Shown here: piece by piece, positions 1-35,458 of the stretch
Numbering within the stretch: the first letter of the stretch is position 1
Layout: each line of letters starts with the position of its first letter
Source: Rubritepida sp.
GTDB taxonomy: Bacteria > Pseudomonadota > Alphaproteobacteria > Acetobacterales > Acetobacteraceae
NCBI GenBank assembly: GCA_028291455.1
Contig: JAQGHY010000236.1
Coordinates: 1-35,458 of the forward strand
Reading direction: 5' to 3'
DNA length: 35,458 nucleotides
Notes under the pieces: generated by a model
Database searches by the model: none
What the model was told of the DNA's origin: nothing
What the model saw: only the letters and a program-made list of their open reading frames with translations
Position numbers and translations under genes: made by a program

Positions 1-240
1 TTCGACGTGGATCAGCTCGTCGGCGTGCTGGCGCCGGCCGGCACACCATCGGCCATTGTGCAGCTCCTCGCCACGAAGTTGCGTGATGCGGTTCGGGACC
101 CAAACGGCATCACCCGTCTGCGTCGGGCCGGCTTCGACCCTGTCGGCACGACGCCAGAGGAATTCCGCGCCGTCATCGCGCGCGAATTGCCGAAATGGCG
201 CGAGGTCATCAGCAGGGCCGGCATTCGGCTGGATCTGTGA
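1..240 (+). CDS. Bug/TctC-family solute-binding protein, C-terminal part only
   Basis: This is the last 79 codons of a periplasmic tripartite-tricarboxylate receptor (Bug) protein; the gene begins left of the window. The frame is open from base 1 and the track's start at base 7 is only an internal GTG. The segment shows the usual Bug C-terminus: 'GVLAPAGTPSAIV', then helix and loop 'GFDPVGTTPEEFRAVIARE', then 'KWREVISRAGIRLD'. Family members bind carboxylates or other small organic acids in the periplasm. No membrane TctA/TctB genes are visible here. The next gene starts about 60 bases downstream on the same strand, so it may be co-transcribed. Confidence 0.85.
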   Translation, partial: FDVDQLVGVLAPAGTPSAIVQLLATKLRDAVRDPNGITRLRRAGFDPVGTTPEEFRAVIARELPKWREVISRAGIRLDL

Positions 241-303
241 GCCAGTAATCATCCCCGCGGCGCGGCAGCGAACCACCACAAGCACTCAGCAAGGAGAGAA
301 GAT

Positions 304-1026
304 ATGTACGGCTGGAGAGGACGCATTGGCCTTCTGGTGCCATCCATCAACACCACGATGGAGCCCGAATTTTGGCGCCTCGCGCCGCGAGGTGTTTCCG
401 TACACACGGCACGCATCGCGGGCGGCCGGCATGGGACGCCGGAGGAACTGCGCGGCATGGAGGCCGAGGCGCGACTTTCCGCCAAGCGCGTGGCGAGTAC
501 CGAGCCCAGCGTCGTCGTCTATGGCTGCACCTCCGGAAGCTTCTTCGAAGGGCCGGCTTGGAACCGCATGATTTGCGAGGAGCTGACCAAGATCACCGGG
601 GCACCGACGGTGACCACGGCCGGCGCCATGGTCGATTGCCTGATGCGCCACGGCCATAAGAAGGTGACTGTCGTCACACCCTATGTCGACCTTACCAACC
701 AACGCCTGAAGAGCTTTTTGGCGGAGCATGGCATCGAGGTGGCGGAACTCGCGACTTTCGACATGCTGGACATGTTCGATCACGCCAAGGTTCTGCCGGA
801 GGAGATCTACCGGAAGGTCAAGGAGACAGTCACGCCGGATGCGAGCGCCGTCTTCGTGGCGTGCACGCAGCTCAGGGCACTGGAAGTCGTCGACATCTTG
901 GAGCGCGACCTTGGAAAGCCCGTGTACTCTGCGGTGCAGGCGACAGCGTGGCGGGCCTTCGAGGAGTTACGCGTCGACCCAGCCATCACCGATTGCGGCA
1001 GCCTCCTCCGGAGCTTGAGCAAATAG
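304..1026 (+). CDS. Maleate isomerase / Asp-Glu racemase-superfamily enzyme
   Basis: A 240-residue protein of the maleate cis-trans isomerase and arylmalonate decarboxylase group, within the Asp/Glu racemase superfamily. The N-terminus 'RIGLLVPSINTTMEPEF' is typical of the group. Two cysteines sit where the family places its catalytic pair: Cys75 in 'VVYGCTSGSF' and Cys187 in 'VFVACTQLRA'. Length matches the family (about 240-250 aa). A good ribosome site (AAGGAG) lies just before the ATG. It follows a Bug binding-protein gene, which fits uptake and conversion of a dicarboxylate. Maleate isomerase is the most likely activity, but arylmalonate decarboxylase-like or hydantoin racemase-like chemistry cannot be excluded from sequence. 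Confidence 0.85.
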   Translation: MYGWRGRIGLLVPSINTTMEPEFWRLAPRGVSVHTARIAGGRHGTPEELRGMEAEARLSAKRVASTEPSVVVYGCTSGSFFEGPAWNRMICEELTKITGAPTVTTAGAMVDCLMRHGHKKVTVVTPYVDLTNQRLKSFLAEHGIEVAELATFDMLDMFDHAKVLPEEIYRKVKETVTPDASAVFVACTQLRALEVVDILERDLGKPVYSAVQATAWRAFEELRVDPAITDCGSLLRSLSK

Positions 1027-2058
1027 GACTTGCACGGCATCGGCGTCCTTCGCAGCAGATCCTGGCGGATTTGCTGGTAACCGCACGCGGGACGCCACCC
1101 GTTTGATCAGCGAGGCGGCTGCCAGGGCGTGCAGCGCGCGACGGGGATGGAGCCCGCCAGGCGGAGGCCGGCCTCGCGTCCCTTTTTTATCGCCGATGCG
1201 GCATCGACAATGTGATTGGACGATGATGCCGATACCACCGTCGGTGCTTTCAACCGTAGCGATCGGCCGCAAGCTACTCATTAGGCTCATAATGCAGGGC
1301 ACTTCGCAGCGGTATTCTACTACGAGCGGGCTGAAGCTAGTGCATATCCGGTAGGACGTCCGGCGGATTGGCCAACAACGAACACTTGGCAATGGGTTTC
1401 CCTCAAGTGAACCGCCGAGCAGTCTCAGTTTTTTTGTGATGGGACGGGCTTAGCAAGCGTTTTTCAGCCTGTTGTGAAGATAAAGCTTGAGACGAAGCTG
1501 AATGGATGCGGCGGCAAAGCAGGACCGAGATCTCGCCAAGCCTAGCGAATCACGCCTACCGTGAGATCGAGCAGGTGCGCCTGGCCCAATACCGCGATCG
1601 TCCGAGGCGGTACCCGCGGCGCCCTCCAATCTTCTGCCGATCACCTAGCGCCGGCTGCCCCCGCTGGCTCCTTCACTTGCAGCGATTGCCAAGAGTCGCC
1701 TTGCTTTTCCTGACCGCATCCACCCAGATCGGCCGCGACGCCCTGGGCGAGGCCGCATGACGAACCAAGGTGCCGTTCTGTCGAAGCTTCGAAGGACGAC
1801 CTCGGAGAGAAACATCCACCAACATTTATCGGCAGCGGAAGCAAAATCCCTCAGGGAGCCTCATAAAGTAGTGCCAACAGAACTATCGTGTTTTCGGTCA
1901 TCCAAAAGTGCAGGCGCGGAAAGTTCGGCTGAAAGACGACCTAGCGCGATGCGGCTTACATTCGCGGAATTCCACATCGCAAAGAAATATCCTAGCTTCT
2001 CCGAAGAAGACCGCGCGGCACAACCGACGCGGCGGAGATTCCCGGGAAGGATCCAACC
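1027..2058. other. Gene-poor gap of about 1 kb, possibly holding decayed sequence
   Basis: No convincing gene on either strand. The ORF-track entries here are short, overlap each other and lack family motifs. Base composition is visibly less GC-rich than the flanking genes, for example around 1240-1340 and 1780-2000. On the reverse strand, about 1230-1350 reads 'VVEYRCEVPCIMSLM' and then 'GGIGIIVQS', which loosely resembles the effector-domain core of a LysR regulator. Another reverse stretch at about 1450-1520 ('FAAASIQLRLKLYLH') faintly resembles a transposase C-terminus. Neither is strong enough to call. The end of the gap should contain the promoter of the Bug gene at 2059. Confidence 0.5.
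1164..1188 (+). terminator. Possible rho-independent terminator after the isomerase gene
   Basis: A perfect 12-base palindrome, GAGGCCGGCCTC (1164-1175), is followed after seven bases by a run of six T (1183-1188). This could end transcription of the upstream isomerase gene. The absent loop and the distance to the T run make it a weak example. Confidence 0.3.
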
Positions 2059-3060
2059 ATGCACAGACGCGGTCTCATGCTCGGTACAACCATGCTTCTG
2101 CCAAGCTTGGCGGTGGCGCAGCAGGCGCCCCCTGCCCTGCCGCGCCTATCTGATTTTCCTACCCGGCCGATCGAGCTCGTCGTAGCATTCCCTGCCGGCG
2201 GCGGGATGGATGTGACGGCGCGCATCATCGCCCGCCATGCCGAACGCCTCACCGGCCAGCGCTTCTTCGTCAACAACCGCACGGGCGGCGCGGGCATGGT
2301 CGCGCATGCCTATCTCGCGCGGCAGGCTCCGAGCGACGGCTACACCGTCGGCATCGTCTCAAGCGGCGTCTTCGCCGACAGCATGCTCCGCGCCCGGGGG
2401 CTGTGGAGCCACGCGGATGTCGAGCTCGCCGCCTTCATCAATTTCGATCCGACCAACTGGATCGTCTCCGCGCGCGGCCCCATGGCGGGGCTAAGTTTGG
2501 CGCAGATCGTCTCGCGCGCTCGGGAAAATCCGGAGAGCATCCGCATCTCGATGCTGCCGGAAAGTAGCTCGCAATTCATCATTGAGCAGGTCGAGCGCAG
2601 CACAGGCGCACGCTTTATCAAGGTGCCCTTCCAAGGCGGCATTCCCGGCATGACCGCGATGCTCGGCGGCCATATCGACATCGCCACTGTCTTCTTCTCC
2701 GAGTACCGCTCGCAGCTGGAATCGGGCGGGGTTCGCGCCGTGGCGGTCGCCGGTTCAGAGCGGACCGCGAGCCAGCCCGAGGTGCCGACCTTCAACGAGG
2801 TACTGGGCACGCAGGACGTCCTCTGGGCCGCCTGGCGCTTCGCTGTGGTGCCTAAGGCCGTCCCAGCCGACCGGCGAGAATATCTTTCCGCCGTCATCCG
2901 CGCCGCCGTGGCGGACCCGGACGCTCAACGCGAATTCACCCAGACCGGCGTGCTGCTCGACCCCTCCCTGGCCGATCCGGCCAAGATGAACGCCGCTGCA
3001 GCGCAGTTGATCTCCACGCAGCAGGGGTTCCTGCGCGAGACCGGAAGGATACAGCCCTGA
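2059..3060 (+). CDS. Bug/TctC-family tripartite tricarboxylate transporter substrate-binding protein
   Basis: A complete 333-residue periplasmic binding protein of the Bug family. It has a signal peptide ('MHRRGLMLGTTMLLPSLAVAQQ', likely cut after AVA), then the family's first beta strand and ligand loop 'IELVVAFPAGGGMDVTARI', then 'GQRFFVNNRTGGAGMVAHAYLA' and 'DGYTVGIVSSG'. AAGGA precedes the ATG. The stop codon is one base before the start of the flavoprotein gene at 3062, so the two are almost certainly one transcript, and the ligand may feed that enzyme. No TctA/TctB partner is present. The family is certain; the ligand is unknown. Confidence 0.92.
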   Translation: MHRRGLMLGTTMLLPSLAVAQQAPPALPRLSDFPTRPIELVVAFPAGGGMDVTARIIARHAERLTGQRFFVNNRTGGAGMVAHAYLARQAPSDGYTVGIVSSGVFADSMLRARGLWSHADVELAAFINFDPTNWIVSARGPMAGLSLAQIVSRARENPESIRISMLPESSSQFIIEQVERSTGARFIKVPFQGGIPGMTAMLGGHIDIATVFFSEYRSQLESGGVRAVAVAGSERTASQPEVPTFNEVLGTQDVLWAAWRFAVVPKAVPADRREYLSAVIRAAVADPDAQREFTQTGVLLDPSLADPAKMNAAAAQLISTQQGFLRETGRIQP

Positions 3061-3061
3061 G

Positions 3062-5080
3062 ATGGACCACTCCCTTGTCTCCAGCGTGACGGAGAGGGCC
3101 GGCGAGGCCGCACCCTACCCGCACCTCTTCAGCCCCTTCACCCTGGCGGGCCACCGGCTGCGCAACCGCGTGGCCCATCTGGCCATCACCACCTCGCTCA
3201 GCCAGGGCGGGCAGGTGACCGACCGGCTGATCCAGTACCACGCCAACCGCGCGCGCGGCGGCACCGCCATGATCATCGCCGAGCCCATCAACATGCCGCC
3301 ACACCAGAAGGTGGGCGCAAAGGTGGATGCCGGCAGCGATCAGCACATGGACGGCCTGAAGCGCTGGGCCGATGCGGTGGAGAGCCACGATTGTCGCCTC
3401 ATCGCGCAGGTTCAGGATGCCGGGCGCGGCCGCCACGCGCCGGGCCGCAACCCCGATGCCGTCGGCGCATCGCCCCTGCCCGACGACATAAGCTGGACCG
3501 TGCCGCATGCCATGACGGCTGGGGAGATTGGCGTCATGGTCGAGGGCTTCGCGGAGGCTTGCGCGCGCGTGAAGCGCTGCGGCTTCAGCGGCGTGGAAAT
3601 CTCCGCTGGCCACGGGCATTTGTTTCATCAGTTCATGTCGCCTTGGTCGAACGTCCGAGATGACGAGTACGGCGGAGCTTTCGCGGGCCGAATGCGGCTG
3701 ACGCTGGAACTGATGGCAGCAATCCGCGCCGCCTGCGGCCGAGATTTCATCTTGGGCGTAAAGCTTCCGGGCAATGACGGCGTGTCCGGCGGCATCGGCC
3801 CTGAACTAGCGGGCGAAATCGCCCAATGCGTCGCCGCCACCGGCCACGCCGACTACATCTGCTTCGCTCAGGGCTCCCATCATCGCAGCCTGGAGATGCA
3901 CACGCCCGACGGCCACACGCCGCCGCTAACCTATCGCGGCCTGATGCAACAACTCCGCCCGCGGATCGGCAATATCCCACTTATGGCCCTGGGCCGCATC
4001 ACCGATCCGGCCGAAGCCGAGGGCCTGCTAAGCCATGGCGAGGCGGAATTGATCGGCCTCGGCCGCCCGCTGATCACCGATCCCGCCTGGCCACGCAAGG
4101 CCGCGGCGGGCCGCGCGCGCGACATTCGCTACTGCGTCTCCGGCAACAGCTGCTGGCATGCGGTGATCTCGCACCGCCCCATCGCCTGCGACAACAACCC
4201 GCGCGTCGCGGAGGTGGATGAGCTGGATGAAGTTACGCCCACGGCTCATCCTCGCAGGATCGTCGTGGTCGGCGGCGGGATCGCCGGGCTCGAAGCCGCG
4301 TGGGTGGCGGCGACGCGCGGGCATCAGGTCACACTGTTTGGCCGCTCGGCGGAGCTTGGCGGAAAGTTGCGGCTGATCTCCGCCCTGCCCGGCGGCGAGC
4401 AATTCACCAGCATATACGACTACCAGCAGGTGGCGGCCGAAAAGGCAGGCGTCCGGTTCGTGCTCGGCGCTGCTGCCACGAGCGAGGGCATCCTCGCCCT
4501 CGCGCCGGACGCCGTCATCCTCGCCACCGGCTCCGCTATGATCTGGCCGCGTTGCCTGCCTGCGGAATTGCAAGCCGACGGGTTCGTGCAGGATCTGCGC
4601 AGCGCGCTGCCCGACCTCCTCCGCGTGCAGCAGCGCCAGCCAGGCACGGCGGTGCTCTTTGACATGGACCACACCGACGGCACCTATGCCGCCGCAGAAC
4701 TGCTGCACCGCATCTTCGAACACGTCGTGCTGGTGACACCGCGCGACAGCATCGCGCAGGATACCTACCTGGTGACGCGACAAGGCATTCTGCGGCGCTT
4801 CCACCAGCTGGGAATTGAAATTCGCCTGCATTCCGAGCCGCATTGGAGCGCAACCATGGAAGAAGGCGTCTTAGAGATTACCAACGTCTATACCGGCCAG
4901 CGCAGTTCTATCGAGAACGTCGCCTTCTTTGCCTTTTCAAGCCCCCGGGCGGCCGAGAACGCCCTTGTGGCGCCGCTCCGATTGGCCGGCATCGATGTGC
5001 TCGTCATCGGTGACGCGAAGGTAGCACGCAGTGCCATGGCCGCTACGGCGGAGGGTCATGCCGCCGGGCGCGCCGTATAG
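3062..5080 (+). CDS. FadH/Old Yellow-type NADH:flavin oxidoreductase with altered iron-sulfur motif
   Basis: A 672-residue, two-part flavoprotein in the 2,4-dienoyl-CoA reductase / trimethylamine dehydrogenase class. Residues about 18-350 form the FMN TIM barrel ('PHLFSPFTLAGHRLRNRV', 'GLGRPLITDPAW'). From about residue 398 comes an FAD/NAD(P) domain starting 'RIVVVGGGIAGLEAAW'. Between them the family carries four cysteines for a [4Fe-4S] cluster; here the motif reads 'YCVSGNSCW...IAC' with Cys358, Gly361, Cys364 and Cys376, so the second ligand is glycine (GGC in place of a Cys codon). Such enzymes reduce enoyl substrates or demethylate N-methyl compounds. The gene starts one base after the Bug gene's stop, pointing to a shared substrate. 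The exact reaction cannot be told. Confidence 0.88.
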   Translation: MDHSLVSSVTERAGEAAPYPHLFSPFTLAGHRLRNRVAHLAITTSLSQGGQVTDRLIQYHANRARGGTAMIIAEPINMPPHQKVGAKVDAGSDQHMDGLKRWADAVESHDCRLIAQVQDAGRGRHAPGRNPDAVGASPLPDDISWTVPHAMTAGEIGVMVEGFAEACARVKRCGFSGVEISAGHGHLFHQFMSPWSNVRDDEYGGAFAGRMRLTLELMAAIRAACGRDFILGVKLPGNDGVSGGIGPELAGEIAQCVAATGHADYICFAQGSHHRSLEMHTPDGHTPPLTYRGLMQQLRPRIGNIPLMALGRITDPAEAEGLLSHGEAELIGLGRPLITDPAWPRKAAAGRARDIRYCVSGNSCWHAVISHRPIACDNNPRVAEVDELDEVTPTAHPRRIVVVGGGIAGLEAAWVAATRGHQVTLFGRSAELGGKLRLISALPGGEQFTSIYDYQQVAAEKAGVRFVLGAAATSEGILALAPDAVILATGSAMIWPRCLPAELQADGFVQDLRSALPDLLRVQQRQPGTAVLFDMDHTDGTYAAAELLHRIFEHVVLVTPRDSIAQDTYLVTRQGILRRFHQLGIEIRLHSEPHWSATMEEGVLEITNVYTGQRSSIENVAFFAFSSPRAAENALVAPLRLAGIDVLVIGDAKVARSAMAATAEGHAAGRAV

Positions 5081-5115
5081 AGACCGGGCTGCCGCCGAAC
5101 CCGCCATCGCAAACA

Positions 5116-5163
5116 GGTTCGCCTAGCTTCAGGATCACCTCCATCTCAAGCCGGAGGCGAACC
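5116..5163. terminator. Stem-loop between convergent genes
   Basis: GGTTCGCCT (5116-5124) and AGGCGAACC (5155-5163) form a perfect 9-base inverted repeat with a 30-base loop. It lies between the ends of the flavoprotein gene (forward) and the hydrolase gene (reverse), where a bidirectional transcription stop is expected. No T run follows, so it is not a classical intrinsic terminator. Confidence 0.4.
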
Positions 5164-5176
5164 GCAACAGGGCGGC

Positions 5177-5755
5177 TCAATCGAAGGAAATTTCGGCCGA
5201 ACTGCTGATCTCCGCGAAACGGTCGAGCGTCGCAATGCCCGCCTGATGCGCCGAGGCTGAAGCGGCGGCGCAGCAATCCTCCAGCACAACGCAGCGGTAA
5301 TCCCGGTCATGGCCGTCGCGTACGCCCGCCTGCACCACCGCGACGGTAGAGACGCCGGACATCACGATCCGCTCAATGCCATTGGCACGCAGAATCGGTT
5401 CCAGACTGGTCCCATAGAAGGGGCTCACGCGGTGCTTTACGATGTCGAAATCGCCCTCCTGAGGTTTGAGCGAGGCATGCACCTCCGTGCCCCAGCTGCT
5501 TAGCTTGAACAGCCCGTGCTGCTTGGCGCCGGCGAAGATAATGGATGTGGTGGGACATTCACGGTAATCGGGCGAGAAGCCGACGCGCACATAGCCGATC
5601 ATCACCCCCGCCGTGCGTGCCTTTGCAATCGCCGTCGCAGTCTTCGGCAGTATGCCGCGCCCCTGGACCTCGGCACCCAGGGGAGAGCGGCCATTGGGAC
5701 CATCCTCCGCGACGAGGTCGTTCTCCATGTCGAGGACAAGGTAGATGCTCTTCAT
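5177..5755 (-). CDS. Isochorismatase-like hydrolase lacking the catalytic cysteine
   Basis: A 192-residue protein of the isochorismatase-like (cysteine hydrolase) superfamily. The acid at the start ('LVLDMENDL', Asp9) and the lysine ('DIVKHRVSPFY', Lys107) are both present. The nucleophile motif, normally 'GVxTNxCV', reads 'GVSTVAVVQAG', so the cysteine position (about residue 140) is valine. Amidase members (nicotinamidase, N-carbamoylsarcosine amidase) need that cysteine. Isochorismatases such as EntB and PhzD lack it and still cleave a vinyl ether, so this protein may use such chemistry or be inactive. AGGAG precedes the ATG. The start overlaps the stop of a small decayed ORF (ATGA). Confidence 0.85.
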   Translation of the reverse strand: MKSIYLVLDMENDLVAEDGPNGRSPLGAEVQGRGILPKTATAIAKARTAGVMIGYVRVGFSPDYRECPTTSIIFAGAKQHGLFKLSSWGTEVHASLKPQEGDFDIVKHRVSPFYGTSLEPILRANGIERIVMSGVSTVAVVQAGVRDGHDRDYRCVVLEDCCAAASASAHQAGIATLDRFAEISSSAEISFD

Positions 5756-6051
5756 ATCGGCTGCTCCTGAAGGTTCTTAAAAATCATTCTAGCCGCAGCC
5801 CCACGGCGCACCAGCTCGGCCCAGCGCCGAAGATCCTGCTTGATCTTGAGGTGGACCTCCGCGGGTGTGCTCGCCTCCACGTCGAGCCCATACTGGTTCA
5901 TCAGCCAGGCCACGTGCCTGAAGTGCGAAGCATGTGCGCAACCTCCCGGTAGCGTCGATATGACCAGCTGTGCATGGCGGCGGCGCCGGCGCGCCAGACA
6001 GAACTGGCCTTGAAACCCGAGCGGGAAAAGAGTCAGCCCCTTGATCCGCAC
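5752..6051 (-). pseudogene. Decayed C-terminal fragment of a Bug binding protein
   Basis: The 99-codon reading frame contains a recognisable Bug C-terminus: 'GLDVEASTPAEVHLKIKQDL' followed by 'RRWAELVRR'. Intact Bug proteins here end in the same way (compare 'KWREVISRAGIRLD' at the window start). The 50 codons before it do not look like Bug sequence, and the last residues ('GAAARMIFKNLQEQPI') depart from the family, as after a frameshift. It lies between the alpha/beta hydrolase and the isochorismatase-like gene and ends with an ATGA overlap onto the latter. It may survive only as a spacer that couples translation. Confidence 0.55.
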
Positions 6052-6100
6052 GCGAAGGGGCGCGCGAGCGGGAGACGCCTCAGGACCCCGGATTTAATAT

Positions 6101-6937
6101 TCAGGATCGGGACGCGCGCCGTTCGACTTGATTGAGGAATGCCTCCACTTCCCGGTTGAAGGCCGCCGGCTCCTCGAGGTTGATGGCGTGGCCCGTTCCA
6201 GGCGCCATCCACAGGAGGGCATCCGGCAGGACGCGCTTGAGGAAGACGCTGGCGTCGATGCACGGCCCATCCTCGTCGCCTACCGCCAGGAGGATCGGAA
6301 GATTCAGACCCCGCAGCTGCTCCTCCCAGTGATAGACGGGGTCGCGCCCGCCCTGGTAGTGACGCCGCGTCAGCGCCGAACCGAGCGCGGAATGTTCGCG
6401 CAGATGCGCCACAAATTCCTCCCAACCGCGCGGATCCTTGCGCTTCAGCTGGATGCGGTTGGCGGCATGGGCGAGGTCGATCGCCTCCTGGTGCCAGCCA
6501 ACTGCGAGGAGGCGCTGCGCATTTCCCTCCTGCGTGCGGCGGAACGCCTCCAGCTCCGACAGCTCGGAGCCTCCACCGACCCCGGCGAGCACTACCGCGC
6601 TCGCCCGTTCAGGATGCCGTAGCGCGAACAGGAGGCTCGCGAAGGCACCCATGCTCAGACCGACGATATGCGCGCGCGCGACGCCAAGCCCGTCGAGCAC
6701 GGCCAGAATATCGTTCGCCGAATGATCTTGCCCGTAGAGCGTCGGGTCCTCCGGAACCTCGGAAGGCGGGTAGCCTCGCGCGGCATAGGTGATGACGCGA
6801 TGCGACCGCGAGAAATGGCGGACCTGCCCCTCCCATTCGCGGTGATCGGCCGCGAATTCGTGCACGAAGAGGATCGGATAACCACTGCCGGCCTCCTCGA
6901 CGTGAAGGCGGGCACCCTGTGCCTGAATGGTGGCCAT
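6101..6937 (-). CDS. Alpha/beta hydrolase
   Basis: A 278-residue alpha/beta-hydrolase-fold protein. Visible elements are 'YPILFVHEFAADHREWE' (oxyanion region), the nucleophile elbow 'VGLSMGAF' (Ser96), the acid in 'LLAVGDEDGPCI' and the catalytic His in 'GTGHAINLEEP'. I chose the ATG at 6937 (MATIQAQG) over the track's TTG at 6955 because AGGAG lies just before it and the TTG overlaps the upstream stop. The resemblance is to 3-oxoadipate enol-lactonase/C-C hydrolase-like enzymes, but the substrate is not determinable. It follows a Bug gene by 14 bases and shares its operon with a dienelactone hydrolase, suggesting breakdown of a lactone or ester. Confidence 0.9.
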   Translation of the reverse strand: MATIQAQGARLHVEEAGSGYPILFVHEFAADHREWEGQVRHFSRSHRVITYAARGYPPSEVPEDPTLYGQDHSANDILAVLDGLGVARAHIVGLSMGAFASLLFALRHPERASAVVLAGVGGGSELSELEAFRRTQEGNAQRLLAVGWHQEAIDLAHAANRIQLKRKDPRGWEEFVAHLREHSALGSALTRRHYQGGRDPVYHWEEQLRGLNLPILLAVGDEDGPCIDASVFLKRVLPDALLWMAPGTGHAINLEEPAAFNREVEAFLNQVERRASRS

Positions 6938-6951
6938 GACGACTCCTGAAC

Positions 6952-7920
6952 TCAATTGAGGGTGATGTTGGCCTGCTGGATGACCTCAGCGAACCGCGCC
7001 TGCTCGCGGCCGAGCAACTCCGCATAGTCGGCAGAAGAACTGGCGATCGGTATGATCCCGTTTTCCTCCAGCCTTTGCCGGACCTGCGGGGCCCGGCCCG
7101 CGGCACGGAAGGCGGCCTCGATCCTGGTGCGGATCGCCAGGGGCGTCGCCGCGGGCACGACGATGCCAATATTTGCGCTGGCAGGAATGCCGGGGTAGCC
7201 GAGCTCGCCCAGCGTCGGCACGTCGGGCAGAAGATCCAGCCGCGTGTCGTAGCCGACGGCAAGGGCGCGCAGCCTGCCCTCCGCCAGCAAATCCTGGACC
7301 TCGACTAGGGTGGGAAGCATCAGCTGAAGGCGCGCCGCCAGAAGATCGGGCAGCGCCGGACCACGATAGGGCACGTGCACCAACTCGATCCCCGCGCTGC
7401 GTTGGATGATTTCCGTCACGAGATGTGCGGTGGTGCCGATGCCGGTGGAGGCGAAGGCCAGTTCCCCCGGCTTCGACTTGGCTAGCGCGACGAACTCGGC
7501 CAAGGAACGGACCGGAAGCGAAAACGGCACCACCAGCACCACCGGCGAAGAACTCAGCCTTGTCACGGGAGCGAGGTCCGAAAGGCTGAACGTCAGGTTA
7601 CGTTGCAGCAGCGGGACGACGGTGTAGCTCGATCCGGTGGCAAGCAGGGTGTAGCCGTCCGGCGCGGCTCGAGCGACCTCAGCCGTACCGATCGCGCCCG
7701 CGGCCCCTGCCCTGTTCTCGATGACGATCGGCTGGCCAAGATTCTGCGCGGCAGCAGGGGCGAAGAGGCGGATAACCGTGTCCATGGTGCCGCCCGTCTG
7801 AAAGGGAACGACGAGGCGAAGCGGACGGGTGGGCCAGGCCTTCTCGGCGGAGGACGCGGAGGCGGAGCTCGATATGGCGGAGGCCGCGCCGAGCAAGGCG
7901 CGACGGGACAGGATGCTCAT
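6952..7920 (-). CDS. Bug/TctC-family substrate-binding protein
   Basis: A 322-residue Bug protein: Arg-rich N-terminus ('MSILSRRALLGAASA') and signal peptide, then 'WPTRPLRLVVPFQTGGTMD', 'GQPIVIENRAGAAGAIGTAEV' and 'DGYTLLATGSSYTV'. AAGGA precedes the ATG. It sits between a dienelactone hydrolase gene (upstream) and an alpha/beta hydrolase gene (14 bases downstream), so the periplasmic ligand may be an ester, lactone or carboxylate used by these hydrolases. No membrane subunits are nearby. Confidence 0.92.
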   Translation of the reverse strand: MSILSRRALLGAASAISSSASASSAEKAWPTRPLRLVVPFQTGGTMDTVIRLFAPAAAQNLGQPIVIENRAGAAGAIGTAEVARAAPDGYTLLATGSSYTVVPLLQRNLTFSLSDLAPVTRLSSSPVVLVVPFSLPVRSLAEFVALAKSKPGELAFASTGIGTTAHLVTEIIQRSAGIELVHVPYRGPALPDLLAARLQLMLPTLVEVQDLLAEGRLRALAVGYDTRLDLLPDVPTLGELGYPGIPASANIGIVVPAATPLAIRTRIEAAFRAAGRAPQVRQRLEENGIIPIASSSADYAELLGREQARFAEVIQQANITLN

Positions 7921-8050
7921 GCAAAGGTCCTTGAAGGGGTGATCACGCGGGCATCACGCGAGCGACGGCTGGGCGCGGGCGAAAGCGAGGGAAAGCCCCC
8001 CGCTAAGGCCGGGGACAGAAGCCGACGGCAATCTGGGGCGGAAGCGCTTG

Positions 8051-8749
8051 TCATCGCGGTCCGAGGAGGGTCTGTTCGAGCATTGCGGAGCCGCGTTGTG
8101 CCGCCAGCGCCGCGGCGTCGGCCCGGAAAGGCGGATATCCGTTGCGCGCAAAGCCGTGGCCAGCATTCGCGTAGACGTGGACCGCCACGTCCTCGCGGCC
8201 GTCGTAGAGCTGGCGAACGGCCTCCAAGGTGGATGGGGGAACCCAGGGGTCAGTTTCACCGAAATGCAGGATCGATGGCACGGCCAGACCGGCCAACTCA
8301 TCGAGATGCTGCTCCAGCTTCACGCCGTAATAGGAAATCGCGGCGTCGACAGGCTCCCGGATGGCGGCGAGCAGCGCCAAGCGCCCGCCGAGGCAGAAGC
8401 CGATCACGCCAACCCGTGCCGCAGCACCCAGCTGGTTGCGCAGGGCACCGGCGGCCACGCCGACATCGCCAACGACCGCATCGATGTCCACCGCCTCTCC
8501 ATTGGCGCGCGCACGTTCGGGTTGATCGTAGTCGAGATGCTGTCCGGGCCCCTGGCGCCAGAAGAGGTCGGGAACCAGGACGGTGTGCCCCCGCGCGGCA
8601 TAGGACGAAGCCACTCCGCGCGCCCATGAGTTGACGTTGTAGACCTCAGGAAGAAGCACGATGCCCGCGCCGTTGGGGCGCTCCGGCGCTGCCACGAAGG
8701 CTTTGAACGTCCGGCCGTCCCTGGCCTTAAGGCAATAAGCGTCGCTCAT
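8051..8749 (-). CDS. Dienelactone hydrolase family protein
   Basis: A 232-residue dienelactone hydrolase (DLH) family member. The full active-site set is visible: Glu35 in 'VLLPEVYNVN', nucleophile Cys119 in 'VIGFCLGGRL', Asp167 in 'FGETDPWV' and His198 in 'NAGHGFAR'. Classical DLH opens dienelactone to maleylacetate in aromatic degradation, which would pair logically with a maleate-type isomerase, though many family members act on other esters. It is first in a reverse operon with Bug and alpha/beta-hydrolase genes; the gap to the Bug gene is 130 bases. Its promoter should lie in the AT-rich stretch at 8755-8820. Confidence 0.92.
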   Translation of the reverse strand: MSDAYCLKARDGRTFKAFVAAPERPNGAGIVLLPEVYNVNSWARGVASSYAARGHTVLVPDLFWRQGPGQHLDYDQPERARANGEAVDIDAVVGDVGVAAGALRNQLGAAARVGVIGFCLGGRLALLAAIREPVDAAISYYGVKLEQHLDELAGLAVPSILHFGETDPWVPPSTLEAVRQLYDGREDVAVHVYANAGHGFARNGYPPFRADAAALAAQRGSAMLEQTLLGPR

Positions 8750-9231
8750 TAGAGTTAGCCTTTTACTAGATACCGTCGCTAAATCCTATTTTCACTATTA
8801 TCAATAGCTATTGAGGATATCGCTGGCGAGGGGGCTTGGTGCCTGTGGCCAAGACAGGGCTGCCTGAACGTCGATCCATCGCGGGATGACGCTGCAGGAG
8901 GCTTTTTTCGCGGCTCATAAGGACAACTCGGCCACGGTCGCGGGGGGAGCTCCGACCTGCCTGCCGCGTCCGTCCAGCCTCGGAAGGTTGTTCACGGCAC
9001 TGCGCAAGCCGCCGCTAGCGGCCGGAAAGCGCGTCGCGAGACAGTTGGCCGCCTAGCTGCCTCGAACGGCCTGGCTCTATTTATCGTTGACTACTTGTTG
9101 AAATTGTATTTCACTATAAATAATGATTTATCTGCTCAAGCGCGCTCAGCTGTGCGCCCTGCAGCACGCGAGCTCGCGATGGAACGAGTTGCCACGAACC
9201 GATGCCACCACTGGAAAACGGAGAGCCACAG
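8750..9231. promoter_or_regulatory. Divergent promoter region with AT-rich islands and a palindrome
   Basis: The region separates the reverse hydrolase operon from the forward CmcJ operon. AT-rich islands lie at each end (about 8755-8820 and 9080-9135). The left one holds a perfect 14-base palindrome, TCAATAGCTATTGA (8801-8814). Both contain TTTCACTAT followed by AT-rich bases (8790-8800 and 9109-9120). The right one has a -10-like TATAAATAAT. The middle is GC-rich and may encode a 56-residue peptide, listed separately. Confidence 0.5.
8886..9056 (+). CDS. Possible small ORF, 56 residues, unknown
   Basis: An ATG-to-TAG frame too short for the ORF track. It starts 'MTLQEAFFAAHKDNS' and ends with a basic stretch 'LRKPPLAAGKRVARQLAA'. 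No ribosome site is evident before the ATG, and GC-rich DNA yields such frames by chance. It is listed only because it fills the GC-rich core of an otherwise empty divergent region. Confidence 0.2.
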   Translation: MTLQEAFFAAHKDNSATVAGGAPTCLPRPSSLGRLFTALRKPPLAAGKRVARQLAA

Positions 9232-10071
9232 ATGAGCCTCGCCCTGTCCCCCCCAGAGACGCTCGCGGCCGTGATTGCCGAGCTGAACTACCTGGCCCCC
9301 ATCGACGGCCGCGCCAGGACCTACACGCACGAGCCGCCGCCCGGCGAGCCGCGGAGCAATGTACAACCCGACCCCCATCGCGTGACCATCCGCAACGCGC
9401 GTGCGGCGATCGGTATTTCGCTCGACACCTCAGGATTTGGCCTCGTCGAGCACGCCACGGCCGTGACTGATTTCAGCGATGAGGCGCAGATTCGCGACAT
9501 CTACTACCCCGAGAGCATCGAGGTGATCCGCCAAGCGACCGGCGCCGATCGCGTCTTCGTCTTCGACCACACCCTGCGCCGCCGCATTCTCGGGCAGGAG
9601 GACAACCGGGACGGCCCGCGCCAGCCCGCGACCCGCGTGCATGTGGACCACACCGCGAAGTCCGGACCGCAACGGGTGCGCGACCTGCTCCCCGACGAAG
9701 CGGAGGAGCTGCTGAAGGGCCGCGTGCAGGTGGTGAACCTTTGGCGGCCGATCCGTGGCCCAGTCTTGGACTCGCCGCTTGCTTTCGCCGACGCACGCAC
9801 CGTGCCCTTCAGCGACTACGTGCCATCCGACCTCATCTACCCGCATCGCGTGGGCGAGACCTACAGCGTCCGCTACAACCCAGCGCATCGCTGGTTCTAT
9901 GTCCCGCAGCTGCGCACGGACGAGGCGCTGCTGATCAAGTGCTACGATAGCGAGACGGACGGCCGCGCGCGCTTCGTGCCCCACAGCGCCTTCCATGATC
10001 CTACGACGCCGCCCGATGCGCCGCCGCGCGAAAGCATCGAGCTGCGCACGCTGGTCTTCCACCGCCAGTAA
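9232..10071 (+). CDS. CmcJ/NvfI-family oxidoreductase
   Basis: A 279-residue protein of the CmcJ/NvfI (AsaB/GedK-like) family, known from cephamycin and fungal secondary-metabolite pathways and common as an uncharacterised enzyme in proteobacteria. Family features: 'AVTDFSDEAQIRDIYYPE', the HxD-type site 'TRVHVDHTAKSGP' (His137, Asp139), 'VVNLWRPIRGPVLDSPLA' and 'RFVPHSAFHDPT' (His251). The pattern fits a non-haem iron, 2-oxoglutarate-type fold. I start at the ATG at 9232, with GGAGAG just upstream, rather than the track's 9202. A Bug gene follows 70 bases later, implying a scavenged small-molecule substrate. The reaction is unknown. Confidence 0.85.
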   Translation: MSLALSPPETLAAVIAELNYLAPIDGRARTYTHEPPPGEPRSNVQPDPHRVTIRNARAAIGISLDTSGFGLVEHATAVTDFSDEAQIRDIYYPESIEVIRQATGADRVFVFDHTLRRRILGQEDNRDGPRQPATRVHVDHTAKSGPQRVRDLLPDEAEELLKGRVQVVNLWRPIRGPVLDSPLAFADARTVPFSDYVPSDLIYPHRVGETYSVRYNPAHRWFYVPQLRTDEALLIKCYDSETDGRARFVPHSAFHDPTTPPDAPPRESIELRTLVFHRQ

Positions 10072-10141
10072 GGCATGTCCCGCCGAAGGCAGCGGGGCGT
10101 TCTCCTCGCCGCCACCTGTGCGGCTTAATCTGGAGACTTTC

Positions 10142-11110
10142 ATGCGGATCCACCGCCGGCACTTGCTGGCCTCTCCTGCGCTTGCCGTCTTTCCAGAGGC
10201 CGCCCAGGCCGCGACCTATCCCGACCGCGCACTCCGCTATGTCGTGCCCTTCCAGGCCGGGGCGCTGAACGACCTCCTTGCCCGCCACGTGGCGCGCAAC
10301 CTCAGCCCGCGGCTGGGCCAACCAGTTGTCGTGGAGAACCGCGTCGGCGCCGGCGGCGCGGTCGGAACGCAGTACGTCGTCCAGCAGCCGGCCGACGGCT
10401 ACACGTTGCTCAACAGCACGAGCGGCGTGTTGTGCATCGTCCCGCACATCCTCGATGCCCCGTTCGATCCATTCCGTGACTTCACGCCCGTCGGCTTTCC
10501 GGGCGAGGGCTTCACGGTGCTAGCAGTGCATCCTTCGCTACCCGTGAACACGCTGCCGGAGCTGGTGGCCTATGCCAGGGCCAATCCGGGCAAGCTCAAC
10601 TACAGCTCTGCCGGCAATGGCTCCTTCGGCCATATCCAGGGCGAGCTGCTCAAGCAGCTCGCCGAGGTCGACGCGGTGCACGTGCCTTTCCCCGGCAGCG
10701 CGGGCGCGCTCAACAGTACCATCGCCGGCGACACGCAGTTCATCTTCGACTCCTATGCCCTGCAGCACGCCCAGGCCGGCCGGCTGCGCGCCATCGCCAT
10801 CACGGGTCCGGGCCGCTGGAGCGAGGCGCCGGATCTGCCCAATGTGAAGGAGGTCGGGCTCGCCAATTGGCCGGTGAACCCGTGGTGGGCGATCCTGGTG
10901 AAGGCCGGCACGCCTCCCAAGATCGTGGCCGCGCTGAACCGCCATCTCAACGAGGCCTTCGAGGATCCGGCGCTGCTGGAGCCGCTCACCAAGGGCCTCG
11001 GCCTGCGGCCGGAGCGGCTGAGCCCCGAGCAGATCCTCGAGAAGATCCGCCACGACCACGCCGTCTACGGCGACCTCGTCCGCCGCATCGGCCTGTCCAC
11101 CCGTTCCTGA
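10142..11110 (+). CDS. Bug/TctC-family substrate-binding protein
   Basis: A 322-residue Bug protein. The track frame opens at 9995, but the real start is the ATG at 10142, with GGAG upstream and a signal peptide ('MRIHRRHLLASPALAVFPEA'). Family blocks: 'GQPVVVENRVGAGGAVGTQYV', 'DGYTLLNSTSG', 'NPWWAILVKAGTPPKIVAALN'. The usual ligand loop 'PFxxGGxxD' is 'PFQAGALND' here, so the second glycine is replaced, which may signal a different ligand. It lies between the CmcJ-type oxidoreductase and an interrupted AhpD-like gene, 17 bases apart, in one operon. Confidence 0.92.
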   Translation: MRIHRRHLLASPALAVFPEAAQAATYPDRALRYVVPFQAGALNDLLARHVARNLSPRLGQPVVVENRVGAGGAVGTQYVVQQPADGYTLLNSTSGVLCIVPHILDAPFDPFRDFTPVGFPGEGFTVLAVHPSLPVNTLPELVAYARANPGKLNYSSAGNGSFGHIQGELLKQLAEVDAVHVPFPGSAGALNSTIAGDTQFIFDSYALQHAQAGRLRAIAITGPGRWSEAPDLPNVKEVGLANWPVNPWWAILVKAGTPPKIVAALNRHLNEAFEDPALLEPLTKGLGLRPERLSPEQILEKIRHDHAVYGDLVRRIGLSTRS

Positions 11111-11127
11111 TCCTACGGAGAAACATC

Positions 11128-11718
11128 TTGACCGAACACAAGCCGCGCGACGAAGCCACCTCCTTCCTGCGCATCACCGAGCCGCAGAAGGTCACGCCCG
11201 AGCTCGCAGAGCTCCAGGACGAGGAGAAGGCGCGCAAGGGCTATGTCCGCCACGGGCTCACCCTCCCCTTCCGGCCGGAGCACCTGGTCGCCAGCCAGCG
11301 CTTCGTGAACCTGCTGGTGCGTGGCCCAAACGGGCTTCTGCCCTTCCGCGAGCGCGAGCTGCTGGCACTCGTCGTCAGCGTGGAGAACCGCTGCGACGTC
11401 TGCACCATCCAGCACGCGACGGCCTAGCAGAAGACCGGCGTTCCGAAGGATCTGGTGGACATGCTCACGGTGAATTGGCGGCGCGCCCCGCTCAGCGAGC
11501 GCGACCGCGCGCTGGCCGATTTCGCCACCAAACTGACGCGGTATCCCGCCGACGCCGACGAGAGCTACATCGACGGGTTGCGCGCTGTCGGCCTCAGTGA
11601 GGAGGAGATCGTCGAGGTCGCCCAGATCGTCGGCATCTTCAACTACACCAACCGGGTCACTGGCGTGCTCGGCACGCGGCTGAACCCAGAGGCGCACGCC
11701 GCCTACCGCGCCGGCTGA
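11128..11718 (+). pseudogene. AhpD-like (carboxymuconolactone decarboxylase family) gene with in-frame amber stop
   Basis: A peroxidase-related AhpD-like reading frame starting at TTG 11128 (CGGAG upstream). It carries the redox motif 'ENRCDVCTIQHA' (Cys89, Cys92, His96). Codon 100 is TAG (11425-11427); the same frame then continues with clear homology ('LVDMLTVNWRRAPLSERDRA', 'VGIFNYTNRVTGVLGTRLNP') to the stop at 11718. The intact paralogue at 27184 has leucine at the interrupted site ('GHAAALREITG'), so a TTG-to-TAG change explains it. Full length would be about 196 codons. It could be a pseudogene, a readthrough gene or a sequence error. Its end overlaps the end of the oppositely oriented frameshifted monooxygenase by 16 bases. 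Confidence 0.85.
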
Positions 11719-13104
11719 AGCCCCGGACTGCCAGGCGTCAGCAGGTGCCGGGCCCTGGCGGCGGGATGGGTCCCGGGTAGCCGCGCGCGTCCGGGTCCGT
11801 AGAGTTTGTCCCGCAAGGTCCCGGGCGCATAAGCGTGTTTGAAGCGGCCGCGCCGCTGCAGTTCGGGCACCACCAGCGTGCCGAAATCCTCAAAGCCGCC
11901 GGGCAGCAGCGCGTAGCTAAGATTCAAGCCGTCCACCAGACTCATCCACCCAGCGCTCGATCGCATCCGCCACCTGCCCCGGCGAACCGACGAATACGGG
12001 ACCGCGGCCACCGATCGCGACATGCTCGGCGATCTCGCGCAGGGTCCAGACGCGGCTGGGGTCGGCGGTGGTGAAGACCTCCAGGGCGGAGAAGATGCCT
12101 GCCTCCTGTTTCTGGTGGCGCACCGGCTCGTCCAGCGAGAAGCGCGAGAAGTCGATGCCCGTCCAGGCGGAATAGAGGACCAGCGCTCCCTCGATATCGA
12201 TGTAGCGCCTGTAGTCGGCGAGCTTCGCCTGCGCCTCCTCCTCCGTGCGGCCAATGATGGTCGTGGCCAGTGAGAAAAAAAGCAGCTCGGCGGGGTCGCG
12301 GCCGTTTGCGGCGGCGCGGCGGCGCGTGTCGGCCACAATCGGGGCCAAGGCCTGCGCCGTCGGGCCGCTGACGAAGATACACTCGGCATGCTGCGCGGCG
12401 AAGGCGCGGCCGCGGCCCGATGCCCCGGCCTGGTAGAGCACCGGCGTGCGCTGCGGCGAGGGCTCGGCGAGATGGATGGCGTCGGTCGAGAAACGCTTCC
12501 CGCTTCGGCGCACGGGCCGAACCTTCGCCGGATCGACGAAGACGCCGCTGGCTTTGTCGCGTCGCACCGCGTCATCGTCCCAGCTGCCCTCCCAGAGTTC
12601 GTAGACCAGGTCGAGATACTCGTCGGCGACGTCGTACCGCTCATCATGCGGGATCAGCTCGGCTCCGGTCGCCCGCGCGCCGCTTGCGGAATGGCCTGTG
12701 ACGATGTTCCAGCCGATGCGCCCTTTGGTGAGATGGTCGAGCGTCGTCATCCGGCGCGCGAAGGCATAGGGCGGTTCCTGGATCGCGTTGCTGGTGACGC
12801 CGAAGCCCAGATGCTCCGTCACCAGCGCCATCGCCGAGATCGAGAGCAGCGGGTCGTTCTTCGGCACGTGCACGCCGCCGCGCAGCGCTGCGTCGAGGCT
12901 ACCGCCATAGACGTCATTGGTTCCCAGGCTGTCGGCGGTAAACATGCCGTCGAACAGCCCGCGCTCGAGGGTACGGGCTAACCCGGTCCAGAACTCCAAT
13001 CGGTTGTAATCGGCGGAGCGGTCATCAGGATGCCGCCAGAGGCCCGGCGTCTGGTGCACGGGGCTCTGCAGGGTGAAGGCATTGACGCGGATCTGCTTGG
13101 GCAT
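11703..13104 (-). pseudogene. NtaA/SnaA/DszA-type flavin-dependent monooxygenase, frameshifted near the C-terminus
   Basis: An LLM-class (bacterial luciferase-like) monooxygenase of the nitrilotriacetate / dibenzothiophene-sulfone type: 'MPKQIRVNAFTLQSPVHQTP', 'GLWRHPDDRSADYN', 'LTKGRIGWNIVTGHSASGA', 'RTPVLYQAGASGRGRAFAA'. It starts at ATG 13104, two bases after the stop of the YdhR-like gene. Near 11931-11940 the frame slips: 'AIERWVDESGGRLES' then stop, while the next frame continues 'LVDGLNLSYALLPGGFEDFG' to 11703. Loss of two bases from a GTGTGG-like run restores the family sequence 'DESGVDGLNLSY'. The truncated product lacks roughly the last 70 residues. It needs reduced FMN from a reductase not found here. 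Confidence 0.85.
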
Positions 13105-13106
13105 CG

Positions 13107-13430
13107 TCAGCGGGACGAGGCCGCGGTGCCGATCGGCGCATGGGTGACGGCGCTCAGCTCCTCGTTCACCTCGAAGACACGCGCCGTCAGGTCCGTGCCA
13201 CCGGCCTCGGTCAGCGATTTGGAGACCTGCTCGGCCCAGTTCCTCGCGCTCGGTACGTCGTCGAAGAGGTAGATGCCGCCGCGCAGGCCTGTCTCGGCGC
13301 TGGAGATCCAGGTCTTCCAGCGGAAGCCCGGCAGGCCGTTGATGCGCTCGGCTGAGGCAAAGCGCGCGGCCAGCGAGGTCTGCTGCTGTGTGGCGCTGGG
13401 CCGATAGTTCACCTGAAGAATAGCGGGCAT
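13107..13430 (-). CDS. YdhR-family putative monooxygenase
   Basis: A 107-residue protein matching the YdhR family, small dimeric alpha+beta-barrel proteins described as putative monooxygenases. Typical parts are 'ERINGLPGFRWKTWISSAET', 'GGIYLFDDVPSARNW' and 'ARVFEVNEELSAVTHAPIG'. AGGAG precedes the ATG. Its stop lies two bases before the start of the flavin-dependent monooxygenase gene, suggesting a shared step, perhaps handling of that enzyme's product. The family function is not well established. Confidence 0.85.
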   Translation of the reverse strand: MPAILQVNYRPSATQQQTSLAARFASAERINGLPGFRWKTWISSAETGLRGGIYLFDDVPSARNWAEQVSKSLTEAGGTDLTARVFEVNEELSAVTHAPIGTAASSR

Positions 13431-13451
13431 CGTGTTCTCCTGTTGTGGTTG

Positions 13452-14438
13452 TCAGACGGGCCGCACGCCGGTCAGCCGGACGACTTCGTCCCACCGCCGG
13501 AGCTCGGTTCGGATCAGGTCGGCGAAGGCCTGCGGGCCGGTCGCGGCCGGCAGCAGGCTGAGCTGGTCAAAGCGCCGCTGGATCGTGGCCGAAGTCTCGG
13601 CCCGAGCGATCACCGCGTGCAGCCGCGCAACTACCGGCTCCGGTACGCCGGCCGGGCCGAGCACGCCGAACCAGTGCTCGACCACGATATCCACGCCCTG
13701 CTCGCGAAAGGTCGGCACGTCCGGATAAGACTCCAGGCGCCCCTCGCCCGAGATGGCGAGGATCCTCAGCTTGCCGTCCTCGATCAGGCTGCAGGCCGTG
13801 GCGATGGGCGAGAAGGCGGCGTCCAGCGTGCCGGCTGCGAGATCCTGCACGACCGGGCCGGAGCCGCGATAGGGAATGTCCACGATCGGGATGCCCGTAC
13901 GCAGGCGAAGCAATCCGGCCATGAGGTGCGAGACGGCCCCCACGCCGCCATTGCCGAAGCTGAGACCGTTGGGCCTGGAGCGCGCTAGCGACACCAGCTC
14001 AGCGATGTTCTGGGCGGCAAGCGTGCTTTTCACCAGCAGCGCCTGCGGCGAGACCGCGGCTAGCGTCACCGGCGTGAAGTCGCCGATCGGGTCATAGGGG
14101 ATGCTGTAGCCGCCTGCCGCCTGCACGGCGGGAACGATGGCATGACTCATATCCACCAGGACGAAGCTGTGGCCATCCGGCGCGGCGCGCGCGACAGCCT
14201 CGGTGCCCAGTACGGCCGCGCCTCCGGGACGGTTCTCGACCATGACGGTCTGGCCGAGGATCGGGCCCAACTCCGCAGCGAGCAGCCTGGCGACGATGTC
14301 CACCGTGCCACCGGGCGCATAGGGGGCGACGAGGCGAATGGGACGCGTGGGCCAGCCAGCCTCGTCGGCTCTTGCTCCCCACGCGGCCAGGGGCACGGCG
14401 GCCAGCGCTGCCAGGGCGGTGCGCCGGGACAGCCTCAT
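13452..14438 (-). CDS. Bug/TctC-family substrate-binding protein
   Basis: A 328-residue Bug protein with a signal peptide ('MRLSRRTALAALAAVPLAAW'), then 'WPTRPIRLVAPYAPGGTVDI', 'GQTVMVENRPGGAAVLGTEAV' and 'DGHSFVLVDMSHA'. I chose the ATG at 14438 rather than the track start at 14564. This ATG overlaps the TGA of the small ORF upstream (ATGA), and the site before it is weak, so translation is probably coupled. It sits inside the sulfur-scavenging operon, so its ligand may be a sulfur-containing acid; that is inference from context. Confidence 0.92.
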   Translation of the reverse strand: MRLSRRTALAALAAVPLAAWGARADEAGWPTRPIRLVAPYAPGGTVDIVARLLAAELGPILGQTVMVENRPGGAAVLGTEAVARAAPDGHSFVLVDMSHAIVPAVQAAGGYSIPYDPIGDFTPVTLAAVSPQALLVKSTLAAQNIAELVSLARSRPNGLSFGNGGVGAVSHLMAGLLRLRTGIPIVDIPYRGSGPVVQDLAAGTLDAAFSPIATACSLIEDGKLRILAISGEGRLESYPDVPTFREQGVDIVVEHWFGVLGPAGVPEPVVARLHAVIARAETSATIQRRFDQLSLLPAATGPQAFADLIRTELRRWDEVVRLTGVRPV

Positions 14439-14674
14439 GACTGGACCAGGCTCGCGAGGACCACGAGCGCGAGTGCGGCGAACAGAGCCGCAAGGCCGCG
14501 GGGCATGTGCGAGATCATGGGAGCTTCCTTTTGAGGAGAGGCAGCGGGTAGGGTGCCTGCGCATCGCGCCTCCTCAAGCCGCGTCTCGAGCACGGCGAGG
14601 TACCAGCCGGCATCGGACTCGGCGACGAGGACGACGAGAGCGCTGTCCTCGATAAACGGATTGGAAAGTCGCAT
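14435..14674 (-). CDS. Small unknown protein, paralogue of the ORF at 22760, with C-terminal hydrophobic helix
   Basis: A 79-residue ORF with a strong GGAGG ribosome site. Its first 35 residues ('MRLSNPFIEDSALVVLVAES' then 'DAGWYLAVLETRLEE') align with the start of the small protein at 22760-23011 ('MRLSHPITDNGVLI', 'DSGWFLLAIDTRLEE'). The paralogue then has about 45 further residues; here a short linker leads into 'RGLAALFAALALVVLASL', a likely single membrane helix. AAAAGGAAG precedes an internal ATG at 14515, so the hydrophobic tail may also be made separately as a 27-residue peptide. The stop overlaps the Bug start (ATGA). No known family recognised. Confidence 0.6.
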   Translation of the reverse strand: MRLSNPFIEDSALVVLVAESDAGWYLAVLETRLEEARCAGTLPAASPQKEAPMISHMPRGLAALFAALALVVLASLVQS

Positions 14675-14707
14675 GCGGACCTCCGGAGCCGCCGTTGCGC
14701 TGTACGT

Positions 14708-16309
14708 TCATGGTGCTGATGGCTCGGGGCTGACAGAGGTGGCGAGGGTCTGCTCGTCCGAACGCGCCTCGTAGCGGAGGCCTCGCTGCAACGCCCAGGC
14801 GTTCCGCAGCAGGAAGAGCGGCACGATGCCGACGTCATCCGTCTCCAGCTTCACCGCTTGGCGCAGCAGCTCCTCGCGCTCCGCATCGTCGATCGTGGTG
14901 ATCGCGCGTTCCGTCAGCGCGTCGAGCCGCGGATTGCTGTAGCGGCTGAAGTTTGGCGAACCCCAGCCGCGCGCGCGGTCATAGGTACCGACGACGTTGC
15001 GCAGCAGATAGGAGGCCTCGCCCGTCGAGCTGCCCCATCCGCCCAGCCGGAAGCCGAACTCCTGCCGCGGCCCACGCGTCACGTAGCTCGACCAGGGCAG
15101 CGATTCGATCTGGGTGCGAACACCGATGCGCGTCCAGAACTGCGCCACGGCCTGAGAGGTCGAGAGGTCGCCGGGATACCTGTCGTTCGGCGTGCTTAGC
15201 GTCACGCGGAAGCCCTGGGGGTAGCCGGCTTCCGCCAGCAGCCGCCGCGCCTCGGCAGGATCGAAGGCAGGCACGCCCACGTCTGGGTTGTGGGAGTAGC
15301 TCCCCTCCGGCAGCCATTGCCCCGTTGGGATCGCGGCACCGTGCATGATGCGATCGGCCAGCGCACGGCGGTCGATCGCGATGGAGAGCGCCCGGCGGAC
15401 ACGGACGTCCTGGAAGGGGTTGCGTGGCAGCCGCTCGCCATTGTTGTCCGTTACGCCGGGTACGTCCCCGCCCTGGCGGGAGAAGTCGGCCTGCAGATAG
15501 ATCAGCCGCACTCCAGTGGTCTCGGCGATGGTCAACCGCGGCTCTCGCCGCAGCCGGGGCAGGTCGGCGCCCGGCACTTGGTCGATCAGGTCCACGTCGC
15601 CTGCCAAGACGGCCGCGCTACGCGAGCCGTCATTGGGAAGGAAGCGGAAGTTTACCCGCGCCCAGGGCTGGGCTGGACCCCACCATGCGTCGTTGCGGGC
15701 GAAGACTGCGCCCTCGCCGGGGCGGTAGCTGACGAAGCGGTAGGGGCCGGTGCCGATGGAGGCGCGGCCGCTGTTGTAGTCGGCCGGATTCGCGTCCGTC
15801 CCAACGTGGCGCGAGATGACCTGCACCGAGGCGATATCGTTGGGCAGCAGCGGGTTCGGCCGCGCCGAATGCAGTCGGATCGTGAGCGCATCCACCACCT
15901 CCACGCGCGTGATGGAGCGAACGGCGCCGGAGAAGCCGCCGGGGCTGCCCTGGACATTCGGCACCCGCTGGATGGTGAAGGCGATATCGTCAGCGGTCAG
16001 CGGCCGACCGTCATGCCAGGTGACGTTCGGGCGGAGGCGGAACTCCCAGACCGTTGGCTCCACGGCTGTCCAGCTCTCGGCGAGGGCGGGGATAAGGCGG
16101 GCCTGGGCGTCGCGGCCGACCAGCGCGTCGAAGACATGGCCGGTGAGCGCGAAGTTCGAAGTGGTGTTGGAAAAATGCGGGTCGGCCGAGTTGACCGGAT
16201 TGGCAAGGCCGACGGTGAGCGTTTGCGTCAGCCCCGCCGGCGCGAGGACCAGGAAGAGTGCAGCCACCACCACACGTTCGGCGCGTGGAGAAAGAAAGGC
16301 GTAAGGCAT
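14708..16309 (-). CDS. ABC transporter substrate-binding protein, family 5 (peptide/nickel/glutathione type)
   Basis: A 533-residue extracellular solute-binding protein of family 5 (DppA/OppA/GsiB type). It starts at ATG 16309 with a hydrophobic signal ('VVVAALFLVLAPAGLTQT'). Family blocks: 'TVGLANPVNSADPHFSNT', 'WEFRLRPNVTWHDGRPLTAD', 'GTGPYRFVSYRPGEGAVF', 'DVRVRRALSIAIDRRALADR'. The track frame at 16429 overlaps the end of metY and is less likely. No DppBCDF-type permease or ATPase genes accompany it, so it must use a transporter elsewhere or be an orphan. Next to metY and LLM monooxygenases, import of a sulfur-containing peptide or organosulfur compound is a reasonable guess. Confidence 0.9.
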   Translation of the reverse strand: MPYAFLSPRAERVVVAALFLVLAPAGLTQTLTVGLANPVNSADPHFSNTTSNFALTGHVFDALVGRDAQARLIPALAESWTAVEPTVWEFRLRPNVTWHDGRPLTADDIAFTIQRVPNVQGSPGGFSGAVRSITRVEVVDALTIRLHSARPNPLLPNDIASVQVISRHVGTDANPADYNSGRASIGTGPYRFVSYRPGEGAVFARNDAWWGPAQPWARVNFRFLPNDGSRSAAVLAGDVDLIDQVPGADLPRLRREPRLTIAETTGVRLIYLQADFSRQGGDVPGVTDNNGERLPRNPFQDVRVRRALSIAIDRRALADRIMHGAAIPTGQWLPEGSYSHNPDVGVPAFDPAEARRLLAEAGYPQGFRVTLSTPNDRYPGDLSTSQAVAQFWTRIGVRTQIESLPWSSYVTRGPRQEFGFRLGGWGSSTGEASYLLRNVVGTYDRARGWGSPNFSRYSNPRLDALTERAITTIDDAEREELLRQAVKLETDDVGIVPLFLLRNAWALQRGLRYEARSDEQTLATSVSPEPSAP

Positions 16310-16425
16310 GGCGTGTGACCTTGTTGTTCTGGAGCCGAGGACTGTGGGAAGCGCGCGGGCGAGTTCTCGCAGCGGGTTCAGATTGGACAGACGCGCTCGG
16401 CCTGGAGGCCGGTGGATGGCATTCC

Positions 16426-17730
16426 TCATTCCGCTGCTGCCGGCACGGCGACGGCATCGAGGGCCTGGTCCAGATCCTCGAGGATATCGTCGATATGCTC
16501 GAGGCCGATGGAGAGCCGCACATAGCCTGGCGTCACCCCCGTCGCTCGCTGCTCCGCCTCGGAGAGCTGGCTGTGCGTGGTGCTGGCGGGATGGATCGCC
16601 AAGCTGCGCGCGTCGCCGATATTTGCGACATGATAGAAGAGCTTGAGCGCATCGATCAGGCGCGTACCCGCTGTTACCCCGCCGCGCAGTTCAATCCCGA
16701 CAAGCCCGCCGTAGCCGCCGGTTAGATAGCGGTCGGCTCGAGCTCGGCTCTCGCCGCCTTGCTGAGAAGGATAGATGACCCGCCGCACCTCGGGTCGCCG
16801 CGCCAGCCATTCCGCTACCGCCAAGGCATTGTTGGAATGCTGCCGAATGCGCAGCGGAAGAGTCTCGACGCCCTGCAGGATCTGAAAGGCGTTGAAGGGC
16901 GAGAGCGGCGCGCCAAGGTCGCGCTGCACGGAACTGCGCACCGCCGCAATATAGGGCGGCACGCCAAGCTTCGGTGCGGCCTCGGTCCAGATGGTGCCGT
17001 GGTAGCTGGGATCCGGCTCGTTCAGCAGGGGCTGGCGCGCGGGATGTGCAGCCCAATCAAAGTTCGCGCCATCGATGATGGCGCCGGCGATAGAGGTGCC
17101 GTGACCGCCCAGGTATTTGGTAGCCGAATAGACGACAATCGCTGCGCCGTGGTCGAAGGGCCGCGCCAGGAGTGGTGCCGCGGTGTTGTCCAGGATCAAT
17201 GGGATGCCGAGTGGGCGACCGATCGCCGCCACTTCCGCGATGGGAAAGACCACCAGCTTCGGGTTGGGAAGCGTTTCGCCGTAATAGGCGCGCGTGCGAT
17301 CGTCCGTGGCGCGGCGGAAGTTCTCGGGGTCGGCGGGGTCGACGAAGCGGGTCTCGATCCCCAACCGCTTCAGCGTGTTGGCGAATAGATTCCAGGTGCC
17401 GCCATAGAGGTCCGTGGAGGAGACGATGTTGTCGCCGGCCTGCGCCAGGGCGAGCACCGAGAAGGCGGAAGCCGCTTGGCCGGAGCCCAGGGCGAGCGCG
17501 CCCGCGCCGCCCTCCAGCGCCGCAAGCCGGCGCTCCAGCACGTCCACCGTAGGATTGCCGGTGCGCGAGTAGATGAAGCCCAGCTGCTCCAGCCCGAAGA
17601 GGCTGCGCGCATGCTCGGAGTCCTGGAACTGATAGGAGGTGGTTTGGTAGATCGGCACCGCTACGGCGCCGTTGGTGGGATCCGCGCGCCAGCCGGCGTG
17701 CAGGGCTTGGGTCTCGGGGCGATGAGTCAT
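16426..17730 (-). CDS. metY: O-acetylhomoserine sulfhydrylase (PLP-dependent)
   Basis: A 434-residue Cys/Met-metabolism PLP enzyme of MetY size. Motifs: 'TQALHAGWRADPTNGAVAVP', 'YSRTGNPTVDVLERRLAALE', 'GSGQAASAF', 'ETLPNPKLVV', the PLP-holding 'LDNTAAPLL', and the Schiff-base lysine Lys205 in 'VVYSATKYLGGHGTS'. It makes homocysteine from O-acetylhomoserine and sulfide, or a methylthio compound from methanethiol. It starts two bases after the upstream SsuA-like gene with GGGAG inside that gene's end, so it is part of the ssu-type operon. This links released sulfur directly to methionine synthesis. Confidence 0.93.
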   Translation of the reverse strand: MTHRPETQALHAGWRADPTNGAVAVPIYQTTSYQFQDSEHARSLFGLEQLGFIYSRTGNPTVDVLERRLAALEGGAGALALGSGQAASAFSVLALAQAGDNIVSSTDLYGGTWNLFANTLKRLGIETRFVDPADPENFRRATDDRTRAYYGETLPNPKLVVFPIAEVAAIGRPLGIPLILDNTAAPLLARPFDHGAAIVVYSATKYLGGHGTSIAGAIIDGANFDWAAHPARQPLLNEPDPSYHGTIWTEAAPKLGVPPYIAAVRSSVQRDLGAPLSPFNAFQILQGVETLPLRIRQHSNNALAVAEWLARRPEVRRVIYPSQQGGESRARADRYLTGGYGGLVGIELRGGVTAGTRLIDALKLFYHVANIGDARSLAIHPASTTHSQLSEAEQRATGVTPGYVRLSIGLEHIDDILEDLDQALDAVAVPAAAE

Positions 17731-17732
17731 GG

Positions 17733-18671
17733 TCAGCTCCCCGTCACGGCGAAGGTGGTGTCGAAGGCCTCCGACACCCGGATGGGGCGCGATAGGACGC
17801 CGAATTCGACGGCCTCATCGCTGGCCCGCTGCAGTTCTGCCAGCAGCGGCGCATCGATTGGGACCACGCGGGTCCGGGTGGTTTCATAGGCGCGCTGCAG
17901 GAAGCGCTCCTGGATGCGCGTCAGCTCGGAGGTGTTGCGCGCGAAGGCCGGGATGTTGTCCTGCGTCCAGGACCAGCCGCGCGCCACCCGCTGCAGGAAG
18001 TCTTGCAGCAGCGGGCGTTTCTCGCGCAGCGCGTTCTCGTGCACGGAGATGAAATAGGCCGTCGGCGAGAGCCCGGTCGCATCCACGAGCGTGCGCGCCC
18101 CGAAACCCAGGATCTCGATGGAGTTGTAGGGCTCCCAGGCCGCCCAGGCGTCGACAGCCCCCGTGCGGAAGGCGAGCGAGGCGTCGCCCGGCGCGAGGTG
18201 CACGATGTCCACCTCGGAGGGAGAAATGCCTTCGCGCTTCAGCGCGGCGCGGACAAGGAACTGGCCCCAGCCGCCGCGATTGCCCACAACCTTCTTGCCC
18301 CGAAGATCGGCGACGGTGCGGATGGCGCTGTCGCCCCGCACCAGGATGCCTTGCGAAGCCTGACTGTCCCGCGTCACTCCGATCGCCTTGATCGGCGCGC
18401 CATTGGCATAGCTGTTGAAGAAGGCGAGGTCGCCCTGCGTGCCGAGGTCGATGGCAGCAGCGTTCAGCGCCTCCAGCAGCGGCGCGGCGAAAGGGAACTC
18501 ACTCCATTCGATGCGGTAAGGAAGATCGCGCGCCTGGCCGGAGACCTCGATGAGCGAGCGCAAACCGCCTTTCTGGTTGCCGATGCGCAGGACGGGCGTC
18601 GATTGCGCCAGCGCCGGCAGCGCCAGCGTGGCAGCCGCGCCGGCGCCGAGGATCCGTCGTGTGATATTCAT
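17733..18671 (-). CDS. SsuA-like sulfonate ABC transporter binding protein (second tandem copy)
   Basis: A 312-residue periplasmic protein of the SsuA/NitT/TauT type with a signal peptide ('MNITRRILGAGAAATLALPA'), then 'LRIGNQKGGLRSLIEVSG', 'YRIEWSEFPFAAPLLEALNA', 'IDLGTQGDLAFFN' and 'DAWAAWEPYNSIEILG'. It is very similar along its whole length to the neighbouring gene at 18668-19618, so the pair arose by tandem duplication. Its ATG overlaps the upstream TGA (ATGA). It would deliver sulfonates to the SsuC/SsuB transporter encoded upstream. Differences in the ligand-facing parts (for example 'SYANG' against 'VFANG') may broaden the substrate range. Confidence 0.92.
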   Translation of the reverse strand: MNITRRILGAGAAATLALPALAQSTPVLRIGNQKGGLRSLIEVSGQARDLPYRIEWSEFPFAAPLLEALNAAAIDLGTQGDLAFFNSYANGAPIKAIGVTRDSQASQGILVRGDSAIRTVADLRGKKVVGNRGGWGQFLVRAALKREGISPSEVDIVHLAPGDASLAFRTGAVDAWAAWEPYNSIEILGFGARTLVDATGLSPTAYFISVHENALREKRPLLQDFLQRVARGWSWTQDNIPAFARNTSELTRIQERFLQRAYETTRTRVVPIDAPLLAELQRASDEAVEFGVLSRPIRVSEAFDTTFAVTGS

Positions 18672-19618
18672 AGTGAGTCCTCGGTCAGGGTGAAGCTGGT
18701 GTCGAAGGCATCCGCCACGCGGATAGGGCGGGAGAAGACGCCAAACTCCACCGCCGCATCGCTCGCGGCCTGGAGTTCGGCGACCAGTGCCGTGTCGATC
18801 GGCACGGCCCGCGTTTGCTGCACCTCGTAGGCCCGCTGTAAGAAGCGCACGGGAATGCGCGTCAGTTCGGAGGTGTTCTGTGCGAAGGCCGGGATATTGT
18901 TCAGCGCCCAGGCCCAGCCGCGCCGGTTGCGCTGGAGAAAGTCCTGCAGCTGTGGGCGCTTTTCGCGCAGGGTGTTGTCGTGAACCGAGATGAAATTGGC
19001 CGTCGGCGTAAGACCGGTGCCGTCCACTAGAACGCGCGCTCCGAAACCAAGGATTTCAATGGAGTTGTAGGGCTCCCAGATCGCCCACGCATCGACAGAA
19101 CCGGAGCGGAAGGCCAGCGAGGCGTCGGTTGGCCCGAGCGGTACGATAGTGACCTCGGCCGGGTCGATGTTCGCGCGCTTCAGCGCCGCGCGAACGAGGA
19201 ATTGGCCCCATCCGCCGCGGTTACCGGCGACCTTCTTGCCGCGCAGGTCGGCCACCGTGCGGATCGGCCCGTCCCCGCGCACCAAGATAGCCTGGGAGGC
19301 GGGCTCGTGCCGGGTGGCGCCGATCGCTTTGATAGGTGCGCCATTGGCGAAGACGCTGAGGAAGGCAAGGTCGCCCTGGGTGCCGAGGTCGATGGCATTG
19401 GCGTTCAGCGCCTCCAGCAGCGGCGCGGCCGCGGGGAACTCGCTCCATTCGATGCGATAGGGCAGATCGCGCCCCTGGCCCGAGACGTCCAGGAGCGAGC
19501 GTAGCCCGCCTTTCTGATTGCCGATGCGCAAGGTCGGAGCAGCGGTCTGGGCGATGGCGGGGCTTGCCAGCAGGCCCGTAGCGCCAATGAGGGCGCGGCG
19601 GTTGAGGGTGAAGGTCAT
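18668..19618 (-). CDS. ssuA: SsuA-like sulfonate ABC transporter binding protein (first tandem copy)
   Basis: A 316-residue SsuA-type binding protein. It starts at ATG 19618 (GAGG upstream), not at the track's 19873, giving a signal peptide 'MTFTLNRRALIGATGLLASP'. Diagnostic stretches are 'LRIGNQKGGLRSLLDVSGQG', 'IEWSEFPAAAPLLEAL', 'GNRGGWGQFLVRAALKR' and 'AIWEPYNSIEILGFGA'. It lies eight bases after the SsuD-like monooxygenase gene and overlaps the next copy by four bases. Role: capture of aliphatic sulfonates for import by SsuBC. Confidence 0.92.
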   Translation of the reverse strand: MTFTLNRRALIGATGLLASPAIAQTAAPTLRIGNQKGGLRSLLDVSGQGRDLPYRIEWSEFPAAAPLLEALNANAIDLGTQGDLAFLSVFANGAPIKAIGATRHEPASQAILVRGDGPIRTVADLRGKKVAGNRGGWGQFLVRAALKRANIDPAEVTIVPLGPTDASLAFRSGSVDAWAIWEPYNSIEILGFGARVLVDGTGLTPTANFISVHDNTLREKRPQLQDFLQRNRRGWAWALNNIPAFAQNTSELTRIPVRFLQRAYEVQQTRAVPIDTALVAELQAASDAAVEFGVFSRPIRVADAFDTSFTLTEDSL

Positions 19619-19626
19619 GGCGATCC

Positions 19627-20730
19627 TCACGCGGCCGTGTGGAGGGATACGGAGACCCGGCCGACATCCTCGGCCTGGGCGAGTTCCCGCAGCAGTGGGA
19701 TCAGCTCCCGACCGTACTGGGCGGCATCGGGCAGCGGGTCCCAGCCACGTAAGATGAAGTGCGCGACGCCGATACGGCGGTATCGCAGCAGCGAGCGTGC
19801 TACCTGCTCGGCCGTGCCGACCAGCGCGGTACTGTTGCCGCGACCTCCGAGCACGCCCGCCATAGCGGTCCAAAGCCGCTCATCCAGCACCTCGCCGCGT
19901 TGTGAAAGAGCGACCAGGCGCTGCGAGTTCACCGCCTGTCCGGCTGCGATGAGCCCCTGCGTGCCGCTGATCTCCAGTTTAGCGATGGCGCGACGGCGAT
20001 AGTCCTGCGCCTTCTCCCAAGCCTGCTTCTCGGTCGCTGCAATGATCGGGCGATTGGACCAGGAGAATGCCGGCACGTGGTCGCCGGAGGAAGCGGCGCG
20101 CACGCGGTCGAGCATGGCCTGAGTTTCCGCCAGCGGCTCTCCAAAGAGCGCGTATACGTCGGCATGGCGCGCGGCGACACGCAACGCGATGTCCGAAGCG
20201 CCGCCGAAGAAGATCGGCAGATAGGGCTTCTGCACCGGGCGAATGTCGGACCAGGCCTGCTCGAACCGGTAGAACTCGCCGGCATGGTCGATGGGCTTCT
20301 CCGCGGTCCAAATGCGGCGAAGGATGTCGAGGAACTCGTCGGTACGGCGGTAGCGCGCCTCGTGGCCCTCGTGATCGCCGTCCTTGCGCTGGTCGCCGTC
20401 CTCGCCGCCGGAGATGACGTGCAGCGCGAGCCGCCCGCCGGTGAGCTGGTCGAGTGTCGCGAGCTTCCGCGCGGCCACGGTCGGCGAGACGAAGCCCGGG
20501 CGGTGCGCGAGCAGGAAGTTGAGCCGCTTCACGGCCGTGGCTGCCTGGGCGACGACGAGGAAGCCGTCGGCCGCGTTCGTCCAGTAGCCGGCGAGGACGC
20601 GGTCGAACCCGCCCTCCTCATGCAGGCGAGTGATGTGGTTGATGAAGTCCGGCTGGAAGGCCGGTCCTTCCTGCACTTCGAGGTCGGAGGTGGGACGTGC
20701 CCAGATCATGCCGGTGATGTGAAGGCTCAT
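19627..20730 (-). CDS. ssuD: SsuD-like FMNH2-dependent alkanesulfonate monooxygenase
   Basis: A 367-residue LLM-class monooxygenase of the alkanesulfonate type: 'GGFDRVLAGYWTNAADGF', 'LAHRPGFVSPTVAARKLATL', 'LTGGRLALHVISGGEDGDQR', 'YRRTDEFLDILRRIWTA', 'YLPIFFGGASDIALRVAA'. It starts at ATG 20730 with AGGAG just upstream; the track's extra 26 codons are upstream sequence. Such enzymes cleave the C-S bond of sulfonates with oxygen and reduced FMN, releasing sulfite and an aldehyde. It sits between ssuB and the ssuA pair as in ssu operons. No SsuE-type flavin reductase is present. A dimethylsulfone-type SfnG role is an alternative. Confidence 0.88.
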   Translation of the reverse strand: MSLHITGMIWARPTSDLEVQEGPAFQPDFINHITRLHEEGGFDRVLAGYWTNAADGFLVVAQAATAVKRLNFLLAHRPGFVSPTVAARKLATLDQLTGGRLALHVISGGEDGDQRKDGDHEGHEARYRRTDEFLDILRRIWTAEKPIDHAGEFYRFEQAWSDIRPVQKPYLPIFFGGASDIALRVAARHADVYALFGEPLAETQAMLDRVRAASSGDHVPAFSWSNRPIIAATEKQAWEKAQDYRRRAIAKLEISGTQGLIAAGQAVNSQRLVALSQRGEVLDERLWTAMAGVLGGRGNSTALVGTAEQVARSLLRYRRIGVAHFILRGWDPLPDAAQYGRELIPLLRELAQAEDVGRVSVSLHTAA

Positions 20731-20813
20731 GGCGAGCTCCTGGTGATGGCGTTGCGGGACGGGTTCAGCCTCGGTCCTGACATCGCCCAGTCGGATTGTG
20801 CCGCGCATCCATC

Positions 20814-21557
20814 TCAGGCCGCCTTCGCCGCGGCATCGTGGCCGTCTTCGTCCACGCCCAGAGCCGCGAGCAGGCGCAGACGCAGCGCGTCGAATCCGGG
20901 GGCCGAACGGCGGCGCGGGCGCGGCAGCGGCACCGCCACGTCGTCGATGAAGCGCCCGTTCGCCAGCACCAGCACGCGCGACGCCAGCAGTAGCGCCTCC
21001 TCGACGTCATGGGTCACCAGCAGCACGGCCGGGCGATGGGCCGCCCACAGCTCGCTCACCAGGGACTGCATGCGTAGCCGGGTCAGGGCGTCGAGCGATG
21101 CGAATGGCTCGTCGAGCAGCAGCAGTTCGGGCTCTCGAACGAGCGCGCGGGCAAGGCCGGCGCGCTGCGCCTCGCCGCCCGACAGCGTGAGCGGCCAGGC
21201 TTCCGCGCGATGCGTCAGCTCCACCTCGCCCAGCGCGTTCAGCGCGCGCTCGCGAGTTCTGGCCGCGCTGCCCCTCAGGCCGAGCGCGACATTCTGCCAA
21301 ACGGGCTTCCAGGGCAGCAGCCGCGGCTCCTGAAAGACCACGGCGCTGCGGCTGGGCAGGATGGCCTTCCCCTCGGTCACGAGGTCCAGCCCGGCGAGCG
21401 TGCGCAACAGCGTGGTCTTGCCGGAGCCACTGCGGCCGAGAAGGGCCACGAACTCACCGGCCGCGATATCGAGCTCGATACGGTCGAGCACCGGCGGCGA
21501 TTCGGGCCCGTGGAAGCGGCGCGAGAGGGCACGGAGGGAAACGACGGGCTCGGCCAT
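20814..21557 (-). CDS. ssuB: Aliphatic sulfonate ABC transporter ATPase
   Basis: A 247-residue ABC ATPase of the nitrate/sulfonate/taurine group. Walker A is 'LLGRSGSGKTTLLRTLAG', the Q-loop 'AVVFQEPRLLPW', the signature 'LSGGEAQRAGLARAL', Walker B 'ELLLLDEPFASLDALTR' and the switch histidine 'VTHDVEEALLLA'. It lies three bases after ssuC. The gap to the monooxygenase gene is about 80 bases, the largest within this part of the operon. Confidence 0.93.
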   Translation of the reverse strand: MAEPVVSLRALSRRFHGPESPPVLDRIELDIAAGEFVALLGRSGSGKTTLLRTLAGLDLVTEGKAILPSRSAVVFQEPRLLPWKPVWQNVALGLRGSAARTRERALNALGEVELTHRAEAWPLTLSGGEAQRAGLARALVREPELLLLDEPFASLDALTRLRMQSLVSELWAAHRPAVLLVTHDVEEALLLASRVLVLANGRFIDDVAVPLPRPRRRSAPGFDALRLRLLAALGVDEDGHDAAAKAA

Positions 21558-21560
21558 GAC

Positions 21561-22388
21561 TTAGCCCTCCTGAATCAAAGAGGGGCGCCAGGCGAGCGCC
21601 CGCCGCTCAAGCATGCGGACCAGCTGGTCCGCGCCCAGGCCGAGCAGCGCATAGACCAGCAGCCCCACCAGGATGATGTCGATGCGCAGGAACTCGCGCG
21701 CGTCCATAACCAGGAAGCCGATGCCAGCCGTGGCGTTGATCTGCTCACCGACGACTAGGCTCAACCAAGCCGTGCCCAGCGCATACCGCAGCCCCACAAG
21801 AGCCTGCGGAAGCGCGCCGGGCAGCACGACGTGGCGGATGAGGCCCCAGCGATCCAGGCCGAAGATGCGTCCGGCTTCGATGAGCTTGGGGTCGACGCCG
21901 CGGATGCCACCGAAAAGCGTGAGGTAGATCGGGAAGGTGGCGCCAAGTGCCACGAGTGCGATTTTCGTCGCCTCCCCGATGCCGAGCCACAGAATGAAAA
22001 GCGGAACCAGCGCCAGGAAGGGCAGCGCGCGAAGCATCTGCAGGGTGGCGTCCACCGCGTCTTCGCCGAGCTTCGACAGGCCGGCGATGAGGCCGAGCGA
22101 GACCCCGGCCGAGAGCGCGATGGCTAGGCCGATCGCGACTCGCTGCAGCGAGACCAGGAGGTGGTAAGGCAGCTCGCCGGAGACGATCAGCTCCCAGGCG
22201 GCCACCGCTATGGCGTTGGGTGGCGCGAGGAGGCGTGTGGAGACGAAGCCTGCATCGGCCGCGCCCTGCCAGAGCGCCACGAGCAGTATGGGAACGAGGA
22301 GGCGCCGTGCGCCGGAGAGCTTCCAGGTGGAACGCGGGCGGGATACGCGCGGCGGGGCGACGGGCACGGCGATGGCTTGGCCGGACAT
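21561..22388 (-). CDS. ssuC: Aliphatic sulfonate ABC transporter permease
   Basis: A 275-residue BPD-type inner-membrane permease with about six membrane helices ('LLVPILLVALWQGAADAGFV' is the first). The cytoplasmic EAA coupling loop is 'IEAGRIFGLDRWGLIRHVVL' followed by 'PGALPQALVGLRYALG'. It pairs with the SsuB ATPase next door to move sulfonates. Three small ORFs precede it in the same direction, with a 74-base gap after the last. Confidence 0.93.
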   Translation of the reverse strand: MSGQAIAVPVAPPRVSRPRSTWKLSGARRLLVPILLVALWQGAADAGFVSTRLLAPPNAIAVAAWELIVSGELPYHLLVSLQRVAIGLAIALSAGVSLGLIAGLSKLGEDAVDATLQMLRALPFLALVPLFILWLGIGEATKIALVALGATFPIYLTLFGGIRGVDPKLIEAGRIFGLDRWGLIRHVVLPGALPQALVGLRYALGTAWLSLVVGEQINATAGIGFLVMDAREFLRIDIILVGLLVYALLGLGADQLVRMLERRALAWRPSLIQEG

Positions 22389-22462
22389 GACAATGCTCCA
22401 GAAAGTCGGACCTCCGTCCCGCCTTTCGACCGGACGGATCAGTCAGCGATGAGGCGGATGGC

Positions 22463-22591
22463 TTAGGGGGGCGTGAGCCCGGCCAGGGCGACAAGCCCGA
22501 GGACCGCGGCGACGGCCGCCACGCTGCGCAGTGCGAGCGAGGCAAGTGCTAGGCCTTCGCTCTCGGCGAAGCGTCGCAAGGAGGCTGCCAT
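22463..22591 (-). CDS. Small hydrophobic peptide, 42 residues, unknown
   Basis: An ORF too short for the track. After a short charged start ('MAASLRRFAESEGLALASLA') it has a hydrophobic helix 'SVAAVAAVLGLVALAGL', long enough to cross a membrane once. Its ATG overlaps the TGA of the ORF before it (TGATG), a classic coupling arrangement. It is third in a three-gene set of small proteins at the head of the ssu operon, just before ssuC. The fused hydrophobic tail of the ORF at 14435 looks like the same kind of module. No known family recognised. Confidence 0.55.
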   Translation of the reverse strand: MAASLRRFAESEGLALASLALRSVAAVAAVLGLVALAGLTPP

Positions 22592-22770
22592 CACCCAGCG
22601 GCCACTCGTGAAGGCACGACAGCCGTAGCGACGAGCACTCGTGAAAGATCGGCCAAGATGCCGTCGAAGCGGCAGGAGATGGTCTGGCAGTTCAGCGCCG
22701 CCAGGGCATGGGTGGCGGCATCACGGCGCCAGCCGTCATGAGTCACCACAGTCTTAGGTTCAAGCGGCAT
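22591..22770 (-). CDS. Small unknown protein, 59 residues
   Basis: An ORF too short for the track, sitting exactly between two other small ORFs. It starts inside the end of the upstream ORF (11-base overlap; GGGAG upstream) and ends in a TGATG overlap with the next. The sequence is protein-like rather than random: 'THDGWRRDAATHALAALNC' and then 'ISCRFDGILADLSRVLVATA', with two cysteines and amphipathic helices. It lacks a signal peptide or membrane segment. The precise overlaps on both sides are the main argument that it is translated. Function unknown. Confidence 0.55.
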   Translation of the reverse strand: MPLEPKTVVTHDGWRRDAATHALAALNCQTISCRFDGILADLSRVLVATAVVPSRVAAG

Positions 22771-23011
22771 GAGACGCTCCCAGAACCGCGTGCGACGAGT
22801 GATCCGCGCCGGGCTGCCAGGGCGAGGCGATGGGGTGGTTCCGGCGCAGGTAACTGCGCGCGGCGCGTCCGACGTCCTCGACGCTCGAGAAATTCACGCG
22901 ATCGAGCTCCTCGAGACGCGTGTCGATGGCGAGCAGAAACCAGCCGGAATCGCCCAGGGCGGCGACCGCAATGAGCACACCGTTATCGGTGATGGGGTGG
23001 GAAAGGCGCAT
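22760..23011 (-). CDS. Small unknown protein, 83 residues, first gene of the ssu operon
   Basis: An 83-residue ORF. I start at ATG 23011 with GGAGG five bases upstream, not the track's 23026. It begins 'MRLSHPITDNGVLIAVAALG' followed by 'DSGWFLLAIDTRLEE', then 'NFSSVEDVGRAARSYLRRNH'. The first 35 residues are shared with the ORF at 14435-14674 in the same operon, so this is a duplicated small-protein family. No signal peptide or membrane helix is seen; it is probably cytoplasmic. Position at the head of a sulfonate operon suggests a role in sulfur limitation, by inference only. Confidence 0.65.
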   Translation of the reverse strand: MRLSHPITDNGVLIAVAALGDSGWFLLAIDTRLEELDRVNFSSVEDVGRAARSYLRRNHPIASPWQPGADHSSHAVLGASHAA

Positions 23012-23322
23012 GTGATCCTCCAGCACCGCTCAAGGCGGCGTTCGGATGCATTCGACGGAAATAGATAGAGAGAGGTCGGCTTAGCCGCGGCGACAGCGCG
23101 GACAGGGCGTCCGGCGCGTCATCAAGATCTTCCTGGCGCAGGGGCGGCCGAGGCGAGGCATATCCGTGTCCCTATGAGGTCCTGACCGTGCAAAAACGCC
23201 CGGCCCGACAATCACGCATTTTTCACCGTAATTTGTCAAACAGATTCTGTTAGATATTTTAGTGAATTAATAATTCAACTGTCATTGCCGGATTCGGAGG
23301 CGAGCTGCCGCCTCCACAGGCT
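23012..23322 (-). promoter_or_regulatory. Leader and promoter region of the ssu operon
   Basis: This 311-base region lies between cysNC and the small ORFs that begin the ssu operon. An AT-rich island (about 23215-23285) contains, on the reverse strand, a perfect -35 box TTGACA (forward bases 23234-23239); no good -10 follows at ideal spacing. TTTCACCGTAAT (23221-23232) resembles elements in the other AT-rich promoters. The roughly 200-base leader holds two short reverse uORFs with cysteine codons (23172-23219 and 23081-23161). This layout suggests control in the leader as well as at the promoter. Confidence 0.45.
23081..23161 (-). CDS. Short cysteine-containing leader ORF, 26 codons
   Basis: A reverse-strand uORF in the leader of the ssu operon: ATG at 23161, TAA at 23081, with AGGGA upstream. 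The peptide is strongly basic and has three cysteines, two in a 'TPCPRCRRG' ending. It ends 69 bases before the ATG of the first small gene. It may be a leader peptide sensing cysteine supply. A second, 15-codon frame just upstream (23172-23219) has two more cysteines. Chance frames of this size are common, so confidence is modest. Confidence 0.35.
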   Translation of the reverse strand: MPRLGRPCARKILMTRRTPCPRCRRG

Positions 23323-25263
23323 TCAGTCGCCATGGGCTACGACGCCTGACGTGCGGAATGCCTTGAGTGCCAGCGCTACTAAACTGCGCGTGCAAACCTC
23401 CTCATCCAGGGTTCCGGTGTCGAGCACGAGATCCGCCTCGTGCGGCGCCTCGTAGGGCGCCGAAATGCCGGTGAAGTCGGCGAGGTGATCCTCGCGTGCG
23501 CGGCGGTAGAGACCCTTAGGATCCCGCGCCTCGCAGGTGGCGAGGTCGGCCGAGAGGTAAACCTCGCGGAAGCGTCCATTTGCGATCCGCCGCGCCTCGG
23601 CTCGATGGGCGGCCATCGGCGAGATAAGTGCGACCACCGCAACCAGCCCGGCATCGGCGATCAGCGCGGCGGCTTCCGCGGCCCGCCGCACGTTCTCAGC
23701 GCGGTCCTCCGGCCGAAAGCCCAGATCTCGGTTTAGGCCGCGGCGCAGGTTGTCGCCGTCCAGTAGCGTCGCCTGGAGCCCGCGCGCCGCGAGCTCACGG
23801 ACGGCGCGAGCGGCCAGAGTGCTCTTGCCCGAGCCCGAGAGCCCGGTGAGCCAGAGCACGCCACCCCGGTGCCCGTTGGCCTGCGCGCGCTCGTCTGCCG
23901 TCAGCGGCGCCTCGACGGCGGTGAGGTTGCTGCCGGCCGCCTCCAACGCTTCCACGACGAAGCCGCCGACGATGCGATGGTTGCGCACCAGCACGCCGCG
24001 CCCGGTGCGCGGGCTTGTGCCGTAGGTGTCCAGCGCCAGTGGCCGACGCGCGCGCAACCGGGCGCGTGCCACGCCGTTGCGCTCCAGCCGCTCGGCCGGG
24101 ACAGAGGTGAGTGTGTCGACATCAATCACGGCGTCGATCGCCTCGACGGCGGCGCGGGTCTCGGCGGTGCCGTGGCGGAGCGTCGGACGCTCACCCTGGA
24201 GCAGCGGCTCCGCATCCAGCCAGAAGAGCCGGACCGTGACCGCATGTGCCTCGCTGGGCGGCGCCGAAGCCGCACCCAGCACTTGGCCGCGCTCGGCGAA
24301 GACGTCGCGGTCCAGCACGACAGCCACGCTCTCGCCGGCACCCGCCTCGCTGCGCGCCTCACCGCCCCAGTGCTCGAGGCTTAGCACCCGCGCCGCACGT
24401 CCGCCGGGGGCGAGCAGCACCTCATCGCCAAGGCCCAGTCGACCCGTCTCGATCCGTCCGACCAGCACGCGCTGCTCGCCAAGCCGGTAGACATCCTGCA
24501 CCGGCAGGCGCAGCGGCAGCTCGGTAGGGCGCGGCCGCGGCGGCAGCCCGTCCAGCGCACCGATCAGCGTGGGCCCGGCATACCAGGGCGCGGCTTCACT
24601 GCGGTCCACGACGTTGTCGCCATGCCGCGCCGAAAGCGGCACGACGTGCACGGCCGCGAGATCGAGCGCGCTCAGATACTCCGCGAGCTCAGCGCGCAGC
24701 GCCGTGAAGCGTGCCTCGCTCCAATCCACACGGTCCATCTTGTTCAGGGCCACGACGATGTTCGACACCCCCAGGATGGAGAGCAGATAGAGGTGACGGC
24801 GCGTCTGCTCGCCCAAGCCCTGCTCGGCGTCTACCACCAGCACGGCGGCCTCGGCCTGTGCCGCACCGGTCACCATGTTGCGCAGAAACTCCGCATGCCC
24901 CGGGGCGTCGAGCACGGCGTAGCGCCGCTCGGCGCCGCGAAACCAGACCTGGGCGGCGTCCACCGTGATGCCCTGGTCGCGCTCCACCTGGAGGCTGTCG
25001 AGCAGAAAGGAGAATTCAAGATCGAGCCCGCGGCGCGACGATTGCTCGCGCAGCGCCGCGATACGGGCGGCGGGGATAGCGCCGGTGTCGTGCAGCAACC
25101 GGCCAACCAGCGTGGACTTGCCGTGATCCACATGACCTACGATCACCACCGGGAAGGCGACATCCTTCACCGCGAGTGCGGCCTCGCCCGCGCGCGACGC
25201 GGTGAGCGCCGCGTCGCGCCTGTCCACCATGGCCTGGGTGTCCACCACGCCGGGGCCGCTCAC
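23323..25263 (-). CDS. cysN/C: Bifunctional sulfate adenylyltransferase large subunit / APS kinase
   Basis: A 646-residue fusion. Residues about 35-440 are the CysN GTPase: P-loop '[20 protein letters not shown]', '[15 protein letters not shown]', '[19 protein letters not shown]', '[11 protein letters not shown]'. From about residue 465 comes APS kinase (CysC): '[20 protein letters not shown]', '[17 protein letters not shown]', '[20 protein letters not shown]'. CysN powers APS formation by CysD through GTP hydrolysis; CysC makes PAPS. It starts with GTG overlapping the TGA of the cysH-cysD gene (GTGA), so the two are translationally coupled. This bifunctional form (often annotated NodQ- or CysNC-like) is common in alphaproteobacteria. 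Confidence 0.95.
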
Positions 25264-26810
25264 AGGTAGCCACCGACGCGCAAGCGCTCGAAAGCGTCCT
25301 CGGTCTCGTTGTCCATGCTGCGGCCCGCGCGCTCGGGCTCGGTCGTGGCGCGCAACTCGGCCAGTATGGCTGGGACGTCGGCCGCGTGGCTCGCGATGGG
25401 ATGGGTGATGCCGACCTCACCCAGCGAGCGGAAACGTTTGCCCTCCCGTGCGAAATACAGATCGCAGACGGGGATGTTCTCGCGCGCGATGTAGCGCCAC
25501 ACGTCGAGCTCGGTCCAACGCAGCAGCGGATGGATGCGCACGTGCGAGCCAGGCGGCCGGTCCAGGTTGTAGAGGTCCCAGAATTCGGGTGGCTGGTCGC
25601 GGAACTCCCAGTTCCCATCCTCAGCGCGTGGGCTGACGATGCGCTCCTTGGCGCGCGTCGCCTGCTCGTCGCGACGGATGCCAGCGATGAGGCCGTTGAG
25701 TCCGTAGCGGTGGACGGCGGCGCGCAGCCCCTCCGTCTTTCGGGCCGCGATGCGGCTTGCTGGCGGCAGGGTCGGGTCCGTCGCCTCGATCGGCGGGCAC
25801 GGATCGGAGATCAGCTCCAGACCCCATTCGGCGGCATAGCGCTCGCGGAAAGCATAGGCCTCGGGGAACTCCAGTCCGGTGTCGAGATGCATCACCGGAA
25901 ATGGTACACGGCCGAGGAAGGCTTTCCGTGCCAACCAGATCAGCACGTTGCTGTCCTTTCCGAGCGACCAGAGCAGGGCGAGCGGGCGGACGCGGCTATA
26001 GGCCTCCCGCAGGATGAAGAGGCTGTCGGCCTCCAGCTGGTCGAGATCGTCCATGGTATGGTTATTCGCTTTCATCGCGGCAGGCTTTGCAGAGGGTGGG
26101 TTCGGGTTCGGGCGGTGGATGCCGCATTCGGTCTTGCTGGTGCCGCGCCATCGGCCGACGCGAGAGCCCTCGCCCGCGGCGATCGGGCTGGTACAGGGTT
26201 GGCAGCCGACCGAGGCGTAGCCGCGCGCGGCGAGTGGATGGGCCGGCAGTTCGTTCCGGCGGCGGTACTGCTCCAGGCTGCCCGCGTCCCAGATCGCCAA
26301 GGGCGAGACACGCAGGTGTCCTCCTTCTTTACGGACGACCTGCAGCGCAGCGCGCTCGGCGCCGTGGTGCCGCTTGCGGCCGTCCACCAGTACGTCGAAC
26401 TCGGACAGCGCGTGTCCGAGAGGGCGCACCTTGCGCAGGGCGCAGCAGGCATCTGGCGCCGAGGACCAGAGGCCGCCCAGCGGATCCTGCGCAGCCAATT
26501 CAGCGGGATCGGGCCGGACGTCCCGCACATCTGTCAAACCGAGGCGTGAGGCTAGTGCGTCGCGATGCGCGATCGTCTCCGGAAAGTGGCGCTCTGTGTC
26601 GAGGAAGAGGACCGGCAGGCTGCGATCGATCAGCGCGGTCATGTGCAGGAGCGTGGCGGATTCCGTGCCGAAGGAGGAGAGGATCGCAACCCGTCCTGGA
26701 TGCCGCGCGACGATGGCGGCCAGGATGGCGAGCGGTGGAAGCCCCTCGAATCCGCCGACGGAGACCGGGTGGGCAGCGTGCCACGGCAGGGCAGGTACAT
26801 CGGTGGACAA
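25260..26810 (-). CDS. cysH-cysD: In-frame fusion of adenylylsulfate reductase (CysH) and sulfate adenylyltransferase small subunit (CysD)
   Basis: One 516-codon frame encodes two enzymes. Residues 1-245 are CysH (APS reductase type): '[15 protein letters not shown]', cluster cysteines 'DACCALRKV' and 'GCQPCTS', catalytic 'TSKTECGIH'. From about residue 250 comes CysD: '[19 protein letters not shown]', '[20 protein letters not shown]', '[15 protein letters not shown]', ending '[10 protein letters not shown]'. The join ('[20 protein letters not shown]') has no stop, and neither ATG in it has a ribosome site, so a fused product is likely. I start at TTG 26810 with GGAG upstream; the track's upstream TTG at 26981 falls inside the predicted -35 box. 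Separate genes are the norm. Confidence 0.88.
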
Positions 26811-26866
26811 GGGAAAGCTCCGGATGTGTCTCGGGAGCCGGGCCGAACGGGCGGCCGGGCGCGGCG

Positions 26867-26947
26867 TCAGGTGGGACGACACCGCCTTAGGGCGGCGGAT
26901 GCGTCGCCGGCGCGGCTGGTGGCCCGGCGATGCTGGGGCTTGCTCAT
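26867..26947 (-). CDS. Possible leaderless upstream ORF before cysHD, 26 codons
   Basis: A reverse-strand uORF: ATG at 26947, TGA ending at 26867. The peptide starts 'MSKPQHRRATSRAGDAS' and ends with one cysteine in 'RRCRPT'. There is no ribosome site before the ATG. A promoter-like TTGACC, 16 bases, TACTCT ends six bases before it, so transcription would begin at or near the ATG, making the uORF leaderless. It ends 56 bases before the cysHD start. A cysteine-sensing leader is one possible role. Confidence 0.4.
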   Translation of the reverse strand: MSKPQHRRATSRAGDASAALRRCRPT

Positions 26948-26981
26948 GGTGAAAGAGTACGCTGATTTCGGCGTTGGTCAA
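26948..26981 (-). promoter_or_regulatory. cysH-cysD: Predicted promoter of the cysHD-cysNC operon
   Basis: Read on the reverse strand, TTGACC (26976-26981) and TACTCT (26954-26959) are separated by 16 bases, close to the sigma-70 consensus. The expected start site falls at about 26947, on the ATG of the 26-codon uORF. This also explains why the track's upstream TTG start for cysHD is unlikely. Confidence 0.5.
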
Positions 26982-27183
26982 CTTTACACAATTCTAGAAC
27001 GTACTTTTTTTCCCAACTAAACGGTTGTCTACGGTACCTTTCTCCCGGAGGAGAGAAAATCCATCCACCTGAGCCACTGGGTCATATCAACGAATTCCAG
27101 GTATTTCTGTAAACTATCATTTTAGGGTGTGAAATTATGGACGGAGGGCCCCAGAATGGGACCCGCACAGGAGAAGTTCGGAC
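26982..27183. promoter_or_regulatory. Intergenic region between cysHD and the forward AhpD-like gene
   Basis: This stretch is AT-rich for this genome ('ACGTACTTTTTTTCCCAACT' near 27000; 'CTGTAAACTATCATTTTAGG' near 27110) and must hold the promoter of the forward AhpD-like gene. AGGAG lies ten bases before that gene's ATG. The reverse complement of 27121-27134 contains TTTCAC followed by CCTAAA. No gene or riboswitch was recognised. Confidence 0.4.
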
Positions 27184-27780
27184 ATGTCCAACCGCAATCG
27201 CCTCGAAACCTCTGATCAATCGATCTCTTGGCTAGATCTTGGTAAGCCTCCGAAGCCGTCGGTCGAAATCAAAGCGCTGCTCGACCGCACGCAGGAGAAG
27301 CTTGGCTACGTTCGCAACGGGCAATTGGCGGTGCTGCACCGCCCCAGCCTCGTCCTTGGCCAGGACGCGCTGAGCCGCGCCGCAACGCAGGATCCGGACA
27401 GCGCCCTATCGCGCCGCGAGCGCGAGTTGATCGCCTTGGTCGTGAGCAGCGAGAATCGCTGCGAGCCGTGCGTCTTCGGTCATGCCGCGGCGCTACGGGA
27501 GATCACCGGCGATCCGGTGCTGGTGGATCGGATCGCGGTCAATTACCGTCATGCGGGCCTTCCCCCACGTGAGCGGGCGCTTGCCGACTATGCGCTGAAG
27601 ATCACACGACGCCCTGGGGAGATCGAGCCGGAGGATCTGGAAGCCTTGCGCGCAGCCGGGCTGACGGAGCTCGCCATCCTCGACGCCGCTGCCGTTGCCG
27701 CCTACTTCAACTTCAGCAACCGGATCAACAGCGCCCTCGGCGTCGCGCCCAATCCCGAGGCCTCCTCAGCGCATCGCTGA
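27184..27780 (+). CDS. AhpD-like peroxidase-related protein (carboxymuconolactone decarboxylase family)
   Basis: A 198-residue AhpD-fold protein. The redox motif is 'SSENRCEPCVFGHAAALRE' (Glu90, Cys93, Cys96, His100), matching the ExxC-x-x-C-x3-H arrangement of AhpD-like alkylhydroperoxidases. C-terminal 'AAVAAYFNFSNRINSALGVA' is typical of the peroxidase-related subfamily. It is an intact paralogue of the interrupted gene at 11128. It stands alone, divergent from cysHD, and may deal with peroxides formed by flavin monooxygenases; that role is inferred. Confidence 0.9.
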   Translation: MSNRNRLETSDQSISWLDLGKPPKPSVEIKALLDRTQEKLGYVRNGQLAVLHRPSLVLGQDALSRAATQDPDSALSRRERELIALVVSSENRCEPCVFGHAAALREITGDPVLVDRIAVNYRHAGLPPRERALADYALKITRRPGEIEPEDLEALRAAGLTELAILDAAAVAAYFNFSNRINSALGVAPNPEASSAHR

Positions 27781-27899
27781 GGAAAATGGATGGGCCTGGG
27801 TCTGAAGGTGTTCAGAGATCCAGATCGTGACTGGAAGGAGCGAGAAGCCGGTGCCTGCAAGCATCAGCAACGACAGCTCTAGGATGCTGCTTGTAGGCC

Positions 27900-27948
27900 C
27901 GCGGCTCGCATCAACCGGCCTCAGCGATCAAGCCCGATGCGAGCCGCG
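27900..27948. terminator. Strong stem-loop between convergent genes
   Basis: A perfect 13-base inverted repeat, CGCGGCTCGCATC (27900-27912) with its complement at 27936-27948, encloses a 23-base loop. It lies in the 332-base gap between the AhpD-like gene (forward) and the nitrilase gene (reverse). No T run follows, so the mode of termination is unclear. No gene was seen elsewhere in the gap. Confidence 0.45.
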
Positions 27949-28112
27949 CCCGTGAGACATGGGAGTTTGGTAGCAGCGGAATCAAAGTGCAGTTCAGCAG
28001 AGCCCGGCAGCCGGTTCCGACCCAAGTCGGTTGTCAGGCTACAGAGCGATTGATCCCGATAGCTGCCATCCGTCAGATTGAGCAGAAGCGACTCTGCGCC
28101 TCCCCCAGGCCT

Positions 28113-29084
28113 TCACTGCAACTTTCCATCTTCGAACAATGCCATGTTCTGTCGGCGTCGATCCACAACCAGGTGGGTAACATCCGGACGAGCGTAATGC
28201 CCGGCTTGATCGAAGTTCTGCCGCTCGCGCCGCACCTCGCGGTGGTCCAAAGTCGCAACGATCAGCTGCTCCTGTCCCGTAACCGGCTCGACCACCCACT
28301 TCCCGTCTGGCCCGGCGATACACGAGCCGCCATCGGCCAGAACGTCTGGGCACCGCTGCAGCATGGCAGATGCCGGGCTGCCCGCCGGCACGTCCTCGCG
28401 CCGCATCAGACCGGACACTGCCAGCACGTAGCTCCGCCCTTCCCTGGCCAGGAACCGTGTCGTGTCAACGGTGTTGCGGAGGCTGCCCGGCCACAGTGCC
28501 ACGTGTAGATCCTCGCCCTGCGCGTACAGCGCGGCCCGGGACAACGGCATCCAGTTCTCGTAACAGTTTAAGCCGCCAACCGTGAACGGGCCGACGGGAT
28601 GAACCCGCAGACCGTGCCCGTCGCCGGGCGCCCAACTCAGTCGCTCCTCATAGGTCGGTAGCAGCTTGCGGTGGACCGATGCGACCTTGCCATCAGCGCC
28701 GACATGCACTCGTGAGCAATACACGCTGTGTCCACCCCGGTCGGAAGGGCGCTCGATAATGCCCAGCATGACAGCGATACCGAGCCTGGCCGCGGTGGCG
28801 CATACGCTATCCATGTGTCCGGCCTCGATTTGTACAGCCTGGTCCAGATAATGGGCGTGGATATCTTTCTGCAGATCGGACTCAAAGCGTGCGCCGTCCG
28901 TGTGCTCGATCCAGAATGGGTAGCCCGGCACCAGCGCCTCCCCAAATGCGACGAAGCCACAGCCCGCCGCGGCCGCCTGTCCGATCCAGTTCACCACTTT
29001 TGCGAGCGTGGCCTCGCGGTCGAGCCATACTGGGGCGATCTGGGCCAGACCCACTGTCAGCTTGTCCGTGTTTTCTATCGGCAT
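28113..29084 (-). CDS. Nitrilase-family carbon-nitrogen hydrolase
   Basis: A 323-residue nitrilase. The catalytic triad is visible: Glu49 in 'FVAFGEALVPGYPFWI', Lys140 in 'VHRKLLPTYEERLSWAPGDG' and Cys174 in 'GGLNCYENWMPLSRAALYA'. The sequence around the cysteine and the 'YPFW' after the glutamate fit true nitrilases (nitrile to carboxylate and ammonia) rather than amidases. Length is at the short end for nitrilases. AAGG precedes the ATG. It is divergent from a LysR regulator 88 bases away, which probably controls it. Confidence 0.92.
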   Translation of the reverse strand: MPIENTDKLTVGLAQIAPVWLDREATLAKVVNWIGQAAAAGCGFVAFGEALVPGYPFWIEHTDGARFESDLQKDIHAHYLDQAVQIEAGHMDSVCATAARLGIAVMLGIIERPSDRGGHSVYCSRVHVGADGKVASVHRKLLPTYEERLSWAPGDGHGLRVHPVGPFTVGGLNCYENWMPLSRAALYAQGEDLHVALWPGSLRNTVDTTRFLAREGRSYVLAVSGLMRREDVPAGSPASAMLQRCPDVLADGGSCIAGPDGKWVVEPVTGQEQLIVATLDHREVRRERQNFDQAGHYARPDVTHLVVDRRRQNMALFEDGKLQ

Positions 29085-29172
29085 GGCCTTGTCGTTCCGT
29101 CATTGGCGGCTTGCCTCCGGCTAGGGGATGGATCAGCATCAGTCCAATTAATATTGATGATGGACTAATATC
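29085..29172. promoter_or_regulatory. Nitrilase / LysR divergent control region
   Basis: The 88-base gap has an AT-rich core with the inverted repeat AGTCCA (29141-29146) and TGGACT (29161-29166) around 14 bases rich in A and T. Size and position, next to the regulator's own start, suit a LysR-type binding site that controls the nitrilase and the regulator itself. Confidence 0.5.
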
Positions 29173-30051
29173 GTGTTTCCTAATGTCAGCTTGGTGCAGC
29201 TCCGGTGCTTCCGATCCGTCGCCGAGCAGGGCGGCTTCACCGCCGCCGCCGCCCAACTCTGCATGTCGCAGTCTGCCGTCAGCCAAGCCGTCGCGTTACT
29301 GGAAAGAACCCTGAATGCGCCGCTTTTGGTGCGTGGGCGTGACGGTGCGACTCTGACCCCCGTGGGCCTCGCCGCGCTGGCCGAAGCGCGGTCAGCGCTG
29401 GCCGCCGTCGAGCGGCTCGCGGCCTGCACGGTGGACAGCAGGAGCCTGAGCGGGACACTTCGGATCGGCGTCGTGCAGAGTGCGGCTGTGCGGCTGTTGC
29501 CCGTTTGGCTGCGGCGGCTGCGCGCCGAGCATCCGGCCATACGGGTCACGCTCTACGAGGGCACGGATCCGGAGATCATGGGCTGGGTGCTTGCAGGCGT
29601 GGTCGAAGTCGGCATCACCAGTCTTACCCACGCGGACCTGGTGGCGCGGGCCGTGTTCGAAGACGACTACGTGGCGGTGATACCAGAGGGACATGCTCTT
29701 GCAGGGCAGGCGAGCGTCGGCCTGCGACAGCTCGACGGTCAGCGCATGTTGCTATCGGCTGGCGGGTGCGAAACGCTGATCGAGGAATTGCTTGCCGCGG
29801 CGGCGAGCCATCCGGAGGTCGTGTGCCTCGTGCGGGACAACGCGACCCTGGTGAGCATGGTGCGTGAGGGGTTGGGACTGACGATCATGCCGGAACTTGC
29901 CCTGCCGACGGATCGGAGCGGGCTCGAGGTGCTGCGGCTGCGGCCACGGCTGCGCCGCACGTTGCACCTGCTAACCAAGCCGATGGACGCGCTCGGGCCG
30001 GTGGGCGCCGCGTTTGCAGGTTTGGCTAGGGGTGTGAATCACCCAATCTGA
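29173..30051 (+). CDS. LysR-family transcriptional regulator
   Basis: A 292-residue LysR regulator starting at GTG. The N-terminal winged helix-turn-helix reads 'LVQLRCFRSVAEQGGFTAAA' followed by 'AQLCMSQSAVSQAVALLERT', then 'LLVRGRDGATLTPVGLA'. The effector domain starts at about residue 90 ('GTLRIGVVQSAAVRLLPVWL') and includes 'VSMVREGLGLTIMPELAL'. It is divergent from the nitrilase gene, the usual arrangement for a regulator and its target. The inducer is unknown but may be a nitrile or its acid. Confidence 0.93.
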   Translation: MFPNVSLVQLRCFRSVAEQGGFTAAAAQLCMSQSAVSQAVALLERTLNAPLLVRGRDGATLTPVGLAALAEARSALAAVERLAACTVDSRSLSGTLRIGVVQSAAVRLLPVWLRRLRAEHPAIRVTLYEGTDPEIMGWVLAGVVEVGITSLTHADLVARAVFEDDYVAVIPEGHALAGQASVGLRQLDGQRMLLSAGGCETLIEELLAAAASHPEVVCLVRDNATLVSMVREGLGLTIMPELALPTDRSGLEVLRLRPRLRRTLHLLTKPMDALGPVGAAFAGLARGVNHPI

Positions 30052-30385
30052 CGGGTCTCAATGGTTTCAGGAGCGGGCGACAGACGGAGAAACACTAAGG
30101 GAAACCTCGGACTTTCGGTCCCGCGTTCCGCAGTTGGGCGGCCGGTTGCCCGCGACTATTTGAAAACTAAGGCGACGTCGCATTGCTGATTTGCTGCTCG
30201 CCTGGCTCTCCCGCCGAGGTGATTTACGTCTTCAACGGTGTGGCAGAATAAGCTCGGTCACCACCCACCCGGTGTCCCCGACCCGCGGGAAGAAAGCTGC
30301 AGATGGGCAGCACGGTGGTGGCTTGCGGAGATACATAGTGGCTCCAACCCAAAAGCCAACGCGGCGGGACGCCACCCTGGCCGCC
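30052..30385. other. Intergenic region without a recognised gene
   Basis: Between the end of the LysR gene and a small reverse ORF. Track ORFs here (30191-30420) are short, mutually overlapping and without family features. No strong terminator hairpin or promoter was seen. Confidence 0.4.
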
Positions 30386-30541
30386 CTAGTCGGGGGTGTT
30401 CGCTGCGGGTGATGGAATAACAGGCCACCCACAGATGGCACCAAAATCCTCAAGACGCTTAGGATTGTCCAGGACGGCCGCGGCGCTCGCGCCGATGGCA
30501 ACCACCAAGGCTGCCGCCGTCAGCGCGTCAGACCGTCGCAT
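30386..30541 (-). CDS. Small hydrophobic protein, 51 residues, end of the ABC operon
   Basis: An ORF too short for the track. Its ATG lies inside the last codons of the ABC ATPase gene (14-base overlap), so translation could be coupled. It starts 'MRRSDALTAAALVVAIGASA', resembling a signal peptide or single membrane helix, followed by a polar tail with one cysteine ('FGAICGWPVIPSP'). No ribosome site is evident. It is one of several tiny hydrophobic ORFs beside the transporter genes in this window. Function unknown. Confidence 0.4.
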   Translation of the reverse strand: MRRSDALTAAALVVAIGASAAAVLDNPKRLEDFGAICGWPVIPSPAANTPD

Positions 30542-31337
30542 CGCCGACGCCCAGCAGCGCTAACACCTCACGCCGCAACTTCACCAGGCGTGCGTCGTCG
30601 CGATGGCGCGGATAGGCGAGGTCTACCGGGATCTCCGCGGTGATGCGGGCCGGGCGGGGGCTGAATACCACCACGCGTGTTGCCAGCAGCAGTGCCTCCT
30701 CGACATCATGCGTGACAAGCAGTGTCGTGAAGCCCTCCCGCTGCCACAGCCGCACGAGTTCGCCTTGCATCGCGATGCGCGTGAGGCTGTCGAGCTTGCC
30801 GAGGGGCTCATCGAGAATCAGCAGCCTCGGCTCGTTTACCAGGGCACGGGCCAGCGCGGCACGCTGCGCCATGCCGCCCGAGAGTTGGTGCGGGTAGGCG
30901 TCGGCAAAGCCGTTGAGGCCTACTAGCTCCAGCGCGGCATCAACTCTGCTGCGCTGGCTCCTCAAGAGTCCGCGCGCCTCAAGCCCCAAAGCTGCGTTCC
31001 GCCAGACGGTTCGCCAGGGGTAGAGCGTCGGATCTTGGAAAACCACCACGCGCGAGGGATCGGGCCCGGTGATCGGCGCCCCATCGACGGAGAGTTCGCC
31101 CTGCGTCGGCGGTTCAAGCCCCGCCACCAGCCGCAGCAGCGTGGACTTGCCGCAACCTGAGGGGCCGAGCAGAGCCACGAATTCGCCGGGCGCGGCGGTA
31201 AGCGATACGTTGTCCAGGACGGGCAGCGGCGCGCCCTTGAGCTGGTAATGATGGCTTACGCCGCGCACATCCAGCGCAGCGCCGGGAGCAAGGGGCGCCG
31301 AGAGCAGGCTCCGATCGAGTGTCGCGGCGTTCACCAT
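30528..31337 (-). CDS. ABC transporter ATPase, nitrate/sulfonate/taurine type
   Basis: A 269-residue ATPase. Walker A 'LLGPSGCGKSTLLRLVAG', Q-loop 'VVVFQDPTLYPW', signature 'LSGGMAQRAALARALV', Walker B 'RLLILDEPLGKLDSLTR', switch 'VTHDVEEALLLA'. I start at ATG 31337 with AAGGGAG upstream, seven codons inside the track frame; this ATG overlaps the permease stop. It energises the second NitT/TauT-family importer in the window. It is distinct from ssuB, with clearly different flanks. Confidence 0.92.
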   Translation of the reverse strand: MVNAATLDRSLLSAPLAPGAALDVRGVSHHYQLKGAPLPVLDNVSLTAAPGEFVALLGPSGCGKSTLLRLVAGLEPPTQGELSVDGAPITGPDPSRVVVFQDPTLYPWRTVWRNAALGLEARGLLRSQRSRVDAALELVGLNGFADAYPHQLSGGMAQRAALARALVNEPRLLILDEPLGKLDSLTRIAMQGELVRLWQREGFTTLLVTHDVEEALLLATRVVVFSPRPARITAEIPVDLAYPRHRDDARLVKLRREVLALLGVGDATV

Positions 31338-32335
31338 TTCACAACTCCCTTCTGCCAAGAGAGCAGCCGGTCACGCGCCTGGAAAAGCAGGGTGATGAGG
31401 CCCGAGCACATCAGCGCCATCACAAGCAGCGCGGCGTACATATTGCCGTATGCTGCCCAGCCTTGCGCCCAACTCAGATACCAGCCGAGGCCCGAGCGCA
31501 CGCCCAGCATCTCCGCCACCACCAGGACGGCAAAGCTCGCGCCGAGGCCCATGAAGAGCCCGACGAATACATGCGGCAACGCGGCTGGGATCGCGACCTT
31601 CAACACGAGGAAGCGCGGCTTTGCGCCCAGCGTGCGCGCCACGTCATAGAAGTCAGGATTGACCGAGGCGACACCCGACCAGGTAAGCACCGCGACCGGA
31701 AACCCCGTGGCGAGTGCGATGAGAAAGGTGCTGGCGCTCGCCGAGGAGGGAAAAAGGAAGAAGGCGAGCGGCAGCCAAGCCGTCGCCGGGAGCGGTCCCA
31801 CCAGCCGCATGACGGGATGCGCCCAATAGCCGAAGCGCGGAGACCAGCCGAGCCCGATGCCTACGGCGAAGCCCACGGCCGAGCCCAGCACATAGCCGCG
31901 CGCCAACAGCCAAAGCGAGGCGAGCACGCTCTCGCCGAGGCGTGCCCAGTCGTCGAGATAGACTTCCACCAGCTGCTGCGGAGGCACGAAGAAGGGCATG
32001 GGCAGCAGCGAAAACTTCGCCGTCACCGCCTGCCAGGTTGCGAAGAACAGCCCCAGGGCGACGAACCAAGGACCGAGGCCTTGGATGCGTCGCCACAATG
32101 GCGGAATCAGCGGCGCCGTGACGGCCAAGACGAGAAATGTCACGGCGATAGCGCCCTGCGCGACCGCGATATGGCCCGTCTGTGTCCACTCCACGATCTC
32201 GGACTGATCGGGAAAGTGGTGCGTGACGAAGGCGGCCAGGGCCCAGGCCGAAGCAGCCAGCAGGCCGGACCACCACAGGGCGGGGCCGCGAAACGCCAGC
32301 GGCGCCTCCCTGGCAAAAGGAAGTGAGTGGCTCAT
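31331..32335 (-). CDS. ABC transporter permease, nitrate/sulfonate/taurine type
   Basis: A 334-residue permease, longer than SsuC because of an N-terminal extension with two extra predicted helices ('WWSGLLAASAWALAAFV', 'GAIAVTFLVLAVTAPLI'). The BPD core has the EAA-type loop 'DVARTLGAKPRFLVLKVAIP' and 'AALPHVFVGLFMGLG'. Both ends overlap neighbours: its ATG overlaps the binding-protein stop (ATGA), and its stop overlaps the ATPase start. It moves the ligand delivered by the binding protein at 32332. Confidence 0.92.
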   Translation of the reverse strand: MSHSLPFAREAPLAFRGPALWWSGLLAASAWALAAFVTHHFPDQSEIVEWTQTGHIAVAQGAIAVTFLVLAVTAPLIPPLWRRIQGLGPWFVALGLFFATWQAVTAKFSLLPMPFFVPPQQLVEVYLDDWARLGESVLASLWLLARGYVLGSAVGFAVGIGLGWSPRFGYWAHPVMRLVGPLPATAWLPLAFFLFPSSASASTFLIALATGFPVAVLTWSGVASVNPDFYDVARTLGAKPRFLVLKVAIPAALPHVFVGLFMGLGASFAVLVVAEMLGVRSGLGWYLSWAQGWAAYGNMYAALLVMALMCSGLITLLFQARDRLLSWQKGVVKW

Positions 32336-33387
32336 CCGGCGAAGACCGTGCCGGTGATGCGGTCGGCCATACGCGCGGGATCGGTGTTGGCGCGGATGAC
32401 GTTGATGCGCTTCAGGTCGGTAATATAGGCTTGCAACTCGTCACGCAGCTCCGTGCCCACGGGGCTGTGGCCGTGGGTGTGGCTTTGCAGGATCTCGGAC
32501 ATCTCTGCCACGCTCACGCCGCCGGGCGCATAAGCCGCAAAGGTCCGCGCCGCGAGGTCGTGATTGCCGTTCACCAGCTGTTGCGCGTCGAGCAGCGCCT
32601 GGGTGAGCGCGGCGGCGACCGGCCGATTGCTGCGCAGAAGGCTGCCGCGGACACCCAGCACGCAGCAGGCGCGGTGGGCATAGTCCTCATGCAGGTTGGT
32701 CGAGATTTCGACGAGGTCGAGGCGCCGGCGGAACTGCCAGGCTAAGGGGTCGCCGAGCGCGATGGCCTGCACCTCGCCGCGGCTGAGGGCGAGTTCGAAG
32801 ACGTTGGCGGGGAAGACCTTCCAAGTGACGTCGCGCTCGGGATTCACGCCGTGGCGCGCGAGCAGGATCGAGAAGAAGTTCTTATCTGGCGCGGCCATGT
32901 CGGTGACGGCAATGGTCTTGCCGCGCAGGCTCGCGAGGTCATCAGTGATGCCGGTGCCGCGCCCGGCCAGCAGCCGCATGCAGCCGCCATGGGTGCCGGC
33001 AGTTATGCGAACGTCAAAGCCCTGCTCGAGCGGCTTGAGCCATCGCAGCGCCATGCCGACGCCTGCATCGGCATGGCCTGTGGCAATGGCCTCCAGCAGT
33101 GCCTCGGTGGAGGCGCCGAAATTGACCAGCTCAACATCCAGGTTATAGCGCGCAAAGATGCCCTCGCGCTCGGCCACGGCGATGGGCGAGGTGCAGAGCG
33201 CCGTCGCGTTCCAGGCGAGCTTCAGCTTCACCCGTTCGGGCAGCGGGGACGCACGGGAGATCGGCGGGGCTGGCTCCCCGTGGTTAGCGTGGGCGTGCTG
33301 AGCCGTGGCTGGTGTCAGGGGCGCCGCGGCAAGAGCGGCCGAGGCGGCGAGCAACGAACGGCGGCCGGGTTGGTGCGGCTGGATCAT
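32332..33387 (-). CDS. ABC transporter substrate-binding protein, NitT/TauT type, histidine-rich
   Basis: A 351-residue SsuA/NMT1-type binding protein. It starts at ATG 33387 with GGAG upstream; the track's 56 extra codons are leader sequence. A twin-arginine-like, hydrophobic signal ('GRRSLLAASAALAAAPLTPA') is followed by a histidine cluster 'QHAHANHGE'. Core: 'VKLKLAWNATALCTSPIAVA', 'EREGIFARYNLDVELVNFG', 'LRGKTIAVTDMAAPDKNFF'. A second cluster 'QSHTHGHSP' occurs near the C-terminus. The histidines may bind metal, which would be unusual for a sulfonate receptor. The ligand is unknown. Confidence 0.9.
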   Translation of the reverse strand: MIQPHQPGRRSLLAASAALAAAPLTPATAQHAHANHGEPAPPISRASPLPERVKLKLAWNATALCTSPIAVAEREGIFARYNLDVELVNFGASTEALLEAIATGHADAGVGMALRWLKPLEQGFDVRITAGTHGGCMRLLAGRGTGITDDLASLRGKTIAVTDMAAPDKNFFSILLARHGVNPERDVTWKVFPANVFELALSRGEVQAIALGDPLAWQFRRRLDLVEISTNLHEDYAHRACCVLGVRGSLLRSNRPVAAALTQALLDAQQLVNGNHDLAARTFAAYAPGGVSVAEMSEILQSHTHGHSPVGTELRDELQAYITDLKRINVIRANTDPARMADRITGTVFAG

Positions 33388-33866
33388 GGAAAGCTCCGGT
33401 CCGGCGGCTAAACGCCGGGGTGATGAGATTGGTGGCGATGTCGGCGAAGGCCAGGATCTGCAGGGCGGCGGGCGGAAGCTGCCGTCAACAACGCCCTTGT
33501 TGAGCCTGGAGGCCTGGATGGGCCGATGCGGCATGGGAGACGGGCATTCGTTCATTCCATGAGTGCAGACGCGATAACCGTCCGCCGACCGAAAGTTTCA
33601 CGATAAAAAATAGGAGTCAATACATCATTACTATATTTTGACGTAAAATAGGTTTCGGCGGACCAGCCTCTTTGGGCATTTTTGACCCACATGAGGACCT
33701 GCCTTCCTGCAGTGGATTGGCGCTTGAACTGCCAAATAGGACGCGCCAACACCGTTTAACGGCTTGTCGCCGTCATTCGTCCGTGGCCTGTAGCCTAGCC
33801 TGCGCTGACCGCCGCCCGGATGGCTGGACACGAGAACATTATCAATTCACTATCCATATCGTCAGT
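33388..33866. promoter_or_regulatory. Divergent region with nested inverted repeats and AT-rich promoters
   Basis: It separates the reverse ABC operon from the forward TauD operon. An AT-rich core at 33589-33652 lies between arms GTCCGCCGA (33580-33588) and TCGGCGGAC (33655-33663). Inside is a second repeat, GTCAA (33616-33620) and TTGAC (33638-33642). TTTCACGATAAA (33596-33607) and ATTCACTATCC (33845-33855) resemble elements at other promoters. In the reverse leader a 20-codon uORF ending in cysteine (33485-33547) precedes a CCGGCG/CGCCGG hairpin (33401-33418) next to the binding-protein ribosome site. Confidence 0.45.
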
Positions 33867-34067
33867 ATGACGAATGGACAAAATATCATGGTTAATATTG
33901 CTCCGGCGGGCCAGGCGCGGGCCTCGCAGTCGCAAGCCGAGGCGCGCGGCCAAGATATGGTGCTCAGCGAGTTTGACGGCCCCCGCACCTGGCTGCCCGC
34001 GGGCACCCTGACGCGGATCACGGCCGGCGTCCTGCTGTTCGTCGCCCTGCTCGCTTGGCTCTCGTGA
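33867..34067 (+). CDS. Small membrane peptide upstream of the TauD-type gene
   Basis: A short frame (66 residues from ATG 33867; 59 from ATG 33888) that ends in a clear single membrane helix, 'LTRITAGVLLFVALLAWLS'. The first half is polar and rich in Ala, Gln and Glu. The track joins it to a longer frame from 33672, but the upstream part crosses a promoter-like AT-rich stretch and looks non-coding. No ribosome site settles the start. It precedes the TauD-type gene by 113 bases and parallels other tiny hydrophobic ORFs near transporter genes here. Confidence 0.45.
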   Translation: MTNGQNIMVNIAPAGQARASQSQAEARGQDMVLSEFDGPRTWLPAGTLTRITAGVLLFVALLAWLS

Positions 34068-34180
34068 CCTCCGCCCGACCAGCCGCCGCTCGATGTCGCG
34101 TCCGGGGCGCCTGTTGCTGAGTTGGCCGGCGGTCGGATTCGTCCCCGCCGCGGCCGCCTACATTCCCGAAGGACCTCTCC

Positions 34181-35011
34181 ATGAGCTACGCGACTTTGCA
34201 ACTGCACCGCCTCTCGCCGCACGTCGGCGCCGAAGTGCAGAACATCGACATCACGCGCCCTCTCCCCATCGCCCAGGTCGAAGAGCTCCGCCGTGCGCTC
34301 GGCGAGTTAGGCGTACTGTTCTTCCGCGAGCAGCGCTTTGACCACGACAGCCAAAAGCGCTTCGGCCGCTATTTCGGCGAGCTCGACATCCATCCCAATA
34401 CGCCCGGCCCAGACGGGCATCCTGAGATCCTGCCGATCCACGCCGACGCCGACGCTAAGGTCATCGCCGGTGAGAAGTGGCACAGTGACGTCTCGTGTTT
34501 CCAGGAGCCGCCGCTCGGCTCGATCCTACATGTCCACACCACCCCGCCGTTCGGCGGCGACACGCTCTTCGCAAGCCTGGCGGCGGCCTATGACGCGCTT
34601 TCGCCGCGGTTGAAGGTCTATCTCGAAGGGCTGACCGCGCTGCATTCCGGCGAGCGAAACTACCGCCGTCGGAACGCACTGAACGGCATCGACGATCGCG
34701 GCCGGGTCTTCCCGAGCGCGGTGCATCCGGTGGTGATCCGCCACCCGATTTCTGGCCGCAGGGGCCTCTACGTGAACCGGCTCTTCACCTCGCGCATCAA
34801 CGAAGTAAGTGAGGAGGAGAGCGAAGCGATCCTCGACCACCTTTATCAACATGCGGAGAAGCCCGACTTCCAGATCCGCTTCCAGTGGCAGCCGAATTCC
34901 GTCGCCTTCTGGGACAATCGCGCGGTGCAGCACCTTGCGATCTGGGACTACTTCCCGCACGTCCGCAGCGGTTCGCGCGTCACGGTCAAAGGCGGGAAGG
35001 TCGCATCATGA
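34181..35011 (+). CDS. TauD/TfdA-family 2-oxoglutarate-dependent dioxygenase
   Basis: A 276-residue non-haem iron dioxygenase of the taurine/alkylsulfate type. Iron ligands are His101 and Asp103 in 'EKWHSDVSCFQEPP' and His251 in 'FWDNRAVQHLAIWDYFP'; a following arginine ('HVRSGSRVTV') binds 2-oxoglutarate. The start 'LQLHRLSPHVGAEVQNIDIT' is typical. AAGGA precedes the ATG. Its stop overlaps the next gene's start (ATGA), a binding protein, and a divergent ABC importer is adjacent. Cleavage of a sulfonate or sulfate ester to sulfite or sulfate is likely; taurine itself is not proven. Confidence 0.92.
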   Translation: MSYATLQLHRLSPHVGAEVQNIDITRPLPIAQVEELRRALGELGVLFFREQRFDHDSQKRFGRYFGELDIHPNTPGPDGHPEILPIHADADAKVIAGEKWHSDVSCFQEPPLGSILHVHTTPPFGGDTLFASLAAAYDALSPRLKVYLEGLTALHSGERNYRRRNALNGIDDRGRVFPSAVHPVVIRHPISGRRGLYVNRLFTSRINEVSEEESEAILDHLYQHAEKPDFQIRFQWQPNSVAFWDNRAVQHLAIWDYFPHVRSGSRVTVKGGKVAS

Positions 35012-35458
35012 GTGCGACCCGCCGCGGATTGCTGGGCGGTGCGGCAGCAGCGTCCTTCTACGGTTCCGCGATGGCGCAGGAGAACCGGGAGCTGCGCATT
35101 GCCGTGCAGTTCGGCATCACCTACCTGCCGCTAACCGTCATCCGCGAGCAGCGCCTCATCGAGCGCGAGGCACGTGCTGCCGGCCTGCCCGAGCCGAATA
35201 TCAGCTGGATCCAGGTCAGCGGCGGCGCCGCTATGAACGACGCGCTGCTGTCGGGAAACCTCGACATCGCCTCGGCAGGCATCCCGCCCATGGTGCTCCT
35301 TTGGGCGCGTAGCCGAAGCAATCTGAAGGTCCATGCCATCTCCTCGCTGGTGGCGGCACCGCTCTGGCTGAACACACGTAATCCGGCCGTACAGACGATC
35401 CGCGACTTCACCGCACAGGACCGGATCGCCTTGCCGGCGGTGCGCGTATCATTCCAGG
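35008..35458 (+). CDS. NitT/TauT-type ABC substrate-binding protein, N-terminal part
   Basis: The first 150 codons of a periplasmic binding protein; the gene continues beyond the window. It has a signal peptide ('RRGLLGGAAAASFYGSAMAQ'), then 'LRIAVQFGITYLPLTVIREQ', 'ISWIQVSGGAAMNDALLSGN' and 'LDIASAGIPPMVLLWAR'. The ATG overlaps the dioxygenase stop (ATGA), so the two are co-translated. It would supply a sulfonate-like ligand for the TauD-type enzyme. The frame is absent from the track because no stop occurs before the window end. Confidence 0.9.
   Translation, partial: MSATRRGLLGGAAAASFYGSAMAQENRELRIAVQFGITYLPLTVIREQRLIEREARAAGLPEPNISWIQVSGGAAMNDALLSGNLDIASAGIPPMVLLWARSRSNLKVHAISSLVAAPLWLNTRNPAVQTIRDFTAQDRIALPAVRVSFQ

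Follow-up and report, generated by a model that had tools for sequence, protein, structure and literature searches.

The conserved element at the head of the ssu operon in the window (the whole 35,458-nucleotide stretch of Rubritepida sp. DNA that was analysed) is a short leader ORF carrying cysteine codons, located at 23081-23161 on the minus strand, as are all of the window features described below. An earlier, sequence-only reading of this DNA did not list the leader and centred instead on three small ORFs downstream of it. We consider it likely that leaders of this kind act as cysteine-responsive attenuators controlling sulfur operons, usually with ORF1, the first of the three small ORFs, as the first product.

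Organization of the operon head

The leader lies between cysNC (23323-25263; NCBIfam CysN plus adenylylsulfate kinase), upstream of it on the same strand together with a cysH-cysD fusion, and ORF1 (22760-23011; 83 codons), which is followed by ORF2 (22591-22770; 59 codons) and ORF3 (22463-22591; 42 codons, or 43 with a GTG at 22594), all three with ATG starts. The sizes, positions and overlaps previously described for these ORFs are borne out by the sequence. ORF1 and ORF2 overlap by 11 bases (ATGCCGCTTGA), ORF2 and ORF3 share a TGATG, and a GGAGG Shine-Dalgarno site (23017-23021), conserved in Roseococcus pinisoli loci L025 and L207, is positioned 5 nt before the ATG of ORF1. The ORFs do not run directly into ssuC, as had been stated, since a gap of 74 nt separates ORF3 from this transporter permease gene (21561-22388, start at 22388; Pfam BPD_transp_1). 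ssuC is the first large downstream gene and is followed by ssuB, genes for an SsuD-like monooxygenase and two SsuA-like binding proteins, and metY. The proteins of this sulfur operon (14708-22388) are strikingly low in cysteine and methionine; its MetY contains neither residue in the 434 positions after the start and one SsuA-like protein contains neither in 312. A further sulfonate/taurine/nitrate-type ABC transporter set (binding protein, permease and ATPase) is found on the same strand at 30528-33555.

The window leader comprises 26 codons and a stop (MPRLGRPCARKILMTRRTPCPRCRRG, then the stop). Both of its C-terminal cysteine codons are UGU and fall within the last nine codons, placing them near the stop and upstream of sulfur genes, as expected of a cysteine attenuator, and aligned counterparts are present in R. 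pinisoli L207 and L025. Short ORFs upstream of ORF1 relatives were scored as leaders when they had a Shine-Dalgarno-like site and their last nine codons included two or more for cysteine. They occur at 48 of the 102 ORF1-family loci (45 of 99 without three duplicates) versus 0.9% of 4810 control positions, and leaders with at least three cysteines occur at 20.6% of loci versus 0.08% of controls, the controls being random positions rather than matched 5' regions and related loci not being independent; about a third of the ORF1 loci have no leader by the criteria used. Examples, each ending at the stop, include MIRTCIRKTRLCCCR, ..MTSHDGCCCCN and MQLAPRHQALKR..MRCRR, and leader-like ORFs also precede all four annotated loci, those of Azospirillum, Microvirga, Tistrella and Roseomonas. 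The cysteine codons of the leaders are themselves under selection, as 72% of them (105/146) are UGU versus 6% (13/209) in the downstream genes (Fisher p about 1e-40). A search of Rfam assigned the leader to no family; the single match at gathering level was to an mmgR/suhB-type sRNA (RF00519), located near a related ORF1 at 1881-1955 (minus strand) of L019 in R. pinisoli (G012:C7), just upstream of an ORF1-metQ unit.

Upstream of the leader, an AT-rich stretch contains a candidate -35 element of a putative promoter, TTGACA (23234-23239), of which TTGAC is conserved in the alignment with two R. pinisoli loci. The leader stop codon forms the loop of a small hairpin (CGGC-UAA-GCCG, 23077-23087), an element present at 13 of 66 leader loci versus 2.3% of control stop codons, and therefore not a universal one. 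A second, putatively functional hairpin (CGCCGC-CUUGA-GCGGUG, 23024-23040) is located directly upstream of the ORF1 Shine-Dalgarno site, with a similar hairpin at the same position in R. pinisoli L025 and L207. The spacer between leader and ORF1 is C-rich across the loci (C/(C+G) 0.62 versus 0.50, p 4e-22, against random control windows not limited to 5' regions). The RNA from leader to ORF1 folds, overall, only slightly more stably than shuffled sequences (mean z -0.8) and no intrinsic terminator was seen between leader and ORF1, which makes Rho-dependent or translational control likelier than intrinsic termination.

In the mechanism that we propose, the leader, with its UGU codons just before the stop, would be translated first, and a scarcity of charged tRNA-Cys would cause the ribosome to dwell at these codons. 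This dwelling would alter what happens to the RNA that separates the leader from ORF1, where the stop-codon hairpin, the C-rich spacer and the hairpin adjacent to the Shine-Dalgarno site are found, such that at low cysteine transcription or translation would proceed into the operon. With ample cysteine, attenuation of the operon would set in, either because Rho acts at the C-rich spacer or because the ribosome site is occluded. The first product made in sulfur starvation would be ORF1, a small, soluble protein with almost no cysteine or methionine. If this scheme is right, Alphaproteobacteria would sense cysteine for organosulfur and methionine scavenging without a dedicated transcription factor.

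The ORF1 small-protein family

ORF1 encodes a real small protein that has not been described before and is tied to the acquisition of sulfur. Homologs were identified in 8 of 21 genomes of the window's genus, in 61 of 250 genomes of its family (35 of 102 genera) and, at the level of the class, in 42 of 387 genomes (27 of 264 genera); a phylum-level search, for which the number of genomes covered outside the class is unclear, returned matches in the same class only. Carriers include Roseococcus, Rubritepida, Rhodovarius, Roseomonas, Azospirillum, Microvirga and Tistrella, with the homologs in the last four either annotated as 'hypothetical protein' or unannotated. The earlier statement that ORF1 belongs to no recognised family stands, as Pfam, NCBIfam and PHROG searches with 56 members gave no significant match and comparison of ORF1 with PDB sequences likewise gave nothing significant. 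A check for codon-level selection, which had been suggested previously, revealed purifying selection in all 14 homolog pairs (pN/pS 0.10-0.45). Residues 1-60 are conserved, W24 and D30 being among the conserved columns, and are followed by a variable C-terminal tail. The AlphaFold model has a beta-beta-beta-alpha-alpha core, with pLDDT 92-98 for residues 1-60. The family contains only 0.15% cysteine and 0.63% methionine, a composition expected for a product of sulfur starvation.

Several candidate relationships for ORF1 were rejected. Fold searches against the PDB and BFVD gave nothing with E < 0.001, and YkuJ (2ffg) is too weak a match (TM about 0.45) to count as a structural relative. An identity with OscA/DUF2292 was discarded because the 56 members have no DUF2292 match at E up to 0.1. 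A resemblance to the P7-like RNA polymerase regulator of Xp10 was likewise dropped, with sub-threshold matches only (PF20800, best E 0.0084 in 6 members; 2mc5, E 0.99), a profile search giving nothing at E up to 1 and P7 lying outside the 50 best fold matches.

Relatives of ORF1 often head sulfur-scavenging operons, whose genes encode an SfnB/acyl-CoA-dehydrogenase-like enzyme together with a TctC-type binding protein and an SsuD-like monooxygenase, or MetN, MetI and MetQ, or SsuA-type proteins. In Azospirillum sp. B510, for instance, ORF1 is located immediately before metQ-metN-metI-metQ. Solitary copies that have no downstream gene on the same strand also exist, with leaders ahead of them, and many copies have no recognisable sulfur gene adjacent. 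The previously suggested link to sulfonate uptake is thus retained as a tie to sulfur acquisition but loses its specificity for sulfonates, given the methionine-transport operons, the SfnB/SsuD-like operons and the solitary copies. Within the window itself, a relic second copy of ORF1 is found at 14435-14674, in which the first ~35 residues are fused in frame to a one-helix peptide (..MISHMPRGLAALFAALALVVLASLVQS, then the stop); the stop of this fusion overlaps the start of a TctC-type gene.

A purely cis role for ORF1, in which it is a spacer whose translation links the first operon gene to the leader and whose protein product has no role, would account for the frequent ATGA overlap between the ORF1 stop and the next start and for a 27-codon stub kept in the place of ORF1 in R. 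pinisoli. However, such a role is unlikely in view of the purifying selection acting at the protein level, the confidently predicted fold, the conservation of W24, D30 and other columns, and the solitary copies that have no same-strand gene downstream to be coupled to. Because selection, fold and solitary copies speak against it, ORF1 probably works as a protein, and we infer that it probably acts in trans as an accessory factor or regulator of sulfur scavenging. It is conceivable, though we would stop short of calling it probable, that leader and ORF1 together form a class-wide alphaproteobacterial sulfur-starvation module, in which the UGU leader derepresses a small protein of a new family that switches cells in trans to organosulfur scavenging. 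The attenuator model, if right, also draws attention to a conserved small protein that is uncharacterised and carries only the annotation 'hypothetical' in, for example, Azospirillum sp. B510.

Other readings of the leader and the trio

Rather than being a regulator, the cysteine-rich leader could encode a functional micropeptide, such as a metal- or thiol-binding one, and the clusters of adjacent cysteines in several leaders are consistent with this. Such a function is improbable, as the cysteines are confined to the stop-proximal end while the remaining leader sequence varies between lineages, and the strong preference is for UGU, a rare codon, which reflects selection on the codons and not on the leader peptide.

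The sequence-only reading had suggested that the three ORFs could form a small accessory complex dedicated to sulfonate uptake, consisting of a soluble pair and a one-helix membrane peptide. The tight same-strand overlaps ahead of ssuC, and the presence of relatives of both ORF1 and ORF3 near sulfur genes, are compatible with this proposal. Against it, the alignments of ORF2 identify it as the decayed start of a metY gene, a remnant, rather than one partner of a soluble pair. It shares 40% identity over 35 residues with residues 1-35 of the window MetY and, in relatives, matches the starts of full-length MetY genes over 36 residues at identities of up to 50%, and it is ruled out on these grounds as an independent small gene. 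MetY is an O-acetylhomoserine sulfhydrylase (TIGR01326), of which ORF2 matches the first ~35 residues; most of the enzyme, including the full-length PLP-enzyme domain, is missing from its 59 codons, and ORF2 has no Pfam match. Unlike the cysteine- and methionine-free MetY of the same operon, ORF2 carries two cysteines. The similarity of ORF2 to alpha-repeat designs in the PDB looks compositional. A second truncated MetY N-terminus (MSLKPETLALHAGWRRDPATKAVAVP..) is found at another locus (L034, G020), behind ORF1 and a transmembrane peptide and downstream of cysDH-cysNC, the order of peptide and MetY fragment being the reverse of that in the window.

The remaining member of the proposed complex fares better, as ORF3 is probably a one-helix membrane peptide, with a putative start codon and putative expression. 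At around 10 loci, the ORF1 stop is overlapped, in most cases by ATGA, by the start of a transmembrane peptide ~30-60 residues long, and several of these peptides also overlap the start of the next gene; in relatives, a peptide of the ORF3 type is coupled between ORF1 and the gene that follows. Against a model built from such peptides at other loci, ORF3 obtains 18.7 bits, whereas 3000 shuffled versions of its hydrophobic part reached no more than 11.5.

The trio is nevertheless not a conserved unit. R. pinisoli (G012) possesses a syntenic ssuC-ssuB-ssuD-ssuA operon, whose SsuC is 92% identical to that of the window and which keeps the promoter-like sequence, a leader ending RCRRP and the GGAGG-ATG. 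In this operon the 27-codon stub replaces ORF1, and ORF2 and ORF3 are absent, and thus the leader has been kept at the ssu operon and ORF1-3 have not. The closest homolog of ORF1, also from R. pinisoli (L025), precedes a gene for a peptide-binding protein and has its own leader. Taken with the origin of ORF2 as a metY fragment and the position of ORF1 at the head of methionine-transport and other operons, this makes the dedicated complex very improbable.

That all of the ORFs are chance open frames, of which GC-rich DNA has many and among which ORF2 is not an independent gene, is a negligible prospect, refuted by conservation and selection for ORF1 and by conservation and codon bias for the leader, and possible for ORF3. 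The earlier assertion that the arrangement is hard to explain by chance holds clearly for ORF1, with its pN/pS values and its homologs in many genera, and probably for ORF3, with its model score relative to shuffles, but not for the gene remnant ORF2. Tight overlaps in a single genome can therefore mislead, since the conserved element here is a shorter, unlisted ORF upstream of them.

Comparison with known systems

The polycysteine leaderless short ORFs of mycobacteria, described in 2020 by Canestrari and colleagues, reportedly serve as cysteine-responsive attenuators. The leaders analysed here resemble them in being short upstream ORFs with clustered cysteine codons ahead of sulfur-related operons. 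They differ in possessing a Shine-Dalgarno site, in being alphaproteobacterial, in favouring UGU and in usually preceding the gene for an undescribed small protein, and their response to cysteine is one that we infer. The OscA small proteins of Pseudomonas, which constitute the DUF2292 family, are linked to organosulfur use and sulfur starvation. ORF1 is similarly a small protein tied to these processes, although none of 56 members of its family matches DUF2292. The uORFC-8-2 motif ahead of cysS likewise consists of an upstream ORF with conserved tandem cysteine codons and has been proposed to be a ribosome-mediated attenuator (PMC8632094). Unlike the leader in the window, it ends in an intrinsic terminator and precedes the gene for cysteinyl-tRNA synthetase, neither of which is seen here. 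Both the leader and ORF1 are directly testable in culturable strains. No cysteine leader from Alphaproteobacteria was found in the open-access literature, and the alphaproteobacterial leader described here, which favours UGU and is associated with a small-protein family not described before, appears to be new.

Follow-up and report, generated by a model that had tools for sequence, protein, structure and literature searches.

The DNA analysed here (the window) is a stretch of 35,458 nucleotides from Rubritepida sp. On its minus strand lie two genes, cysHD and cysNC, whose products make cysteine precursors. The first is one uninterrupted frame of 516 codons, starting at TTG 26810, and the order cysHD-cysNC is retained in both of the relatives that carry a fused cysHD. 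These are Roseococcus pinisoli, which is the nearest relative among those compared (CysHD 85% identical), and a metagenome-assembled genome (MAG) of the same genus, in which CysHD is 74% identical. CysH and CysD are encoded in a single ORF in these three genomes and also in two from a different family of Alphaproteobacteria; Rhodovarius has them separate. The features of the locus are listed in Table 1.

Table 1. Features at the cysHD locus, in window coordinates.
Feature	Position	Strand	Basis
cysNC, sulfate adenylyltransferase large subunit + APS kinase; overlaps cysHD	23323..25263	-	NCBIfam
cysHD, PAPS reductase fused to sulfate adenylyltransferase small subunit; TTG start	25260..26810	-	NCBIfam and Pfam
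Spacer from uORF stop to cysHD start, 56 bases, C-rich	26811..26866	-	sequence
uORF of 26 codons, leaderless type, MSKPQHRRATSRAGDASAALRRCRPT*, with stop	26867..26947	-	sequence; orthologous uORFs in R. pinisoli and the MAG
12-mer AAGGCGGTGTCG, unchanged in R. pinisoli	26877..26888	-	alignment, codon alignment
Conserved rare cysteine codon TGT	26879..26881	-	codon alignment, codon usage
-10 hexamer TACTCT, 16-base spacer from -35	26954..26959	-	sequence, promoter score
-35 hexamer TTGACC	26976..26981	-	sequence; kept in R. pinisoli, TTGACT in the MAG
AT-rich block TAGTTGG-A-AAAAA, 5' of the promoter; possible activator or UP-type site (putative function)	27003..27019	-	alignment with R. pinisoli

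An earlier note on this DNA had described a promoter, TTGACC-16-TACTCT, placed six bases before an ATG without a ribosome site. Every one of these elements is present on the minus strand: the six bases between the -10 hexamer and ATG 26947 are TTCACC, and no Shine-Dalgarno sequence was found upstream of this ATG. The same note had described a 26-codon upstream ORF (uORF) with one cysteine codon, ending 56 bases before the TTG of cysHD, and each measurable point of this is accurate. The uORF starts at ATG 26947 and stops at TGA 26869-26867, with its single cysteine codon being TGT 26881-26879. The TTG of cysHD is itself preceded by a ribosome site, CGGAG 26822-26818, which lies inside the spacer. 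The composition of the spacer is 23 C and 13 G of 44 bases.

In each of the three genomes, the best-scoring upstream promoter ends 6–8 bases ahead of an ATG that opens a short cysteine-containing ORF. The score used was a simple position-weight matrix, which is a rough measure. By this score the window promoter ranks first over 340 bases; the top-scoring promoter over the same length is TTGACC-16-TAGCCT in R. pinisoli, with 8 bases to the uORF ATG, and TTGACT-16-GATTAT in the MAG, with 6 bases. A stricter sigma-70 scan did not list the window promoter (0 found): its threshold was 9 of 12 consensus positions, and this promoter agrees at 8. Both strands of the window were also scanned for a TTGA-type promoter 4–9 bases ahead of the start of a short ORF, and this site was the only leaderless promoter-ORF candidate in the 35 kb. 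On the promoter geometry in the three genomes, transcription is predicted to start at the uORF ATG.

The earlier note had proposed a comparison among relatives, with a lack of conservation counting against the uORF. The uORF proved to be conserved: both fused-cysHD relatives carry one of leaderless type with a cysteine codon in the same motif, of 23 codons in R. pinisoli and 45 codons in the MAG. The statement that only one cysteine is present holds for the window and R. pinisoli, the MAG having two adjacent cysteine codons. These are early in its uORF, at codons 10 and 11, and another cysteine follows later. In all three genomes the motif is in frame with the leaderless ATG, and it reads LRRCR in the window (CTA AGG CGG TGT CGT), RRRCR in R. 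pinisoli (CGA AGG CGG TGT CGC) and RSCCR in the MAG (CGA AGC TGC TGT CGA). Between the window and R. pinisoli, the stretches kept are the AT-rich block, the -35, the spacer sequence CGAAATC, the -10 region, the ATG and AAG at codon 3. The middle of the uORF has diverged, while the 12-mer and the stop are kept, as is the start region of cysHD, CGGAGC..TCCCTTGTCC. The gaps within the uORF add up to nine bases and are in frame; those outside it are of one and two bases (2 before the ATG, 2 after the stop) and are out of frame.

A second block, at 27095-27140 and close to where the divergent AhpD-like gene begins (27184), is strongly conserved in R. pinisoli (AAATGATAGTTTACAGAAATACC in one, AAATGATAATTTACCAAAATTACC in the other). 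In the MAG a second small ORF (MFLAQLLSVPGISADSLL...ALP*) overlaps the cysteine uORF in another reading frame, and its stop, TGA, overlaps the GTG with which cysHD starts; this small ORF has no Pfam match. In R. pinisoli (about 17752-17790), the AT-rich block lies within a perfect inverted repeat, ATAGTT-N11-AACTAT, of which one half is kept in the window. The block could be a site for a LysR-type (CysB-like) regulator.

The pattern of conservation bears on two other explanations of the conserved block. The first is that translation begins farther upstream and that the block extends CysHD at its N terminus. The cysHD frame of the window is indeed open across the uORF, as far as TTG 26981. However, the two-base gap breaks this frame in R. 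pinisoli, where it stays open for about 11 codons upstream of the start; the TTG and its ribosome site are both kept. Since the frame breaks in R. pinisoli, an N-terminal extension is ruled out. The second explanation is that the promoter is real and the uORF incidental, that a transcription factor exerts control from the AT-rich block, and that the 12-mer is a site in DNA or RNA: a regulator site, a ribosome-pausing sequence resembling a Shine-Dalgarno (AAGG), or part of a fold in the leader. The middle of the peptide is not conserved, the conserved 12-mer spans codon third positions, and the AT-rich block is conserved upstream and palindromic in R. pinisoli, all of which would suit this explanation. 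However, the frame is preserved solely within the uORF, the motif stays in the leaderless-ATG frame in the diverged MAG as well, and no fold beyond chance was seen (below), and we consider an incidental uORF rather unlikely.

Chance was assessed with a fixed criterion (a promoter, a leaderless start and a cysteine within the ORF), applied to dinucleotide shuffles of the 300-base upstream regions and to real loci. The criterion was modelled on the promoter first noticed in the window, so that the window is not an independent test, while the two relatives are. The window's own upstream region, when shuffled, gave a leaderless cysteine ORF in 13 of 20,000 cases, and over the three genomes the counts were 13, 6 and 13 (0.03–0.07%). 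All three loci of the fused-cysHD clade are positive, and at the same threshold none of 99 other cysH upstream regions was (matches at the family and class levels). In six more loci, amounting to 71 kb in total, the scan returned only the uORFs already found. It might still be argued that promoter-like hexamers happen to precede an ATG, and that their conservation reflects recent common ancestry, there being only three genomes, two of which (the window and R. pinisoli) are close. Against this are the shuffle rate per locus, the 0/99 result, and the MAG, which satisfies the same criterion with a different uORF sequence, and chance is very unlikely. From the conservation, the kept frame, the absence of the arrangement at the 99 other loci and the low shuffle rate, we conclude that a real, translated leaderless uORF probably precedes cysHD.

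The cysteine uORF has a narrow distribution, in one small clade, and was seen in three genomes. A true CysH, scoring over the curated cut-off, is found in 3 of 21 genomes of the genus, each time fused to CysD and each time with the uORF upstream. The other 18 have no true CysH match above the cut-off, though CysD is found in many. No such uORF was found at the cysI/sulfite reductase loci or at the cysD loci of the genus. Leaderless Cys-Cys ORFs were searched for by pattern in the 21 genomes, with 23 matches; one of these, directly before a cysD, was rejected, having no in-frame cysteine uORF. Short ORFs of any start with a cysteine motif were counted before cysH, giving 16 against 11 in reversed sequence, which is no clear enrichment and hence no family-wide signal. 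The spacer motif CGAAATC was considered as a shared regulon box and was rejected, its exact matches being solely at two cysHD promoters. A search of a plasmid collection turned up no closer relative. In another genus, an ATG ORF about 150 bases before cysH (MGRAPAQSAIPCCRAFRRR...) has two adjacent cysteine codons and a poor promoter match; none was found in the relatives checked.

TGT accounts for 6 of the 56 cysteine codons (10.7%) in 25 window genes. CTA, AGG and CGA are also rare in the window genes, which places the cysteine codon within a slow patch, CTA AGG CGG TGT CGT. A leaderless uORF might act with no sensing of cysteine at all: its 5'-terminal AUG would load or divert ribosomes and so fix the level of cysHD, and its arginine-rich tail of rare codons would slow all of them. 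UORFs with a 5'-terminal AUG are reported to influence downstream genes in E. coli (PMC4965119), the conserved patch is arginine-rich with rare codons beyond TGT, and two of the three species have one cysteine codon only. However, the cysteine is constant across the motifs of the three genomes and the residues next to it are not (RRC, RRC and SCC), and the downstream gene belongs to the cysteine pathway. We regard this account as unlikely.

The conserved cysteine codon, the cysteine pathway downstream and the precedents discussed below lead us to prefer cysteine-responsive control of cysHD-cysNC by the uORF as the best explanation, with a probability of about 0.45. In such a scheme, transcription of cysHD-cysNC would start at, or a base or two from, the A of the uORF ATG, and the mRNA would open with the 26-codon uORF, read as a leaderless message. 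Near its end the ribosome would enter the slow patch with the conserved rare cysteine codon. With Cys-tRNA in ample supply, the ribosome would complete the uORF and downstream expression would be low; when Cys-tRNA is scarce, it would pause at TGT and the output of cysHD-cysNC would rise, either because the cysHD ribosome site is unmasked, or because there is less Rho-dependent termination in the untranslated spacer. The C-rich composition of the spacer makes Rho-dependent control possible. In the MAG, the overlap of the second ORF with the cysHD start suggests occlusion and translational coupling: the pause would fall ahead of the second ORF, and ribosomes that run through could occlude the coupled start of cysHD.

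No simple switch was seen in the RNA. No intrinsic terminator was found, Rfam (including its sulfur-related riboswitches) gave no match in the window, and folding was on a par with that of shuffled sequence (z -0.52 and 0.43). A switch was sought by constrained folding and rejected, as there was no consistent gain in access to the ribosome site with a ribosome at the cysteine codon. In the window, the modelled accessibility of the cysHD ribosome site is 0.38 with the ribosome at the cysteine codon, or 0.67 when the RNA upstream of that ribosome is taken to be fully covered, against 0.62 with the ribosome at the stop; in R. pinisoli it is constant at 0.54. These values show no conserved switch. 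The suggestion of a cysteine attenuator like that of mycobacteria thus stands in part. The layout is apt, being leaderless, with a cysteine codon in a short ORF and sulfur genes next to it. The specific attenuator mechanism is not borne out, there being no terminator and no conserved alternative fold, and the predicted accessibility not shifting in the way that a simple model requires.

UORFs that gauge cysteine have so far been described mainly in mycobacteria and other actinobacteria. The mycobacterial examples are polycysteine leaderless uORFs (Canestrari et al., 2020, via PMC9031893, PMC13236596 and PMC4633059), and cysteine-dependent attenuation by such uORFs is reported in M. smegmatis. 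Occupancy of leaderless cysteine uORFs by ribosomes is also a reported precedent. The cysHD uORF resembles them as a short ORF of leaderless type heading a sulfur/cysteine operon, with cysteine near the stop and no evident terminator. The operon downstream is cysHD-cysNC, the uORF is conserved in 3 of 3 fused-cysHD loci of the genus and was found nowhere else among the loci searched, and promoter geometry in three genomes supports a leaderless start, which is a predicted one. The contiguous run of cysteines that defines the mycobacterial uORFs is absent (there is one in two species and two adjacent in the MAG), and for this reason we do not assign the cysHD uORF to them. It also differs in belonging to Alphaproteobacteria, in its flank of arginine and rare codons, and in being known from sequence alone.

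In Actinobacteria, leader ORFs with runs of cysteine codons have been predicted before cys operons, without terminators, and Rho has been suggested (Seliverstov et al., 2005, PMC1262725). Here too a candidate leader ORF precedes a cys operon with no conserved terminator, but the cysteines are single or adjacent and the phylum is another. Within Alphaproteobacteria, Sinorhizobium meliloti has a leaderless trpL attenuator (PMC7298713), which senses tryptophan through consecutive tryptophan codons and a terminator/antiterminator pair, neither of which is seen here. Compared with classical trpL-type attenuators, the cysHD leader lacks the intrinsic terminator and antiterminator, and has a leader peptide with a codon for the pathway amino acid, a weak likeness because the cysteine is single. 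The CutF-type uORF of Rhodobacter capsulatus, also alphaproteobacterial, uses ribosome pausing to control translation of the gene that follows it (PMC9973294). However, CutF senses copper and is exported, and a stem-loop covers the ribosome site in that system, whereas here there is no conserved stem-loop and the peptide is short and basic. In the literature searched, coverage of which was incomplete, no cysteine uORF was described for Alphaproteobacteria.

The layout therefore reads as a variant of the leaderless cysteine uORFs of mycobacteria and actinobacteria in a different phylum. We tentatively suggest that a single rare cysteine codon within a slow patch of arginine and rare codons, and not a run of cysteines, may act as the cysteine sensor, and that it may have evolved separately in Acetobacteraceae; the idea is a little less than evenly balanced. 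If the uORF does sense cysteine, then cysteine attenuation by leaderless uORFs also arose outside Actinobacteria, and one slow codon may suffice for it. Leaderless translation is common in Alphaproteobacteria, with 375 leaderless mRNAs in Caulobacter, and it would then be linked to the control of sulfur assimilation.
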